From Candidatus Kryptonium thompsonii (GTDB lineage Bacteria > Bacteroidota > Ignavibacteria > Kryptoniales > Kryptoniaceae): a stretch of DNA of 64,000 nucleotides. The stretch's first letter is position 1, and every line of letters begins with the position of its first letter. The DNA is taken from NCBI GenBank assembly GCA_001442925.1, contig LDXX01000002.1, positions 124,001 through 188,000 of the forward strand, given 5' to 3'. A model generated the notes under the pieces. The model searched no databases. It worked only from the letters and a program-made list of their open reading frames with translations, and had not been told where the DNA came from. This document shows, piece by piece, positions 1 through 64,000 of the stretch. A program made the position numbers and the translations under genes.

Positions 1-1154
1 GCAACCGGATCCATTCTAAATCTTGCTCTCGCCCCATCTGTTATATTTACTGCGTCGATTCCATTCTCTTTCAAATACTTTGCACCCTCGATCACTGAGC
101 TCATATCAAGCCCGCGTGGGATGTCAAGCTCAACGGTTGTTAAAAACTTTTTCCCTATATTTTTTGCGAAATTTGATTTTTTATCTTCCGCAGTGATTAT
201 TTCAACTTTTGATTCTTTTGGGGGCTCTATTTTTTCATGTTTTTGTTCTTTTATCCTGATGTTAACTTCGGGTCGTTTTAATCTTAAATCTTTTACTGCG
301 TTTGCTATCGCTTTTATGTGTGATGGTGTTGAACCACAACATGCGCCGATTATTTTAACACCCGCTTCGACAAGTTGCTTTGCATATGTTGCGAGATATT
401 CGGGACTTGCGTGGTAAACTGATCGACCATCGACAAGGGTTGGGATTCCAGCAGCGGGTTGAGCAGATAAAATGACATCATCCTGATACATTGATTTTAT
501 AATTGAGAACATTCTCTGGGGTCCGACAGTGCAATTTGAACCAACAACTGTTACACCTTTTTCCTTGATGTGTTTTACAACCTCTATTGGGAAGTCCGTG
601 GCAAGAATTGCTCCATCCTCTGGAAATGTTTTTTGGGCTATAAGTGGAATTTTATCCGAGACCTCTTTAACTGCTTCAATTGCAGCATCAAGTTCATTCA
701 AACTAACAAATGTTTCAAGAATTATCAAATCGACGCCAGCTGAAATTAATATTTCTGCCTGTTCTTTTATTACATCCTTAATTTGTTGAGTTTTTATTTT
801 TCCAAGTGGCTCAAGCAATTTGCCCGTTGGTCCAATCGAGCCGGCGACATAGACATCATCACCCGCAACGGATTTTGCTATCTCAACACCTGCTTTGTTA
901 ATTTCTTTAATTTTATCTTGAAGATGATAAAACTCAAGCCTGAATCTATTCGCATCGAAGGTATTTGTTTCAATTATCTCAGCCCCCGCCTCAATATACT
1001 CACGGTGAATCCTGGCAACTATGTCTGGGTTTAGCAAATTGTGTATACATCGTGGCTGTTCATGATATTCGTAAAGGTCGAGCATTGTGCCCATCGCCCC
1101 GTCGCAAATGATGGGTCTATCGTCGAGCAACCTTTCAAGAAAAGGTTTTTTCAT
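1..1154 (-). CDS. Bifunctional homocysteine S-methyltransferase / 5,10-methylenetetrahydrofolate reductase (partial)
   Basis: About 384 N-terminal residues are visible; the gene runs off the left edge. It starts at the ATG complementary to 1152-1154. The first ~290 residues form a homocysteine S-methyltransferase barrel: an N-terminal CDGAMGT motif, an NCTVGP segment and a GACCGSTPSHI segment, whose cysteines are the zinc and homocysteine-activating ligands of this family. After a charged linker, the sequence VELDIPRG and ITDGARAR opens a methylenetetrahydrofolate reductase domain. This two-domain order is known from bacterial bifunctional enzymes that transfer a methyl group to homocysteine and make methyltetrahydrofolate. 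It lies 18 bases downstream of the HisA-like gene on the same strand, so the two are probably cotranscribed. The reductase active site lies outside the window, so its activity cannot be judged. Confidence 0.9.
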   Translation of the reverse strand, partial: MKKPFLERLLDDRPIICDGAMGTMLDLYEYHEQPRCIHNLLNPDIVARIHREYIEAGAEIIETNTFDANRFRLEFYHLQDKIKEINKAGVEIAKSVAGDDVYVAGSIGPTGKLLEPLGKIKTQQIKDVIKEQAEILISAGVDLIILETFVSLNELDAAIEAVKEVSDKIPLIAQKTFPEDGAILATDFPIEVVKHIKEKGVTVVGSNCTVGPQRMFSIIKSMYQDDVILSAQPAAGIPTLVDGRSVYHASPEYLATYAKQLVEAGVKIIGACCGSTPSHIKAIANAVKDLRLKRPEVNIRIKEQKHEKIEPPKESKVEIITAEDKKSNFAKNIGKKFLTTVELDIPRGLDMSSVIEGAKYLKENGIDAVNITDGARARFRMDPV

Positions 1155-1172
1155 CTTTGTTTAAATTTTTGT

Positions 1173-1889
1173 TTATAAATTTAGTTCCGCTTCAACAATT
1201 CTCCAAAGATGCTGGCATGGGAATTTATTGTAATAAAGAGCTCGGTTAATTATAACTGAATCAACGCCATATTTTTCAAATTCGAAAAGCTTGTTTAAAT
1301 CTTGATAGCCATTTAATTCACCTTCGACCATGATTTTAATCTCTGACTTTTCAGCTACATTCTTAAGTGCTCTAAAGTTAACAGTTCCATCTTCAAGTAT
1401 ATCATTGTAAATAATCCTTTCAATACCAGCTTCTTTTACTTTTTGAATGGTTTCAAAAACAGTTATATCTTCACCAATGAGATTTCCATCTCTCGCTTCA
1501 ATATGTATAGTGATTCTTTTGGACATAAATTCATTTATAAGTTTTTTCAAAAGTTCTAAATCTTTATAGGCAACAGTATCAAGAGCTATTCTTAAAATCC
1601 CATCTTTAATTGCCCGTTTAACACTTTCATAATCTCTAAAACCTCCGCTTGCGATGACAGGTATATCGACTGCGTTAACAATTTTTTTGAACACATCGAG
1701 ATTTTGCGGTTTACCAGCGATTCTGCCATCGACATCGATCAGGTATAATGCTTTGGCGTTCTCCTTTCTCCATATCTTTGCAACCTCGATCGGATCGTCA
1801 GGATAAACTTTTGGGTTTTCGGGTAAACTTTGTATCACACAGGTGCATTTCCCATCTTTTATTTCGATAGCTGGTATTACAAGGATCAT
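1173..1889 (-). CDS. HisA-like (beta/alpha)8-barrel protein with altered catalytic residues
   Basis: 238 residues, full length for the HisA/HisF family (ProFAR isomerase and cyclase subunit). Family features visible are the N-terminal VIPAIEIKDGK strand, DDPIEVA, the AGKPQNL segment, the phosphate-binding SGGFRD loop and an EDGT segment. Family knowledge places the two general acid/base aspartates in PAIDL and in (S/A)LDxRxG. Here both are glutamate: Glu9 (codon complement of 1863-1865) and Glu131 (1497-1499). The threonine usually preceding the D/E-I-x-x-DGT motif is Asn162, and the second phosphate loop (normally AGGIS-like) reads VEGELN. The barrel is recognisable but histidine biosynthesis activity is doubtful. 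The neighbour is a methionine/folate gene, not his genes. A divergent paralogue with another substrate is the likeliest reading. Confidence 0.75.
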   Translation of the reverse strand: MILVIPAIEIKDGKCTCVIQSLPENPKVYPDDPIEVAKIWRKENAKALYLIDVDGRIAGKPQNLDVFKKIVNAVDIPVIASGGFRDYESVKRAIKDGILRIALDTVAYKDLELLKKLINEFMSKRITIHIEARDGNLIGEDITVFETIQKVKEAGIERIIYNDILEDGTVNFRALKNVAEKSEIKIMVEGELNGYQDLNKLFEFEKYGVDSVIINRALYYNKFPCQHLWRIVEAELNL

Positions 1890-1974
1890 TTCATTGTTGC
1901 TCCGTTTTTGTATTTAATTAAATCTATTTAAAATTGCTTACTTTTTCAAGAAAAGCTCGAAGCCTCGCAAAATT

Positions 1975-2020
1975 TGACTTTTATTTTTTAATGTATTAAA
2001 TTAGGATGAAATTTATCCTA
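1975..2020 (+). promoter_or_regulatory. Candidate promoter and operator-like palindrome of the cytochrome oxidase operon
   Basis: A sigma-70-like -35 TTGACT (1975-1980) is followed after 16 bases by TAAATT (1997-2002). Directly after it lies an inverted repeat at 2002-2020 with arms TAGGAT and ATCCTA around 7 bases. Its position over the expected transcription start suits a repressor site. The cupredoxin ATG follows at 2049. No transcript data; pattern reading only. Confidence 0.4.
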
Positions 2021-2048
2021 TTTAAAAAACAAAATTAGGCAATCTCAA

Positions 2049-2753
2049 ATGATTAAAAAATCAGTTAGCCTTCTACTTTTAGCCTTAGTCGTTTCACTCT
2101 CCTTTGGACAAAATGCAACACTAAAAGGGGTTGTGAAATTTAAAGGTGAAGCACCGAAGCCAAGATTAATAAGCATGAAAGCAGATAGGCAATGTGATGC
2201 CATGCATGGTGGCAAACCTGTAGAAGCTGAAGATGTTGTCGTTAATCAAAATGGAACACTGAAATGGGTATTTGTCTATGTGAAGGAAGGAGTAAAGGGA
2301 AAGTATAATCCTCCAGCTGAACCTGTTGTTTTAGATCAACAAGGATGTTGGTATCATCCTCATGTTTTTGGAATAATGGTTGGACAAAAGCTTGAAGTAA
2401 GGAACAGCGATCCGTTGCTTCATAATATTCATGCAATGCCGAAGAAGAATAAACCCTTTAATATCGGTCAACCTGTAAAAGGTATGAAAAGTTACTATAC
2501 TTTCACAGTGCCTGAGGTGATGGTTCCGTTTAAGTGCGATGTTCATCCATGGATGAGCGCATACGCCGGGGTTCTTGATCATCCATTTTTCAGTGTGACA
2601 GGTGATAAGGGCGAATTTGAAATCAAAAATCTTCCGCCAGGGACTTATACTATAGAAGCGTGGCATGCGAAGCTTGGAACGCAGGTACAAACTATCACGG
2701 TGAAAGCTGGAGAGACAAAGACGATTGAATTTACATTTGAGAGGAAAAAATAA
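2049..2753 (+). CDS. Secreted cupredoxin (plastocyanin-like) with C-terminal carboxypeptidase-regulatory-like domain
   Basis: 234 residues beginning with a signal peptide (about 1-21, cut near FGQ). The middle domain carries a type I copper-like set: His125 in LLHNIHAM, then Cys163, His166 and Met169 in KCDVHPWM. Cys49 and Cys100 could pair as a disulfide. The last ~50 residues (DKGEFEIKNLPPGTYTIEAW) match the carboxypeptidase regulatory-like beta-sandwich. It is the first gene of the cox operon, 16 bases before the subunit II gene, so a role as periplasmic electron carrier or copper donor to the oxidase is likely. The close Cys-x2-His-x2-Met spacing differs from classic plastocyanin, so the exact copper geometry is uncertain. 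Confidence 0.8.
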   Translation: MIKKSVSLLLLALVVSLSFGQNATLKGVVKFKGEAPKPRLISMKADRQCDAMHGGKPVEAEDVVVNQNGTLKWVFVYVKEGVKGKYNPPAEPVVLDQQGCWYHPHVFGIMVGQKLEVRNSDPLLHNIHAMPKKNKPFNIGQPVKGMKSYYTFTVPEVMVPFKCDVHPWMSAYAGVLDHPFFSVTGDKGEFEIKNLPPGTYTIEAWHAKLGTQVQTITVKAGETKTIEFTFERKK

Positions 2754-2769
2754 ATCGGAGTAAAAAATC

Positions 2770-3618
2770 ATGTCTGAAAAACAAAGCAAATTTCATGGTC
2801 TGTTATTTTTATTTTTCTTTATAACTGGGATGATCCTTAGCGTTTGGGTTGTTTTAAGAAATGGTTGGTGGCTTCCTGAGCTTGCTTCTGACAGGGAGAC
2901 GATTGATAAAATTTTTGTGACGATTTTTATTATTGCTGGGATTTTATTTATTTTGAGTGAGTTGTCCCTTTCATTTTTTGTTCTAAAGTATTCGGGTGAC
3001 CCAAATCGGAGGGCGTTTTACTTGCCCGGAAACACGAAAAAAGAAATTTTATGGTCAATTCTGCCAGGAACACTTGTTGTTATAATCCTTGAAATAAGCG
3101 CTGAATTTCTCGGCGGGGCATCGCTATGGGGAAGGATTTATGGTGAAGTGCCGAAAGATGCTTTTTTAGTTGAAATCACTGGAGAACAATTTGCGTGGAA
3201 CGTTAGATACCCTGGTCCCGATGGTAAATTTGGTAAAACAGATCCAAAGCTTATTTCCACTGATAATCCGCTTGGAATTGACATAAGTGATGAAGCGGCG
3301 AAAGACGATATAGTTTTTCCTGCTGGACAGGGAATTCTTTACTTGCCTTTGAATCGTCCAGTTGTCTTTTTAATTCGCTCAAAAGATGTAATTCATAGCC
3401 CATATCTTCCGAATTTCAGAGTTAAACAGGATGCTGTGCCGGGGATGACGACAAGAACTTGGTTTGTTCCGAAAAAAGAAGGTGAGTTTGAACTTGCATG
3501 CGCCGAACTTTGTGGACTCGGACATTATAGGATGAAGTTGCCAGTTGTTGTTGAACCGGCTGAAAAAGTGGAAGAGTGGCTTAGAGAGCAAACACCTGCT
3601 GCTGATTTATACTATTGA
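2770..3618 (+). CDS. coxB: Cytochrome c oxidase subunit II
   Basis: 282 residues with two N-terminal membrane helices (about 10-30 and 45-72) followed by a periplasmic cupredoxin domain. The CuA site is complete: His209 in DVIHSPYLP and Cys244, Cys248, His252 and Met255 in CAELCGLGHYRM. An aromatic EQFAWNVRYPG segment precedes it, as in the family. There is no fused cytochrome c domain, so this is aa3-type rather than caa3-type and needs a separate electron donor, perhaps the cupredoxin upstream or the multiheme cytochrome of the 12232-18029 cluster. Compared with shorter homologues the domain has an insertion around residues 150-180 (PDGKFGKTDPK onward). It sits between the cupredoxin and coxA in one operon. 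Confidence 0.95.
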   Translation: MSEKQSKFHGLLFLFFFITGMILSVWVVLRNGWWLPELASDRETIDKIFVTIFIIAGILFILSELSLSFFVLKYSGDPNRRAFYLPGNTKKEILWSILPGTLVVIILEISAEFLGGASLWGRIYGEVPKDAFLVEITGEQFAWNVRYPGPDGKFGKTDPKLISTDNPLGIDISDEAAKDDIVFPAGQGILYLPLNRPVVFLIRSKDVIHSPYLPNFRVKQDAVPGMTTRTWFVPKKEGEFELACAELCGLGHYRMKLPVVVEPAEKVEEWLREQTPAADLYY

Positions 3619-3685
3619 TGTGATTGTTTGCGGTGGGTATTTGTAATTTTTGAAAACAAATTACAAAAAATAAGAGGTGCAAAAA

Positions 3686-5452
3686 ATGAGTGTTGAACAT
3701 GCGGCTGTTGAAGTTCACCATAAGGAAAGTTTCTTAACAAAGTATATTTTTAGTACAGACCATAAGACGATAGCGAGGCAATATCTTATAACTGGAATTA
3801 TTTGGGGCGTAATTGGGATGATCTTATCGTGGTTTATGAGGTTACAACTTGCGTATCCAAACCAGCCCATGCCATTTCTTGAAAAGATACTTGGCAGGTG
3901 GGCTGAAGGTGGAATTTTGAAACCTGAATTTTATGTAGCGCTTATAACAATGCATGGGACAATAATGGTATTTTTCTTGTTAACTGCTGGTTTGAGTGGT
4001 ACATTTTCAAACTACTTGATCCCGTTGCAGATCGGGGCAAGGGATATGGCGTTTCCAGTTTTAAATATGCTTTCTTATTGGGTGTTTTTCGCGGCTTCTG
4101 TTGTGATGTTAATTTCTTTCTTTGTTCAAACTGGTCCAGCTGGGGCTGGATGGACAATGTATCCACCGTTAAGCGCAATTAAAAGCGCAATTCCGGGTGC
4201 CGATGTTGGAGCAACCCTTTGGCTTATTAGTATGGGATTGTTTATTGTTTCAAGTTTGCTTGGTGCGTTGAATTATATTACAACCACATTGAACTATAGA
4301 ACCAAAGGGATGTCGATGTGGAGATTACCGATAACAGTTTGGGGTATGTTCGTGACAGCAATTTTAGGTTTGCTTTCATTCCCTGTTTTGCTTGCTGGTG
4401 CAGTGATGTTGATTTTCGATCGCGAGTTTGGAACAAGTTTCTTTGTGCCGGGTGGACTTGTCGTTGGCGGTCAGCCAGTTCCACATGAAGGTGGAAATCC
4501 GATACTTTGGCAACATCTTTTTTGGTTTCTGGGACATCCAGAGGTTTACATAGTTTTGCTTCCGGCGGTTTCGCTTGTTGGTGAAATCCTTGCTACAAAC
4601 GCGAGAAAACCACTTTTTGCTTATAAAGTTTCAGTTGGTGCTTTAATCGGAATTGGAGCGTTAAGCATGATTGTATGGGGGCATCATATGTATGTAAGTG
4701 GAATGAATCCAATTCTCGGTGAGGTTTTCGTTATTACAACACTTGCTATATCTTTTCCAACGGCGATACTTATTTTTAATTACCTTGTAACAATTTGGCG
4801 TGGAAATTTGAGGCTTACTCCTGGGATGTTATTTGCACTCGGTTTTCTTGGTTTGTTCATTCCTGGGGCCTTGACAGGTGCTTTTCTTGCAACTGCTCCT
4901 GTTGATATTCAACTTCACGATACTTACTTTGTTGTCGCTCATTTCCATTTCACAATGGCAACTGCTGCTGCTTTTGGGATGTTCGCGGGTGTTTATCACT
5001 GGTTCCCGAAAATGTTTGGAAGGATGATGAATGATAAGCTTGGAAAAATTCACTTTTGGGGAACATTTATAGGTGTTTATTTAATTTTCTTCCCGATGTT
5101 TTTCCAGGGTATAGCTGGTGTGCCAAGAAGATATTATTCCTTCACGGAATATAACTTCACATCTCAATTCGTTGGTTTGAATAAATTTATTACCATTGCG
5201 GCTTTTGTGGCAGGAGCAACTCAATTAATTTTCCTTTTCAATTTCTTCTGGAGCATGTTCAAGGGTCCAAAGGCAGATAAGAATCCATGGAAGGCGAACA
5301 CACTTGAATGGCAAACTGATTCACCACCGCCACATGGAAATTGGGGTCCTGAGCTACCAGTTGTCTATCGTGGACCTTATGAATATAGTGTCCCTGGTGC
5401 TGAGGAAGATTATATTCCACAGACTGTACCGATTAAAGTTGAAGCTAAATAA
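3686..5452 (+). CDS. coxA: Cytochrome c oxidase subunit I (A-type heme-copper oxidase)
   Basis: 588 residues from the ATG at 3686, preceded by an AAGAGG ribosome-binding site at 3672-3677; an in-frame GTG at 3677 overlaps that site and is less likely. The subunit has about 12 membrane helices. Heme and copper ligands are all present: His90 and His421 (low-spin heme), His419 (high-spin heme), and His284, His333 and His334 (CuB). Tyr288 of HPEVY can crosslink to His284, and Glu286 of the same motif marks the A1 subtype. The D-channel Asn109, Asp120 and Asn127 are present. The K-channel lysine, found in PTGVK of mitochondrial enzymes, is leucine here (Leu362, codon 4769-4771, in FPTAILIF). The enzyme reduces O2 to water with proton pumping. 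Confidence 0.96.
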   Translation: MSVEHAAVEVHHKESFLTKYIFSTDHKTIARQYLITGIIWGVIGMILSWFMRLQLAYPNQPMPFLEKILGRWAEGGILKPEFYVALITMHGTIMVFFLLTAGLSGTFSNYLIPLQIGARDMAFPVLNMLSYWVFFAASVVMLISFFVQTGPAGAGWTMYPPLSAIKSAIPGADVGATLWLISMGLFIVSSLLGALNYITTTLNYRTKGMSMWRLPITVWGMFVTAILGLLSFPVLLAGAVMLIFDREFGTSFFVPGGLVVGGQPVPHEGGNPILWQHLFWFLGHPEVYIVLLPAVSLVGEILATNARKPLFAYKVSVGALIGIGALSMIVWGHHMYVSGMNPILGEVFVITTLAISFPTAILIFNYLVTIWRGNLRLTPGMLFALGFLGLFIPGALTGAFLATAPVDIQLHDTYFVVAHFHFTMATAAAFGMFAGVYHWFPKMFGRMMNDKLGKIHFWGTFIGVYLIFFPMFFQGIAGVPRRYYSFTEYNFTSQFVGLNKFITIAAFVAGATQLIFLFNFFWSMFKGPKADKNPWKANTLEWQTDSPPPHGNWGPELPVVYRGPYEYSVPGAEEDYIPQTVPIKVEAK

Positions 5453-5467
5453 ATTTTGGTTTGATGA

Positions 5468-6505
5468 ATGTATTCAAAAGGTTTGCATCGCTTTGCGGTT
5501 TTAACAGCTGCGTTTATTGTGTTTTTAATTGGAGTTGGAGCTTCTGTTACAAGTACTGGTTCAGGTGATGCTGTCCCCGATTGGCCACTTTCTTATGGTA
5601 CGCTTTTTCCAAGGATGGTTGGTGGAGTTTTTTACGAGCATGGGCATCGGCTTGTTGCGGGGACAGCTGCGATTCTAATAACTATACTCATGATATGGCT
5701 TTTGAGAAGTAACCAACCCAAATATGTTAAAACTTTCGGCGTTATCGCATTTGTTGCTGTCTTGTTGCAGGCAATTCTTGGAGGTTTAAGGGTTCTTGTC
5801 ATCTCGGATCCGGAGGTTCAAAATACAGCAACCGAAATATTTTCCGTTGGGCATGTTGAACCAATTAGAATGGCCATCGCAATAACCCATGCGACGCTTG
5901 CAGAAATTGTTTTATGTATGACATTTTTGATTTCCCTTTTTACATCAAAAGCATGGGTAAAATTCGAGGCTGATAGAATTGACACAGGGGTGAGAATTGC
6001 GAAGTTATATACTTTAACTTTTGCTTTTGCATTTATTCAAATTTTACTTGGAGCTTTAGTAAGGCATACACAGTCTGGTATGGCAATACCTGATTTCCCG
6101 CTTTCATTTGGGAAGATAATTCCGCCGTTTGGAAATTTACCATATGATCCAAATGCTCCATTTCAAATAAGTTATGCTGAATTGCAGTTTAAAGTGGCGA
6201 TTCACTTTGCGCACAGAGTTTGGGCTTTTGTTGTTGCTGGGGTTGGAATTTACGCGTCAATTCTTGCAATAAGAACGAGTGTTAAGTTGTTCAGAAATCT
6301 TGCGAAAATGTGGATTAGTTTGATTGTTCTTCAAATTTTGCTTGGTGCTTTTGTCGTGTGGACAAAGCTTGCGGTTTTAGTTACAGTTCTTCATGTCGCT
6401 GTGGGCGCAACGATACTTGGGATGACGCTTATACTTTCTGTGCTTGGATGGAAAAGTATAAAGTTGGCCGTTGAACAAAAAGAGTTAATTCTATCAAATT
6501 CATGA
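5468..6505 (+). CDS. ctaA: Heme A synthase (COX15/CtaA family)
   Basis: 345 residues with about eight membrane helices in two similar halves. Conserved histidines stand in EHGHRLVAG, ITHATLAEI, HFAHRVWAF and LHVAVGA, the paired heme-ligand pattern of COX15/CtaA, which oxidises the heme O methyl group to the formyl group of heme A. The GDAVPDWPLSYG segment near the N-terminus and its internal echo (SGMAIPDFPLSFG) are typical. It lies 15 bases after coxA and 10 bases before the heme O synthase gene. The presence of both heme enzymes shows that the oxidase carries heme A. Confidence 0.93.
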   Translation: MYSKGLHRFAVLTAAFIVFLIGVGASVTSTGSGDAVPDWPLSYGTLFPRMVGGVFYEHGHRLVAGTAAILITILMIWLLRSNQPKYVKTFGVIAFVAVLLQAILGGLRVLVISDPEVQNTATEIFSVGHVEPIRMAIAITHATLAEIVLCMTFLISLFTSKAWVKFEADRIDTGVRIAKLYTLTFAFAFIQILLGALVRHTQSGMAIPDFPLSFGKIIPPFGNLPYDPNAPFQISYAELQFKVAIHFAHRVWAFVVAGVGIYASILAIRTSVKLFRNLAKMWISLIVLQILLGAFVVWTKLAVLVTVLHVAVGATILGMTLILSVLGWKSIKLAVEQKELILSNS

Positions 6506-6515
6506 GTTTAAATTT

Positions 6516-7379
6516 ATGTTAAGTAAAGCTTTAAGTTTTTTGACGGATTTTCTTCTTTTAATAAAACATCGTTTGACATCGCTTGTTGTATTTACAACTG
6601 GGATGGGATATTTGATAGCGACGCGTGGAGATATTGACTGGTTTACTTTTATTACAACGCTTTTTGGTGTTTTTCTTGTTGTTGGCTCTGCGAATGCGAT
6701 GAATCAAGTTTTTGAGGCAAGGGTTGATGGAATAATGAAAAGGACATCCAATAGACCTATTCCGGCTGGAAGAATGAAAAAGGTGGAGGCAATTTTGATC
6801 GCGCTTTTGATGTTGATCTTGGGTCAATATGTTCTTTATAAGTTTGTAAACGGTATAAGTGCTTTGCTTGCCTTGATTGCTTTTGTGATTTATGTTTTTG
6901 CATATACTCCATTGAAGAGAATAACCCCACTTTGTACATTTGTTGGGGCAATTCCAGGAGCTATTCCACCTGTGATTGGATGGACTGCGGTAAGAGGTCA
7001 AATTGAACTTGGAGCAATTATTTTATTTGGGATTCAGTTTATATGGCAGTTTCCACATTTTTGGTCAATAGCTTTAATATGTAAAGCTGATTATGAAAAA
7101 GCTGGATTTAAGGTTTTGCCATCTTCAGATAGCAGAATAACTGCAATCAATCTTGTTATTTATACCTTTATGCTTCTGCCGATGGGATTGATGCCAACAA
7201 TAGCTGGGTTTGCGGGTAAATATGCGCTCATGGCGTCTATTTTTGGTGGCGGTTTATTTTTTATTCAAGCCCTTTCATTACTAAAAGACAGTTCGATCCA
7301 CTCGGCAAAGAAAATAATGTTAATGGCTGATATTTATCTTCCACTTCTCTTTATTTTTCTTTTGATTGATAAGGTTTAA
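6516..7379 (+). CDS. ctaB: Protoheme IX farnesyltransferase (heme O synthase)
   Basis: 287 residues, a UbiA-superfamily prenyltransferase with about nine membrane helices. The first polar loop reads NAMNQVFEARVDGIMKRT followed by NRPIPAGR, the Mg-diphosphate binding pattern of heme O synthases. The second characteristic loop is YTPLKRIT, followed by GAIPGAIPPVIGW and a QFPHFWSIAL segment. It attaches a farnesyl group to heme B to make heme O, the substrate of the heme A synthase just upstream. Confidence 0.94.
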   Translation: MLSKALSFLTDFLLLIKHRLTSLVVFTTGMGYLIATRGDIDWFTFITTLFGVFLVVGSANAMNQVFEARVDGIMKRTSNRPIPAGRMKKVEAILIALLMLILGQYVLYKFVNGISALLALIAFVIYVFAYTPLKRITPLCTFVGAIPGAIPPVIGWTAVRGQIELGAIILFGIQFIWQFPHFWSIALICKADYEKAGFKVLPSSDSRITAINLVIYTFMLLPMGLMPTIAGFAGKYALMASIFGGGLFFIQALSLLKDSSIHSAKKIMLMADIYLPLLFIFLLIDKV

Positions 7380-7401
7380 AAATTTAAAAAGGTGAAAAGT
7401 C

Positions 7402-8049
7402 ATGGTAATTGAAAAAAAAGGTAAATCTCAAATTTCGGATATAGATTCAGGTAAAATTTTTAACAACGGAGGTGGCGGAGGTGCCGGCGGGCACAATTAT
7501 TCATATGCATTGCCAATCAATCCTGCTAAATTTGGATTATGGTTGTTTATAGGTGCAATAATTATGTTTTTCTCTGCCCTTACAAGTGCCTATATAGTAA
7601 GGCATTCGGTGGGAAACTGGCTCAGATTCGAATTGCCTGGGATATTTTGGTTCAATACCTTAGTTCTGATTTTAAGCAGTTTGACAATTCAGTTAAGTTA
7701 TTTTCAATTGAAAAAGGATAATTCGGCAAGCTTTAAATTTCTATTTTTGTTATCAACTTTGTTTGGGATTTCTTTCTTAATTGGGCAATTGGTAGGTTGG
7801 GGACAGTTAAGGGAAATGGGAATTTATGTGAGCACGAATCCATCAAGTTCATTTTTCTATCTTTTGACATTAGCGCATGCAGTTCATCTTGTGGGTGGAA
7901 TTATTGCCTTAATTTATGTTTTGATAAAGGCGTTGCTTGGGTATTATAGTTCAAAAAATAGGCTTGGGGTTGAGCTTTGTGTAACATATTGGCATTTTCT
8001 TGATGTGCTTTGGCTTTATCTTTTCGTCTTTATAAATGTTACAATTTAA
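7402..8049 (+). CDS. coxC: Cytochrome c oxidase subunit III, first paralogue
   Basis: 215 residues. An unusual glycine-rich N-terminal stretch (NNGGGGGAGGHNYSYA, about residues 21-36) precedes five membrane helices. Family features are AKFGLWLFIGAIIMFF at the first helix, the AHAVHLVGG helix and the final TYWHFLDVLWLYLF helix. An RBS-like AAAAAGGTG stands before ATG 7402. The next gene is a second subunit III; such tandem pairs followed by subunit IV are common in Bacteroidota-type oxidase operons. The first has the Gly-rich leader and the second the longer interhelix loops. Confidence 0.9.
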   Translation: MVIEKKGKSQISDIDSGKIFNNGGGGGAGGHNYSYALPINPAKFGLWLFIGAIIMFFSALTSAYIVRHSVGNWLRFELPGIFWFNTLVLILSSLTIQLSYFQLKKDNSASFKFLFLLSTLFGISFLIGQLVGWGQLREMGIYVSTNPSSSFFYLLTLAHAVHLVGGIIALIYVLIKALLGYYSSKNRLGVELCVTYWHFLDVLWLYLFVFINVTI

Positions 8050-8071
8050 AAAACAAAAATTGGGAATTGAG

Positions 8072-8737
8072 ATGGTTCAAGAAGTAGCGTTTGAGCAAGA
8101 AAAAGTTCTTAAATCCCCGTGGGGCGGTGGAAAATCGCCGTTTGGTGTATCAAGAGAAAAATTTACGATGTGGATTTTCATTTTATCTGATGCATTTACA
8201 TTTGCTGGATTACTTGCTGGATATGGTTTTTTAAGGGCAAGTTTACCTGAATGGCCAAGTAGAATTGAAATTTTTTCTGCTTTCCCATTCGTAAGTGCAA
8301 AATTGCCTTTGCTTTTTGTCAGCATTATGACATTTATTTTGATTTGTAGCAGTTTAACCATGGCACTTGCGGTTGACGCTGGTAAAAGAATGGATAGAAA
8401 AGGTGTTATTAAATATCTCTTGCTTACAATCGGTGGAGGGTTATTGTTTTTGTTGTGTCAAGCATATGAGTGGGGACATTTAATTCATGAGGGTGCGCGC
8501 CTTACAAGCAATCCTTGGGGAGTTCCATTATTTTCTGCGTCATTTTTTGTGATAACTGGATTTCATGGTTCACATGTCTTAAGTGGAGTTATTATCTTAA
8601 CGATTATGGCGATAAGGGTTGCAAAGGGAATTTATGATAAGCGAGATTCTTATGAAGGCGTTGAGGTTGCTGGACTTTACTGGCACTTTGTCGATCTTGT
8701 CTGGGTTTTCATTTTCGCGTTTTTCTATTTGCTTTAA
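8072..8737 (+). CDS. Cytochrome c oxidase subunit III, second paralogue
   Basis: 221 residues from ATG 8072; an in-frame ATG at 8036 would overlap the previous gene by 14 bases and add a poorly hydrophobic leader, so 8072 is preferred. Five membrane helices are seen: KFTMWIFILSDAFTF, a GFLRASLPEWP loop, FHGSHVLSGVIIL and the final LYWHFVDLVWVFIF, which carries the conserved WHFVD of subunit III. It differs enough from its upstream neighbour to be an old duplication rather than a recent copy. Either paralogue could be distantly related to NorE, but the context of coxBA, ctaAB and subunit IV supports an oxidase subunit. Confidence 0.9.
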   Translation: MVQEVAFEQEKVLKSPWGGGKSPFGVSREKFTMWIFILSDAFTFAGLLAGYGFLRASLPEWPSRIEIFSAFPFVSAKLPLLFVSIMTFILICSSLTMALAVDAGKRMDRKGVIKYLLLTIGGGLLFLLCQAYEWGHLIHEGARLTSNPWGVPLFSASFFVITGFHGSHVLSGVIILTIMAIRVAKGIYDKRDSYEGVEVAGLYWHFVDLVWVFIFAFFYLL

Positions 8738-8759
8738 AAAACAAAATTAAGGTTAACTC

Positions 8760-9068
8760 ATGGCAGAAGCGGTTCACTCAAGAAAGGTTTATTGGCGTGT
8801 TTGGTTCCAACTTCTTATGATTACAGTGGTTGAAATCATTGTTGCGTTTCTCCCAATTTCGCACTATCTCATGGCTTTACTTTTTACGATAATGGCTTTG
8901 ATGAAGGCAACTTTAATAGCGGCTTATTTTATGCATTTGAAGTTTGAGCAAGTTGGGTTGATTTACTCAATAGTTTTGCCGTTGATTTTAATTATAGCTC
9001 TTGCGGCTGCTTTAATTCCAGATGGAAGCGTTGCTCTTTTGATGCGACTTGGTTTGGGTTATTATTAA
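8760..9068 (+). CDS. Prokaryotic cytochrome c oxidase subunit IV
   Basis: 102 residues with three membrane helices (about 12-32, 36-60 and 65-85). The central ALMKATLIAAYFMHLKFE segment is the hallmark of the bacterial COX4/CtaF family, small subunits that stabilise aa3-type oxidases. It follows the second subunit III by 22 bases. Length is normal for the family. Confidence 0.88.
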   Translation: MAEAVHSRKVYWRVWFQLLMITVVEIIVAFLPISHYLMALLFTIMALMKATLIAAYFMHLKFEQVGLIYSIVLPLILIIALAAALIPDGSVALLMRLGLGYY

Positions 9069-9091
9069 AAAATTAGATAAACTTTTAAAAA

Positions 9092-9694
9092 ATGCCTGGT
9101 AAGAGAATTGTTATTGCAATTTTAAGTATTGGGATTGGAATTTTTATAGCTTTGAAGATTCAAATTTGGAAAGTTTCATCCGCTGCCATTTTGCCAACTT
9201 ATGGTGAAGTTCCTGAATTTAGTTTAATTGATCATCATGGGCAGGAAATTAATCTTGAAAAGTTAAAGGGTAGCGTATTTGTCGCTGACTTTTTCTTTAC
9301 AAGTTGTGCCGGGATTTGTCCAAGGATGACGGAGCAAATGACAAGGGTTCAAGAGGCATTTAAAGATGAGCAAAGGGTTAAACTTGTTTCGTTTACTGTT
9401 GACCCTGAAAGAGATTCGGTGTGGGTTCTTTCTGAATATGCAAAAGGATGGGGTGCTATTGACGGTAAATGGTTTTTCATCACAGGTGAAAAGAAAAAAA
9501 TTTATGAACTTGCAAGAAAAGGTTTTAAACTACCAGTTGAAGAGGGCGATGGTGGACCTAATGATTTTATTCATAGCGATAGATTTGTGCTTGTCGATAG
9601 TAAAGGTAGGATAAGGGGTTACTATAGTGGGACGGACCCCGAGGATGTTGACAAGTTGATAAGAGATGTAAAATTAGTTTTGAGGGAAAAGTGA
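9092..9694 (+). CDS. SCO1/SenC/PrrC-family copper chaperone
   Basis: 200 residues: an N-terminal membrane anchor (about 5-22) then a thioredoxin fold. Copper/redox residues are Cys72 and Cys76 in the CAGICP motif and His161 in FIHSDRF, the standard SCO triad. VDPERDS and FFFTSC are also conserved. The protein delivers copper to, or reduces the cysteines of, the CuA site of subunit II. Its stop overlaps the GTG start of the DUF420 gene (9691-9694), a sign of translational coupling. Confidence 0.93.
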   Translation: MPGKRIVIAILSIGIGIFIALKIQIWKVSSAAILPTYGEVPEFSLIDHHGQEINLEKLKGSVFVADFFFTSCAGICPRMTEQMTRVQEAFKDEQRVKLVSFTVDPERDSVWVLSEYAKGWGAIDGKWFFITGEKKKIYELARKGFKLPVEEGDGGPNDFIHSDRFVLVDSKGRIRGYYSGTDPEDVDKLIRDVKLVLREK

Positions 9695-10107
9695 TAAAAA
9701 TTTTGCCAAATATAAATGCGATCTTTAATCTGCTAAGTTTATTGTTTCTTTCGCTTGGATTTTTAAGCATCAGAAGAAAGCATGTTAAGAGGCATAAGAT
9801 ATTTATGCTCTCCGCTTTTGTTTCTTCAACTCTTTTTTTGATCAGTTATCTTGTTTACCACTATAACGCTGGCGTTACTCGGTTTCAAGGTCAAGGAATG
9901 TGGCGGTTGATTTATTTTTCGATTTTATCATCTCACACTTTCCTTGCCGTGCTTGCTCTTCCGATGGCTGTAATTACATTGATTCTTGCACTGCTTGGGA
10001 GGTTTGATAAACATCCGAAAGTTGCACGGATAACACTGCCAATATGGATGTATGTTTCATTGACAGGGGTCTTGATTTACTTGATGCTTTATCATTTTTT
10101 CAGTTAA
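9691..10107 (+). CDS. DUF420 membrane protein (CtaM-like oxidase assembly factor)
   Basis: 138 residues starting at GTG 9691, which overlaps the SCO stop codon; a GAGGGA ribosome-binding site lies at 9682-9687. Four membrane helices are predicted. The NAIFNLLSLLFLSLGF, HKIFMLSAF, LVYHYNAG, LSSHTFLA and HPKVARITLPIWMYVS segments fit the DUF420 family; histidines in the helices could bind copper or heme. A DUF420 protein, CtaM, is needed for aa3 oxidase maturation in Gram-positive bacteria, and the position at the end of this cox operon supports a similar role. Confidence 0.85.
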   Translation: MIKILPNINAIFNLLSLLFLSLGFLSIRRKHVKRHKIFMLSAFVSSTLFLISYLVYHYNAGVTRFQGQGMWRLIYFSILSSHTFLAVLALPMAVITLILALLGRFDKHPKVARITLPIWMYVSLTGVLIYLMLYHFFS

Positions 10108-10127
10108 AAATAAATTTTGGCTATGAG

Positions 10128-10355
10128 ATGAGGAAATTATTAATGTTGTTTTTGACTCTATTTTTGGCTGTTAATTCTGTTTATTCCCAATGCGCAATGT
10201 GTAAAGCAAATATCACTAACTCTGAAGAGGGAGCTCAGCTTGCTGCTGGTATAAACGATGGAATTGTTTATTTACTCGTTGTCCCATATTTAATTTTTGC
10301 TGGATTTGCATTGGCAATTTATGTTTCAGCGAAGAGAAAAAATAGACAGTTTTGA
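10128..10355 (+). CDS. Small CxxC membrane protein at the end of the cox operon
   Basis: 75 residues from ATG 10128. The reading frame opens at 10044, but the first 84 bases overlap the DUF420 gene and would precede a perfectly good signal peptide, so 10128 is chosen. After the signal peptide (about 1-20, cut near VYSQ) comes CAMCKANI, then a short polar stretch and one membrane helix (about 46-66) ending in a basic tail. Similar small proteins with CAMC near the mature N-terminus occur at the end of oxidase operons in Bacteroidota. The CxxC suggests metal binding or a redox role in oxidase assembly; function unproven. Confidence 0.75.
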   Translation: MRKLLMLFLTLFLAVNSVYSQCAMCKANITNSEEGAQLAAGINDGIVYLLVVPYLIFAGFALAIYVSAKRKNRQF

Positions 10356-10435
10356 AAAGTGGTTCAATTTTTGTATATTTTAAGCCAAAGCCCAAGTCAA
10401 TCTTGCACTGCTTGGGAAAAGTAAAACAAATTTAG

Positions 10436-11853
<1,418 letters not shown>

Positions 11854-11854
<1 letters not shown>

Positions 11855-12213
11855 TGGATAAACTAATTCAAGTTGAAATTTTAACTCCCGAAAATGTCGT
11901 CTATCGTGGCAAGGTTAAAAGTATCACTCTCCCTGGAGTGATGGGAAGTTTTCAAGTTCTTTATAATCACGCACCTTTGATAAGTACACTTGAAGTTGGA
12001 AAGGTTAAAATTGTCGATGAAAACGGAAATGTGCTTTACTTCGCGGTATCAGATGGATTTGCGGAGGTTAAAAACAATGCTGTCATCGTGCTTGTTGATT
12101 CAGCTGAGCAATATGAGAAAGCGAAGGTGAATGAAGTGGTAAAGGAGAAGAAGAAACAAAGGTTGGTTTCTGGATTTGTTGCTACAGATGTAAGGGATAG
12201 AACTTATTTCTAA
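11854..12213 (+). CDS. atpC: F1 ATP synthase subunit epsilon
   Basis: 119 residues; ATG 11854 shares its first base with the atpD stop. The N-terminal ten-strand sandwich is complete (VEILTPENVVYRG, GSFQVLYNHAPLIS, VSDGFAEVKNN). The C-terminal helical region is short, only about 35 residues with one EKAKVNEVVKEKKKQR helix, compared with two helices in many homologues. Short epsilon subunits are known in the Chlorobi/Bacteroidota group, so inhibition by the extended C-terminal hairpin is likely weak or absent. It links rotation of gamma to the catalytic head. Confidence 0.93.
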
Positions 12214-12231
12214 AAGTAACTTGGCTGGAAA

Positions 12232-12570
12232 ATGTCTCATGTTAATATAGAAAAGCCTGTAAGGAAAAAGAAGGTTAAACTTATTGCTTTTGTCAATCCC
12301 GAAGGCTGTACTGGATGTGAGGTTTGCATTGAGTTTTGCCCTGTTGATTGTATTTATAAAGTTAGGGGACCTGAATATATTGATTCATTTAATGGTGTTA
12401 AGTCTGCAACGCTTGACATTTTAAAGGAAAGCCTTGCAAATGGGGTAAATCCGTTTTCAAATGTAAATGGTGTTGTTATAGTTGATGAAGATATTTGCAT
12501 AGGTTGTAAGCTTTGTGCAAAGTATTGCCCTTGGGAAACAATAGACATGGTTCAAAAAGATAGTGAATAA
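12232..12570 (+). CDS. 2[4Fe-4S] ferredoxin-type protein
   Basis: 112 residues with two cluster-binding motifs: Cys26, 29, 32 and 36 (CTGCEVCIEFCPVDC) and Cys89, 92, 95 and 99 (CIGCKLCAKYCPW). Both are C-x2-C-x2-C-x3-C-P patterns. A 50-residue insert separates them, longer than in small clostridial ferredoxins. No signal peptide, so it is cytoplasmic. Its stop overlaps the start of the Rrf2 regulator, and bc-complex genes follow, so it may take part in electron transfer or in signalling to the regulator. The partner is not known from sequence. Confidence 0.85.
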   Translation: MSHVNIEKPVRKKKVKLIAFVNPEGCTGCEVCIEFCPVDCIYKVRGPEYIDSFNGVKSATLDILKESLANGVNPFSNVNGVVIVDEDICIGCKLCAKYCPWETIDMVQKDSE

Positions 12571-13022
12571 TGTCTGGGATGGTAGATATATCTAAATCCC
12601 TTGGCTATGCGATACATGCGTTAATTTACATGGGCATAAAGGGAGACAAAAAACTTGTTCGAGCATCTGAGGTGGCTCGTGAGTGTGGATTATCGGTTAG
12701 CTATATGATGAAAATCCTTCAAGCATTGCGCCGTGCAGGTATAGTTGATAGCACAATTGGGGTAAAAGGTGGTTATGTTCTTGCTCGCCCGTTGAGCAAG
12801 ATAACGCTTTATGATGTTATTGTGGCTATTGAACCTGCAAGGGATGAGATTTGTTATCTTTCAACTGCTATTGGTTGTCGATTTAAGAAGAATTGTCTTG
12901 TGAGAAATTTATTCGGTGAAGTGAACGAAAAAGTGAAAATCTCTCTTAAATCTGTAAATTTGCAAGCAGTTGTTGATTCAATCGGGGATAAGATTTGTAT
13001 CTTTTTCCCGCATAAGATATAA
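12570..13022 (+). CDS. Rrf2-family transcriptional regulator with a three-cysteine cluster site
   Basis: 150 residues. An N-terminal winged helix is seen (ASEVARECGLSVSYMMKILQ, then GGYVLARP). Cys95, Cys103 and Cys109 make a C-x7-C-x5-C arrangement, the place where IscR/NsrR-type proteins bind an Fe-S cluster. Translation may begin at Met1 or Met4; the former overlaps the ferredoxin stop by one base. Directly downstream, after a candidate promoter, is the first Rieske/cytochrome b cluster. Sensing of O2, NO or iron state and control of the respiratory genes nearby is plausible from family knowledge, but the signal cannot be read from the sequence. Confidence 0.85.
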   Translation: MSGMVDISKSLGYAIHALIYMGIKGDKKLVRASEVARECGLSVSYMMKILQALRRAGIVDSTIGVKGGYVLARPLSKITLYDVIVAIEPARDEICYLSTAIGCRFKKNCLVRNLFGEVNEKVKISLKSVNLQAVVDSIGDKICIFFPHKI

Positions 13023-13027
13023 TTTTT

Positions 13028-13056
13028 TTGTCTTTAAAAAGGACACTTTTTATCTT
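13028..13056 (+). promoter_or_regulatory. Candidate promoter of the first bc-complex operon
   Basis: TTGTCT (13028-13033), a 17-base spacer and TATCTT (13051-13056) fit a sigma-70-like promoter; the Rieske ATG follows 36 bases later. The same -10 hexamer with 17-base spacing occurs at the lacI promoter (51248-51276). Pattern reading only. Confidence 0.4.
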
Positions 13057-13091
13057 AATTTAAAACAAAAACAAATTTTAAGCCTTTTCAC

Positions 13092-13688
13092 ATGAGTGAA
13101 AGCTTAAATCAGACAACGAATCAGGATGTTGTGCAGAAGGATGTAAAAAAGAAAGTTATTCCAAGACAAGACAAACCACCCGAAAACGACACAGGGCTCT
13201 GGAAGTTTAATCGTCGTTCTTTTCTGACGCTTACTGGTTGGCTTGGATTTTTAGGATTTATTTTTACATCAATTATTGGTGCGATTAGATATATGTTTCC
13301 GCGTGTTCTCTATGAACCACCAACCACATTTAAGGCAGGGTATCCCGATGAATACACTGTTGGAGAGGTGAGTGAAAGATTTAAAGATTCACAACGCGTG
13401 TGGATAGTTCGCGAGGAAGATGGATTTTACGCTCTTCTCGCCGTTTGCACTCATCTTGGTTGCACACCGAGGTGGCTCAGTAGCGAGAATAAATTCAAGT
13501 GCCCGTGCCATGGAAGTGGATTTAGAAAATCTGGGATTAATTTCGAAGGACCTGCGCCGAGACCGCTTGAAAGAGTAAAGATAACGCTTGCGGAAGATGG
13601 ACAGATTTTAATTGACAAAGGCATCACATATAGGTATGAAAAAGGTGAATGGGGAAAGCCAGGCTCATTCTTGCCGTACAGAGGTTAA
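13092..13688 (+). CDS. Rieske iron-sulfur protein of the first quinol:cytochrome c oxidoreductase
   Basis: 198 residues. After a charged 38-residue leader, a twin-arginine motif (NRRSFLT, Arg41-Arg42) and a membrane helix (about 46-67) form a Tat-type signal anchor. The [2Fe-2S] ligands are Cys119 and His121 (CTHLGC) and Cys137 and His140 (CPCHGSGF); Cys124 and Cys139 form the family disulfide. GPAPRPLERV follows. It passes electrons from quinol to the cytochrome c subunit. Next come the split cytochrome b genes and the 8-heme cytochrome, all with gaps of about 25 bases. Confidence 0.95.
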   Translation: MSESLNQTTNQDVVQKDVKKKVIPRQDKPPENDTGLWKFNRRSFLTLTGWLGFLGFIFTSIIGAIRYMFPRVLYEPPTTFKAGYPDEYTVGEVSERFKDSQRVWIVREEDGFYALLAVCTHLGCTPRWLSSENKFKCPCHGSGFRKSGINFEGPAPRPLERVKITLAEDGQILIDKGITYRYEKGEWGKPGSFLPYRG

Positions 13689-13713
13689 TTTAAAACAAAT
13701 TAAGCTTTGAAGT

Positions 13714-14490
13714 ATGCTTGCTCAAATAAAGAAGAAAATAAAAAGTTCAGATATTTACAAATCAATTTTTCGACATGGCTACGAAGATACGCAGAGAAAT
13801 AGAGCCTTAATGGTTGTTGATAATGTTTTTCTGCATCTTCATCCAGTGAGAGTTTCAAGGCACGCTGTAAATTATGGTTATACATGGGGAATGGGTGGGA
13901 TTTCATTTCTTCTGTTTATAATTCTTACGATAACAGGAGTGATTTTAATGTTTTATTATCGGCCAGCTGCTGAATATGCTTACGAAGATATGAAGTATTT
14001 AATGAACGATGTTCCATTCGGTGCGTTGATAAGAAATATGCATCGCTGGTCAGCTCACCTTATGGTTATAACAGTCATGCTTCATATGTTTAGGGTATTT
14101 TTAACAGGTTCATATAAACCACCGAGACAATTTAATTGGGTTATTGGAGTTATACTTTTACTTCTGACATTTCTCTTAAGTTTCACGGGTTATCTTTTAC
14201 CTTGGGATCAGCTTGCTATATGGGCTGTGACGGTTGGAACTAATATGGCACGCGCGACGCCATTTCTTGGGCATCAAGGACCTTTCGGTCCTGAGCTTGG
14301 GATGAGGCCTGATAATGATATAAGATTTTTGCTTCTTGGAGGAACACAGGTTGGTCCACCAGCTTTGTTGAGATTTTATGTGCTTCACTGCATCTTTCTT
14401 CCACTTGTCACAGCAATTTTCCTTGCTGTTCATTTTTGGCGCGTGAGGAAAGATGGAGGTATTTCAGGTCCTTCTCCAAAAAAGATTTAA
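13714..14490 (+). CDS. Cytochrome b, N-terminal (b6-like) subunit
   Basis: 258 residues, the four-helix heme-binding half. Bis-His ligands are His110/His124 on helix B and His225/His240 on helix D; the 14 residues between the latter two are typical of b6-type proteins. The GYLLPWDQ motif (159-166) lies near the quinol site. The chloroplast b6 cysteine that binds heme ci is not present. A loop with [15 protein letters not shown] between helices C and D is longer than in b6. It works with the next gene (subunit IV-like) as a split cytochrome b. Confidence 0.94.
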
Positions 14491-14514
14491 AATAAAATTT
14501 CAGGTTTTGGAAGT

Positions 14515-15408
14515 ATGCACAATCTTTTGAGAATTCTTGGGAACCCAGATAATTTCCCTATAATAATACTTCTTTTCACAGTTTACGGTTTCTTTATTTA
14601 TGCTATGAAGAAAGCGAAAAGAAATGACGAGCGTGGCGTACCATACGAAGCCGATGAAACGGACAAAGTTCAAGTTTGGCCATATCTGGTTAGAATTGAA
14701 TTTATTGCAGCAATTGCTGTTATGGCTTTTGTTTTGGCTTGGTCAATTGCCTTTGATGCCCCACTTGAAGAGCCTGCAAATCCTACCTTAACCCCGAACC
14801 CGTCAAAGGCTCCATGGTATTTCCTTGGGCTTCAGGAAATGCTTGTTTACTTCGATCCGTGGATTGCTGGAGTTCTGTTGCCTGGACTTATTATAATCGG
14901 CTTGATGGCGATACCATATATTGATATAAACCCAAAGGGTAATGGTTATTATACATTCAAGGAAAGGAAATGGGCAATTACAATTTTTTCGTTTGGCTTT
15001 CTTGTGCTTTGGGTTCTTTTAATTTTCGTTGGTACATTTTTCAGAGGGCCTGGTTGGAATTTCTTCTGGCCTTGGGAGGAATGGGACCCGCATAAGGTTG
15101 TTGCAATCACGAATGTTGATCTAACTGAACTTTTTGGGATCCCAACTTATAATCCAGATGGAACTTTAAATCCAATTGCATCTATTTTAGGTGGAGTTGT
15201 TGTTATAGGGTATTACGCTATTTTAATGCCAATTGGTTGGCTGTGGTTGAAAAAGAAAATGCCTGATTTTGCTGAAAAATTTGGCTTGACAAGATATGTG
15301 ATCACATCTTACTTGTTTTTGACTATGATCGCTTTACCTATAAAGATGATCTTGAGATGGACTTTAAATGTTAAGTACGTGTGGGTGACACCATGGTTTA
15401 ATGTTTAA
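14515..15408 (+). CDS. Cytochrome b, C-terminal (subunit IV-like) subunit
   Basis: 297 residues. The EEPANPTLTPNPSKAPWYF segment contains the APWYF version of the PEWY quinol-oxidation motif. It has about five to six membrane helices instead of the three in plant subunit IV; an extra helix pair follows a long polar loop (FFWPWEEWDPHKVVAITNVD). It completes the quinol-oxidising site with the b6-like protein upstream. Confidence 0.92.
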   Translation: MHNLLRILGNPDNFPIIILLFTVYGFFIYAMKKAKRNDERGVPYEADETDKVQVWPYLVRIEFIAAIAVMAFVLAWSIAFDAPLEEPANPTLTPNPSKAPWYFLGLQEMLVYFDPWIAGVLLPGLIIIGLMAIPYIDINPKGNGYYTFKERKWAITIFSFGFLVLWVLLIFVGTFFRGPGWNFFWPWEEWDPHKVVAITNVDLTELFGIPTYNPDGTLNPIASILGGVVVIGYYAILMPIGWLWLKKKMPDFAEKFGLTRYVITSYLFLTMIALPIKMILRWTLNVKYVWVTPWFNV

Positions 15409-15431
15409 TTAAAAACAAAAAACGAAGCCAA

Positions 15432-18029
15432 ATGTTTTTTAAATGGTTAAAAAAGCGTAGAGAGATACCAGTTGAACAAAGAAGGTATGACAAAATTTAT
15501 CTATCGCTTGCACTTGTTCTTTTTCTTGCCACATTATGGGCTGTTATTGATGAAGTTTCAACTCGAAGGCCTTGGAAGGAATATCAGAAAAAATTTTATC
15601 AATTGAAACTTGCGAAGCTTGACTCACTATACAGGATTGCGGTCGCAAACTTTGATAGCGCAAGATATAAAGAGCTATCTGAGGCACTTGCAAAGGCAAA
15701 GTCGGAACTTCAATCCGAAGAATATAAAAAAGCCCTTGCTGAATACAAGCAGTATGAAAAAGAACTTGCTGAGTTAACGAGAGAATTTCAATTCGCGAAA
15801 AGCAGGTCTGATGAATACTATTACTTTTATCAAAAAGCGAAACTTGAAAATAAAGGTGATAAAGAAGTCCGAGATTGGTGGACAAAGATACAGCGCGAGG
15901 AAGCGTTGATGAATGAATTTAACGCGAAGATAGAGGAATTAACGAAGAAGAGAGATGAAGCATGGGCAATAGTTAAAAGCTACAGGACAAAGGTTAGCGA
16001 TATTGAGCATGAGATTGATAAACTTTTTGAAGAAATAAACAAAATTAAAGATAGGATTCAAAAGACAAAAGAAGCTCAGATAAAAATTATTCAGGTGATA
16101 TTACCTGAATTTGAGCGGACAAATTTTGGAACCTTAAAAGCTCGAGTTGATAGATGTCAAACTTGTCATCTTGGGTGGAATGATCCTCTCTTTGAAGATG
16201 CTCCTCAGCCGTTTAGAACACATCCAAATCTCGAACTTCTTCAAAAGCATAACCCAGAAACATTTGGTTGCACACCATGTCATCGTGGTCAAGGACCAGC
16301 TCTTACTGAAGGATATGCGCATGGGGATAAAGATAAGCATTGGGAATGGCCAATTTTGAAAAAAGAGTATATCGAAGCTGGGTGCAACGATTGTCATTTC
16401 AATGAGATTAATCTAAAGTGGGCGCCAACGCTTACTATGGGAAAACATATTTTGATTGAGTCGGGTTGTTATGGATGTCATGGTATCGATGGATATAATG
16501 ATTTTCCAAAAGTTGCACCAAGTTTAAATAATCTTCTTGTTAAAACAACCCCAGGATGGATTTATCGATGGCTTTTAAGTCCACGTGAGTATTTGCCTCA
16601 TGGTAGGATGCCAGATTTTAAGTTAACGCCTGAAGAAGCCGAGGCTATAACTGCTTATCTTGTTAAGATCGGGCAAGATAGTATGAGGAACTGGCAGTAT
16701 CAATTTAAATATCAAGGTGGTGGCAACCCAGCTCGTGGGAAGGAACTTGTCGAAAACATTGGTTGTCTTGGGTGTCATGCAGTTGGAGATAACAAAGTTG
16801 TAAGGGAAACGCGAGGTTTAAATTACGATATCGCGCCTGAATTAACGAAAGTTGGAAGTAAAGTAAATCCTCAATGGCTTTATGATTGGCTCAAAAATCC
16901 GAGGCATTATCTCCCGAATACGAAAATGCCGAGCTTGAGATTAACAGATCAAGAGGCAAGCGATATTGTCGCTTATCTGATGACCCTGAAGGACACAGTG
17001 GATTATGCAAGTATAAAAATAGACTACTCCGAAAGCAAAGCGGAGCAGGGTTTAAGATTGATAAAAAGTTATGGTTGTTATGGTTGCCACGATATAAGGG
17101 GAACGGAAAGGGAGACGAAGGTAAGCGTTGATATTTCCGACTTTGCGCGGAAAAATATTGAACAGCTTGATTTTGGATATAAAGAGCATTTGCCTAAAGA
17201 TCGCCTTGTTTGGCTTGCTGAAAAATTGCGTGATCCCCGCGGTTATTCAACGGAAAGAATACAGTTGAAGATGCCGCAGTTTAATTTTACAGATAAAGAG
17301 ATAAAGGCGTTGGTAACTTTGATAGCAAGTTTTAAAAAGAATGAAGTTGGACCGAAGTATGTTCAAACATTTGATAAAAAGAGAAAAGAAATCAACGAAG
17401 GTAGAAGGTTAACCCTTTGGTATAATTGTATCAATTGTCATCAAATTGAAGAGCAAGGTGGATATATACACCCAATGATTGAAGATCCAGGGTTACGCCC
17501 ACCATTACTTACAATTGAAGGTGCGAAGGTTCAAGAGCCGTGGCTTTATCAATTTTTGAAAAATCCAAGCACGATAAGACCATGGTTTAAACTGCGAATG
17601 CCGACATTTCAACTTACAGATGATGAGATAACAGCGCTGATAAAATACTTTCTTGGCTTAAGTAATCAAGAATTCAAGGTTAGAAGTTATGATGTCCCAC
17701 TTGAGCAAAAATATGTTTCAGCTGGAAAAGTCTTGTTTGACAGATTACAGTGTTTGAAATGTCATACCGTTGGGAGTGGTTTATCTGCTTCAATGCTTGC
17801 TCCAAATCTTGATCTTGCCCCTACTAGATTAAAACCTGAGTGGGTTATTGATTGGTTGCGTGATCCTCAATCAATTCAACCTGGAACAAATATGCCGACA
17901 TTTTTCTACGAAGGGACTACTCCAGTTCCTGATGTGCTTGATGGGAATGCAAATGAACAGATAAGAGCGTTGCGTGATTATATCTGGACATTTGCCCGAA
18001 GAAGGGCACCAAATTTAGTTAATAGATAA
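15432..18029 (+). CDS. Octaheme c-type cytochrome with membrane anchor and coiled coil
   Basis: 865 residues: an N-terminal basic stretch and one membrane helix (about 24-42), a long charged coiled coil (about 55-230), then a periplasmic region with eight CxxCH heme sites (CQTCH, CTPCH, CNDCH, CYGCH, CLGCH, CYGCH, CINCH, CLKCH). The later sites sit in repeated mono-heme modules with the pattern CxxCH, then APxL, then WLxxPRxYLP, then MPxxxLTxxEAxxIxAYL, so the protein looks like duplicated cytochrome c class I domains. As the last gene of the bc operon it probably replaces cytochrome c1/f and wires the complex to the oxidase. The coiled coil may hold the hemes away from the membrane. Confidence 0.9.
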   Translation: MFFKWLKKRREIPVEQRRYDKIYLSLALVLFLATLWAVIDEVSTRRPWKEYQKKFYQLKLAKLDSLYRIAVANFDSARYKELSEALAKAKSELQSEEYKKALAEYKQYEKELAELTREFQFAKSRSDEYYYFYQKAKLENKGDKEVRDWWTKIQREEALMNEFNAKIEELTKKRDEAWAIVKSYRTKVSDIEHEIDKLFEEINKIKDRIQKTKEAQIKIIQVILPEFERTNFGTLKARVDRCQTCHLGWNDPLFEDAPQPFRTHPNLELLQKHNPETFGCTPCHRGQGPALTEGYAHGDKDKHWEWPILKKEYIEAGCNDCHFNEINLKWAPTLTMGKHILIESGCYGCHGIDGYNDFPKVAPSLNNLLVKTTPGWIYRWLLSPREYLPHGRMPDFKLTPEEAEAITAYLVKIGQDSMRNWQYQFKYQGGGNPARGKELVENIGCLGCHAVGDNKVVRETRGLNYDIAPELTKVGSKVNPQWLYDWLKNPRHYLPNTKMPSLRLTDQEASDIVAYLMTLKDTVDYASIKIDYSESKAEQGLRLIKSYGCYGCHDIRGTERETKVSVDISDFARKNIEQLDFGYKEHLPKDRLVWLAEKLRDPRGYSTERIQLKMPQFNFTDKEIKALVTLIASFKKNEVGPKYVQTFDKKRKEINEGRRLTLWYNCINCHQIEEQGGYIHPMIEDPGLRPPLLTIEGAKVQEPWLYQFLKNPSTIRPWFKLRMPTFQLTDDEITALIKYFLGLSNQEFKVRSYDVPLEQKYVSAGKVLFDRLQCLKCHTVGSGLSASMLAPNLDLAPTRLKPEWVIDWLRDPQSIQPGTNMPTFFYEGTTPVPDVLDGNANEQIRALRDYIWTFARRRAPNLVNR

Positions 18030-18039
18030 AGATAGATCA

Positions 18040-18068
18040 GGGGTAGCCATTGTTGGCTACCCCTTTTT
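18040..18068 (+). terminator. Rho-independent terminator after the first bc operon
   Basis: A perfect 10-bp stem (GGGGTAGCCA with TGGCTACCCC) around a TTGT loop is followed by five T. It lies 10 bases after the octaheme cytochrome stop and ends a co-directional run that began at 2049. Confidence 0.93.
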
Positions 18069-18085
18069 ATTTTTAGCCTTTTTAT

Positions 18086-18325
18086 TCAGTTATTTCTTTT
18101 GTAAATCCTTTTCAATCTCTGCGTTGATGCTGTGCCATTTGAAAATGACGCAGCCTTTATGGCAATTGTTGTTCCACATGATTTTGTTTTATGCTTAAAG
18201 AGCAGATAACCCCCGCCGTATAAACCCATATATTTTTGATATCCTATGAGCTTAAGATTTTCATCGTTTAAAAACTCGTCTCTCGTCTCCCACACGCTTT
18301 TACACATTGGGCACTTTTTGAACAT
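18086..18325 (-). CDS. Small conserved hypothetical protein with CPxC motif
   Basis: 79 residues starting MFKKCPMCKSVW. The paired cysteines Cys5 and Cys8 near the start and a HKTKSCGTT segment (about 45-53) could make a zinc-ribbon-like site from CPMC plus His/Cys. The pattern CPxC-x3-W-x2-RDEFL followed by LIGYQ and CGTT is one I associate with a widespread small family of unknown function. It is followed by a basic tail. The gene stands 63 bases downstream of the glycosyltransferase gene on the same strand. Confidence 0.65.
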   Translation of the reverse strand: MFKKCPMCKSVWETRDEFLNDENLKLIGYQKYMGLYGGGYLLFKHKTKSCGTTIAIKAASFSNGTASTQRLKRIYKRNN

Positions 18326-18388
18326 TTGTAAACGGTTAAAATTTTGTTTGCTCTTTCAAATACATTATCGGGAAATTATCTTAAAACT

Positions 18389-19528
18389 TTAACTTGGATC
18401 GATCACTTTAAGATGTCTCAATCCCTTATATTGTCTTTCTTTCCAGATTGTTTTCCCACCTAAGAAAACCATAAATGGTAGGGCAACGACATAAACTATG
18501 TAATAGAGTTCGAAGAAGGGAAGATATTTGAGAAGGTGAATTTTTTTGAACCTCTTTAAAATTTTGAAGAGAAAGGAACCATCAACAAGGAATTTCAAAA
18601 GAAGAGCAAATAAAAGTGTGGAAAGGTTTTTTACAAAGAGAGGCGAAAGAAGTAAGAGAAGATGAAAAATATATCCACCTGCCATCACAGCGATACCCAA
18701 TGGACCTGTATCAAGTCCGCCTGTTCCCCATCTTTTCTTTTGGTGATAAAGTTCTTTCCATGTTTTTACTGGTTTGCTTATAACAAGGGTTTCGATATCA
18801 ACTGGAAAGGCATAATTCCATTTTTTGTTTTGTACTATCGCTTTAAAGAGCGCAAAGTCTTCGGTGATGCTAAATTTTAAATTTTGGTATCCTCCAAATT
18901 CAGCGTACGCTTTTTTTCTGAAAGCCATGTTATTTCCGATACATGCAACTGGTTTAAAGAGTTTTCCAACTGAAGCAGCAACTCCAAGGAGAAATGCCCA
19001 ATCGAGAGATTGCATCCCGTAAAAGATTTTACCATGTTCAATTATAGTAATTCCAGATGCAACACCTGTTCTATCATCAAAGTATTTTAGCATTCCCTTA
19101 ATCCAGTTTTTAGGGACCATACAGTCGGCGTCGGTCATGAAGATGAATTCACCACTTGCTTTATCGATCGCTTGGGCGAGGGCGTTTGCTTTTCCTTTGA
19201 GATTATTTATCGATGTCTCAATGTTCAAAAGTTTAAGATTCGGGCTATCTTTTTGAAGGTTTTGAACTATCTCAGCCGTCCTATCAGTTGAGCCATCATT
19301 TGCAACAATAATTTCCAATTTATCTTTTGGATAGTCAACTTCAACGATTGACTTGACGCATCTTTCAATATTTTCCTCTTCGTTTCTGGCTGCCACAACC
19401 ACACTTACATTTGGCAAGTTTTTATCATCTACGGGATTTTTCTTCTCGTCTTTTGTAAGCGCAATTAAAAAAAGAATTATTTCGATCCCATAGTAAATCG
19501 CTGATGCGATTAGAATTAAATCAAACAT
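18389..19528 (-). CDS. Membrane-anchored family 2 glycosyltransferase
   Basis: 379 residues: one N-terminal membrane helix (about 3-24), a GT-A catalytic domain and two to three C-terminal helices. VSVVVAARNEEENIERCV opens the nucleotide-sugar fold, NDGSTDRT and the metal-binding TDADC (DxD type) follow, and QKKRWGTGG is the processive-type QxxRW motif. It probably transfers a sugar to a lipid or growing polysaccharide at the inner membrane. The acceptor is unknown. It lies 17 bases after the carboxylase gene, on the same strand, but no functional link is evident. Confidence 0.87.
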   Translation of the reverse strand: MFDLILIASAIYYGIEIILFLIALTKDEKKNPVDDKNLPNVSVVVAARNEEENIERCVKSIVEVDYPKDKLEIIVANDGSTDRTAEIVQNLQKDSPNLKLLNIETSINNLKGKANALAQAIDKASGEFIFMTDADCMVPKNWIKGMLKYFDDRTGVASGITIIEHGKIFYGMQSLDWAFLLGVAASVGKLFKPVACIGNNMAFRKKAYAEFGGYQNLKFSITEDFALFKAIVQNKKWNYAFPVDIETLVISKPVKTWKELYHQKKRWGTGGLDTGPLGIAVMAGGYIFHLLLLLSPLFVKNLSTLLFALLLKFLVDGSFLFKILKRFKKIHLLKYLPFFELYYIVYVVALPFMVFLGGKTIWKERQYKGLRHLKVIDPS

Positions 19529-19545
19529 ACCGTTACAACTTTGTT

Positions 19546-21090
19546 TTACAATGGTATATTCCCGTGCTTTTTCTTTGGATTTGTGTCAACTTTGTTTTCA
19601 AGCATTCTAAGAGCTTTAATTATCATCTGCCTTGTTTTCCTGGGTTCGATCACATCGTCGATGTAACCTCTTTCAGCAGCGATGTATGGATGTGCAAATT
19701 TATCACGATATTCTTGAACAAGTTTTTCTTCAAGTTCTTCGGGGTTTTCTGCCTTTTCAATTTCTTTTTTAAAAATTATCTCAACAGCTCCTTTTGGACC
19801 CATTACGGCAATTTCAGCTGTTGGCCATGCATAGTTTATATCGCTTCTTATATGTTTTGATCCCATAACATCATAAGCTCCACCATAAGCTTTCCTTGTA
19901 ATTATTGTAATCTTTGGCACAGTTGCTTCGCAATATGCGTAGAGAAGTTTAGCACCATGTTTTATTATCCCGCGCCATTCTTGATCCGTTCCAGGCATGA
20001 ATCCTGGCACATCAACGAAGGTTATAATTGGGATATTGAAAGCGTCGCAAAATCGCACAAATCGAGCTGCTTTAACAGATGCGTCGATGTCGAGAACGCC
20101 AGCGAGAACGGAAGGTTGATTTGCCACTATCCCAACGGGATAGCCATCGAATCTTGCAAACCCGCAAATTATGTTCTGTGCAAAGTGTTCGTGAACTTCA
20201 AGAAATTCACCATTATCGACAACAGATAAAATTATTTCTTTCATATCGTATGGTTTATTCGGGTTGTCTGGAATTATTGAGTCAAGTTTTGGGTCTTCTC
20301 GGTTTGGGTCATCACCTGTTTCAATTCGCGGTGGATCTTCCATATTGTTTGAAGGAAGATAGCTTAAAAGTTTTCTTATGTGCAGTAGGCATTCAACATC
20401 GTTTTCGCATATAAAATGCGCAACACCACTTTTCGTTGCATGAACTGTTGCCCCACCGAGTTCTTCAAAGGTTACATCTTCATGCGTAACTGTTTTAACA
20501 ACATTTGGGCCCGTGACAAACATATAACTTGTATTTTTGACCATGAAAATAAAGTCAGTTATAGCTGGCGAGTAAACTGCGCCACCAGCACATGGTCCCA
20601 TAATTGCTGAAATTTGGGGAATAACCCCAGATGCGAGTGTGTTCCGCAAAAAAATTTCGGCATATCCACCCAAGCTTGCAACGCCCTCTTGAATCCTTGC
20701 ACCTCCTGAGTCATTTAAACCAATAACTGGAGCGCCAACTTTCATAGCAAGGTCCATAATTTTACAAATTTTTTCAGCGTGCGCCTCCGAAAGCGAACCA
20801 CCGAAAACTGTGAAATCCTGGCTGAAAACAAAAACAAGGCGACCATCAATTGTTCCATATCCTGTAACGACTCCATCTCCAAGTGGACGTTGTTTATCCA
20901 TTCCAAAATCGTAGGTTCTGTGTCTAACGAACATGTCTATTTCTTGAAAGCTTCCCTCATCAAGCAATATATCAATTCTCTCTCTGGCTGTTAACTTCCC
21001 CTTTTTATGCTGTTCTTCAATCCTTTTGGGACCTCCACCAAGCTTTGCTTCTTCACGAAGTTTAATTAAATAATCGATTGTGTTTTTCAT
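19546..21090 (-). CDS. Acyl-CoA carboxylase beta (carboxyltransferase) subunit, propionyl-CoA type
   Basis: 514 residues, normal length. N-terminal [11 protein letters not shown] and [17 protein letters not shown], then [25 protein letters not shown] and [12 protein letters not shown] (acyl-CoA and carboxybiotin oxyanion loops), then the second crotonase-like half with [14 protein letters not shown] and [13 protein letters not shown]. These fit PccB/MmdA-type carboxyltransferases. It transfers CO2 between biotin and propionyl-CoA (methylmalonyl-CoA formation or decarboxylation). No biotin carboxylase or carrier gene is in the window, so carboxylase and decarboxylase roles cannot be told apart. 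Confidence 0.9.
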
Positions 21091-21230
21091 GATGGCGCAA
21101 AAACTTTGATTTTATGGTTTTTCTAAATTTATAAAAAATGAGCGTTTAAAAAAATTCGGCTTTAAAACCTATGCCAAAATTAAGATTTGAGATTTAAAAT
21201 TTGGTTAAGGGAATCTTAAAAAACATTAAA

Positions 21231-21258
21231 TTGACATCCTGCCTTTGGATAGTTTAGT
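21231..21258 (+). promoter_or_regulatory. Candidate promoter of the MerR-family gene
   Basis: A perfect -35 hexamer TTGACA (21231-21236), 16 bases and TTTAGT (21253-21258) precede the MerR ATG at 21310 by about 50 bases. The -10 is weak. The 219-base gap between the carboxylase and this gene holds nothing else I can name apart from A/T-rich sequence. Confidence 0.35.
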
Positions 21259-21309
21259 TGAATTTTACGAAAGAAATGATTAAAATTTAAAAAAATAAGA
21301 GTCTTAAAA

Positions 21310-21687
21310 ATGCCCGAGTTTAAGATAAAGCGACTTTATTATTCGATCGGGGAAGTAAGTAAATTAACAGGGATTGAACCATATGTCTTGAGGTATTGGG
21401 AAAAGGAATTCGAGCAATTAAAGCCAGCAAAAAATAAAGCTGGGAATCGAACTTACACAAACCGTGATATAAAAATTATTTTAACGATCAAACGGTTGCT
21501 TTATGAACAAGGCTATACTATTGCGGGGGCAAAACGAGTTTTGGAAAACTACGACTTTGACAAAGATCCAACCGAGCTTGTCATCGAGGGGGAGAAAATT
21601 AAAGCTTCGAAGATTATAGACCCAGAACTTCGTCAGGATTTGATCGAAATTAAAAAGATACTTGAATCTATTCTGAGCAAACTTTAA
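21310..21687 (+). CDS. MerR-family transcriptional regulator
   Basis: 125 residues. The N-terminal winged helix-turn-helix is standard: YSIGEVSKLTGIEPYVLRYW, then NRTYTNRDI and a dimerisation helix (TIKRLLYEQGYTIAGAKRVL). The C-terminal effector part is only about 40 residues and has no cysteines, so it is not a mercury- or copper-type sensor. Small MerR proteins of this shape are frequent single genes in Bacteroidota/Chlorobi. Its stop codon overlaps that of the convergent outer-membrane protein gene (21684-21687). Confidence 0.85.
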   Translation: MPEFKIKRLYYSIGEVSKLTGIEPYVLRYWEKEFEQLKPAKNKAGNRTYTNRDIKIILTIKRLLYEQGYTIAGAKRVLENYDFDKDPTELVIEGEKIKASKIIDPELRQDLIEIKKILESILSKL

Positions 21688-23465
21688 AATGGATTTGATA
21701 ATCTAACGACGATGACGGGGGGCATTTTCTTGTCCGTTCTCCATGCAAAATAAATTCTTGTCTTCATACTCTCCGTTCCAAAGCCAAATCCAAAGTCGGA
21801 TTTTATTTCGTTTATATTCTTAATTTTAAATCCAGCAGTAATTTTATCTTCAATTGTGTTTATATATCCCGCATCAAAGAAAATAAAGAAATTAACAAGG
21901 TCAAATATTTCAATTGGATTTTTCAGTATATATTCAAAGTTTGCAAGCATCATTTTATTTCCTTCGAATGACTTATAAGGAAAAGCATAGAGCGTTCCAA
22001 AGCCACCGATTTCAAATGATTTTTGCTTGGGTAAAATTTTATCCGAACTGGCAATTTTGAACCTTAAGCCAAAGTTATCATATTTAGATAAGTTCATTCG
22101 TACTTTAAACTCTGCTGTAAAGATTTTATAGTTAAAATTTTGAAGTTCTTTTTCAAAGCTGAAGAATACCCCAATGCCGGATTTTCTGAAGCTCTCGATC
22201 AGTTTAAAGCTTCCAGTTTCATAGGTTAAAGAAAGGGACTTTAAATTTCCCTCATACACGGGGGGATTTTCGCGGAACGGTCGTTTCTTATTCCATCCGA
22301 AGTATTTAATATATTTCGTCGTTTCGCTTGCATAGTTAGCATTTGAATAATTTAACTTAATGTTTTGTATGCCGAGGGGAAATTTACTTCCTATGTAGAT
22401 ATCAAAGTAAATGTCAAAACCTTCATGTTTGAAGTAATCTCTGTAGTCATAGTTCCAAACAAGTGCTGAAATTGTATTCGCGTTCGGTGATATTAACCAT
22501 TCGTCTTTAGTCCCTATGGTTGAAAAGAATTTCCCGCCGAGAATTAGAAGAAATCCACTCGAAATAGGATCTCCAGAATTTATTAATGCTCTATCAATTC
22601 CAGCTGAAAAAATCCACCTATGTGATTTCGTTGCATATCCACCATAACCGTAAACTGAGATCGGCTTATAGATTATGTTTGCAAATCTTCTTGGGAATAT
22701 CAAACCAACTTTGAACCCGCTGACTCTTTCAAATTCAAAATAAAAATTATCGAACCCAGGTTGTTCTTCGTAAAATTGTTTATATCTAATTTCTATCCTG
22801 TGCTTTTTTCTGCTGTAAGAAGTTGCTTTATCAATTTCTGCCATTGAGTGGAAATTTCTATATATCTGCCCAGTGAATTTAGCACCTTCGCTTATTATAA
22901 CTTCTCCATTGGTCGTATATATATCACCATTGACCTCAGCCCCGCTTTTGATTATGACATCACCGTTTTCGACAAGTATGTTCCCATTTATGCGACCATA
23001 GATGACTAAATTGCCGTCTTGAACGAAGATGTCACCTTCGATAAAATCGTTCTCCCTGATTTCCGTGTCCCCTTTAAATATAAAAGTTGGTGAAACGGGC
23101 ATCCTTGGTTTTGTTTTCTCTTTTAAAGCACCGAGCAACTCTTGGGTTGTTTTTTGAATTTCGATGGTTTCTTTATGGATTTTTTCCATCTCTTCTTGAA
23201 ACTTTTCAGGGTCCATATATTCTTTTTGTTTTCTCAGGATTTCAAGTTGTTTCCTTATTTTCTCAAGTTGTTTTTGCATTTCTTTTTGTCGCAGGATTTG
23301 GTCTTCGGGGATGATTTCTTCGGATGAGTAATAGTTTTCAATCTTTTTAAGGATTTCATCGATTAAATCCTCAATTTTCCATTTCTCAGTTTCCTGGGCG
23401 AGGACGCCTTGAACAAGCAAGGAAAACGACAAAATAATGAAGAAAACCTTTTTCATATTTTTCAC
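21684..23465 (-). CDS. Secreted protein with coiled coil, bactofilin-like repeat stack and Omp85-like beta-barrel
   Basis: 593 residues. A signal peptide (about 1-24) is followed by a charged coiled coil (about 60-118). Next comes a short beta-helix-like stretch (about 128-205) with evenly spaced turns (EGDIFVQDGNLVIYG, NGNILVENGDVIIKSG, NGDIYTTNGEVIISEG), the pattern of polymer-forming bactofilins. The rest, about 215-593, is a run of alternating amphipathic strands ending in SNPF, as expected of an outer-membrane barrel. A segment near residue 500 (GGFGTLYAFPYKSFEGN, then FEYIL and FFIFFDAGYI) resembles the last strands of Omp85/BamA proteins, although the usual RGF/RGY arginine is replaced. 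No POTRA domains are evident. Function unknown. Confidence 0.6.
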   Translation of the reverse strand: MKNMKKVFFIILSFSLLVQGVLAQETEKWKIEDLIDEILKKIENYYSSEEIIPEDQILRQKEMQKQLEKIRKQLEILRKQKEYMDPEKFQEEMEKIHKETIEIQKTTQELLGALKEKTKPRMPVSPTFIFKGDTEIRENDFIEGDIFVQDGNLVIYGRINGNILVENGDVIIKSGAEVNGDIYTTNGEVIISEGAKFTGQIYRNFHSMAEIDKATSYSRKKHRIEIRYKQFYEEQPGFDNFYFEFERVSGFKVGLIFPRRFANIIYKPISVYGYGGYATKSHRWIFSAGIDRALINSGDPISSGFLLILGGKFFSTIGTKDEWLISPNANTISALVWNYDYRDYFKHEGFDIYFDIYIGSKFPLGIQNIKLNYSNANYASETTKYIKYFGWNKKRPFRENPPVYEGNLKSLSLTYETGSFKLIESFRKSGIGVFFSFEKELQNFNYKIFTAEFKVRMNLSKYDNFGLRFKIASSDKILPKQKSFEIGGFGTLYAFPYKSFEGNKMMLANFEYILKNPIEIFDLVNFFIFFDAGYINTIEDKITAGFKIKNINEIKSDFGFGFGTESMKTRIYFAWRTDKKMPPVIVVRLSNPF

Positions 23466-23575
23466 TTCCTTATCTTTGTTTTCTATGGGAAATATACGAA
23501 AACATGGGATAAAAAGTTACTTGCCCTTGATTTCGAAGAGAGTTATTTTTAAGTTTATGCAAAAAGCTTGGGCTG

Positions 23576-23800
23576 ATGCGTATCTTTGTAAAGGTTAAAC
23601 CAAATGCGAAAGTTGAAAAGGTTGAGAAGATTGATGAAGTTCATTTTGTTGTTTCTGTGAAAGCGCCACCGGTTGAGGGCAAAGCAAACGAGGCGCTGAT
23701 TAAGTTACTTTCGGACTACTTCAACATTCCAAAGGGGAATATAAAGATAGTTTCGGGTTTATCCTCGAAAAGTAAAATTGTTGAAATTCTCAAAACTTAA
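23576..23800 (+). CDS. DUF167 (YggU) family protein
   Basis: 74 residues. RIFVKVKPNAKVEKV, VSVKAPPVEGKANEALIKLL and IVSGLSSKSKIVEI are the standard motifs of the small DUF167 alpha/beta fold. Length is slightly short for the family but complete. The biochemical role of the family is not established. It is divergent from the composite outer-membrane gene and lies 135 bases before the second Rrf2 gene. Confidence 0.88.
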   Translation: MRIFVKVKPNAKVEKVEKIDEVHFVVSVKAPPVEGKANEALIKLLSDYFNIPKGNIKIVSGLSSKSKIVEILKT

Positions 23801-23857
23801 GGACAAGTGGGGATAAATTAGTGGCATAGAATTTGTAGGACTTTTACGAAAAAATTA

Positions 23858-23904
23858 TGGACAAAATTATCCTTTTCTTGATTTTTGATTTTGCCTGTTA
23901 TAAA
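23858..23904 (+). promoter_or_regulatory. Candidate promoter and upstream imperfect palindrome of the rrf2-nos operon
   Basis: TTGATT (23878-23883), 15 bases and TATAAA (23899-23904) form a possible promoter about 30 bases before the TTG start of the regulator. Just upstream at 23859-23872 is an imperfect inverted repeat (GGACAAAATTATCC). It resembles the palindrome at 2002-2020 before the cox operon, with one base less between the arms. Confidence 0.35.
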
Positions 23905-23935
23905 TTGATTCCAGACAACAAATTCCGATTTAGAT

Positions 23936-24415
23936 TTGCTTAGCAGAACCTGTAAATATGCAATTCAAGCAATGATTTTCATCGCTTCACTTAACACAGA
24001 AGAACCTGTTCTTGCGAAGCAAATTGCGGGGGCTTTATCAATCCCGAGGGAATTCTTAAATAAAGTTATGCAACGGCTTGTCAAAGCAGGATTTTTAGTT
24101 TCGGTCAAAGGTCCCGGTGGTGGATTTTTGCTTGCAAAGGATCCTAAAGATATTACCGTTTTTGACATCGTTAAGGCAATAGATGGGGTCGAATGGTTTG
24201 ATTCATGTCTTTTAAGGGTTGGTCGATGTGATGAGGCGAATCCATGTGTTGTGCACGAGTTTTGGGTTAAAATAAGAAACCAAGTAAGAGCTATTCTTGA
24301 TCATGAAAGTTTAGCAGATCTTGTCAAGGAGTTAAGGAATGGCAAGAGGGTTTTACAATTCGCCGAAGATTTTATTTTGTTGAAAAAAATTAAAACTCAA
24401 ATGGGTATTAATTGA
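23936..24415 (+). CDS. Rrf2-family transcriptional regulator heading the nos cluster
   Basis: 159 residues from a TTG start at 23936. The first ATG in frame would remove the N-terminal SRTCKYAIQA helix that the family needs, so TTG is the likely initiator. The winged helix (AKQIAGALSIPREFLNKVMQ, then GPGGGFLLAK) is clear. Cys91, Cys98 and Cys104 give C-x6-C-x5-C, the cluster-binding pattern of NsrR/IscR-type sensors. Its stop directly abuts the next ATG, so it is cotranscribed with the flavoprotein, bc genes and nosZ. NO or redox control of N2O respiration would fit family knowledge; not shown here. Confidence 0.86.
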   Translation: MLSRTCKYAIQAMIFIASLNTEEPVLAKQIAGALSIPREFLNKVMQRLVKAGFLVSVKGPGGGFLLAKDPKDITVFDIVKAIDGVEWFDSCLLRVGRCDEANPCVVHEFWVKIRNQVRAILDHESLADLVKELRNGKRVLQFAEDFILLKKIKTQMGIN

Positions 24416-26338
24416 ATGGGTTACAAGGTTTTCTTGCCCGATTTATTGCATTGGCAGAAGCAAGTTAAGTGTCAGGCGGCATGTCCAATTCATACAGACG
24501 CTGGCAGATATGTTCAACTGATCGCCGAGGGGAAATATAAAGAAGCATATTTTGTTGCTCGATCACCCAATCCATTTGCATCTGTATGCGGGAGAGTGTG
24601 CGCAGCTCCTTGTGAAGATTTTTGCAGGCGCGGAAGCATTGATAAACCCGTAACGATAAGGGCGTTAAAGAGATTTTTAACTGAAAAATACGGAGTTGAA
24701 TCGCTTTATCCGAATACACAGGACGAAATTTTTGAGAGTGATTTTGATGCGCAAGACAATAAACTGTTTTGGCATCTGCCAACGCTTACAAAGGTCAGAA
24801 AGGTAGATGTAAGAGATAAAAAAGTAGCAATAATTGGAGCGGGACCTGCGGGGCTTTCTTGTGCGCATGATCTTGCAGTGATTGGTTATCAAGTTACAAT
24901 TTTTGAGGCTTCAAATGTGCTTGGCGGAATGATGAGGCATGGGATACCTGAGTTTAGGTTGTCGAGGGGTATAATAGAAAAGGAAATTAACAAAATTTTG
25001 GGGCTCGGTGTTGAGATAAGAACACTCACGCCCTTAACGAAAAATTTTGGAATTAAAGAATTAAAAGAGGAATTTGATGCGATATTTATCGCTGTTGGGA
25101 CGCAAGAAGGAAGGGAAATGAATGTTGAAGGAGCAAATCTTGATGGCATTATAAAAGCGATTGATTTTTTGGTAAATGTTAATAACGGTTATAGAGTTGA
25201 GCTTGGGGAAAAAGTTGTCGTAATTGGAGGTGGGTTTGTTGCGTTTGACGCTGCGAGGACTGCTTTGAGAATGGCAGTTGAGATGGAAGAGAAGGAAAAA
25301 TTGGGGAATGGCTCAACATATACCATCGTTATGGATGCTGCAAGGACCGCGCGAAGGGCTGGGGTTTTGGAAATTCACATCGCAAGTTTGGAGTCGTTCG
25401 AGGAGATGCCAGTGTTAAGAACTGCTCAGGGGAAAGAGGAATTTGAAGAGGCTGTTAAAGAGGGGATCATCTTTCATCCGCAAAGAGGGGTTAAAAGATT
25501 TATTGGCGAGAATGGAAAGGTTAAAGGGATTGAATTTATTGGGGTTAAAAGAACTTATGATGAAGATGGCAGATTCAATCCGATCTTCGATGAGAGTATA
25601 AGTGAATATATGGAAGCTGATACGGTCATACTTGCGATAGGGCAAAGACCGAATTTGAACTTTATAAAGCCAGAGGATGGGATTGAACTTACCGCAGCTG
25701 GGACGATAAAGGTAGATCGTGAGACACTTGCGACGAGTGTTCCTGGTGTTTTCGCTGGAGGTGATGTCGCATTTGGACCGAGGAATTTAATTGACGCAAT
25801 TGCAAATGGGAAACAAGCTGCGATATCAATTGATAATTATTTAAGGGGATTAAAAACGAAGAAAGTTTTCAATCTTTCGATTGAAAAGATTAGAAAGCAG
25901 GATTACTCAACATATGTTGGTTATGAGATAACACCGAGGAAAGCACCCGATGTTATTCCAATCGATAGAAGAACTGGGGTGGCTGAAGTTGAAATGAATT
26001 ACACCGAAGAACGGGCAGTTGAGCAAGCGAAAAGATGTTTGCTGTGTCATATCCAAACAATTTATGATGCTGAGAAATGCGTTTTGTGCGGTGCTTGTGT
26101 TGATGTTTGCCCTGAATATTGTTTGAAGCTTGTTCCAATTGAGGAGATTGAACTTGAAGACGAGGTGAAGGAAAAACTTTTACAGCATTATCAATTTACT
26201 GACGATGTTCCATTATCCGCTATGATCAAGGACGATGAGAAATGCATAAGGTGTGGTTTGTGTGCCATCATTTGTCCGACCGATGCAATGACGATGGAAA
26301 GGATGTATTATGTTGAGCAAGAAATAGTTGAGGATTAA
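24416..26338 (+). CDS. GltD-like FAD/NAD(P) oxidoreductase with N- and C-terminal iron-sulfur motifs
   Basis: 640 residues. The N-terminal domain has Cys19, 23, 58, 62, 66 and 70 (ACPIHTD and SVCGRVCAAPCEDFC), the Fe-S helical domain of the glutamate synthase small subunit family. An FAD Rossmann motif (IIGAGPAGLSCAHD, about 138-151) and GGMMRHGIPEFRL follow, then an NAD(P)-binding motif (VVVIGGGFVAFDAAR) and an AGGDVAFGP flavin segment. The C-terminus adds two [4Fe-4S] motifs (CVLCGACVDVCPEYC and CIRCGLCAIICPTDA), absent from GltD itself. No glutamate synthase large subunit is nearby; instead a bc complex and nosZ follow. It may feed electrons from NAD(P)H or ferredoxin into the quinone pool; this is inference. 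Confidence 0.85.
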   Translation: MGYKVFLPDLLHWQKQVKCQAACPIHTDAGRYVQLIAEGKYKEAYFVARSPNPFASVCGRVCAAPCEDFCRRGSIDKPVTIRALKRFLTEKYGVESLYPNTQDEIFESDFDAQDNKLFWHLPTLTKVRKVDVRDKKVAIIGAGPAGLSCAHDLAVIGYQVTIFEASNVLGGMMRHGIPEFRLSRGIIEKEINKILGLGVEIRTLTPLTKNFGIKELKEEFDAIFIAVGTQEGREMNVEGANLDGIIKAIDFLVNVNNGYRVELGEKVVVIGGGFVAFDAARTALRMAVEMEEKEKLGNGSTYTIVMDAARTARRAGVLEIHIASLESFEEMPVLRTAQGKEEFEEAVKEGIIFHPQRGVKRFIGENGKVKGIEFIGVKRTYDEDGRFNPIFDESISEYMEADTVILAIGQRPNLNFIKPEDGIELTAAGTIKVDRETLATSVPGVFAGGDVAFGPRNLIDAIANGKQAAISIDNYLRGLKTKKVFNLSIEKIRKQDYSTYVGYEITPRKAPDVIPIDRRTGVAEVEMNYTEERAVEQAKRCLLCHIQTIYDAEKCVLCGACVDVCPEYCLKLVPIEEIELEDEVKEKLLQHYQFTDDVPLSAMIKDDEKCIRCGLCAIICPTDAMTMERMYYVEQEIVED

Positions 26339-26364
26339 AAAATAAAAAATTTGTTGGAGGGAGC

Positions 26365-26862
26365 ATGAAACTTGACAGGAGAGAATTCTTGAAAAATTTA
26401 GGGATCGGTTCTCTACTTTTGGCTCTTGCAGGGCAGATTTATACATGGGTGAGGTCATTGTTTCCAAATGTAAGTTATGAGGGGACAAGGCGGGTTAAAC
26501 TTGACGAACCTGATAAAATTCCTGATGGTGTAACTTTTATCGATGATATCAAGACATACATATTTCGTGAGGGTAAAACATTTTATGCGATCTCAGCAGT
26601 CTGCACACACCTTGGCTGTACGGTTAAGTATGTTGGTCTTTCAAAGCCAAAAGTTGTGAAAATAGGGGGAAAAGAGGTTGAGGTAAAATGGGAATTTCAT
26701 TGCCCATGCCATGGATCGAAGTTTTATGGCGATGGGACTAATTATGCTGGACCTGCGCCAAGGCCACTTGATTGGGTTAAGGTTGAGGTTTCCCCTGAAG
26801 ATGGTAAACTTGTCGTCGATTTGGGTAAAAAAGTATCACAAAACTATAAGTTAACAGTGTAA
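26365..26862 (+). CDS. Rieske iron-sulfur protein of the second (nos-linked) bc complex
   Basis: 165 residues. Tat motif LDRREFLK (Arg5-Arg6) and a membrane helix (about 11-31) start the protein. Cluster ligands are Cys80/His82 and Cys113/His116 with Cys85-Cys115 as the disulfide pair (CTHLGC, CPCHGSKF). A 27-residue insert between the two ligand loops (about 86-112) is longer than in the Rieske protein at 13092 and carries a KIGGKEVEVKWEFH strand. A GGAGG site precedes ATG 26365. It belongs to a separate complex, since its own cytochrome b and c genes follow at once. Confidence 0.94.
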   Translation: MKLDRREFLKNLGIGSLLLALAGQIYTWVRSLFPNVSYEGTRRVKLDEPDKIPDGVTFIDDIKTYIFREGKTFYAISAVCTHLGCTVKYVGLSKPKVVKIGGKEVEVKWEFHCPCHGSKFYGDGTNYAGPAPRPLDWVKVEVSPEDGKLVVDLGKKVSQNYKLTV

Positions 26863-26880
26863 AATAAAACTGGGTATTTT

Positions 26881-28215
26881 ATGGCTGAAGTTAAAGTTAA
26901 CGGCAAAAAATTAACGAAACGAAGTTTGTTTTGGACATGGGCACCGAGGTCTGAAAAGGAAGCTGGTGATTCAATCGTTCGCAATCTTTTGCTTCACTGG
27001 TTTCCAGCGAAAGTTACATTAAAAAGTTTATCTTGGGGATATTCGCTTTGGCTTGGAACTATAACAGCTACGTTGTTTTTGATACTGACTTTGACAGGTG
27101 TTGTTTTAATGTTTCTGTATGTTCCTTCTGTTGAAAGGGCATATCAAAGTGTTAAGGACATAGAGTATGTTGTCTCGTTTGGATGGTTTATAAGAGCGAT
27201 GCATAGAAATTCTGCGCATTTGATGGTTGCGTTTGTTTTTCTTCATATGGTCAGGGTATTCTTGACAGGGGCGTATAAAAATGGCATTGGTGTTGGTCAA
27301 AACAGACCGTTAAATTGGATTGTCGGTGTCATTCTTCTTCTTATAACTTTGTTTCTTTCATTCACAGGTTATCTTTTGCCTTGGGATCAGCTTGCTTTTT
27401 GGGCTATAACGGTTGGAACAAATATCGCTAAAAATGCTCCAATTGTGGGCGAGTGGATAAGGTTTGTTCTTTTGGGTGGGCATGAGATTGAGCAAAATGC
27501 TTTGATAAGATTTTATGTGCTTCATTGTTTCTTTTTGCCTGCTGCGGTTTTAATACTTTTCTCATATCATATGTGGAGGATAAGAAAGGACGGAGGACTT
27601 GCGTGTGTTGATAACCTTGTGCTAAGTCAGAAGAAAGAAAAAGTTAAGGATGGGATGAAAAGTAAGACATATTCTTTGCTTGGGTTGACGGCTGGGAGAA
27701 CAGTTCAAGTTGAGACAAGTTTGATTGACGAGGAGAAATATACTGTTAATTCAGTGCCGTTTTTAATTCGTAGAATTGGGCTTGTTATGCTTGGGACATT
27801 TGTTTTTGTTGTTTTGATAAGTTTGTTTATTCATGCGCCACTTGAAGAACCAGCGAATCCAAATGTGACGCCAAACCCTGCAAAGGCGCCTTGGTATTTC
27901 CTATGGTTGCAGGAGCTTGTGGCTATAACGACGATAAGGATAGGTGGTTTTGTTTTAAATGGTGCACTTGTAGGTGGAATTTTAATTCCAGGAATTTTGG
28001 TGATTTTGCTTGCTATATGGCCATATCTTGATAAAAGTTCAAATCTTAGCACTGGGGTTTGGTTCAGCAAAGAAAGAATGAGACAAAATATAGTTTTCCT
28101 TGTCTTATGTTTCTTGGTGATTGTTTTGATAATCATTGGGACTTATATGAGAGGACCAAATTGGGAGTTTTATTTCCCATGGGAGCCATGGCCTCAATTG
28201 CCGAAGAAATTTTAA
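26881..28215 (+). CDS. Full-length cytochrome b of the nos-linked bc complex
   Basis: 444 residues, about eight to nine membrane helices. Heme ligands are His108/His122 and His215/His230, again with 14 residues between the second pair. GYLLPWDQ (163-170) and, after a soluble linker of about 50 residues (VLSQKKEKVKDG onward), EEPANPNVTPNPAKAPWYF mark the quinol site. Here the b6-like and subunit IV-like halves are one polypeptide, whereas at 13714-15408 they are two genes. The two complexes in this window are therefore of different build and not a recent duplication. Confidence 0.94.
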   Translation: MAEVKVNGKKLTKRSLFWTWAPRSEKEAGDSIVRNLLLHWFPAKVTLKSLSWGYSLWLGTITATLFLILTLTGVVLMFLYVPSVERAYQSVKDIEYVVSFGWFIRAMHRNSAHLMVAFVFLHMVRVFLTGAYKNGIGVGQNRPLNWIVGVILLLITLFLSFTGYLLPWDQLAFWAITVGTNIAKNAPIVGEWIRFVLLGGHEIEQNALIRFYVLHCFFLPAAVLILFSYHMWRIRKDGGLACVDNLVLSQKKEKVKDGMKSKTYSLLGLTAGRTVQVETSLIDEEKYTVNSVPFLIRRIGLVMLGTFVFVVLISLFIHAPLEEPANPNVTPNPAKAPWYFLWLQELVAITTIRIGGFVLNGALVGGILIPGILVILLAIWPYLDKSSNLSTGVWFSKERMRQNIVFLVLCFLVIVLIIIGTYMRGPNWEFYFPWEPWPQLPKKF

Positions 28216-28234
28216 AAAAAATTAAAAAGTGAAG

Positions 28235-29437
28235 ATGGATAAAAGCAAACTCAAAAAGGATGTAACTATAGTTTATGCTGTGGCGTTAATGGGGCTAATT
28301 GTGACCATCATCATGTATATTGGGTATTTTACGCCTGAATGGAAGAAATATCAATCCGAATTTAAACGATATGTCAGTGAGAAGCTGGGGGAAGAGAAGG
28401 CGAAAGCGATTGAATTTGGAGTTAAGCAAATTTATGTTAAGGAGCTCAACAGAGTTGATAGATGTATAACTTGCCATATGGGGTATGAATGGAAGGGGCT
28501 TGAAAATGCGCCCAATCCGTTTAAAACTCATCCAAAGGAAATTCTTGATAAGCATCCGCTCCAAAAATATGGATGCACGATATGTCATGGCGGTCAAGGG
28601 TATGCGTTAAATAAAGAAGAAGCTCATGGTTTCATTGAACATTGGGAGGAACCGCTGCTTGGGAAAGAACTTGAGGATATTTACAGACCGCCGGATAGAA
28701 AGGTTTTATTGCAGATGAATTGCAATATATGCCATCGATATGATACATTGACACCTGGGGCTGATTATATAAACTATGCTAAAAAACTTGTAAAGGAAAA
28801 AGGTTGTCGTGCGTGTCATAAAATTAACGGTCGTGGTGGGGTAATAGGGCCTGATCTTACTTATGAGGGGGATAAAGCGCCGGAGCAATTTGATTATTCA
28901 AGAATTGGTGGTTACAAATCCGTCTTTGCATGGCATGTCGCACATTTTAAAAATCCCAAAATGGTTTCTCCAGAAAGTATAATGCCCGAGATGGGGTTTG
29001 GCTCGAGGGAAGCGATAGCTTTAACACTTTTAACGATGAGTTGGAAAAAGGTTAATCTACCTCCTGAGTATTATCCGCAATCTTATACTGCGCTCGCTGA
29101 TTTGCCGACGCCTGAAGAAATTGAGAAAGAAAGGCAGATGCGAGAGGGAGAAGGTGCTTTCTTTGTAAATAAAGGATGTTTTGTATGCCATTCAATTTCT
29201 GTATTTGGGATCGAATCCGCTGCTAAAATTGGGCCTGATCTTAGCAATGCTCTCGAAGATGTCCAGAGTAGATTCGGGAAGACACTTGAAAACTTCATTA
29301 AGGAACCCACAGGAACGATGTCTATTGTTTTGGGTAGTCAAATTATGTTGACTGATTCTGAAAAGGTGCAAGTGGTTGAACTCCTAACGAAAGCGTATGA
29401 GAAATACCGCAAACAACAATTAACCTCAAAACATTAA
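28235..29437 (+). CDS. Pentaheme c-type cytochrome of the nos-linked bc complex
   Basis: About 400 residues from ATG 28235; an in-frame GTG at 28229 is an alternative. One N-terminal membrane helix (about 10-30), then five CxxCH sites: CITCH, CTICH, CNICH, CRACH and CFVCH. The first two sit in the RVDRCxTCHxG and HPxLxKxGCTxCHxGQG contexts that also open the octaheme cytochrome at 15432, so the N-terminal diheme parts are related. There is no long coiled coil. With the Rieske and cytochrome b genes upstream and nosZ 22 bases downstream, direct transfer from bc complex to nitrous oxide reductase is likely; no separate small cytochrome c is encoded nearby. Confidence 0.9.
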   Translation: MDKSKLKKDVTIVYAVALMGLIVTIIMYIGYFTPEWKKYQSEFKRYVSEKLGEEKAKAIEFGVKQIYVKELNRVDRCITCHMGYEWKGLENAPNPFKTHPKEILDKHPLQKYGCTICHGGQGYALNKEEAHGFIEHWEEPLLGKELEDIYRPPDRKVLLQMNCNICHRYDTLTPGADYINYAKKLVKEKGCRACHKINGRGGVIGPDLTYEGDKAPEQFDYSRIGGYKSVFAWHVAHFKNPKMVSPESIMPEMGFGSREAIALTLLTMSWKKVNLPPEYYPQSYTALADLPTPEEIEKERQMREGEGAFFVNKGCFVCHSISVFGIESAAKIGPDLSNALEDVQSRFGKTLENFIKEPTGTMSIVLGSQIMLTDSEKVQVVELLTKAYEKYRKQQLTSKH

Positions 29438-29459
29438 AAATTAAAGGAGGCGTAGAGCC

Positions 29460-31349
29460 ATGAGAAGCCAAATTCAAATCGCATTAGGCATTTTAGTTAT
29501 TTTCATCGCTGTCGCACTTGTTTTCCACAGTTGTAAACCTGGTAAAGAAGCTGTAAAAGGTGAAGCAGCGGAAGCTGCGCTTGCAACTTATGTTCCGCCG
29601 GGTGACCTTGATGAATTTTATCTCTTCTATTCCGGTGGTCACTCAGGACAGATTTTCGTGGCGGGAATTCCATCGATGAGGCACATTTGTACAATCCCTG
29701 TATTCACTCCTTATCCATCTACAGGTTATGGTTTTGACAAAGAGACAAAGGAAATGCTTGGTGGTTACACTTGGGGAGATGCACATCATCCTGCATTAAG
29801 TGAGACAAATGGTGAATATGATGGTAGATGGCTTTTCATCAATGATAACGCAAATAATAGGATTGCGAGGATTGATCTTAGAGAGTTTAAGACAAAGCAA
29901 ATTCTTGGTCCAATTCCGAACCTTTCGGGGAACCATGGTTCTACCTTTGTAACCGAGAACACCGAATATGTCACGATAGCAACAAGGTTTTCAGTTCCGA
30001 TTCCCAAGGGGACTTATGTTCCGGTTGAAGAATATGCAAAAAGATATCATGGCATAGTTGCTCTCGTTGAAGTTGATCCCAAAACGGGTGAAATGAGAAT
30101 GGACGATAAGCATGGATTCCAAGTTCTGATGCCACCGTTTAACTTTGATCTTGGTGATGCTGGAAAGGGTCCAAGCCATGGCTGGGTTTTCTGGACATGC
30201 TATAACTCTGAAAGAGCAACTGGAATACTTGAGATCACAGCTTCACAAAATGATCGCGATTATATCGCTGCTGTTAACTGGAAGAAAGCCGAGGAATATT
30301 TGAAGGCTGGGAAGTATAAACTCATCTCTGGAGTTAGGGTGATTGATCCAAAAGAGGCACCTGGAGTTGTTTATCTTATGCCATGTGCGAAGTCACCGCA
30401 CGGTGTTGATGTTAGCCCGGATGGAAAGTGGATCGTTGGTAGTGGAAAATTGCAGAGCATAACGACGGTTTATAACTTTGAGAAAATGCTTAAGGCTATT
30501 GAAAATAAAGATTTTGTTGGAGAAGAAGATGGAATCCCAGTGTTAAGATATGAAAGCGTGCGCGAGGCTGAGGTTCCAGTTGGGCTTGGTCCACTTCATA
30601 CTCAATTTGATGATCAAGGTTATGCTTATACATCACTTTTCGTTGAGAGCGCAATCGCGAAGTGGAAGCTTGGGACATGGGAAGTTGTTGATAAAATCCC
30701 GATTGCTTACAATATTGGGCACCTTTGTGTTCCTGAAGGCGATACCAAGAAGCCCGCGGGCAAATATGTTATCGCTTTGAACAAACTTTCACATGGAAGA
30801 CATCTTCCAGTTGGACCGAGCCAGCCTGAAGCATCACAATTGATAGATATAACTGGCGAGAAGATGAGATTGCTTTATGACGCTTTCACAGAGCCTGAGC
30901 CACACTATGCTCAAGCGATAAGAGCCGACAAATTAAAAGATAAGGTTTTTGAGGTTTATCGGAAAGGGATTGAGAACACGAAACCAAATGCGATATGGGA
31001 TGAGAAAGATGCGAAGATAGTTAGAAAAGGGAACACAGTTGAGGTTTGGATGATTGCTGTCAGGTCAAGATTCCAGCCGTGGAAGATTGAAGTTAACCAG
31101 GGTGATAAAGTTATAATTCACCTGACAAACATTGAGCAAACGACGGATGAGATTCATGGTTTTGCAATTTGTGAATACGACATAAACGTTGTTGTTGACC
31201 CCGGTGAGACTAAGACAATTGAATTTGTCGCGAATAAACCTGGCGTGTTCCCATTCTATTGCACTAATTTCTGTTCAGCTTTACATCAGGAGATGCAAGG
31301 TTACTTGCTTGTCAAGCCAAGAGGTGGAGCAGGTGTAGCACAAAGATAA
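29460..31349 (+). CDS. nosZ: Nitrous oxide reductase, clade II-like
   Basis: 629 residues. It reduces N2O to N2 in the periplasm using CuA and CuZ centres. The CuA site is complete: His566 and Cys601, Cys605, His609 and Met612 (CTNFCSALHQEM). CuZ histidines lie in GDAHHPA (109-110), GNHGSTF, SPHGVDV, PLHTQF and IGHLC contexts of the N-terminal propeller. The N-terminus has no twin-arginine motif; a hydrophobic segment (about 5-21) ends in FHSCKPG, so export is Sec-type and Cys25 might be lipidated, as in clade II enzymes. A GGAGG site lies just before ATG 29460. A hairpin terminator-like structure follows the gene at 31359. Confidence 0.96.
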   Translation: MRSQIQIALGILVIFIAVALVFHSCKPGKEAVKGEAAEAALATYVPPGDLDEFYLFYSGGHSGQIFVAGIPSMRHICTIPVFTPYPSTGYGFDKETKEMLGGYTWGDAHHPALSETNGEYDGRWLFINDNANNRIARIDLREFKTKQILGPIPNLSGNHGSTFVTENTEYVTIATRFSVPIPKGTYVPVEEYAKRYHGIVALVEVDPKTGEMRMDDKHGFQVLMPPFNFDLGDAGKGPSHGWVFWTCYNSERATGILEITASQNDRDYIAAVNWKKAEEYLKAGKYKLISGVRVIDPKEAPGVVYLMPCAKSPHGVDVSPDGKWIVGSGKLQSITTVYNFEKMLKAIENKDFVGEEDGIPVLRYESVREAEVPVGLGPLHTQFDDQGYAYTSLFVESAIAKWKLGTWEVVDKIPIAYNIGHLCVPEGDTKKPAGKYVIALNKLSHGRHLPVGPSQPEASQLIDITGEKMRLLYDAFTEPEPHYAQAIRADKLKDKVFEVYRKGIENTKPNAIWDEKDAKIVRKGNTVEVWMIAVRSRFQPWKIEVNQGDKVIIHLTNIEQTTDEIHGFAICEYDINVVVDPGETKTIEFVANKPGVFPFYCTNFCSALHQEMQGYLLVKPRGGAGVAQR

Positions 31350-31358
31350 ACTTATATT

Positions 31359-31391
31359 GAGGTGGCCCTAATTAGGGTCACCTCTTCCTTT
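31359..31391 (+). terminator. Hairpin with T-rich tail between nosZ and the nos accessory genes
   Basis: An 11-bp stem with one G-T pair (GAGGTGGCCCT and AGGGTCACCTC) around AATT is followed by TTCCTTT. It lies 10 bases after the nosZ stop and 23 bases before the next gene of the same cluster. It may be a partial terminator or an RNA-stabilising end that raises nosZ output over the accessory genes. Confidence 0.75.
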
Positions 31392-31413
31392 AAAAAAAAT
31401 TAAGGAAACTACA

Positions 31414-32046
31414 ATGGAGCGCATACTTCAAAAGTGGGAAAAATTCCAGGATACACCTTTAAACTTGAAATCAAGAATAGCACTTTTAATTTCTGTCCTA
31501 TTTCTTCTTGCGGTTTTTTTCTTCCCCTTGTGGAGAATGCAATTTTTTGCGACTTTTTATCCTGATGGTTTAAAACTTTACATTTACTCCTACAAACTTG
31601 AAGGCGGGAAAACAGCTGGCAGAGATGATCTTCGGGAAATTAACACACTTAATCATTACATTGGAATGAAACCTTTATCTCAAAGCGATTTCCCAGAGTT
31701 TACATATCTTCCTTTTGTTTTCGGTGCACTTGGACTTCTTGTGTTAAGGGCTATTATTCTTGGTAAGGTTTCAACGCTTATTGATCTGATAGTAATGTAT
31801 TCTTATATTGGAATTTTTTCGATCCTTGACTTTTATAACAAGCTTTATACCTATGGACACAATCTCGCGCCAGATGCTCCGATTAAAGTTCAGCCGTTTA
31901 CGCCACCGCTTTTTGGAAAAAAGATGATAGCACAATTTACCGTTTATAGTTATCCAAGTCTCGGTTCATTAGGACTTTTTCTTTCGCTTATAGTTCTTGT
32001 TATTGCTTTGTTTTTAACATTAAGAGAAGTTAAACCATCAGAATGA
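31414..32046 (+). CDS. Nos-cluster polytopic membrane protein of unknown function
   Basis: 210 residues with about four membrane helices (around 25-45, 100-115, 120-140 and 185-203) and a periplasmic-looking loop after the first helix (FFATFYPDGLKLYIYSYKLEGG). Conserved-looking HNLAPDAPIKVQPFTPPLFG precedes the last helix. I recognise no enzyme motif. Membrane proteins at this place, between nosZ and nosD, are usual in clade II nos clusters (NosB of epsilonproteobacteria occupies the same position), but homology to NosB cannot be judged by eye. Its stop overlaps the nosD start by 4 bases. Confidence 0.7.
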   Translation: MERILQKWEKFQDTPLNLKSRIALLISVLFLLAVFFFPLWRMQFFATFYPDGLKLYIYSYKLEGGKTAGRDDLREINTLNHYIGMKPLSQSDFPEFTYLPFVFGALGLLVLRAIILGKVSTLIDLIVMYSYIGIFSILDFYNKLYTYGHNLAPDAPIKVQPFTPPLFGKKMIAQFTVYSYPSLGSLGLFLSLIVLVIALFLTLREVKPSE

Positions 32047-33446
32047 GAAAATTTTGGGGACATATTTTTTTAATTTTGTTAATTGTGAACTCATTAAACG
32101 CCGATGTTTTGAAAGTTGGGAAGAATTACGAATTTAAGAGTATAAAAGAGGCGCTTCAATTTGCGAAACCACATGATACGATTTATGTTTACGGTGGAGA
32201 ATATTACGGAAATATCTTTCTTGAAAAACCTGTCGTTTTGATTGGGGTTGGAAGACCTTGGGTAAAGGGTGAAAACTGGGGTAGCACAGTTACGGTGCTT
32301 GCAGATTCATGTGTTGTAAATGGATTTAAAATTACTGGCGGTGGGAATCTACTTCAAAAGGAAGACTCTGGGATTTTGTTGAAATCATCATTTAATGTGA
32401 TTGAGAATAATCTTCTTGAGGATGTTTTATTTGGCATTTACTTTTTTGCTGCAAATAATAATGTCGTCAGGCATAACACAGTTATCGGTCGACCCTATCT
32501 TGGAATTGGGGAAAGAGGTAGTGGGTTACACATTTGGAATTCAAGAAATAATTTGGTCGAGGAGAATTTTATTACGAAGGTGAGAGATGGGATGTATATT
32601 CAAGAGTCTGCAAATAACTTGATCAGGAAAAATTACGCAACGGATTTAAGATACGGGATACATTATATGTTTTCTGATTCAAATTCATTTGAGGAGAATG
32701 TTTTTATTGATAATGTTGTTGGTGGGGCTGTAATGTATTCAAGGCACATTTACTTCAGGCGAAATATATTTGCGAGAAACAGAGGATTTAGTTCGTATGG
32801 ACTTTTGCTTCAATCATGCGACTATTGCGTTGCGGAAGAAAATTATATACTTGATAATTCAATCGGGCTTCATTTTGAAGGCACGAATTATAATATAGTC
32901 AGGCGCAATTTAGTTCAAAATAATGATCTTGCCATTGCTCTTTTTGCAAGTGCGAACTATGATAAAATTTACGAGAATAACTTTATCGGAAATCTCGCTT
33001 TGATAAGAACTATTGGTAATCCAAAAACGGTATCATTTAGTTATCAAGGCAGAGGGAATTATTGGGATGGTTTTCTTGGTTATGATCTTGACGATGACGG
33101 CGTTAGCGATGTTAAATTTAAATTAACAAATGTATTTGAGGATATTCAAGGTAAATATCCAGTAATTCAACTTTACCTTTCAAGCCCATCTGCGAGGGCG
33201 ATTGAGATCGCTGAAAGAACGATGCCAATTGTTAAATCATTTAAAATTTATGATGAACATCCGTTGATGCGAAAGGTTGAGATTCCAAACTTGTCATATC
33301 TTGTTAAAAGGGGTGAAGCTGAAAAAATCGAAAGTAAAAGAATCGCCTTTATGGGGACAGGTTTTGTTTTCTTGTGTGCCTCTGTCCCTTTTTTGATCGT
33401 TTTCTTCAAATCAAAGAAATTAAGAAAGTTATATGCTATCGGTTAA
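32043..33446 (+). CDS. nosD: NosD, periplasmic beta-helix copper-maturation protein
   Basis: 467 residues: a signal peptide (about 1-21), then DVLKVGKNYEFKSIKEALQFA, the usual opening of NosD, and a right-handed parallel beta-helix with repeating N-x-I/V-x-x-N turns (SFNVIENNLLEDVLFGIYF, NNVVRHNTVIGR, NLVEENFITKVRDG, NLIRKNYATDL). GRGNYWDGFLGYDLDDDGVSD fits the C-terminal part of the family. One membrane helix near the C-terminus (about 440-458) suggests anchoring. With NosF and NosY it forms the transporter module needed to mature the CuZ centre. Confidence 0.93.
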   Translation: MRKFWGHIFLILLIVNSLNADVLKVGKNYEFKSIKEALQFAKPHDTIYVYGGEYYGNIFLEKPVVLIGVGRPWVKGENWGSTVTVLADSCVVNGFKITGGGNLLQKEDSGILLKSSFNVIENNLLEDVLFGIYFFAANNNVVRHNTVIGRPYLGIGERGSGLHIWNSRNNLVEENFITKVRDGMYIQESANNLIRKNYATDLRYGIHYMFSDSNSFEENVFIDNVVGGAVMYSRHIYFRRNIFARNRGFSSYGLLLQSCDYCVAEENYILDNSIGLHFEGTNYNIVRRNLVQNNDLAIALFASANYDKIYENNFIGNLALIRTIGNPKTVSFSYQGRGNYWDGFLGYDLDDDGVSDVKFKLTNVFEDIQGKYPVIQLYLSSPSARAIEIAERTMPIVKSFKIYDEHPLMRKVEIPNLSYLVKRGEAEKIESKRIAFMGTGFVFLCASVPFLIVFFKSKKLRKLYAIG

Positions 33447-34344
33447 AGGTTTGAGAAAATCGTTTAAAAATGTGGTAGCTGTCAACGGTGTGAGTTTTGA
33501 TGTTGGGGAAAATGAGACAGTTGTTTTGCTTGGACCAAATGGTAGCGGGAAAACCACAACGCTTAAATCGATCGTTGGACTCGTCATCCCAGATGAAGGT
33601 GAGATTTATGTGAATGGGATAAATGTTCGGGTTAACCCTAAGGAGGCAAGAGGTTATTTAAGTTTTTTACCCCAGAGGATTTCTTTATATGAGAATTTAA
33701 AAGTTGTGGAAATACTTGAGTTTTTTAGAAAGTTAAGAAATTTACCTATTCAAAGGGTGGAATATGTGATTGAGATGCTCAACTTGAGGGATATACTTGG
33801 GAAATACGCAAGGGAGTTATCTGGGGGCAATATTCAACGGCTTGGGATTGCAATTGCTCTTATGCCTGATGTTCCAATTTTAATTCTTGATGAGCCTACG
33901 CTGAGTTTAGATCCCGAAGGAGTTATGAGGTTTAAATCTTTGCTTTCTTCGCTAAAAAAGGAAGGGAAGACAATTCTTTTTACAACTCACCTTTTAAATG
34001 AGGTTGACGAACTTGCGGATAAAGTTGGGATTCTTGTCAGTGGGAAATTGATAACATTTGAAAGCGCATCTGAACTTAAGAGAAAGTTAAAGTTTGAATC
34101 CAAAATTTATTTGATTGTTAAAAATATGAAAGATGAATTTGTCGATCTTGCGTATAATTTTGGGGCAATGGAGGTCAAGAGAAATGGAACGAGCATGATC
34201 GTGAGGGCTGATTCAAGCAAGATCCTTGACATAATTTTCAATCTCAAGGAAAATGGGGCACAAATTGAGAATTTTCAAACATCAAGTCAGTCGTTTGAAT
34301 CAATTTATCAGAAATTGGTAGAAGAACATGAAAGCAGGAATTAA
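33433..34344 (+). CDS. nosF: NosF, ABC transporter ATP-binding protein
   Basis: 303 residues. Walker A GPNGSGKTT (about 33-41), ABC signature ELSGGNIQRLG and Walker B ILILDEPT are intact, followed by TTHLLNEVDELADK (H-loop). The C-terminal ~90 residues are the extra domain of NosF/drug-type ATPases. It energises the NosDFY complex for CuZ assembly. It overlaps nosD by 14 bases and nosL by 17 bases, consistent with tight coupling. Confidence 0.94.
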   Translation: MLSVKGLRKSFKNVVAVNGVSFDVGENETVVLLGPNGSGKTTTLKSIVGLVIPDEGEIYVNGINVRVNPKEARGYLSFLPQRISLYENLKVVEILEFFRKLRNLPIQRVEYVIEMLNLRDILGKYARELSGGNIQRLGIAIALMPDVPILILDEPTLSLDPEGVMRFKSLLSSLKKEGKTILFTTHLLNEVDELADKVGILVSGKLITFESASELKRKLKFESKIYLIVKNMKDEFVDLAYNFGAMEVKRNGTSMIVRADSSKILDIIFNLKENGAQIENFQTSSQSFESIYQKLVEEHESRN

Positions 34345-34768
34345 AACAATTTTAATTTCACTTTTAACTTTTTTAATCTATTCATGTTCGCGAGAAATGA
34401 AACCTGAGGAAATCGAGCCACACGACATTTGTTACCTTTGTAAGATGGCAATTTCTCAACTTAACTTCGCCACTGAAATTGTGACCCCGAATGGTGAGGT
34501 TTATAAGTTTGATGATATTGGCTGTATGATTGAATTTAAAAAGATGCAAGGTTTGCCAGAGGGTTCGGTGATGTTCGTTCGTGATTTTTATACAAAGGAA
34601 TGGGTAAGAATTGAAAATGCTTATTTTGCTATGTCCGAAAAAATTCAAACCCCGATGAATTATTTTGTTGCAACATTTAAAACGAGGGAGTCGTTGGAGA
34701 AATTTTTAAATGAATACGGTGGTGAGGAATTTCCTTATGAACAGCTTGAAATCAAAATTTTGAAGTAA
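34328..34768 (+). CDS. nosL: NosL, outer-membrane or periplasmic copper chaperone lipoprotein
   Basis: 146 residues. A short hydrophobic leader ends at Cys20 (FLIYSCS), a lipoprotein-type site. HDICYLCKMAIS gives Cys35, Cys38 and Met40, the C-x2-C-x-M copper(I) site of NosL. KFDDIGCMIEF and the YFVATFKTRESLEKFLNEYGG segment are standard. It hands copper to NosZ through NosD. The gene sits between nosF and nosY. Confidence 0.92.
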   Translation: MKAGIKTILISLLTFLIYSCSREMKPEEIEPHDICYLCKMAISQLNFATEIVTPNGEVYKFDDIGCMIEFKKMQGLPEGSVMFVRDFYTKEWVRIENAYFAMSEKIQTPMNYFVATFKTRESLEKFLNEYGGEEFPYEQLEIKILK

Positions 34769-34769
34769 G

Positions 34770-35606
34770 ATGAAAGGAAACGCTATTTACACGATTGCTG
34801 AAACAGAAGTTATCGTGGGTGTGAGGAACAAGTGGACGCACATTTTTACATTGATATTTACAATTCTTGTTCTCGGCATTTCTTATTTTGGTTTAAGCGC
34901 GAGTGGTTATACTGGAAGTATGCAAGATTTTTCGAGGACCACATTAAGTTTGCTTAACCTTGTTTTGTATATTATCCCACTTGTTTCGCTCGTGATTGGT
35001 GTTATTAGCTTCTCCAGCGATGGTAGATTTAACGAACTGATATTTGCTCAACCTTTAAATCGTTGGGAAATTTACATTGGCAAGTTGCTTGGTCTTATGA
35101 TCATCATTTTTTCATCTATGGCTTTGGGTTTTGGTATAAGTGGGTTCATCATTTTGTTTAGGGTTGGTTCGGAAGGCGTATTTAGATATTTTGTTTTTGT
35201 TCTGCTTTCAAATTTGCTCGCTTTCATCTTTCTTGGGATTTCGGCTTTTATATCTGCCTTAGCAAAGCAAAGGGGTCGGGCTTTTGGGATTTCAATTCTT
35301 GTTTGGTTCACTTTTCTAATCTTTTATGATTTGGTGATAATCGGTGCGACAACTTTGTTAAGGGGGAAGTTGGCAGCTAAATTCGCGATGATTTCACTTC
35401 TTGGGAATCCAGTTGATATCGTTCGTGTGTTAAGTTTGATAACTTTGAATTCCCCTGAAATTTTTGGACCTGCTGGGGCTGCGTTTTTGAAGTTTTTAGG
35501 TGGAAGTCTTCAAGCGTATGTGGTTTTAATTCTTGTTTTACTTCTGTGGTTCATTTTCTCTGTTTTTTTAGCAGTTAAAATTTTTTCAAAACAAGACATA
35601 ACTTAA
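34770..35606 (+). CDS. nosY: NosY, ABC transporter permease
   Basis: 278 residues with six membrane helices. The N-terminal IAETEVIVGVRNKWTHIF amphipathic stretch, SSDGRFNELIFAQPLNRWEIYIGK coupling-helix region and AKQRGRAFGISILVWF segment are typical of NosY/ABC-2 permeases. It pairs with NosF under NosD. It starts one base after the nosL stop. Confidence 0.93.
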   Translation: MKGNAIYTIAETEVIVGVRNKWTHIFTLIFTILVLGISYFGLSASGYTGSMQDFSRTTLSLLNLVLYIIPLVSLVIGVISFSSDGRFNELIFAQPLNRWEIYIGKLLGLMIIIFSSMALGFGISGFIILFRVGSEGVFRYFVFVLLSNLLAFIFLGISAFISALAKQRGRAFGISILVWFTFLIFYDLVIIGATTLLRGKLAAKFAMISLLGNPVDIVRVLSLITLNSPEIFGPAGAAFLKFLGGSLQAYVVLILVLLLWFIFSVFLAVKIFSKQDIT

Positions 35607-35627
35607 AACAAATTTGTGGAGGAGAAA

Positions 35628-36014
35628 ATGAAGAAGGTAATTTTTATCTTAACAAGTTTGGTTTTCACACTTAGCATCGCACTTGCACAGGGGCAAAAGG
35701 ATTGGAAGACAACGTGTGAAAAGCAGTATAATGATAACCTTGCGGTTAAACAAGTTGTTTTGAACTTACTTGATCAAGTGAAGAAATCAGAACAAACTGA
35801 TGTCGTTAAGAAAGATGTGGCTGATGCACAATATTGGATAAATCTCGGCGATGAGATAATGAATAAGCAAAAAGCAAGAATGGACAAAGGTGAATATAAC
35901 GAAGATGTCTTTACACAGCTTGGTTATGCGTGGAGATATTATGTCGAGGCGGGGACGAAATTAACAGTCGCTTTGAATAGTTTGAGTGTTAAGGTTAAAA
36001 AGAAAGGAAGTTAA
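35628..36014 (+). CDS. Small periplasmic helical protein at the end of the nos operon
   Basis: 128 residues from ATG 35628, which stands 3 bases after a strong GGAGGAGA site (35618-35625). The in-frame GTG at 35616 overlaps that site and is rejected. A signal peptide (about 1-20, ending ALAQ) is followed by a charged, all-helical sequence with one cysteine (Cys30 or so, KTTCEKQ) and no recognised motif. The tail is basic (KVKKKGS). It follows nosY by about 20 bases and is followed by a terminator, so it belongs to the nos transcript. Function unknown; a chaperone or redox-partner scaffold is possible. Confidence 0.75.
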   Translation: MKKVIFILTSLVFTLSIALAQGQKDWKTTCEKQYNDNLAVKQVVLNLLDQVKKSEQTDVVKKDVADAQYWINLGDEIMNKQKARMDKGEYNEDVFTQLGYAWRYYVEAGTKLTVALNSLSVKVKKKGS

Positions 36015-36041
36015 GATTTTAAAACTTTCTTTATGTCTTTT

Positions 36042-36071
36042 GGGGGATATGTTTTTATATCCCCCGCTTTT
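36042..36071 (+). terminator. Terminator after the nos operon
   Basis: A 9-bp stem (GGGGGATAT with ATATCCCCC) around GTTTTT is followed by GCTTTT. It lies 28 bases downstream of the last nos-operon gene. Confidence 0.8.
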
Positions 36072-36101
36072 AATGGTTAAAGAATTATGAACTGACAAGC
36101 G

Positions 36102-36470
36102 GTGTTGAAATGTTTGATAAATAGTATGGCTTCTATTTTACTTGTTTTCATCATGTTTTTGAATTATGGGTCGCAGATATTTTATAAACATCATCATCAC
36201 GGAGATATTTGTCATTGTAATGAAAATTGTGGGTGTGGTTGTAAGGGTAAAGTTGTTGTTAATTTGATAAATTCGGTTTGCTTTGATTCTGAAGGATGTG
36301 GTTGTAAAAAGGGGCAGATCGTTTCTAAATCTCCTACGGAAGAAGGGCTTATCATTGTTGAGAATAAATTTTCATTTTCATTTCGAGATCCCTTCCTTGC
36401 ATTTTCTGAAGTTTTAAAATTCTTACCAATTCAATCTGACATATTTCACCCTCCTGAGGAGGAATTGTAG
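36102..36470 (+). CDS. Short Cys/His-rich putative metal-binding protein next to a copper receptor
   Basis: 122 residues from GTG 36102, or 114 from ATG 36126. A hydrophobic N-terminal segment is followed by an exposed metal-site-like run: KHHHHGDICHC, then CGCGCKG and EGCGCKKG, with eight cysteines and several histidines in about 50 residues. The C-terminus is acidic (HPPEEEL). It stands 69 bases upstream of the TonB receptor with a copper-type binding motif. Copper capture or sensing at the cell surface is a fair guess; there is no family I can name. Start codon choice is uncertain. Confidence 0.65.
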   Translation: MLKCLINSMASILLVFIMFLNYGSQIFYKHHHHGDICHCNENCGCGCKGKVVVNLINSVCFDSEGCGCKKGQIVSKSPTEEGLIIVENKFSFSFRDPFLAFSEVLKFLPIQSDIFHPPEEEL

Positions 36471-36539
36471 GTAAATATCTGATAATTCCCAATTGATTAA
36501 AAACTTGAATTTTAAAAAATTAAACTCAGGAGGAGTGCT

Positions 36540-38816
36540 ATGCGAATTAAGTTTTTAGCTCTCATAGCCTTAATTTTTACCATTTCACAAAGCTATTTTG
36601 CTCAAGAGAAAGGCTTGATTCGCGGTTTTGTTTATGATTCTAAAGCTAAATATCCGCTTGTAAATGCGAATGTTTGGCTTGAAGGTACAAATCGCGGTGA
36701 TGTTACGGATTTCAAAGGTTATTTTGAGATTAAAAATCTTGAGCCAGGGAATTACACTGTTTCTGTTTCCTATGTTGGATATAAGCGTGCAAAAGAAGTG
36801 GTTTCGCTTGGCTTAGGTGAAGTTAAGACGCTTGAGATTTACTTAGAGGAGCTACCCTATTTTTCGGTTGAAGAGATTGTAGTTTTTGGCAAGCCTGCTG
36901 AAGTATATAATCAGGCTGAGATTGGAGGCAGGGAGATAACGAAGAAGGCGCCACGTGATCTTGGTGAATTTGTCAAAAACTTTTCAAATGTATCAGCAGT
37001 AAAAAAAGGTGGATATGCTCTTGACCCTGTTGTTAGGGGTTTGAAATTTGATCAGTTGAACGTTCAAATTGATAATGGTATAAAGATTGAGCCTGCTTGT
37101 CCAATTAGAATGGATCCGCCAGCTTCACATGTTCAAGCCGAGGATTTGGAAAAAGTTGAAATTTTAAAAGGACCTTATGCTCTTCGTTATGGTCCAAACT
37201 TGGGTGGCGTTCTTAATTTTGTTCTGATAAAGCCGAAAAGATTTGATAAATTTTCAGTTGGAGGGAAGCTTGAGACCGGATATGAAAGTAATTGGAATGG
37301 GAAGGTTGCAAAGTTGACTTTGTCAGGTGGTCAAAGATTATTTGATTTTGCGGTGTCGGGTGGAATGAAAGATTATGGAAACTATAAGGATGGTTCAGGA
37401 AATCAAGTTCAGGCGGGCTTTAATATAAAAGATTGGTCTGGCAAATTTGGATTTAATCCAGGTGATAACCATAGACTTCAAGTCTCAGTTCGCGGGATAT
37501 ATGCCCGGAATGTTTTCTTTCCAGCCCTTTTAATGGATGAAAGGAGAAGTGATTCAAGGATAATTTCAGCTGATTATGTTTCAAAGAATTTAAGCAGTTT
37601 GATTAACGCTATTAATTTGAAGGCTTATTATTCAAAAGTCCATCACATAATGGATAATGAATTTAAACCGACAAGGATGATGGTTGAGGCAGTTACAGAT
37701 GTTAACACATTGACTCAAGGAGCTCGAGCTGAGGTCGGTTTAATTTTGGGTAAGAGCGTAGTTTATCTTGGCTTTGATTATTCGAAGGTTGAAAAGGATG
37801 GATTTAGAACGAGGAAAATGTTGACAGGACCTATGGCTGGGAAGACATTTAAAGACACCGTTTGGCAGAATTCTTATATTTCAAATTTAGGTGTTTTCTC
37901 GGAATACAGAACGGGTGTTTATGATTTTAACTTGATATTTTCAGCAAGATATGATTTAAACTACGCCGATGCGAGAACACCCGCTTCATCTTTTGCAGGG
38001 CTATTTAGCTCACTTTCATCTAAGCACTATAGTTTCAGCGTGAGCGCTGGAATTGATAAAGCGGTGACATCAAATGTTAAGTTATCAGTTTTGCTTGCTT
38101 CAAGTAAGCGAAGCCCGAATATAAGTGAGAGGTATATAAACTTTTTGCCAATTGGACTTGACAACTATGATTATATCGGAAATCCTTTGTTGAAGCCTGA
38201 GACGAACAACAGCATTGATTTAATTTTAAACAGCAAAATGCTCGGTGGCGTTGTCAAGGGTGATGTCTTCTATTATTATGTTAAGAATTTTATCAGTGCT
38301 AAGGTGAGACCGGATTTAATGCCTAAGAATATGGGGGTCCTTGGGGTGAAGCAATTTATCAATATTGAGAGCGCGAGGCTTTGGGGCTTTGAGATAGGTT
38401 ATACTTCAACATTTAGCAGGGATTATGGATTTAGCTTGAATATTTTCAGGACAAAAGCCTGGAACGCGGTGACTGATGAGCCCTTGCCAGAAATTCCACC
38501 GCTTGAGGCGAGGACGACAATTTATTATAATTTGTTTGGTGGGAAAGTGGTGCCCGAACTTACAGTAAGGGCTGTTGCTAGAAAAAGCGATGTTTCAACA
38601 AGTTACGGTGAAACTCAAACACCGGGATTCGTGCTCGTTAATTTTGTGATGAGCATTGACTATTTCAAATTTGTGGATATTTCACTTGGGGTGAACAACT
38701 TGTTAAATAAAACCTATTATGAACATCTGAACAGGCGGATACGGACGACAGGTGTCCCGGTCTATGAACCTGGTAGAAGTTTCTTTGTGAACTTAGCAAT
38801 AAAGCTTGGAGAGTAA
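36540..38816 (+). CDS. TonB-dependent outer-membrane copper receptor (OprC/NosA-like)
   Basis: 758 residues: signal peptide (about 1-21), a carboxypeptidase-regulatory-like domain (about 25-103), plug domain (about 112-230) and a 22-strand-type barrel. In the plug, KIEPACPIRMDPPASH places Cys187, Met191 and His197 in a CxxxM-containing segment like the copper-binding motif of OprC and NosA, which take up copper for nitrous oxide reductase. NNLLNKTYYEHL near the C-terminus is the common end of such receptors. A strong AGGAGG site precedes ATG 36540. Placed between nos genes and a second NosL-like gene, copper import for NosZ and the oxidase is the most likely job. Confidence 0.88.
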   Translation: MRIKFLALIALIFTISQSYFAQEKGLIRGFVYDSKAKYPLVNANVWLEGTNRGDVTDFKGYFEIKNLEPGNYTVSVSYVGYKRAKEVVSLGLGEVKTLEIYLEELPYFSVEEIVVFGKPAEVYNQAEIGGREITKKAPRDLGEFVKNFSNVSAVKKGGYALDPVVRGLKFDQLNVQIDNGIKIEPACPIRMDPPASHVQAEDLEKVEILKGPYALRYGPNLGGVLNFVLIKPKRFDKFSVGGKLETGYESNWNGKVAKLTLSGGQRLFDFAVSGGMKDYGNYKDGSGNQVQAGFNIKDWSGKFGFNPGDNHRLQVSVRGIYARNVFFPALLMDERRSDSRIISADYVSKNLSSLINAINLKAYYSKVHHIMDNEFKPTRMMVEAVTDVNTLTQGARAEVGLILGKSVVYLGFDYSKVEKDGFRTRKMLTGPMAGKTFKDTVWQNSYISNLGVFSEYRTGVYDFNLIFSARYDLNYADARTPASSFAGLFSSLSSKHYSFSVSAGIDKAVTSNVKLSVLLASSKRSPNISERYINFLPIGLDNYDYIGNPLLKPETNNSIDLILNSKMLGGVVKGDVFYYYVKNFISAKVRPDLMPKNMGVLGVKQFINIESARLWGFEIGYTSTFSRDYGFSLNIFRTKAWNAVTDEPLPEIPPLEARTTIYYNLFGGKVVPELTVRAVARKSDVSTSYGETQTPGFVLVNFVMSIDYFKFVDISLGVNNLLNKTYYEHLNRRIRTTGVPVYEPGRSFFVNLAIKLGE

Positions 38817-38818
38817 AA

Positions 38819-39289
38819 ATGAAGAACAAAATTTTTGCGATTTCAATTTTAATTTTTCTTATACCTTTGGTTGCCCTCGGGCAATCGGCGCTTGATTATC
38901 TTAAGCCTGATTTTGGGCGTAAGATCGGTGTGTGTAGCGTCTGTAATATGGATGTCTTTGAGAAAATGATGACGAGCGTTGAAATTTTAGTTGATGATAC
39001 GGTTTATCATGCCTGCGGGATTGGATGTGCAACCGCTATAATGGAAGGTAAGAATGTAAAAGATGTTAAGGTGGTTGATTTTAAAACTTTTAAATTAGTT
39101 GACGCTAAAAAAGCATGGTTTGTCACTGGTAGCGTGATTTCACCAGCGAGAGCCATGTTGCCTGAATTTTCATTCTCAAGCAAAGAGGATGCCGAAAGCT
39201 TTTCAAAACTTTACGGTGGGCATATTTTTAGCTATCAGGAGATAATTGATCTTGCCAAAAAGATTCGAAAGGAAAGAGAGAAAAAGTAG
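38819..39289 (+). CDS. Second NosL-family copper-binding protein
   Basis: 156 residues: signal peptide (about 1-22, ending LGQ), then VCSVCNMDVFEKMM with Cys39, Cys42 and Met44 (C-x2-C-x-M), followed by YHACGIGCA with two more cysteines (66 and 70). VDFKTFKLVDAKKAWFVTGS and FSSKEDAESFSKLYGGHIF are NosL-like. Unlike NosL at 34328 it has no lipoprotein cysteine and has an added Cys pair. It starts 2 bases after the receptor stop, so it probably takes copper that the receptor brings in. Confidence 0.85.
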   Translation: MKNKIFAISILIFLIPLVALGQSALDYLKPDFGRKIGVCSVCNMDVFEKMMTSVEILVDDTVYHACGIGCATAIMEGKNVKDVKVVDFKTFKLVDAKKAWFVTGSVISPARAMLPEFSFSSKEDAESFSKLYGGHIFSYQEIIDLAKKIRKEREKK

Positions 39290-39300
39290 TTAAACTGTTT

Positions 39301-39326
39301 AAGGGGCGGGTTTATCCCGCTCCTTC
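39301..39326. terminator. Hairpin between convergent genes
   Basis: A 10-bp stem with one G-T pair (AAGGGGCGGG and CCCGCTCCTT) and a 5-base loop lies between the NosL-like stop and the stop of the minus-strand DUF1232 gene. The T-tract is poor on both strands, but the position suits a bidirectional transcription end. Confidence 0.6.
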
Positions 39327-39328
39327 TG

Positions 39329-39709
39329 TTAATAGTAACGCTTAATTTCATCGCTTAAGTACTTAACAACCATTACCACGATACCTATATCATCGAGAAA
39401 GCCAACGATAGGGGTTAAATCTGGGATCGAATCGAGCGGTAGAATAAAATATAAAAGCGCACCTACAGCTATTGCTTTCTTCAAAATTGAAACCGCTGGG
39501 TCTTTCATAAATCTATAAAGAGCGAGGAGATCTTTTTTGAAGCTGTGTTTTCCCTTCAAACTGGCAAGTTTTTGCCAGAAGTTCTGTTCAACATATTTTA
39601 TATCTTCTTCCTTTACTTTTGGGATAATTTTTCCAAAATCGTTTGAGGTTTTATCGTTTTGTTCAATGTGAACGCTTGCTTCAGCTCCGATGTGTTCGTA
39701 ATCTTTCAT
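39329..39709 (-). CDS. DUF1232 (YkvA-like) membrane protein
   Basis: 126 residues. The C-terminal half has the DUF1232 signature: LYRFMKDP, AVGALLYFILPLDSIPDLTP, then GFLDDIGIVVMVVKYLSDEIKRYY. One to two membrane helices are likely. The N-terminal 45 residues are polar. Function of the family is unknown. It follows the PmbA/TldE gene by 25 bases on the same strand. Confidence 0.87.
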   Translation of the reverse strand: MKDYEHIGAEASVHIEQNDKTSNDFGKIIPKVKEEDIKYVEQNFWQKLASLKGKHSFKKDLLALYRFMKDPAVSILKKAIAVGALLYFILPLDSIPDLTPIVGFLDDIGIVVMVVKYLSDEIKRYY

Positions 39710-39734
39710 GGCTATTTTTAGATTTTGTTTTGCT

Positions 39735-41063
39735 TTAATCGCATGTAACCGTCATTTCCGAGACCAAAATTGTCGGTGATGCGATGTTGCTAAAAAATAT
39801 AATATCATTTCCAACAAGGGTAATATTTCTCAAAATATCGCTGAGATTGTCCGCAATCGTGATTTTATCCACGGCGAATGCAATTTCACCATTTTTTATC
39901 CATAAACCACTTGCTCCTTTAGAAAAATTACCAGAAACAATGTCAACTCCAAAACCAATAAGCTTTGTGATCAACAACCCTTCGTTGATTTCATTTATGA
40001 TTTCTTCTGGTGATTTATTTCCAGGTTTGATGTAGAAATTTGTTGGGGCTGGAGCAGGGATTGTATTATATTTGCGATGTGCGTTTCCAGTTGGAGGTAA
40101 AGCAAATTTTTTTGCAGTTATTGAGTCGAGAAGGAACATTTTTAAAACTCCGTTTTCAATGATCAAATTTTCTCTTGTTTCAATCCCTTCGTCATCAAAT
40201 GGTTTTGATGCGATCCCGTCTTCAAAGCGTCCGTTATCAATTACTGTTAAAGATTCGTTGGCAATTTTTTCACCTATTTTATCAAATAAAAAGCTCATTT
40301 TTCTGTAGGTGTTTTTGCCGTTCACTGCAGATGAGATATAACTTACGAGAGTTGCGGAAGTGATCGGATCAAAAATAACAGGGTATCTTCCAGTTTTTAT
40401 TTTCTGTGGGTGGAGAAGTTGCAATGCCCTTATGCTTGCATTCTTTGCCACGAATTCAGGTGTTTGAAGTTTGTCAAAAAATCTACTCACAGAGGAATAA
40501 AATCCTGTCTGGCTTTCTCCATCTTCAGAGGCAATAGTGGAGCAATAGATTTCAAAAATAGTTCCTTCATATTCGCCGATAAATCCATTTGAGCTTGCGA
40601 GCGTCCTACGTTGAATTACATTGCCAAAGCCTGTTGATTCAACTTTTATTCTTGGGTCATAAGATTTTGCGAAACTTTCTATCTCTTTGGCGATTTTTAT
40701 TTTCTCGTCAACATTTATTGAAAAAACATTTGGGTCGAAAATTTTTATTTCATTTTGATTTTCAATTTTGGGTAATTCGTTATCAGGTTCAGGGGTTGAA
40801 TTTTCCGCAAGTGTGATTGCTTCTTCAATCGCTTTCTCAATTGCAAAGTTGGAAAAATCGGTTGTGTATGAGAAACCAATTTTTTTATTTTTAAAAACTC
40901 TTATGCCAAGCCCGTGGGTTACCGCTTGTTTTATGGACTCGATCTCCGCATCTTTTATCATCGCTGAAAACTCATCATCTATCGATATAAAGACATCGCA
41001 TTCTTCTGCGCCTTTTTGAAGTGTTTTTAAAACGACTGACTTGGCGAGTTCGATTGTGTTCAT
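39735..41063 (-). CDS. PmbA/TldE-type protein of the TldD/PmbA peptidase family
   Basis: 442 residues, normal length. Typical parts are AEECDVFISIDDEF, HGLGIRVFKNKKIGFSYTTD, VISSANGFIGEYEGT-like (ASSNGFIGEYEG), the RYPVIFDPITSATLVSYISSAVNG segment and the FDDEGIETRENLIIENGVL stretch. The zinc-binding HExxxH of TldD is absent, which fits the TldE/PmbA partner. TldD/E heterodimers are cytoplasmic proteases acting on peptides such as microcin precursors or antitoxins. No tldD is within the window. Confidence 0.88.
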   Translation of the reverse strand: MNTIELAKSVVLKTLQKGAEECDVFISIDDEFSAMIKDAEIESIKQAVTHGLGIRVFKNKKIGFSYTTDFSNFAIEKAIEEAITLAENSTPEPDNELPKIENQNEIKIFDPNVFSINVDEKIKIAKEIESFAKSYDPRIKVESTGFGNVIQRRTLASSNGFIGEYEGTIFEIYCSTIASEDGESQTGFYSSVSRFFDKLQTPEFVAKNASIRALQLLHPQKIKTGRYPVIFDPITSATLVSYISSAVNGKNTYRKMSFLFDKIGEKIANESLTVIDNGRFEDGIASKPFDDEGIETRENLIIENGVLKMFLLDSITAKKFALPPTGNAHRKYNTIPAPAPTNFYIKPGNKSPEEIINEINEGLLITKLIGFGVDIVSGNFSKGASGLWIKNGEIAFAVDKITIADNLSDILRNITLVGNDIIFFSNIASPTILVSEMTVTCD

Positions 41064-41199
41064 AAATCTTTGCTTTTTATTTTAGGATTTGAAGAGCTTT
41101 ATTGAAATTTAGAAATTTTGGCTAAAACTTTGAAATTTGAGTCCCAAAAATTAAATTTTCTCAAACCATTGAGGTGAACGAAAATAAAAGCTGGAAGAT

Positions 41200-42543
41200 A
41201 TGTCTAAAAAGAACACTGCAACATCTTCACAAGCACAATTGATGGACAAAATTGTTTCACTTTGCAAGAGGAGGGGATTTATATTTCAATCAAGCGAGAT
41301 TTATGGTGGAATCAATGCTTGTTGGGATTATGGTCCGCTTGGGGTTGAGCTTAAAAATAATATAAAGCAGGCATGGTGGCGGGCAATGGTTTATGAAAGG
41401 GATGATATTGAGGGGCTTGATGCTGCTATATTAATGCATCCAAAAGTGTGGGAAGCGTCTGGGCATGTGGAAAATTTCACTGATCCCCTTGTTGATTGTA
41501 AGTCCTGTAAACTTCGTTTTAGAGCGGATCAAATACCTGAGGAAAATTTAAAACTGAAAAAGTGTCCCGAATGCGGCGGTGAATTGACGGAGCCGAGGAG
41601 GTTTAATCTAATGTTTAAAACATTTATGGGTCCTGTTGAGGACGAAGCACATGTTGTTTATCTTAGACCCGAAACAGCGCAGGGAATTTATGTCAATTTT
41701 GAAAATGTGTACATCTCAATGAGAAGAAAAATCCCGTTTGGTATAGCCCAGATAGGTAAAGCATTTAGAAATGAGATAACGCCTGGAAATTTCATTTTTA
41801 GAACAAGGGAATTTGAACAAATGGAGATGCAATATTTTGTTCGACCTGGAACGGATATGGAATGGTTTGAGAAGTGGCGTGAGGAAAGATTTAAATGGTA
41901 TTTAAGGATTGGAATAAAGCCTGAGAAACTTCGTTTCCATCAACATGGTCCAGATGAACTTGCTCATTATGCTTCCGCTGCTTACGACATTCAGTTTGAG
42001 TTTCCGTTTGGATGGCAGGAGCTTGAAGGGATACACAATAGAACGGATTATGACTTGTCAAGACATCAACAATTTTCTGGCAAGGATTTAAGTTATTATG
42101 ACGATGAGATTGGTCAAAAATATATCCCATACATAGTTGAAACATCGGCTGGATGTGATAGGACATTGCTTGCGGTTCTTGTCAACGCTTACGACGAGGA
42201 AGATACGGGCAAGGAGATAAGGACTGTGCTTCGTTTACATCCATTTCTTGCGCCAATAAAAGCGGCGGTTTTGCCACTTGTCAATAGGGAAAACATGCCT
42301 GAAATTGCGTTTGAAATTTATAAATCGTTAAAACCGCACTTTAAGGTTTTCTATGATGATAGCGGATCGATCGGAAGAAGATATAGAAGACAGGATGAGA
42401 TCGGAACTCCATTTTGTTTCACCGTTGATTCTCAAACGCTTCAAGATGGAACTGTTACAGTAAGAGATAGGGACACGATGAAACAGGAAAGAATTCATAA
42501 AGATGAAATTCTTAATTTCTTGAAGGAAAAAATCACTTTTTAA
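41200..42543 (+). CDS. glyS: Glycyl-tRNA synthetase (alpha2 type)
   Basis: 447 residues. Class II motifs are visible: a first conserved region with [20 protein letters not shown], motif 2 region [21 protein letters not shown] and motif 3 region [12 protein letters not shown]. An insertion carries [12 protein letters not shown] and CPECGG, a four-cysteine zinc-type site seen in Thermus-like and eukaryote-like glycyl-tRNA synthetases. The C-terminal anticodon-binding domain runs from [10 protein letters not shown] to the end. It charges tRNA-Gly as a homodimer. It stands divergent from pmbA across a 136-base gap. Confidence 0.96.
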
Positions 42544-42567
42544 AACTTTACATTTGAAAATGTTACT

Positions 42568-43488
42568 ATGGGCAAAACAATTGCGATTGCTGGTGGGACT
42601 GGTTTTATAGGAAGTTATGTTGCTAAATTCCTTTTAAAGGATGGGTATCGAGTTTTAATTTCAAGCAGAAATCCCGAAAGGGTTTCAGAACGCTTAAAGG
42701 AATTTGATGTTTTCAAATGGGATCCTGAAACTGAAAATTTCCCAGTTGAAGTGGTTCAGCGAGCTGATGTTTTGATCAACTTGATTGGTGAAACTATCTC
42801 GCAAAGGTGGACGGAGAAAGTCAAGGAGAAATTGAGAAGTTCACGGATAGATTCAACTCGTAAAATAGTTGAAGCTTTTTCAAAGGTTGATTCATTGGGG
42901 AAAACTTTCATATCTGCGTCGGCGATTGGAATTTATGGAGGCAAAAGAGATGAGATTTTAACTGAAAGTTCAAGTTATGGCGATGATTTTCTTTCAAAAT
43001 TGTGCATCGATTGGGAAAATGAAGCAAAGAGAGCAAGTGAATTTGGAGTTAGAACCGTAATTTTAAGAATTGGTATAGTCATTGGAGAAAATGGTGGATT
43101 TCTTGCTAGGTTAACCCCGATATTTAAACTTGGGCTTGGTGGAAAGATAGGGGATGGGAAAATGTGGATGTCTTGGGTTCATATTGAAGATCTTGCGAGA
43201 GTTATCAAGTTCGCCATTGAGAATGAAACCGTTAGCGGTGTTTACAATGTTGTTTCTCCAAATCCTGTGACGAATGAGGAGTTCACGAAAACATTTGCGA
43301 AAGTTTTAAATCGTCCCGCTTTTTTACCTGTGCCAAAATTTGCTCTTAAAGTTCTATTTGGGAGTGAACTTACGGAAGTTGCTTTAACATCAAGTCAAAA
43401 AGTTAAGCCAGAAAGATTGCTTGAGTTAGGGTTTGAGTTCAAGTATTCCAACATTGAGACTGCTTTAAAAAGTTTGTTTTTAAAATAA
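42568..43488 (+). CDS. TIGR01777/YfcH-type NAD-dependent epimerase
   Basis: 306 residues, extended short-chain dehydrogenase fold. IAGGTGFIGSYVAKFLL is the nucleotide-binding glycine motif. LINLIGETISQRWTEKVKEK, SASAIGIYGGKRDE and VLRIGIVIGENGG are signatures of the YfcH (SulA-type) subgroup, and a C-terminal DUF1731-like part (RPAFLPVPKFALKVLFG) follows. The usual Tyr-x3-Lys pair of active epimerases is not obvious, as in the rest of this subgroup. The substrate is unknown. Confidence 0.9.
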   Translation: MGKTIAIAGGTGFIGSYVAKFLLKDGYRVLISSRNPERVSERLKEFDVFKWDPETENFPVEVVQRADVLINLIGETISQRWTEKVKEKLRSSRIDSTRKIVEAFSKVDSLGKTFISASAIGIYGGKRDEILTESSSYGDDFLSKLCIDWENEAKRASEFGVRTVILRIGIVIGENGGFLARLTPIFKLGLGGKIGDGKMWMSWVHIEDLARVIKFAIENETVSGVYNVVSPNPVTNEEFTKTFAKVLNRPAFLPVPKFALKVLFGSELTEVALTSSQKVKPERLLELGFEFKYSNIETALKSLFLK

Positions 43489-43496
43489 AAACTTTG

Positions 43497-43715
43497 ATGA
43501 AAATGTGGTGGCATAGGGGCAGAAGATTTGGAAAAGGATTCGGGGGATTTTGGTTTGGATTTGGTTTTCCACCTTTTGAGACATTCTGGACGGGATTTCG
43601 CCCGTATATAACGCGTGAGGAGTATATTGAAATGCTTGAGGATTATAAAAAGCAGTTGGAAGAGGAACTTGAAGAGGTTAACAGGGAAATTGAGAGACTG
43701 AAGAAGGAGAAATGA
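43497..43715 (+). CDS. Small Gly/Phe-rich protein with C-terminal coiled coil
   Basis: 72 residues from ATG 43497 (a TTG just before it at 43494 is less likely). The N-terminal half is rich in Trp, Phe, Gly and Arg (WWHRGRRFGKGFGGFWFGF); the C-terminal half is a charged coiled coil with LEEELEEVNREIERLKKEK at the end. This layout resembles DUF5320-type small proteins, but I cannot prove kinship. Its stop overlaps the hutI ATG in an ATGA arrangement, so the two are translationally coupled. Function unknown. Confidence 0.7.
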   Translation: MKMWWHRGRRFGKGFGGFWFGFGFPPFETFWTGFRPYITREEYIEMLEDYKKQLEEELEEVNREIERLKKEK

Positions 43716-44965
43716 TTTTAATTCACAATGCTAATCAAGTTGTCACGGTTGCATCGTTTGGTGACAAGGTTAAACGGGGGAGAAGGCAAGGGGAAATTTT
43801 TGTAATTGAAAAGGGAAGTGTTTTAATAAAGGATGAAAAAATTGAATGGGTTGGGAGGGCAATTGATTTCAATTTCGGTCTTTATGGAGATGAAGTTGAA
43901 ATTGTTGACGCTACTGGAAAAGTTGTCCTACCTGGATTTGTTGACTCACATACGCATCTTGTATTTGCGGGGACGCGGGAAAGTGAATTTGACTTGAGGA
44001 TAAAAGGTTTTACATATCAACAAATCGCGGAAATGGGTGGCGGGATTTTAAGCACAGTTAAAAAAACGAGAGAAGAAACTAAGGAAAATCTTCTTAAGAT
44101 AGCTCGTAATTATGCAAGGATGGCGCTTTCGTACGGGACAACGACGATCGAGATAAAAAGCGGATATGGTTTAAATCTTGATGATGAGGTCAAAATTCTT
44201 GAGGTTGCGAATGAGTTAAATGGAAATCCGGCATTTACAATACCAACTTTCCTTGGGGCACATGCGATACCGCCTGAGTTCAAAGGTAAAAAAGATGATT
44301 ATGTTAAGTTTTTAATAGATGTGGTCATTCCGGAAATATCGAAGAGAAAGCTTGCGAGATTTTGTGATGTTTTCTGCGAGAAAGATTATTTCACTCCTGA
44401 TGATGCAGAGAAAATTTTAAATGCTGGGAAAAGAGTTGGGCTTTTGCCGAAGATTCACGCTGAGCAATTTTCAAATTATGGTGGCGTTGGAGTTGGTGTG
44501 AAAGTTGGAGCAATTTCAATTGATCATCTTGAAAATGTAAGTGACGGAGATATTGAGCTTTTATCAAAAGCAGATTCAGTGGCAGTTTTACTCCCTGGGG
44601 TTTCTTTCTTTTTAAATTATCAGTATGCGCCGGCAAGAAAATTGATTGACGCTGGTGTTCCCGTTGCGATTGCGACGGATTTTAATCCGGGCTCGTGTAT
44701 GAGTTTAAATATGCAACTTATGATGACGATTGCTTGTACCCAAATGAGGATGACGGTTGAGGAAGTGATAACAGCGGTGACATTAAATTCTGCTGGTGCG
44801 GTTGGAATTTCGGATATAACTGGAAGTATCGAAGTTGGAAAGAGGGCGGACATTTTAATTTTTAATGTCGTGGATTATAGAATGATACCTTACTTTTTTG
44901 GAATCAATCATATCGACACCATTTTTGTTGGGGGGAAAAGAGCTGAAGTTAGCACGCCCATGTGA
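43712..44965 (+). CDS. hutI: Imidazolonepropionase
   Basis: 417 residues, amidohydrolase barrel. Metal ligands begin at VDSHTHLVFAG; the substrate segment ESEFDLRIKGFTYQQIAEMGGGI and IEIKSGYGL are typical of HutI. HAEQF, SIDHLENVSD and ATDFNPGSCMS hold the remaining metal and catalytic residues. It opens the ring of 4-imidazolone-5-propionate to formimino-glutamate in histidine breakdown. No other hut genes are in the window. An AAGGAG site stands before ATG 43712, inside the previous gene. Confidence 0.94.
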   Translation: MILIHNANQVVTVASFGDKVKRGRRQGEIFVIEKGSVLIKDEKIEWVGRAIDFNFGLYGDEVEIVDATGKVVLPGFVDSHTHLVFAGTRESEFDLRIKGFTYQQIAEMGGGILSTVKKTREETKENLLKIARNYARMALSYGTTTIEIKSGYGLNLDDEVKILEVANELNGNPAFTIPTFLGAHAIPPEFKGKKDDYVKFLIDVVIPEISKRKLARFCDVFCEKDYFTPDDAEKILNAGKRVGLLPKIHAEQFSNYGGVGVGVKVGAISIDHLENVSDGDIELLSKADSVAVLLPGVSFFLNYQYAPARKLIDAGVPVAIATDFNPGSCMSLNMQLMMTIACTQMRMTVEEVITAVTLNSAGAVGISDITGSIEVGKRADILIFNVVDYRMIPYFFGINHIDTIFVGGKRAEVSTPM

Positions 44966-45047
44966 TTGTGATATAAATCACTTTGCTTTTGCAATAAAAA
45001 TGGTTATTTTGAAAGTGAACTTAAATTAAAATTAGGGAGGTAGCATT

Positions 45048-47291
45048 ATGCGTTGGTTAATTCTTTTATTGGGTCTGATTTTAATGTTTTCAACTGTATA
45101 CACTCAGCAATTTGAAGTTAAAGCTTCATTCCCCACAAGTGGGGCGTCAGGTATAGCCTCTGTGCCTGATTCTGTTTTTATGTACTTTGTTTTTTCAAGT
45201 CCAATTGACACCAGCGTTTCTTTTCCGGAGGGATGGCAAGGACTGCCACCATTTTTAAGCTTTCTTGCCTTTGATCCAATTGATTCAATTAAATTAGGGC
45301 CCGGATATTTAAGTCGAACTTTGGATACCATTGGTGTGTGGGCTAAACTTGCTCCAAATACAGACTATTGTATTGTTTTGATTGGTGCTTATTCAGCTAC
45401 CGGCGAATTGCTTTCCAAGCCATATGTTGTTAATTTTACAACTTCTTCAACGATTGGGCAGTGGACTGTAAGCGGGACTGTAAGTGTGAGTCCCAAGGTG
45501 GTTTCAATTCCAGAAATTCCAAAAGTTGATTTAGCCAAGTTGAAGTTGGAAATTTCCAATTCAATAGGTGCATTTGATATTCGATCGGGTTCTGGAGATG
45601 TTAAGCTTTCGAAGGAGATTAATTTTAGCTCGCCATCTTTCAAGTTTTTGAATATTCAGCCTTCGAAAACTTTTGGTGTTGATCCAAGTGTCGGCATCGT
45701 TGCATTGCTTGACAGAAATCCCTTTGTCGAGTCAGAGGTAAATGTCAAGTATGCAGCAAATGTTAAACCTGATTTCTCGTTTAGTATAAACTATGTTCGT
45801 GATGGGACATATTATTTATTTGCTGCTTTTGATACAGTAAGAGATGGCATGTTTAATCCAGGTATGGATTTAATTATGTTTTACGATGCCAACGGAGATG
45901 GTCAACCTGATCCTATTACTGTTAGTGGTAGGAATGTTTCCGGTTTAAGTATCAGTGGTGTTTGGCAAATTAGACCGTTTACTGTAAATGGGATGTTGCC
46001 CGGTGCTAAGTTGCTTGCTCAAAGCTACGCTAACGATGTTAAGTTGAAGGCAATTAGTGCTTTTGAAGGAATGGAGATTCCAACCGATACACTTGATGGT
46101 AAGGTATATTTTGCATCTTATATTTTTTATTCACCTTCAAAAGGTAAATATGTTTATGTTTTGGCGAGTGCGTTTGCGGGACTTTATCTTGATACTATGT
46201 CAGTGCCAGGGGTAACCGCATTAGTTGACTTACCGGCGACTTTTATTGATAGTGATGTTGCTTTTGATAGCGCTGAGGCGAATGGTGGCTATGTGTTCAG
46301 AAGTAGGCCGAACGCTATAGTGGGAGTTATGTATGACTTAAGGAATTATCCAGATGATGACTTAGCGCCCGACACGTTAAACCCATATTGGAGAATTGTT
46401 TATATTAGGTCAGATACCACTGGTTATAATCTCGGTGGAATTTTAATCATCTACCTAAATCCTTCGAATGGTAGATTGGTTAAAAAGTTTGAGTTCTCAT
46501 TCGCAGCTGTAACAGCGAAGCAAAAGTTTAATGAGGTGGATTCTTTAGCAAAAAGTTATGCGAGCGATGCTAAGCTTGTGTATGTTTTTGGACTTGAAGA
46601 TAGTCTTATTGATGGTAAATGCTATGTATGGAACTACGGTTATAGAACTGGAACGGGTGGTAAGTTTAGTGTTTGGCTTATTGCCGGAGCTGCTGGAGTT
46701 GATACTTTCTTCCTTGATTTGGGCGATATACCTATACCATTGAATAAGCCTTTACAATTTGGTAGTTATAAGGACAGCGATGGGCTTGCTGCGGTTGCAG
46801 AAGCAAATGGTGGAGCTTCCTTTAGGGGTATGTATCAATATACCGGTGGCGCATATCTTTATTCTCAATCTTTAGATACAACGAAAATTTATTTCCATGC
46901 TATATACAGTGGGGTTGATACTGCGACTGGAAGGCAAAGGGAGCTCGTTATATTCATCGATCCTGTGACGGGCAATTTTGTCGGTATGTTCACAAAAGTT
47001 GAAAAAGATGAAACAGCTGGTATTCCGACAAGTTTTGCGTTGCATCAGAATTATCCAAATCCATTTAACCCTATGACGACAATAACTTATGATATTCCAG
47101 TGAGAGCAAATGTAAAACTTGTTGTTTATAATATTCTTGGTCAGGAAGTTGCTACGCTTGTGAATGAGGTGCAGGAACCAGGAAGATATAATGTTAAGTT
47201 TGATGCATCCGGGTTGCCGAGCGGGGTTTATTTCTATAAACTTGAGGCTGGTAAGTATGTTGATGTGAAAAAGATGGTGTTGGTCAAGTAA
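45048..47291 (+). CDS. Large secreted protein with Ig-like N-terminus and C-terminal sorting domain
   Basis: 747 residues. Signal peptide about 1-20 (ending YTQ). An Ig-like domain (Big_5-like: SFPTSGASGIASVPDSVFMYFVFSSPID, then LAPNTDYCIVL) is followed by a carboxypeptidase-regulatory-like stretch (VTVSG... opening WTVSGTVSVSP) and two similar halves with repeated SYANDVKLKAISAFEG and SYASDAKLVYVFGLED segments, each ending near DVAFDSAEANGGYVFR or LAAVAEANGGASFRG. The last 85 residues are a type IX-type sorting domain (core NYPNPFNPMTTITYDIP, then NILGQEVATLV and PSGVYFYKLEAG). Function unknown. A strong AGGGAGGTAG site precedes it. Confidence 0.85.
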   Translation: MRWLILLLGLILMFSTVYTQQFEVKASFPTSGASGIASVPDSVFMYFVFSSPIDTSVSFPEGWQGLPPFLSFLAFDPIDSIKLGPGYLSRTLDTIGVWAKLAPNTDYCIVLIGAYSATGELLSKPYVVNFTTSSTIGQWTVSGTVSVSPKVVSIPEIPKVDLAKLKLEISNSIGAFDIRSGSGDVKLSKEINFSSPSFKFLNIQPSKTFGVDPSVGIVALLDRNPFVESEVNVKYAANVKPDFSFSINYVRDGTYYLFAAFDTVRDGMFNPGMDLIMFYDANGDGQPDPITVSGRNVSGLSISGVWQIRPFTVNGMLPGAKLLAQSYANDVKLKAISAFEGMEIPTDTLDGKVYFASYIFYSPSKGKYVYVLASAFAGLYLDTMSVPGVTALVDLPATFIDSDVAFDSAEANGGYVFRSRPNAIVGVMYDLRNYPDDDLAPDTLNPYWRIVYIRSDTTGYNLGGILIIYLNPSNGRLVKKFEFSFAAVTAKQKFNEVDSLAKSYASDAKLVYVFGLEDSLIDGKCYVWNYGYRTGTGGKFSVWLIAGAAGVDTFFLDLGDIPIPLNKPLQFGSYKDSDGLAAVAEANGGASFRGMYQYTGGAYLYSQSLDTTKIYFHAIYSGVDTATGRQRELVIFIDPVTGNFVGMFTKVEKDETAGIPTSFALHQNYPNPFNPMTTITYDIPVRANVKLVVYNILGQEVATLVNEVQEPGRYNVKFDASGLPSGVYFYKLEAGKYVDVKKMVLVK

Positions 47292-47323
47292 AGATTCAAG
47301 GTGTGAAAATTCTGTTTACTCGG

Positions 47324-47353
47324 AAAAGGGCGGGTTTAAACCCGCCCTTTTTT
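47324..47353 (+). terminator. Rho-independent terminator
   Basis: A fully palindromic 28-base unit (47324-47351, core GGGCGGG TTTAAA CCCGCCC) ends in six T at 47348-47353. It follows the 747-residue secreted protein gene by about 30 bases. Confidence 0.93.
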
Positions 47354-47440
47354 GTATTTTGTTGGATATTTATGACTTATTGAAAGAGTCGGACAATTTT
47401 CATATATTTTTACTGTTGGAAAGAAATTAATGATGCGGGA

Positions 47441-50400
47441 GTGAAGAAGCTAATCATACTTATATCTATTGTCTTTACTGCCATCCTGTATGGACAAACA
47501 ATTGATGAAAATTTTTGGGCTACAAACGGGACTATTTATGCAGCTGCGAGATATAACAATCAGTTATATTTCGGTGGAACATTTACTCAAGTTTATAGAC
47601 CGATAACTGGTGGGGCAGTTGTTGATAGAACTACATCCGATGCTTATCCTAATTTTCCGAAGGTTTTAAGTGGGACAGGTCCTGGAACAATATATGCGGT
47701 GGTCAGCGATGGGAATGGGGGGTGGTATATAGGTGGAAGTTTTACGCAGGTTGGGAATGTTTCAAGGACAAATATAGCGCATATTTTACCAGATGGATCT
47801 GTTGATCTAAGTTTTCTTCCTTCCGGGGCTAATGGAATTGTAAGAGCCCTTTCAATTTCGGGTGATTATCTCTATGTTGGCGGAGATTTTACAAGTTTAA
47901 ATGGGGTTGCGAGAAATAGAATAGCAAGGGTTGATCTAACAACTGGAAATGTTGATGTCTGGGATCCAAATGCGAATGGAAGTGTGTATACAATTTTGCC
48001 TTACGGTGGAGTTGTATATATTGGGGGTGGATTTACGTCAATTGGTGGTCAAGTGAGGAATCGACTTGCTGCAATTGATGCATCTACCGGAAGCCCGACT
48101 TTATGGAATCCAAATGTTCAAAATGGTTTAGTTATGACTTTGGCTTTATATAGTGCTAATAATATACTTTATGTGGGTGGGACATTTACTCTCATAGCTG
48201 GGATTACTAGAAATCGCATTGCGGGTGTGAGTATATCAACTGGCGCAGTTATATGGTATCCAACAGGTGGAGCAAACAATACTGTTTACTCGCTTTCAAT
48301 AGGTTCATCGTTTGGGGATTTTTTATTTGTTGGCGGTGCGTTTACAACGATCGGTGGTGTCGGGAGAAATCGTTTATGTGCTTTTAATTTACCCTTTGGG
48401 ACATTAAATGCGTGGGATCCAAATGCAAATGCTAGTGTGTATTCTGTTTTAACATATGGTTCTGAGCTTTATGTTGGAGGAATATTCACATCAATAGCTG
48501 GTCAAGCAAGAAGTAGGGTTGCGAAATTTGATTTTTCAACATCTCTTGCCACTTTAACTGCGTGGGATCCATCTGTTTTAAATAATAGTGTTTATGCGTT
48601 TTCATCATACTTAGATAGAATCTACATTGCTGGTAATTTTGGCGGGATTAATGTAAGAGGGCGCAACTATATTGCGAGCATTGATTTATCAACGGGAAAC
48701 TTAACAAGTTGGAATCCTGGAGCAAATAACACGGTTTTAGCGATATTCGCTGTTGAACCTTATCTCTTTATCGGAGGTCAATTCACAAGTGTCGGAGGGC
48801 AAATTAGAAATCGATTAGCTTCATTTAATTTAAATGACGGCAGTTTAACTTCGTGGAATCCATCAGCAAATGGTGATGTTAGATGTTTTTCGAGTAAGGG
48901 TTCGATTCTTTATGTCGGTGGTGCTTTCACGAGTATTACTCAAGGAGCTGCGAGAACAAGAAATTACCTTGCTTCGTTTAACATTAACACTGGTCAACTT
49001 ACATCGTGGAATCCAAATGCGAATGGCGCTGTTTATACCATGTTTGTTTCAGGTGATTATCTTTATGTTGGTGGTTCTTTTACAACTATTGATGCTCTTA
49101 CAAGAAACAGACTTGCACGTTTTGATCTGACAACGGGTGAGTTATCCAATTGGAGCCCCAATGTTAATAATACGGTTTGGTCGGTTGCAGTTTACGGTTC
49201 CGTTGTCTATATTGGTGGAGCTTTCACTTCGGTTAATGGGGTAGGGAGAAATTATATCGCTGCTTTGGATGCAAATACTGGGGCATTGTTAAGTTGGAAT
49301 CCAGATGCAAATAACACAGTATATACATTAGCGGTCACAGGCTCGACTGTTTATTGTGGTGGTGCATTTACGCTTATCGGTGGAGTGTCAAGAAATAGGG
49401 TGGCAGGGATTGATGTTAACACTGGTAATGTAACATCGTGGGATCCGAACGCGAACAACATAGTTTATACCTTAGCATTATCGCTTGAGTCAGGTAGGAT
49501 TTATGTTGGGGGTAGTTTTACAACGATTATGAATTTGCCCAATCCTTCACTTGCGGGTTTAACTGTGCCAGATGTTTTGGAGCAGCAACTTACTGTTGGT
49601 TTTGCTGTAAATTCAATCTCTGTCGTAACTGGTTCAACTGGGAACACTGTTAATATTCTTCTTAAATGGCTTGATAGAACTTACCCTGAACAGGGAGTTT
49701 ATGAGGTCACTTTTGAAATCACAAGTCCTGATATAAGTTTAAATTCAAGCAATGTTTCACTGCATCCGTCAATTTCCGGAGGTTTTACAATAAGTAAAGT
49801 TGACATTTCTGGGGGCGTAAGGGTAACGATAACGGGGAATTCCATTTCGTCACTTTTAATTGATAACGGTGACTTTGAAGGTGCATATCTTGTTGCGGTT
49901 TTGACTTTCAATGCTCCAACCATTGATGGCAATTACTATATAAACTTAACAAACATTTCTCCAGCCGTAATTCGTTTAGTTGATCCACCTTATACGCCAT
50001 CTAATTTTTCAGTTAGTGATGGTTATACTGTTCTTCAAGTTATTTCATCTACTCAACTGCCGATAACTGTGCCTTATTTTACACCAGCTGGGTATGCTCA
50101 AAACAGAAAGTACGGTGATATAAATTGGGATGGGAACATAGATATTTCCGATGTGACATCGATAGCTGATCTTGTGATGGAAAATTACTCTGCTGTTCCT
50201 GTGAATGATCCTGCTACGGGTTCGAGAACATTTTACGGTGGGGGAGCTGATCCAAACGGGTATGATGGTTCTAATCCCGATAAAGCCGATAGAAAAAGTG
50301 CAGATGTACAAGGAACTGGGGGCGATGGTGATCCAACGAATGGCGAAGGTGATGATTTAATAACTCAACTTGATCTTGCTGTGTTAGTTGATGCTGTTTC

Positions 50401-51208
50401 TTCAGGAGAATGGCCAAGTTATCCAGGAGTTATAAGTTCTATTAGTGGTAAACCAGCGTTTAAGGCGGGCGAGAACGGGGATAAATTTTACACTTTGAAC
50501 AAGAGCGGTTCAGGGAGAAGTAGTTTTGTAAAGTTTGAAATTTTTAATCCCGGTGACGAATCTTGCAAAATTAGAGTTAAGCTTGTCAATAGTGAGGTAA
50601 ATTTAAGAGGATTACAAATTAATTTTAAATTGTCAGTTTTACCTGGTAAAATTGATGTTTGGAAAATGCCGGATGCGGCTGGGTTAAATTTTGTATGGGC
50701 GAGGAATAAATTCAATGAGGTTGTCATTCTTCTTTATGCTGATGGCAAAAAATATTTGAAGATTGGTGAAAGCGTACTTTTAACTTTGGTTTTGCCCAAG
50801 GTGACGCTGGAGCAATTTGTTGAGTCTGAACCGTCCGTAATTGCAAGTGTTGAAAATGTCAGCAAACCGATGATGTTTGATATTTCAATTGCAAACTTTG
50901 GTGAGTTCCCATTGGAATATAAATTATATCCGAGCTATCCGAATCCGTTCAATTTTGAGACAGCGGTTGAGTTTGATGTGCCTGAATATTCGAGTGTGAA
51001 ATTAATTGTATTTGACGTTTTGGGTAGGAAAGTTAGAACTTTGGTTGATGATAAATTTGACCCGGGGCGTAAGGTTATTAAATGGGATGCGAGAAATGAT
51101 TCAGGTGAGGTTGTTGGTTCTGGTGTATATTTTATCGTAATGTTTGCAAATTCGCTTGAAAGCGAGAGGGAATTTGGGGGTAAGGCAAAAGTTTTATTGC
51201 TTAAGTGA
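47441..51208 (+). CDS. Giant secreted repeat protein with propeller-like, cohesin-like, dockerin-like and sorting domains
   Basis: 1255 residues from GTG 47441 (GCGGGA just upstream; no ATG in frame). Signal peptide about 1-19. Residues about 25-710 hold 14 copies of a 45-55-residue repeat with the core VYxL-x6-9-LYVGGxFTSIGG-x3-RNRLAxFD-x2-TGxLTSWNPNAN, as in delta-60/DUF5122-type propellers; 14 copies could make two seven-bladed propellers. Then comes a cohesin-like beta-sandwich (about 725-870), a dockerin-like calcium loop (GDINWDGNIDISDVTSIADL) and a second, weaker one (GDDLITQLDLAVLVDAV). The C-terminus is a sorting domain (YPSYPNPFNFETAVEFDVP to the end). Probably a cell-surface adhesin or scaffold; ligand unknown. 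Confidence 0.85.
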   Translation: MKKLIILISIVFTAILYGQTIDENFWATNGTIYAAARYNNQLYFGGTFTQVYRPITGGAVVDRTTSDAYPNFPKVLSGTGPGTIYAVVSDGNGGWYIGGSFTQVGNVSRTNIAHILPDGSVDLSFLPSGANGIVRALSISGDYLYVGGDFTSLNGVARNRIARVDLTTGNVDVWDPNANGSVYTILPYGGVVYIGGGFTSIGGQVRNRLAAIDASTGSPTLWNPNVQNGLVMTLALYSANNILYVGGTFTLIAGITRNRIAGVSISTGAVIWYPTGGANNTVYSLSIGSSFGDFLFVGGAFTTIGGVGRNRLCAFNLPFGTLNAWDPNANASVYSVLTYGSELYVGGIFTSIAGQARSRVAKFDFSTSLATLTAWDPSVLNNSVYAFSSYLDRIYIAGNFGGINVRGRNYIASIDLSTGNLTSWNPGANNTVLAIFAVEPYLFIGGQFTSVGGQIRNRLASFNLNDGSLTSWNPSANGDVRCFSSKGSILYVGGAFTSITQGAARTRNYLASFNINTGQLTSWNPNANGAVYTMFVSGDYLYVGGSFTTIDALTRNRLARFDLTTGELSNWSPNVNNTVWSVAVYGSVVYIGGAFTSVNGVGRNYIAALDANTGALLSWNPDANNTVYTLAVTGSTVYCGGAFTLIGGVSRNRVAGIDVNTGNVTSWDPNANNIVYTLALSLESGRIYVGGSFTTIMNLPNPSLAGLTVPDVLEQQLTVGFAVNSISVVTGSTGNTVNILLKWLDRTYPEQGVYEVTFEITSPDISLNSSNVSLHPSISGGFTISKVDISGGVRVTITGNSISSLLIDNGDFEGAYLVAVLTFNAPTIDGNYYINLTNISPAVIRLVDPPYTPSNFSVSDGYTVLQVISSTQLPITVPYFTPAGYAQNRKYGDINWDGNIDISDVTSIADLVMENYSAVPVNDPATGSRTFYGGGADPNGYDGSNPDKADRKSADVQGTGGDGDPTNGEGDDLITQLDLAVLVDAVSSGEWPSYPGVISSISGKPAFKAGENGDKFYTLNKSGSGRSSFVKFEIFNPGDESCKIRVKLVNSEVNLRGLQINFKLSVLPGKIDVWKMPDAAGLNFVWARNKFNEVVILLYADGKKYLKIGESVLLTLVLPKVTLEQFVESEPSVIASVENVSKPMMFDISIANFGEFPLEYKLYPSYPNPFNFETAVEFDVPEYSSVKLIVFDVLGRKVRTLVDDKFDPGRKVIKWDARNDSGEVVGSGVYFIVMFANSLESEREFGGKAKVLLLK

Positions 51209-51247
51209 AAAGCGGAGGGTTGAAATAGTATTTTTCGCCTTTTAAAC

Positions 51248-51291
51248 TTGACAACGAAAAATTTTTTTATTATCTTATGGAAGCACTTCCA
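51248..51291 (+). promoter_or_regulatory. Promoter and LacI-type operator of the lacI gene
   Basis: TTGACA (51248-51253), 17 bases, then TATCTT (51271-51276) make a good sigma-70-like promoter. At 51278-51291 stands TGGAAGCACTTCCA, an inverted repeat with 6-base arms and the overall look of LacI-family operators. It overlaps the expected start of transcription, so autorepression is likely. Confidence 0.7.
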
Positions 51292-51313
51292 AAATAAATG
51301 AGTTCTTTATGGG

Positions 51314-52315
51314 ATAACGATTTATGACATAGCTCGCGAGGCTAAGGTTGGGATAGGGACGGTTTCGAGGGTTTTGAATGGGAATCCACATGTTTCGGAG
51401 GAGACGAGGCGAAGGGTTTTAGCCGTAGCGAGAAGATTAAATTACCAACCACACACTTACGCACAAAGATTAGCAAAGCAAAAAGCATACGCAATTTCAG
51501 CTGTAATTCCATTTTTTACTAACTATTTCTTCATTGAGGTCCTTCGCGGGGTTCAAAGCAAAATATCCGAGTTTGGTTTTGACCTTGTTCTTTACGGGGT
51601 TAATGATCCTGCGACGCAAGTTGAATATTATATTCAAAAGAGCACTCATCGTGGGAAAGTTGATGGTGTTCTTTTCTTCTCGATGAAATTTCCTGAGTCA
51701 TATACGAGATATTTCATTCAGCGAGAAATTCCAATAGTGCTTGTTGATACCTTCCATCCCAAGTTTGATTCAATTACTGTTGACAATTTTAAAGGGGCTT
51801 ACATTGCTGTTAAGCATTTAATTGAACTTGGACATGAAAAAATTGGGATGATTGTTGCACGGCTTGAAAGCGTTCCAGCAAGACAAAGATTTGAGGGATT
51901 TAAACAGGCTCTTATTGATCATGGCAAAAAATTTTACGAGGAATTTTTTATTGAGACAAAAGATACAAGGCTCGATGGATTTAATAGGGAGGCAGGATAT
52001 TATGCTTGCAAGGAGCTCTTGAGTCGTAGCAGGAAGCTTCCAACCGCTATTTTTGTTTCAAGTGATATTCAGGCGATTGGAGTTATTGAAGCTTTAAACG
52101 AAAATGGGATAAAGGTTCCGGGGGATGTTTCGATCATTGGTTTTGATGATATAGAGCTTGCCAAAGATTTTGGGCTCACAACCGTAAGACAGCCAATGTA
52201 TGAAATGGGGGTCATAGCGGTTGAAAAACTTTTTGAGAGAATAAATAATAAAAAAACGAAGCCGGAGCATATAAAGTTCACCCCTGAATTAGTTATAAGA
52301 AACAGTTGCCCTTAA
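51314..52315 (+). CDS. LacI-family transcriptional regulator (5' end lacks a normal start codon)
   Basis: About 333 residues if read from 51314. The helix-turn-helix is intact when read in frame from 51314: ITIYDIAREAKVGIGTVSRV, then LNGNPHVSEETRRRVL. The effector domain follows (FFTNYFFIEVLRGVQSKISEFGFDLVLYG, ending with PGDVSIIGFDDIELA and TTVRQPMYEMG). There is no ATG, GTG or TTG between the in-frame TGA at 51299-51301 and the helix-turn-helix. An ATG at 51309 is one base out of frame: ATGGGATAACG would need one more base, for example a fourth G. Either a sequencing or assembly error, a real frameshift, or a rare ATA/ATT start is involved. The first conventional start (TTG 51374) would delete most of the DNA-binding domain. 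The next gene, a SusC-like receptor, begins 18 bases after the stop. Confidence 0.85.
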   Translation: MTIYDIAREAKVGIGTVSRVLNGNPHVSEETRRRVLAVARRLNYQPHTYAQRLAKQKAYAISAVIPFFTNYFFIEVLRGVQSKISEFGFDLVLYGVNDPATQVEYYIQKSTHRGKVDGVLFFSMKFPESYTRYFIQREIPIVLVDTFHPKFDSITVDNFKGAYIAVKHLIELGHEKIGMIVARLESVPARQRFEGFKQALIDHGKKFYEEFFIETKDTRLDGFNREAGYYACKELLSRSRKLPTAIFVSSDIQAIGVIEALNENGIKVPGDVSIIGFDDIELAKDFGLTTVRQPMYEMGVIAVEKLFERINNKKTKPEHIKFTPELVIRNSCP

Positions 52316-52333
52316 AGAAAGAATGAGGTTATC

Positions 52334-55120
52334 ATGAATTTTAAAAAATTTTTTATCGCTCTTCTCATTCCTGCGATTGTTTTAGGTGGCAATACAGGGA
52401 AGATAGCGGGGCGAGTAACAGATGCTCAAACCGGGGAACCAATAGTCGGGGCAAACATAATAATTGAAGGAACATACCTTGGTGCAGCATCTGATTTAAA
52501 CGGGAATTATGCTATAATAAATGTTCCACCAGGTGTATATAAAGTTAAAGCATCTGCAGTTGGATATAAAACGGTTGTAAAGGAAGGTGTAAAAGTTTCG
52601 ATTGATCTTACCACGAAACTTGATTTCCAACTTGAGCAAACAGTTATTGAGCTTGGTCAAGAGGTTGTGGTGGTTGCTGAAAGACCACTTGTGCAAAAAG
52701 ATTTGACTGCTTCGACGGCTATAATTGGAAGTGAGTTAATAGAAGCCTTGCCTATCACTGAGTTTCAAGAAGTTTTGGAATTGCAGGCTGGGGTTGTTGC
52801 GGGTCATATTCGTGGTGGTAGGAGTGGGGAAGTGGCATATTGGATTGATGGTGTTCCTGTGACAGATGTTTACGACAGAAGCACTGTCATTTCAGTTGAT
52901 AGGAAATCGATCCAAGAGCTTCAACTTGTGAGTGGTGCTTTCAATGCGGAATATGGGCAGGCGATGTCTGGAATTATAAACATAGCTACAAAGGATGGGG
53001 GCAACAGTTTGAATGGGAGTTTCACCACCTATTTTGGTGGGTATGCCACGGCTCATACGAATATATTTACTGGTTTAAGTAAGTTTCAGCCTATGTCAAT
53101 TAGAAATTTTGAGGGGAATTTAAGTGGCCCAGTTATCAAGGATAAGCTTTTCTTTTATCTCAATGGTAGATGGATTTACTTTGGGGGATGGCTTTATGGA
53201 GTAAGGAAGTTTAAACCGGAAAACATAGTTGACAATCGCGACCCTGATCCTAACAAGTGGATCATAAGTTTAAATCCAGAACAAGGATTTGGAGATAGCG
53301 CGTTCGTCCCGATGAATTGGAATAGAAAGATATTTTTGCAGAGCAAATTTACATTTTATCTATCGCCGACATTTAAGGTTTCGTATAACTACATGTATGA
53401 ATACATGAAATATCGGAATTTTGATTTTGCTTTCAAGTATAACCCTGACGGTGATTTGAATCGTTTTCATAAAGGGATTACAAACATCTTTTCGATAAAT
53501 CACACGCTGAGCAAAACGACATTTTATCAAATGAGTTTTTCATACTTTTTCAAAGATTATAGACACTATGTTTTTCAAGATCCATACGATCCCAGATATG
53601 TTCATCCTAAGCTTTTGCTTCAGCCCGGACCTTACAGTTTTATTGCCGGTGGGATGAAAATGGATCATTTTTATAGAAATACTGGCACATATGTTGCAAA
53701 GTTTGATTTAACATCGCAGGTTACAAGAGTTCACCAAATGAAAACCGGGGTTGAGTTCAGGTATCATACTATTTATTTTGAGGGGTTTTATCTTGATTTA
53801 TCTGACGAAGATAGGGCGAGGGACCCGATTCTTGATAAGAATCCGTATGTTAAAACGAGGATTCCTGATATAAGTGAGCCATCACACACCTTATTTAGAA
53901 ATAACCCGAAGGAATTTTCATACTATATTCAGGATAAAATGGAATTTAACGAGATAATTTTGAATGTTGGGGTTAGGTTTGATTATTTTAATCCCGATTG
54001 GCATGTACTTGCTGATCCGTCTGATCCAAATATCTACCAACCTTTAAAACCGCAAAATAGGTACTTTGATACAAACAATAATGGGATTTATGGAGATGAA
54101 GGAGATGTTCCCAAAACAGTTGATGATAGAAGAGCATATTGGTATATTCGTGCGAAGCCAAAGTGGCAGTGGAGTCCAAGAATAGGTGTTGCTTTTCCGA
54201 TAACCGATCGTGGAGTTATACATTTTTCTTACGGTCATTTCTTCCAAATTCCGCCATTTGAATATCTTTACACAAATCCTGAATTTAAACTTGGTTCTGG
54301 GACGGGAAATATTGGACTTGTTGGGAATGCTGATTTAAAGCCTGAGCAAACTGTAAGTGGTGAAATCGGTGTTCAACAAGCGATCACAAATGATATAACG
54401 GTTGAGTTAACTGGGTATTTCAGGGATATAAGAAACTTAACTGGGACAAGAGCCGATGAAATTTTTATATTCGGTGGCTCAGCTTGGTATAACAAGTATG
54501 AGAACACAGACTTTGGGTTTGTGCGAGGGATTGTTTTATCGCTTGATAAAAGATTTTCGAATAATTGGGCTTTGACAATTGATTATACCTTTCAAGTCGC
54601 AAAGGGAAACGCATCTGACCCAGCTCAAACGCGAAGCCTTCGGCTTGGTGGGCAATGGCCTGAGGTAAAGATAATTCCGCTTGATTGGGATCAAAGACAC
54701 ACATTGAATGTAACTGCTTCTTATTCAATTCCAGGAAGTTGGGGTTTGAGTGTTGTTGCTCAATATGGAAGCGGGACACCGTATACGCCAAGGCAATCGA
54801 AGAACATTGGCACACTTTTAATCAACTCGGAAAAGAAGCCTTCTGTTTTTAATGTTGATCTTAGGCTTTATAAGGACATTAAATTTAAGTTCTTCACACT
54901 TTCTTTGTTTGCTCGCGTTTATAATGTGTTTGATACAAAGAATGCCTATGGTGTTTACAACGATACCGGAAGGCCCGATTTTACACTTGATTATCTCAGC
55001 GCTTTGAAACAACAGCCAGTTCAGCTTGTGAATCCACTTGGCGAATGGTTTACAAACCCAACTTTTTATTCGGAGCCGAGAAGAATTGAATTTGGGTTGA
55101 CGATTTTCTTCGGTAGATAA
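52334..55120 (+). CDS. SusC-like TonB-dependent outer-membrane receptor
   Basis: 928 residues: signal peptide (about 1-19), carboxypeptidase-regulatory-like domain (about 22-103, GRVTDAQTGEPIVGANIII to VGYKTVV), plug (about 110-215, with GVVAGHIRGGRSGEVAYWIDG and YGQAMSGIINIATKDGG) and a long barrel ending in FGLTIFFGR. It follows lacI by 18 bases and is therefore probably under LacI control. By position and type it should import an oligosaccharide, possibly an alpha-glucan given the glycogen-binding-like modules downstream. No SusD gene follows; a large secreted protein takes that place. Confidence 0.9.
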   Translation: MNFKKFFIALLIPAIVLGGNTGKIAGRVTDAQTGEPIVGANIIIEGTYLGAASDLNGNYAIINVPPGVYKVKASAVGYKTVVKEGVKVSIDLTTKLDFQLEQTVIELGQEVVVVAERPLVQKDLTASTAIIGSELIEALPITEFQEVLELQAGVVAGHIRGGRSGEVAYWIDGVPVTDVYDRSTVISVDRKSIQELQLVSGAFNAEYGQAMSGIINIATKDGGNSLNGSFTTYFGGYATAHTNIFTGLSKFQPMSIRNFEGNLSGPVIKDKLFFYLNGRWIYFGGWLYGVRKFKPENIVDNRDPDPNKWIISLNPEQGFGDSAFVPMNWNRKIFLQSKFTFYLSPTFKVSYNYMYEYMKYRNFDFAFKYNPDGDLNRFHKGITNIFSINHTLSKTTFYQMSFSYFFKDYRHYVFQDPYDPRYVHPKLLLQPGPYSFIAGGMKMDHFYRNTGTYVAKFDLTSQVTRVHQMKTGVEFRYHTIYFEGFYLDLSDEDRARDPILDKNPYVKTRIPDISEPSHTLFRNNPKEFSYYIQDKMEFNEIILNVGVRFDYFNPDWHVLADPSDPNIYQPLKPQNRYFDTNNNGIYGDEGDVPKTVDDRRAYWYIRAKPKWQWSPRIGVAFPITDRGVIHFSYGHFFQIPPFEYLYTNPEFKLGSGTGNIGLVGNADLKPEQTVSGEIGVQQAITNDITVELTGYFRDIRNLTGTRADEIFIFGGSAWYNKYENTDFGFVRGIVLSLDKRFSNNWALTIDYTFQVAKGNASDPAQTRSLRLGGQWPEVKIIPLDWDQRHTLNVTASYSIPGSWGLSVVAQYGSGTPYTPRQSKNIGTLLINSEKKPSVFNVDLRLYKDIKFKFFTLSLFARVYNVFDTKNAYGVYNDTGRPDFTLDYLSALKQQPVQLVNPLGEWFTNPTFYSEPRRIEFGLTIFFGR

Positions 55121-55143
55121 TTGAAACAAAATTAAGTTAAGTC

Positions 55144-58100
55144 ATGAGAAAAATTTTAGGTTTAATTCTGTTTTTTTCTATCCTTCATTTGATTTCGTTT
55201 GATGTTTCCATTGCTCAAAAGTTAAGGGGCGACAGGACTTTTCGAAAGGTTGGGATACATAATGGTAATCTTGTCAAGACGGTATTTGGTAATTGGGGGG
55301 TAATAGCACAACCTTCAAATCAGGGTCCACCGCTTGCGTGGAAATATGATGACAACGGTTATGCGGGTGATGTCAGCATTCTTGTCGGGGTTGAGTTGTA
55401 TTTCCCAAGATTTGATTCAGCGCTTGGAAGGGTGGTTGTTGATACGGTTCATTCAGTTGTAATTTGTCCGGTTGATAGACCTGGTGGTGCATCGGGTGGT
55501 GAGACAGGAAGTGGAGGAAAGTTTTGGGGTTTTGAGCCGGTTCCAGGTTATGCAAATCCAACTCTTCAAGAACCTGGTAAAGGCGTTGCAATGAGTCATT
55601 TACCTGAAACTTGGCCACCATTTTGGCCTGATCATCCAGATTGGATAGATACAACAACTGGAAAACCGTTTTGGAATGGATATTTTGGTAAGGGAATTAC
55701 AAATGCGGACCAGGAAAGTTATTTCGTCATGGATGATAACAACGATGAAAAATACAATAGAAGGTATGGTTTCAGACCCGATTCGACTGATTCAACGAGA
55801 ATGGGGCACGGGCTTTTTGTGAAGGTAAGGGGAATGCAGTGGTCAAATGTTTTAGCAGAAGATGGAATTTTTTGGATATATGATATAACGAATGAAGGCA
55901 CAACAGATTATAGGAGAACTGTTTTTGGATTTTTAGTTGGAACTTGGGTTGGCGCTGGTGGTGGTTCGAGTGGTAATACCGAATGGAGAGATGATTTGTC
56001 GTTTTTTGATGCTGCTGAGGACTTGACATATTCATGGGATGCTGATAAATATATTGATAAAAGTTCAAATCCGAAATGGATCGGAAGCGTTGGTTACCTT
56101 GGATATGGTTTTCTTGAAACGCCGGGCAATCCTTTTGATGGTATTGATAACGATGGTGACAGCAATAATCCAGGCAGTCCCAAATTTAAAGCTCAAGATT
56201 TCCCACCTTCTCCTTTAAATCCTGATGGGATGAACAGGGTATTATCACGGTTTGATCCAGGACCAAATCCCGATTTTCCAAATAATAAAATAGTTTTGAT
56301 TGAGGTTAAAAAGGTTTATTCACAGATGTATGGAGTTTATCAAACCGTTTACGAAAGAAAAGTTGTTTCTTTGGATACGCTTTTCAAAAACGATACTGAC
56401 ACAATTACGGTTTACTCTCTTGGGCTTCCGTTTGTAATTTGGCCTGGTAAAGAACTCGTTGAGATCCCAAACAATGGGATTGACGATGACCTTGATGGCT
56501 TGATAGATGAAAACTTTGATCTTCATTATAGACAAATTCGGAAGACTGCTGATGGAAGGGTGATTTTTGATAAGTTAAATCCACTTGCGTATAAGAACTA
56601 TTTCACAGGTCGAGGTCTAAATGATCCAATGATTGATGAAAGAAGGGATGATGGAATTGATAACGATGGTGATTGGGATCCATACTGGGATGATGTTGGG
56701 GCAGACGGGGTTCCTGGGACAGGTGATTTTGGTGAGGGTGATAGGAGTCCAACTCCTGGGGAACCGCATTTTGACGCAACTGATGTGAATGAATCTGATC
56801 AAATTGGACTGACGAGTTTTGACTTCTTTGTTCCAGCTGGAGCGATAAACATGGCTAATGACGAAGAGATGTGGAGGCGTCTTGCCCCTGGAAATTGGCA
56901 AGTCCCTGAACAATATATCACAGGTTATGTTGAAGGTCCTGATTTTGATGCTGGTTCTGGATATTTTCCGTTGACATCAAAGCAGACTGAAAGATTTTCA
57001 CTTATACTTTTTATGGGTGAGGACTTAAAGGATCTGTATTTTAATAAAAGAGTTATGCAAGGGATTTATGATGCGAACTATAACTTCCCGAGACCTCCGG
57101 AGAAACCAACTTTAAGGGCAATTGCTGGGGATAGGAAAGTTATTTTGTATTGGGATAATGTCGCTGAAAAATCTTTTGACCGTGCGCTTGCCGAGGTTTA
57201 TAAAAATAAGGGTGAAGATGTCAACAAGGCTTATGATTTTGAGGGTTATAAAATTTATAAAGCGACGGATCCAAATTTCAACGATGCCAGGGTTATAACT
57301 GATGGATTTGGAAATCCTGTTTTTTATAAACCGATAGCGCAGTTTGATCTTAAAGATAGTGTTTTCGGGTGGTTTCCACTTGATTTCAATGGTGTTAAGT
57401 TCTGGCTTGGAAGCGAAACCGGAATTCAACATCAATTTATTGATACAGATGTTAAGAATGGTGTCACATATTATTATGCGGTTGTCGCTTATGATAAGGG
57501 TGATGCTGAACTAAAGGTTTTTCCATCGGAGAATTCAAAATATATTCAAATCACATCAACAGGGAAGTTGATTTTTGATAAAAATACTGTAAGCGTGACC
57601 CCAAATGCTCCATCCGCTGGATTTTTGCCCGCTGGAACTGATAGCATTCGTCATATAGAAGGACCTGCTACAGGGAACATCTATCTTTATGTCCTTGATC
57701 CTTTTAAAGTCAAAGATAATCATACCTACAGGGTTGTTTTCAAGGATTCATCTTTTAACAGGATAACAACAGCTTATTCCGTTATTGATATCACTAATCA
57801 ATCTAATCCGGATACAGTTGTGAAATGGAGTCGCATTTTTGAGGGTGAGACGGATTTGTTTGACGGGATGAGATTAATTTTTGACAATCACTGGAATATA
57901 AAGTTTATTGATAGTTTATCTGGATGGAACAGGTCGGGTATGCCAAAGTTTACATTTACACAGTTTAGCGCTGGAGCTGTCAGAGGCAAGTTATATCCGG
58001 CTGATTATCGGATTGAATTTTACGATGAGGTTGTTGATACATCAATGGCATATTCTCCGCTTAGAATACCTGCTCAACCTGTGAAGTTTAAAGTTAAAAA

Positions 58101-58692
58101 TCTGACTGACGACAAGTATATAGACTTCATTTATGTGAACGTGTATAATGCCTTTACAAAGGTTAGGCAAATTAGCATTGGTTTCTATGAGACATATCAG
58201 AACACATCTTCGTTTACCTGGGCTGTTATATTTCAGGGAGATTCAGCGTTTACATTGCCAGGTGCTGGAAATGTTTTAACATTAAGGACAACGAAGCCAT
58301 TTAGGGAGGGGGATATTTACGAGTTTGAGGTTCGCGCGAATCGCATTGATCCTGAACTTGCGAAGGCACAGCTTGATAAGATACGGGTTGTTCCAAATCC
58401 CTATGTCGTTGCTGAAAGGTGGGAACCGCCACTTCCGCCTGGAATTTCAAGTGGTAGAGGTCCGCAGAAGATTGATTTCACACATGTCCCGGCAGGTGCA
58501 ACGATTTATATTTTTACATCTCGTGGGGAGCTTGTTGTGACATTGAAGCATGATAAAGATATTTCGGATGGGACTGTTTCATGGAATCTAAAGACGAAGG
58601 AAAATTTAGACGCAGCTTATGGGGTATATTTCTATGTTGTTGACGCTCCAGGGATTGGTCAAAAGACTGGAAAATTTGCAATTATAAAATAA
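55144..58692 (+). CDS. Large secreted protein of unknown function following the SusC-like receptor
   Basis: 1182 residues. Signal peptide about 1-24 (ending IAQ). Several Asp-rich loops (DGIDNDGDSNNPGSP, GIDDDLDGLIDENFD and DDGIDNDGDWDPYWDD) look like calcium sites of thrombospondin-type-3 style. A fibronectin-like region (RAIAGDRKVILYWDNV onward, about 660-790) follows, and the C-terminal ~110 residues (IRVVPNPYVV to GVYFYVVDAPGIGQKTGKFAIIK) form an FlgD-like/sorting-type Ig domain. It starts 23 bases after the receptor stop and precedes the PorV-like gene by 15 bases. It may be a surface partner of the receptor. No family name can be given with confidence. Confidence 0.8.
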   Translation: MRKILGLILFFSILHLISFDVSIAQKLRGDRTFRKVGIHNGNLVKTVFGNWGVIAQPSNQGPPLAWKYDDNGYAGDVSILVGVELYFPRFDSALGRVVVDTVHSVVICPVDRPGGASGGETGSGGKFWGFEPVPGYANPTLQEPGKGVAMSHLPETWPPFWPDHPDWIDTTTGKPFWNGYFGKGITNADQESYFVMDDNNDEKYNRRYGFRPDSTDSTRMGHGLFVKVRGMQWSNVLAEDGIFWIYDITNEGTTDYRRTVFGFLVGTWVGAGGGSSGNTEWRDDLSFFDAAEDLTYSWDADKYIDKSSNPKWIGSVGYLGYGFLETPGNPFDGIDNDGDSNNPGSPKFKAQDFPPSPLNPDGMNRVLSRFDPGPNPDFPNNKIVLIEVKKVYSQMYGVYQTVYERKVVSLDTLFKNDTDTITVYSLGLPFVIWPGKELVEIPNNGIDDDLDGLIDENFDLHYRQIRKTADGRVIFDKLNPLAYKNYFTGRGLNDPMIDERRDDGIDNDGDWDPYWDDVGADGVPGTGDFGEGDRSPTPGEPHFDATDVNESDQIGLTSFDFFVPAGAINMANDEEMWRRLAPGNWQVPEQYITGYVEGPDFDAGSGYFPLTSKQTERFSLILFMGEDLKDLYFNKRVMQGIYDANYNFPRPPEKPTLRAIAGDRKVILYWDNVAEKSFDRALAEVYKNKGEDVNKAYDFEGYKIYKATDPNFNDARVITDGFGNPVFYKPIAQFDLKDSVFGWFPLDFNGVKFWLGSETGIQHQFIDTDVKNGVTYYYAVVAYDKGDAELKVFPSENSKYIQITSTGKLIFDKNTVSVTPNAPSAGFLPAGTDSIRHIEGPATGNIYLYVLDPFKVKDNHTYRVVFKDSSFNRITTAYSVIDITNQSNPDTVVKWSRIFEGETDLFDGMRLIFDNHWNIKFIDSLSGWNRSGMPKFTFTQFSAGAVRGKLYPADYRIEFYDEVVDTSMAYSPLRIPAQPVKFKVKNLTDDKYIDFIYVNVYNAFTKVRQISIGFYETYQNTSSFTWAVIFQGDSAFTLPGAGNVLTLRTTKPFREGDIYEFEVRANRIDPELAKAQLDKIRVVPNPYVVAERWEPPLPPGISSGRGPQKIDFTHVPAGATIYIFTSRGELVVTLKHDKDISDGTVSWNLKTKENLDAAYGVYFYVVDAPGIGQKTGKFAIIK

Positions 58693-58707
58693 AAGTTTGG
58701 CTAAACT

Positions 58708-59718
58708 ATGGTGAGAAGAGTTTGTTTTATCTTCATCGCAATTTTAATTTTGAGCCTTCCTCTTATATCTCAATCTAAAGTTGGCACTACTGCTGCTCCA
58801 TTTCTTGGCATAGCGGTTGGTCCAAGGGCTATAGGTTTAGGTGGGGCTTTTACTGCTTTCGCTGGGGATGTTAGCGCGCTGTATTGGAACCCAGCTGGAG
58901 TTTCAAGGCTTGGGAGAAATGAGATAATGCTTTCGCACACAAAATGGATTTTCGGGACAAGTTTTGATTGGGTCGGTATCGCAGTTGGAATTGATAGAAA
59001 TAATTATGTTGGTGTGAGCATCACAAGACTTGATTATGGTGAGGAAGAAGTTACGACGATTGATTACCCGGAAGGAACTGGTGAAAGGTGGGACGCAAGT
59101 GATATTGCAGTTGGCATTTCTTATGCGCGGAACTTAACAGATAGATTTTCAGTTGGGGGAACTGTAAAGTTCATTCAACAAAAGTTGTGGAACGAAAGAG
59201 CTACTGGATTTGCACTTGATGTAGGTGTTTTGTTCATAACCGAATTTAAAGGTCTTAAACTTGGGGCGAGCATTTCAAATTTTGGAACTGAAATGCAACT
59301 TGATGGAAAAGACTTGTTTGTGATTTATGATCCTGATCCCGGAGCTTCTGGAAATAATCCGGCAATAAGTGCAAAGCTTAAAACTGATAATTGGCCACTT
59401 CCACTTCTTTTTAGGGTTGGTGCTTCAATTGATGTTTTTAAGACCGAAACAAATTATCTGACGCTTGCGGTTGATGCACTTCATCCGAATGATAACACGG
59501 AAAGTTTGAATATTGGTTTTGAATACAGTTTTCGCAATTTGATTTTTTTGAGGGCCGGTTATAAGTCGTTGTTTCAAAAAGATTCGCAAGAAAGATTTAC
59601 GGTTGGTGTTGGGATAAATTACAAAGTTGGTGGGATTGGATTTAGTTTTGATTATTCGTATCAAGATTTTGGGATTTTAAAGAACATCCAGAGCTTTGCA
59701 ATTGCTTTGCAGTTTTAA
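58708..59718 (+). CDS. PorV/UPF0164-like outer-membrane barrel protein
   Basis: 336 residues. Signal peptide about 1-22, then KVGTTAAPFLGIAVGPRAIGLGG and AFAGDVSALYWNPAGVSRLG, the hallmark of the PorV/PorQ and UPF0164 family (FadL-like barrels). Strands continue to the final YSYQDFGILKNIQSFAIALQF with a terminal phenylalanine. PorV shuttles type IX cargo; related proteins occur in polysaccharide loci of Ignavibacteria-like organisms. Here it stands in the LacI-controlled locus, right after two sorting-type proteins. Confidence 0.88.
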   Translation: MVRRVCFIFIAILILSLPLISQSKVGTTAAPFLGIAVGPRAIGLGGAFTAFAGDVSALYWNPAGVSRLGRNEIMLSHTKWIFGTSFDWVGIAVGIDRNNYVGVSITRLDYGEEEVTTIDYPEGTGERWDASDIAVGISYARNLTDRFSVGGTVKFIQQKLWNERATGFALDVGVLFITEFKGLKLGASISNFGTEMQLDGKDLFVIYDPDPGASGNNPAISAKLKTDNWPLPLLFRVGASIDVFKTETNYLTLAVDALHPNDNTESLNIGFEYSFRNLIFLRAGYKSLFQKDSQERFTVGVGINYKVGGIGFSFDYSYQDFGILKNIQSFAIALQF

Positions 59719-59835
59719 AAACAAAAGTGGAGGTCAAATTCGCAAAAACTTAAAAAAACGAAATTTTTACTTGCTTAATTCGCCTCGTTCTTTTAACTTA
59801 ATTCTGAAAAACAAAAATAATGGGAGGGTAGTATC

Positions 59836-62592
59836 ATGTTAAGGTCGATTAAAACTTTAGCAATTCTTTTCGTTCTCACCACTGTGGCTCTATCAATTTC
59901 TTTTGCGCAGTTAAAACTCTCACCTGTATGGGTTAAGAAAGCAGGGGTAGTGTCCTGGCTTCAGACCGATAATGCGGCACGCGGAATAGCTTATAATCCT
60001 GTTAATGATCATGTTTATGTTGTTTCAAGGACTGATGGATTGAAAGTAGTAATCCTTAGCGCAGCAACTGGTGATAGCCTTGGGAAATTGGATGTAACAG
60101 GTATAAGTGGTGGGACATTTGCTTTAAATATGATTGATGTTACAAGTGATGGGATAATTTATGCGTGTAATTTGTCCACCAATACCAGTGGTGATACCGT
60201 GTTCAAAGTATATCGTTGGGCTGATGAAAGCTCTGCGCCGACAGTAGCAGTTTCGTGGAGAGTTAACGCAAGAGTTGGTGACGCATTTGCAGTTGATGGT
60301 TCTGGAACAAATACAAAAATTTATGCAAGTGGCACTGGAAATGACAAAGTGGTAGTTTTTGGAACAACCGATGGAGTAAACTTTACATATGAAAAGTCGG
60401 TCACCGTTGGCACTGGTCGTGCACGACTTGGCATTGACATTGATAAAGATGGAAATATTTGGGGTAATGGTGCTGGAACAATTGCTGGTGTATGGGATCA
60501 AAGTGGAAACTTATTGGGTGAAATTGCGGGTACATCAGGGACTGCTACAGCTGATTTGGGTTTAACTGCCTCCGGAAGAAAACTTTTCTTCACTTTGGGA
60601 ATGGGTGCTGGTGTAGCTAGTCCTTATTTTAAATTTTATGTTTATGATGTAACAGAGGGTCCAGCAAAGGCAAAATTAATAGCTGTGACTGATAGTATCA
60701 CTGGTAACTCAAATGCAAACGGCACTGGAAGAGCGGTATACGATCCTGTACGTCATAGGATGATCGCTCTTGCGACAAACAACTATCTTGCTTCATTCCA
60801 GTTGACTTATCAAGTTACATTTAATGTTAACACAGCGACATCGCCGAAACTTTTGACGGATTCATCGCTTGTTGAGGTTCGTGGTTCACATCCATTGCTT
60901 GGTCCATGGTCAAGTGCGAACACAAATAGAATGACGAATTTAGGTGGTGATTATTGGAAACTTTCAATTGATTTTCCAGATACGATGATAGGGAAGGGGC
61001 TTGAGTACAAATTCTATGCTGAGGATTGGGAAGATGGTCCCAATCATTCATTAATCATACCTGCGGCGGATACGACATTGCCACTTGTTTTCTTCCGCAA
61101 GCAAGGTTTTGGACCAAATCCACCGTATACGCCAACTGATTCAATTGATGTGTGGTTTAGGGTTTATGTTTATAACATCCCTGAGTTTGACCCAGCACAA
61201 CATGTCGTTGGAGTTCGTGGAGCGCAATTGCCAAACCATAACGATTTTGGAGATATAAGTTGGGGCAGGACTTTTGTTCTCAGTCCAGAACCAGCAAATG
61301 ATAAGATTTGGTCCGGAAGGTTGAGATTCCCGTCGCCATCCGGAATTGCTTATAAGTTCGTGATTGCTTCCAGAGATAACCCCGACAATGTTATAAGGTG
61401 GGAATCAGATCCGAATCGCGAGGTCACTATAAAACGAGATACGACATTAGGATGGACGACATTTGATAGAAAAGTTATCGCTCCAGCAAAGCCAGTTGCC
61501 CTTTACTTTAGCGTTGATATGAGCGTAATGCAAGGAGCTGGGATTTTCTATCCAGACAGCGGTGATGTTGTTTTGGTTCGTGGCAGTTTCAATGGTTGGG
61601 GTGAATCTGACGCGTTGAGCCCGTCAACCCTTGAGCCCGGAGTATGGGAGAAGTTTGTTACGATTACAGCTGCACCTGGCGATTTCATTGAATTCAAGTA
61701 TTACATCAAGACTGGGACAAATAATCAAGCGAGGGTTCCAAATGGTGGATGGGAAACAGGCGCAAATAGAAAGTACACATTTACTGATGCAGATACCCAG
61801 CAAGTTGCAAGGGATTACTTTAACAAACTTGGTCCGGAAGGTTATGTTCAGAAGCCAGAGGGGGTTGAGGTGTGGTTCTATTGCGATATGAGAGGAGTGA
61901 CTGACAATAGTGGCAATCCAATTACAAGGGTCGATTCATTGTTCATCGCTGGGAGCACACCGCCATTGTTCTGGATTTGGGATGAACCAACGAGGGATCG
62001 TTCAAAGTTGAGGATGCATGATGATGGTGCATATCCAGATAAAGTCGCTGGAGATACAATTTATGCTGTCGCTTTGACATTCCCAAAGTGGAGTATAAAG
62101 GGACCGATTCAGTTTAAGTTTGCGGCGAATGGAACTGTTGACAATGAGGCTGGCTTCCAAGAGGATCATCTCTTGTTCCTTGATGATATGCCAGATCAAC
62201 CGGGTACAAAGGCGGTAAATGAACTTGAGGTTGTTAAATTTGGAAGACAGAGAGGATTGGGTGCTTTCAAAGATACAGTTAAGATCGTGAACAAGTTCAC
62301 AGGTGTTAAGCAAACAGATGAGATTCCTTTGACATACGCTTTGTATCAAAACTATCCGAACCCATTTAACCCGACCACAACGATTAAATATAGCATACCG
62401 AATACAGAGCGTGTCACATTGAAGATTTACAATATTCTTGGACAAGAGGTTGCAACACTTGTTGATGAGGAACAGAAGCCAGGTGTCTATGAATTGAAAT
62501 TTGACGCTGGAAATCTTGCGAGTGGTGTTTACTTCTACAGATTGAAAGCTGGTGGATTTACCGCTGTTAAGAAGATGATGCTGGTGAAGTAA
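59836..62592 (+). CDS. Secreted DUF4623-like protein with carbohydrate-binding-like modules and C-terminal sorting domain
   Basis: 918 residues. Signal peptide about 1-24 (ending FAQ). A beta-propeller-like N-terminal part (DUF4623-type: NAARGIAYNPVNDHVYVVSR, then TSGDTVFKVYRW) is followed by two or three starch-binding-like Ig modules. One reads VEVRGSHPLLGPWSS and another LVRGSFNGWGESDALSPS (CBM20/CBM48-like), and a third stretch has FIAGSTPPLFWIWDEPT. The last ~85 residues are a sorting domain (NYPNPFNPTTTIKYSIP, NILGQEVATLVDEEQ, ASGVYFYRLKAGG). A GGGAGGGTAG site precedes it. Likely a surface glucan-binding protein. Its TAA is immediately joined to the palindromic repeat at 62593. Confidence 0.85.
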   Translation: MLRSIKTLAILFVLTTVALSISFAQLKLSPVWVKKAGVVSWLQTDNAARGIAYNPVNDHVYVVSRTDGLKVVILSAATGDSLGKLDVTGISGGTFALNMIDVTSDGIIYACNLSTNTSGDTVFKVYRWADESSAPTVAVSWRVNARVGDAFAVDGSGTNTKIYASGTGNDKVVVFGTTDGVNFTYEKSVTVGTGRARLGIDIDKDGNIWGNGAGTIAGVWDQSGNLLGEIAGTSGTATADLGLTASGRKLFFTLGMGAGVASPYFKFYVYDVTEGPAKAKLIAVTDSITGNSNANGTGRAVYDPVRHRMIALATNNYLASFQLTYQVTFNVNTATSPKLLTDSSLVEVRGSHPLLGPWSSANTNRMTNLGGDYWKLSIDFPDTMIGKGLEYKFYAEDWEDGPNHSLIIPAADTTLPLVFFRKQGFGPNPPYTPTDSIDVWFRVYVYNIPEFDPAQHVVGVRGAQLPNHNDFGDISWGRTFVLSPEPANDKIWSGRLRFPSPSGIAYKFVIASRDNPDNVIRWESDPNREVTIKRDTTLGWTTFDRKVIAPAKPVALYFSVDMSVMQGAGIFYPDSGDVVLVRGSFNGWGESDALSPSTLEPGVWEKFVTITAAPGDFIEFKYYIKTGTNNQARVPNGGWETGANRKYTFTDADTQQVARDYFNKLGPEGYVQKPEGVEVWFYCDMRGVTDNSGNPITRVDSLFIAGSTPPLFWIWDEPTRDRSKLRMHDDGAYPDKVAGDTIYAVALTFPKWSIKGPIQFKFAANGTVDNEAGFQEDHLLFLDDMPDQPGTKAVNELEVVKFGRQRGLGAFKDTVKIVNKFTGVKQTDEIPLTYALYQNYPNPFNPTTTIKYSIPNTERVTLKIYNILGQEVATLVDEEQKPGVYELKFDAGNLASGVYFYRLKAGGFTAVKKMMLVK

Positions 62593-62639
62593 CTCACCCC
62601 CTTAATCCCCCTCTCTAAATTTTTAGAGAGGGGGTTAAG
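62593..62639. repeat. Palindromic repeat, copy 1 (right outer arm missing)
   Basis: CTCACCCCC opens the copy, followed by a long hairpin of CCCCCTCTCTAA and TTAGAGAGGGGG with a single bulge. The right end (GGGGGTGAG), present in copies 2 and 3, is missing. The repeat begins at the stop codon of the upstream gene. Confidence 0.85.
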
Positions 62640-62655
62640 ATGCTAAAAGTTTTAA

Positions 62656-62711
62656 ACTCACCCCCTTGATTTCCCTTCTCTAAGTTCTTGGAGAGGGGTT
62701 AGGGGGTGAGT
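62656..62711. repeat. Palindromic repeat, copy 2 (complete)
   Basis: ACTCACCCCC and GGGGGTGAGT are the outer arms; CCCTTCTCTAAG and CTTGGAGAGGGG form the inner stem with mismatches. Same layout as copies 1 and 3; 59 bases before the DUF559 start. Confidence 0.85.
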
Positions 62712-62769
62712 AAAATTTAAATTTATTTGAATTGAGCCGGGAAGCTTAAAGAATAATTGGTTGCTTTTA

Positions 62770-63135
62770 ATGACTAAAAAGCAAATAATTGAAATAGCAA
62801 GGCAATTAAGAAAACAGCAGACGGTATCGGAGAGAAAATTATGGGAAATTTTGCGAGGCAGAAAATTTTTAGGACTGAAGTTTTTGCGGCAACACCCAAT
62901 AATATATATTTGCAACGATAAGCTTCACTTTTTTATAGCCGACTTTTATTGTGCGGAAAAGAAAATTGTTTTAGAGCTTGATGGGAAGGTGCACGATTCT
63001 CAGAAAGATAGAGATCAAATGAGAGATTACATCATTAACAGTATGGGATTAAAAGTCTTGAGGATAAAAAATGAAGAGCTGCTTGATATTGAATTAGTTT
63101 TAGAACGGATAAAAAACTTTATTGAATCTGTTTAA
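62770..63135 (+). CDS. DUF559 endonuclease-like protein
   Basis: 121 residues from ATG 62770; a TTG at 62761 in frame is possible but less likely. QLRKQQTVSERKLWEILRGRKFLGLKFLRQHPI is the family opening, and FFIADFYCAEKKIVLELDG followed by DRDQMRDYIINSMGLKVLRI gives the Asp, Glu and downstream residues of a Vsr/PD-(D/E)xK-type nuclease fold. Such genes are often found with short GC-rich palindromes in Bacteroidota-type genomes, as here. The substrate is unknown; repair or a selfish role have been suggested in general for the fold. Confidence 0.88.
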   Translation: MTKKQIIEIARQLRKQQTVSERKLWEILRGRKFLGLKFLRQHPIIYICNDKLHFFIADFYCAEKKIVLELDGKVHDSQKDRDQMRDYIINSMGLKVLRIKNEELLDIELVLERIKNFIESV

Positions 63136-63137
63136 TT

Positions 63138-63196
63138 AACTCACCCCTTTAGTTCCCCCTCTCTATTTCGATAGAGAGGGGGTTAGGGGGTGAGTT
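63138..63196. repeat. Palindromic repeat, copy 3 (complete)
   Basis: AACTCACCCC and GGGGGTGAGTT outer arms; TCCCCCTCTCTAT and ATAGAGAGGGGG inner stem with a short TTCG loop. It starts 2 bases after the DUF559 stop codon and could also act as its transcription end. Confidence 0.85.
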
Positions 63197-63227
63197 AAAA
63201 AACCAAAACATAGGGGAAATTACCTTT

Positions 63228-64000
63228 ATGCTCAAAATTTTTATATTTATTCTAATCTTCGCTCAATCTCTTCTCTCACAAATTGTCCCTGTGACATTTT
63301 ATTATAAACCACAAACCCCTGTAAATTCTGTTTTTCTGGCTGGCACATTTAACAATTGGGGAAATAATGTTAATGGAATTGTCTCAGATACAACATTTAG
63401 AATGCGTTACGATGCTAGTAATGGTGTCTGGTATAAAGTTCAAAATCTCGGCGTTGGAATTCATGAATATAAATTTGTCGAAGATAGAAACGGCGATGGC
63501 AAAGGGGAGACATGGATAACTGATCCAAACAACCCAAGAGTTAATTATTCGAATTATAACAATTCAATTCTCATCGTTTCCGATCCGATGGTTTTCCACC
63601 TTTTGCCAAAGCATGGCACGATAACGAATCGCGATCAACCGGAGATCTCAGCTTATATTTTTTATTCATCCAGTACGACAATTTCAGAGATTAATCTTTA
63701 TATAGATAATGTTCTTGTCCCAAATGGAATTACATATTTTAATCCGGGAAATCAAAAGTTTAGCTATACTCCATCTCAACCTCTTTCAAATGGTCAGCAT
63801 TTTATAAAACTTGAAGTTAAAACATCAACTGGTAAAACTGCTTCTGATACCTCGCGTTTTACTGTTGATGTAACATATAGAATTTATCAGGCTGAATATG
63901 AATTTATATTTGACCCGAGAAGTTCAAGAAATTCCTACAGAAATATAACCTCGGTTAGTTTACGCGGTGAGTTCAATAATTGGGGGGAAGACCCGATGCA
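63228..64000 (+). CDS. Secreted protein with glycogen-binding-like (CBM48) domains, probably an alpha-amylase-family enzyme (partial)
   Basis: 257 residues are visible from ATG 63228; the gene leaves the window on the right. Signal peptide about 1-17 (ending SLLSQ). The first domain, VPVTFYYKPQTP then VFLAGTFNNWGNN and KFVEDRNGDGKGETWITDPNNP, is a CBM48/isoamylase-N-type Ig fold; an Ig-like linker follows (SDPMVFHLLPKHGTITN, then SEINLYIDNVLVP). A second CBM-like start, VSLRGEFNNWGEDPM, ends the window. Multi-CBM48 starts like this precede GH13 barrels in extracellular amylases and pullulanases. The catalytic part is not visible, so this is a likely guess, supported by the LacI/SusC locus upstream. 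Confidence 0.75.
   Translation, partial: MLKIFIFILIFAQSLLSQIVPVTFYYKPQTPVNSVFLAGTFNNWGNNVNGIVSDTTFRMRYDASNGVWYKVQNLGVGIHEYKFVEDRNGDGKGETWITDPNNPRVNYSNYNNSILIVSDPMVFHLLPKHGTITNRDQPEISAYIFYSSSTTISEINLYIDNVLVPNGITYFNPGNQKFSYTPSQPLSNGQHFIKLEVKTSTGKTASDTSRFTVDVTYRIYQAEYEFIFDPRSSRNSYRNITSVSLRGEFNNWGEDPM

Follow-up and report, generated by a model that had tools for sequence, protein, structure and literature searches.

The DNA analysed here, a window of 64,000 nucleotides from Candidatus Kryptonium thompsonii, contains a unit of about 600 bp (62593–63194) in which three related GC-rich palindromes are arranged around one gene of the DUF559 family (PF04480). Its features and those of its relatives suggest, with a probability of roughly 60%, that it is a small mobile unit made of a DUF559 nuclease gene and, on both sides of it, BoxC/PIT-type palindromes of a family of its own. 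As far as sequence comparison goes, palindromes and gene are kept together as a unit in many phyla, covary with each other and enter empty sites, either between genes or in frame within them.

The order within the unit is palindrome 1, palindrome 2, DUF559 gene, palindrome 3. Palindrome 1 (62593–62641) is a half copy that begins at the next base after the TAA stop codon of the upstream gene (62590–62592), carries the left outer arm CTCACCCC, lacks the right outer arm and has its stem, CCCCCTCTCTAAA/TTTAGAGAGGGGG, at 62607–62634. Palindrome 2 (62657–62710) has both outer arms, CTCACCCC/GGGGTGAG, and a diverged stem (CCCTTCTCT...AGAGGGG), and palindrome 3 (63140–63194), again with both outer arms, has a perfect 12-bp stem and begins 4 bp past the DUF559 stop codon (63133–63135). 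Coordinates, arms and folding bear out the original prediction of three related palindromes around the gene, the first without its right arm and abutting the upstream stop codon and the last abutting that of the DUF559 gene. The ends CTCACCCC ... GGGGTGAG are indeed common to the window palindromes; the 10-bp stem CCCCCTCTCT/AGAGAGGGGG, which had been attributed to all three, is matched exactly by copies 1 and 3 alone, as the stem of palindrome 2 has diverged. The arm CTCACCCC occurs six times in the window where 1.0 occurrence would be expected, five of them at the DUF559 unit, and folding of the three palindromes as DNA hairpins gives z scores of -5.8, -4.7 and -6.8 relative to shuffled sequences. 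A search for an Rfam family yielded only sub-threshold, microRNA-like chance matches. The upstream host gene (59836–62592, forward strand), which encodes starch-binding CBM20 and CBM48 domains and a T9SS sorting tail, lies outside the element and marks the insertion point; it is syntenic in G002, where the DUF559 gene is absent and one diverged palindrome is found. The right border is formed by a second host gene (63228–63998, forward strand), AMPK1_CBM-like by a weak match and glycogen-binding-like, which runs off the end of the window.

The DUF559 gene itself (62761–63135, forward strand; TTG at 62761, in-frame ATG at 62770) encodes about 121 amino acids and matches the PF04480 profile with 103 bits (curated cut-off 20.6, E=1e-29). 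Members of the family have been placed among the EDxHD nucleases in a study of cyanobacteria (PMC9403480), and the Caulobacter DUF559 protein VsrA, which is Vsr-like, was interpreted as a mismatch-repair endonuclease (PMC12907096). An AlphaFold model of the window protein (pLDDT 93.7) retrieved 3hrl with an E-value of 1.2e-6 and the catalytic domain of I-Bth0305I (3r3p) with 9.7e-4 in Foldseek, a profile search with DUF559 matched the same homing endonuclease at 1.6e-6, and the residues invariant in an alignment of 46 DUF559 sequences include E21, D58, E69, D71 and H75. The protein thus models as a PD-(D/E)XK nuclease of the Vsr/EDxHD type, closest to 3hrl and I-Bth0305I, with nuclease activity being predicted.

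Knowledge of BoxC/PIT/TM repeats in E. coli goes back to the 1990s. They have the layout CCCTCNCCC N3-6 GGGNGAGGG N3 GGGNGAGGG, occur in 23 copies in E. coli MG1655 and in multiple copies in more than 260 genomes, and in vitro the E. coli motif can form an intrastrand triplex of the purine motif (Holder et al., 2015, PMC4666352). Window palindrome 3 shares with them the succession of pyrimidine block, purine block, 3-nt loop and mirror purine block (Y-R-R'), its stem being followed by TTA and the purine block GGGGGTGAG (GAGAGGGGG TTA GGGGGTGAG, eight of nine mirror matches), which is the layout of a purine-motif intrastrand triplex, whose formation in the window is predicted from the sequence; in palindrome 1 the mirror block, also with eight of nine matches, lies on the complementary strand. 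Such a third mirror block accompanies 87 of 130 and 87 of 125 DUF559-flanking palindromes, as compared to 16 and 17 with shuffled flanks, and the gap preceding it has a sharp peak at 3 nt. Both kinds of repeat are moreover multi-copy, mostly intergenic and found at unstable loci. They differ in that the window copies, with CCCCCTCTC stems, do not match the E. coli consensus TMECO exactly, and in that a nuclease family stands beside the repeats here, whereas no mobility gene was reported near BoxC/PIT/TM repeats (PMC4666352). An exact TMECO match was nevertheless found within 400 bp at 18 of 163 DUF559 loci and likewise at ycjD, the DUF559 gene of E. coli K-12, where a copy lies 167 bp past the stop codon (L296:2706–2740; NC_000913.3:1351205–1351239) and the reading frame terminates within a second such palindrome; ycjD is not mentioned in the main text of PMC4666352. 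A query from the ycjD side is present in 3278 of 5426 complete E. coli genomes. Since the checked genomes without ycjD carry the eef efflux operon in its place, the absence amounts to a swap and the locus was rejected as a clean empty site.

How general is the link between DUF559 genes and such repeats, at which the original prediction had hinted? DUF559 loci were gathered by protein similarity alone, blind to palindromes, 80 from the class and 80 from many phyla; a consensus query gave 80 loci, the window protein as query in a first contig scan having given no matches. A palindrome whose first arm is C-rich and whose second arm is G-rich lies within 250 bp of the DUF559 gene at 71 of the 80 class loci (39 of 1779 control windows) and at 77 of the 80 loci from many phyla (27 of 1108 control windows), that is at 148 of 160 loci taken together as compared to controls of about 2%, so that the association is very strong and phylum-wide. 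Coding sequence makes up most of the control windows, and for this reason the regions flanking other genes served as a second control. In the first set palindromes were found upstream of DUF559 in 63 of 80 cases versus 4 of 173 for other genes (Fisher 2e-38) and downstream in 39 of 80 versus 13 of 173 (Fisher 4e-13), and in the second set the upstream counts were 64 of 72 versus 4 of 74. The reverse polarity, G-rich to C-rich, is near background at DUF559 loci in both sets. The family member of N. gonorrhoeae whose protein is PDB 3hrl has such palindromes, as do plasmid-borne DUF559 genes, although at the search sensitivity used the family is rare in phages (4 of 50,697 records) and plasmids (45 of 72,556). 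On a plasmid of Synechocystis sp. B12 (L306), a DUF559 gene with palindromes lies within a split DUF1156-type gene. Across 61 genomes the excess of palindromes tracks the presence of DUF559 (Mann-Whitney p 1e-4, no phylogenetic correction). G046 and G055, of the same class, have a clear excess of CCCCTC..GAGGGG palindromes but no DUF559, and many of the G055 palindromes look heterogeneous and may belong to another repeat family; the detector is simple and the pattern loose, so that such counts miss variants and take in unrelated matches, as in G055. No earlier report of a link between DUF559 and palindromes was found in the open-access literature.

An association of this kind could also arise if the palindromes were unstable host repeats in their own right, used preferentially as landing or recombination sites, with DUF559 as a passenger that has another job such as mismatch repair or restriction. 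Palindromes do exist alone, without a neighbouring DUF559 gene, insertion sequences enter REPs, as PMC8450116 reports for ISPpu9, TM sites of E. coli are rearrangement hot spots (PMC4666352), and VsrA of Caulobacter is tied to a methyltransferase (PMC12907096). However, PF05635, another small-ORF family in the same genomes, has palindromes upstream in none and downstream in 2 of 28 cases. (PF05635, the family of 23S rRNA intervening-sequence proteins, had also been considered as palindrome partner and was rejected, as it does not occur in the genus and has no palindromes on its flanks elsewhere.) Also speaking against independent host repeats is their distribution in the genus. Of seven members, the three with an intact DUF559 gene hold 15, 34 and 81 CCCCTC..GAGGGG palindromes (controls 3–4), whereas the four without hold 1 to 7 (controls 1–4). 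In G006 a broken DUF559 gene (L053:3854–4160, contig G006:C5) has no such palindromes left beside it. The source genome (2.59 Mb) contains exactly one DUF559 gene, and pattern searches across it found 4 full and 11 core palindromes. Most of these stand alone or in twos, frequently right behind stop codons, and a reverse-pattern control gave no match. G001 has the unit at the same locus as the window, where two palindromes flank the gene at one end and three at the other, and G003 has it at a different locus with four palindromes on either side. In G003 the repeat has been amplified to about 80 copies, with palindrome arrays devoid of DUF559 at C3:46838–47114, C4:2077–4097, C4:11505–12088, C7:21271–22473, C13:2791–3502 and C14:6989–7741.

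Further evidence against a mere passenger comes from covariation. Across 138 loci, the more alike two DUF559 proteins are, the more alike are the arms of their palindromes (Mantel r 0.31, permutation standard deviation 0.03), a correlation that persists among DUF559 pairs of less than 60% protein identity (r 0.25), and palindromes of two DUF559 genes in the same genome are no more alike than those of pairs from different genomes at equal protein identity. Palindrome sequence, in these comparisons, follows DUF559 sequence rather than the host genome. This is compatible with a cognate pair of enzyme and palindrome, though it could alternatively result from co-inheritance of a linked unit instead of recognition. 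Together with the fact that the G003 gene came with its palindromes while the corresponding site of congeners has none, these observations make the passenger explanation unlikely.

That the gene and its palindromes move together is suggested by empty sites. The G003 unit (G003:C7), eight palindromes and the DUF559 gene in about 920 bp, lies directly behind a stop codon, and in G000, G002, G004, G005 and G006 nothing but a short AT-rich spacer separates the same two genes at the syntenic site, the identity of the flanks being 76–84%. Comparison with these five congeners revealed no target-site duplication. G000 has a solo palindrome pair (C6:377835) that is likewise missing at the syntenic place in G003, where an unrelated hairpin is found. 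In addition, some units are inserted in frame and read through, as inside UvrC (L056) and HsdR (L078 and L083) and in MetH (L073), where the unit lies between two B12-binding domains; further in-frame units are found in an HsdM-like protein (L069) and upstream of RNase H (L099), the host proteins of L069, L083 and L099 having been named by eye. The translated palindromes yield stretches like SPLTPLLEGEE. Two congeners of the uvrC host, 88–89% identical over the aligned part, lack the inserted segment, which measures about 640 nt. The in-frame insertions and the empty sites together indicate that gene plus palindromes behave as a small insertable element, which favours the small selfish element of the original prediction. 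For several units the pattern suggests vertical maintenance in place of activity, for example those of the Azospirillum chromids, where the unit is conserved at a single place next to prfA and no empty allele was found.

Presence and absence at one site among close relatives, as found at G003:C7 and in uvrC, is the pattern of homing, and DUF559 could be a strict homing endonuclease that cuts an unoccupied host site, with palindromes that merely bracket or protect the gene. Such a function would agree with the kinship to I-Bth0305I in fold and profile and with the assignment to the EDxHD family (PMC9403480). At L091 (2540–6007, reverse strand) a DUF559 gene lies between Hint/intein-like sequence within a DNA methyltransferase gene, again as homing would have it, and may be the endonuclease of the intein, although Pfam did not confirm a Hint domain there. 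However, I-Bth0305I is a protein of a mobile intron, whereas the DUF559 units have palindromes, no intron was seen in them, and they have entered many different, unrelated places (uvrC, metH, hsdR, intergenic) instead of the single site of a homing enzyme; moreover, the palindromes are multi-copy and covary with DUF559. Strict homing is therefore considered improbable. A classical insertion sequence, with a DDE or serine transposase, terminal inverted repeats and a target-site duplication, was rejected, as there is no transposase and no duplication was seen at the empty site of the G003 unit.

Since the palindromes are frequently located directly behind stop codons, they might also act as transcription terminators or insulators, at which a small gene inserted past the stop codon would be tolerated. 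In G004, the orthologous gene does have a CCCTCTCCC hairpin and a T-run behind it. On the other hand, a scan of 62300–63500 for rho-independent sites (GC-rich hairpin plus T-run) found none, palindromes are present within the uvrC, metH and hsdR reading frames, and the E. coli motif had no terminator activity in the published tests reported in PMC4666352, so that termination as the primary role seems very improbable. Palindromes spread widely with no tie to DUF559 and acting only as terminators, the outcome that would have spoken most clearly against the original prediction, are thus not what was found, the association being strong and the terminator scan negative. Solo palindromes often stand directly behind the stop codons of genes with a T9SS tail that end in KKMVLVK or a similar sequence, for example at position 62592 of the window, L006:3899, L048:4711, and L049:4422 and 7591; this position may reflect either a target preference or copying along with the conserved tail.

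The best reading of these observations is that the mobile unit of DUF559 gene and palindromes is a REP/RAYT-like or homing-like selfish unit built on a different nuclease. Rickettsia palindromic elements, like some DUF559 units, are located in frame within protein-coding genes. They are not known to carry a nuclease gene, and the in-frame DUF559 inserts differ in that they include the whole DUF559 domain. Closer in organization are the REPtrons, in which short palindromes flank the gene of a small single-domain nuclease and many solo copies exist, in clusters and some within genes (PMC3733652). RAYTs, however, are HUH tyrosine transposases that recognise GTAG-tagged REPs, whereas DUF559 has a PD-(D/E)XK Vsr-like fold and its palindromes run from C-rich to G-rich and have a triplex block. 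Membership of the window unit in this group was rejected, as its gene is DUF559 and its palindromes end in CTCACCCC/GGGGTGAG.

How could such a unit spread? In this reading, the palindromes, which can fold as hairpins and have the layout of a purine-motif intrastrand triplex, would be recognised in folded or extruded form by the DUF559 protein, which would nick or break the DNA there. Repair or recombination might then copy the palindromes, and at times the whole unit, elsewhere. Palindromes that stand alone or in short tandem arrays would be non-autonomous copies, in the same relation to DUF559 as REPs to RAYTs, and the reported instability of E. coli TM loci would be a consequence of DUF559 cleavage. 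A nuclease that acts on its own hairpins, the other possibility raised in the original prediction, is plausible from fold and covariation, and DUF559 is a candidate for the partner that spreads the widespread BoxC/triplex repeats. It is conceivable, at slightly less than even odds, that DUF559 and BoxC/PIT-type palindromes constitute a widespread, so far undescribed class of mobile element, in which a Vsr-like nuclease recognises a triplex or hairpin, spreads palindromes and places nuclease domains in frame into host proteins.

As DUF559 is found beside BoxC-type repeats at nearly all examined loci, including ycjD of K-12, an old question about these repeats becomes testable in a laboratory strain, and a common family of unknown function gains a concrete functional hypothesis. 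If true, the partnership of palindrome and nuclease known from REP and RAYT would gain a second nuclease fold.
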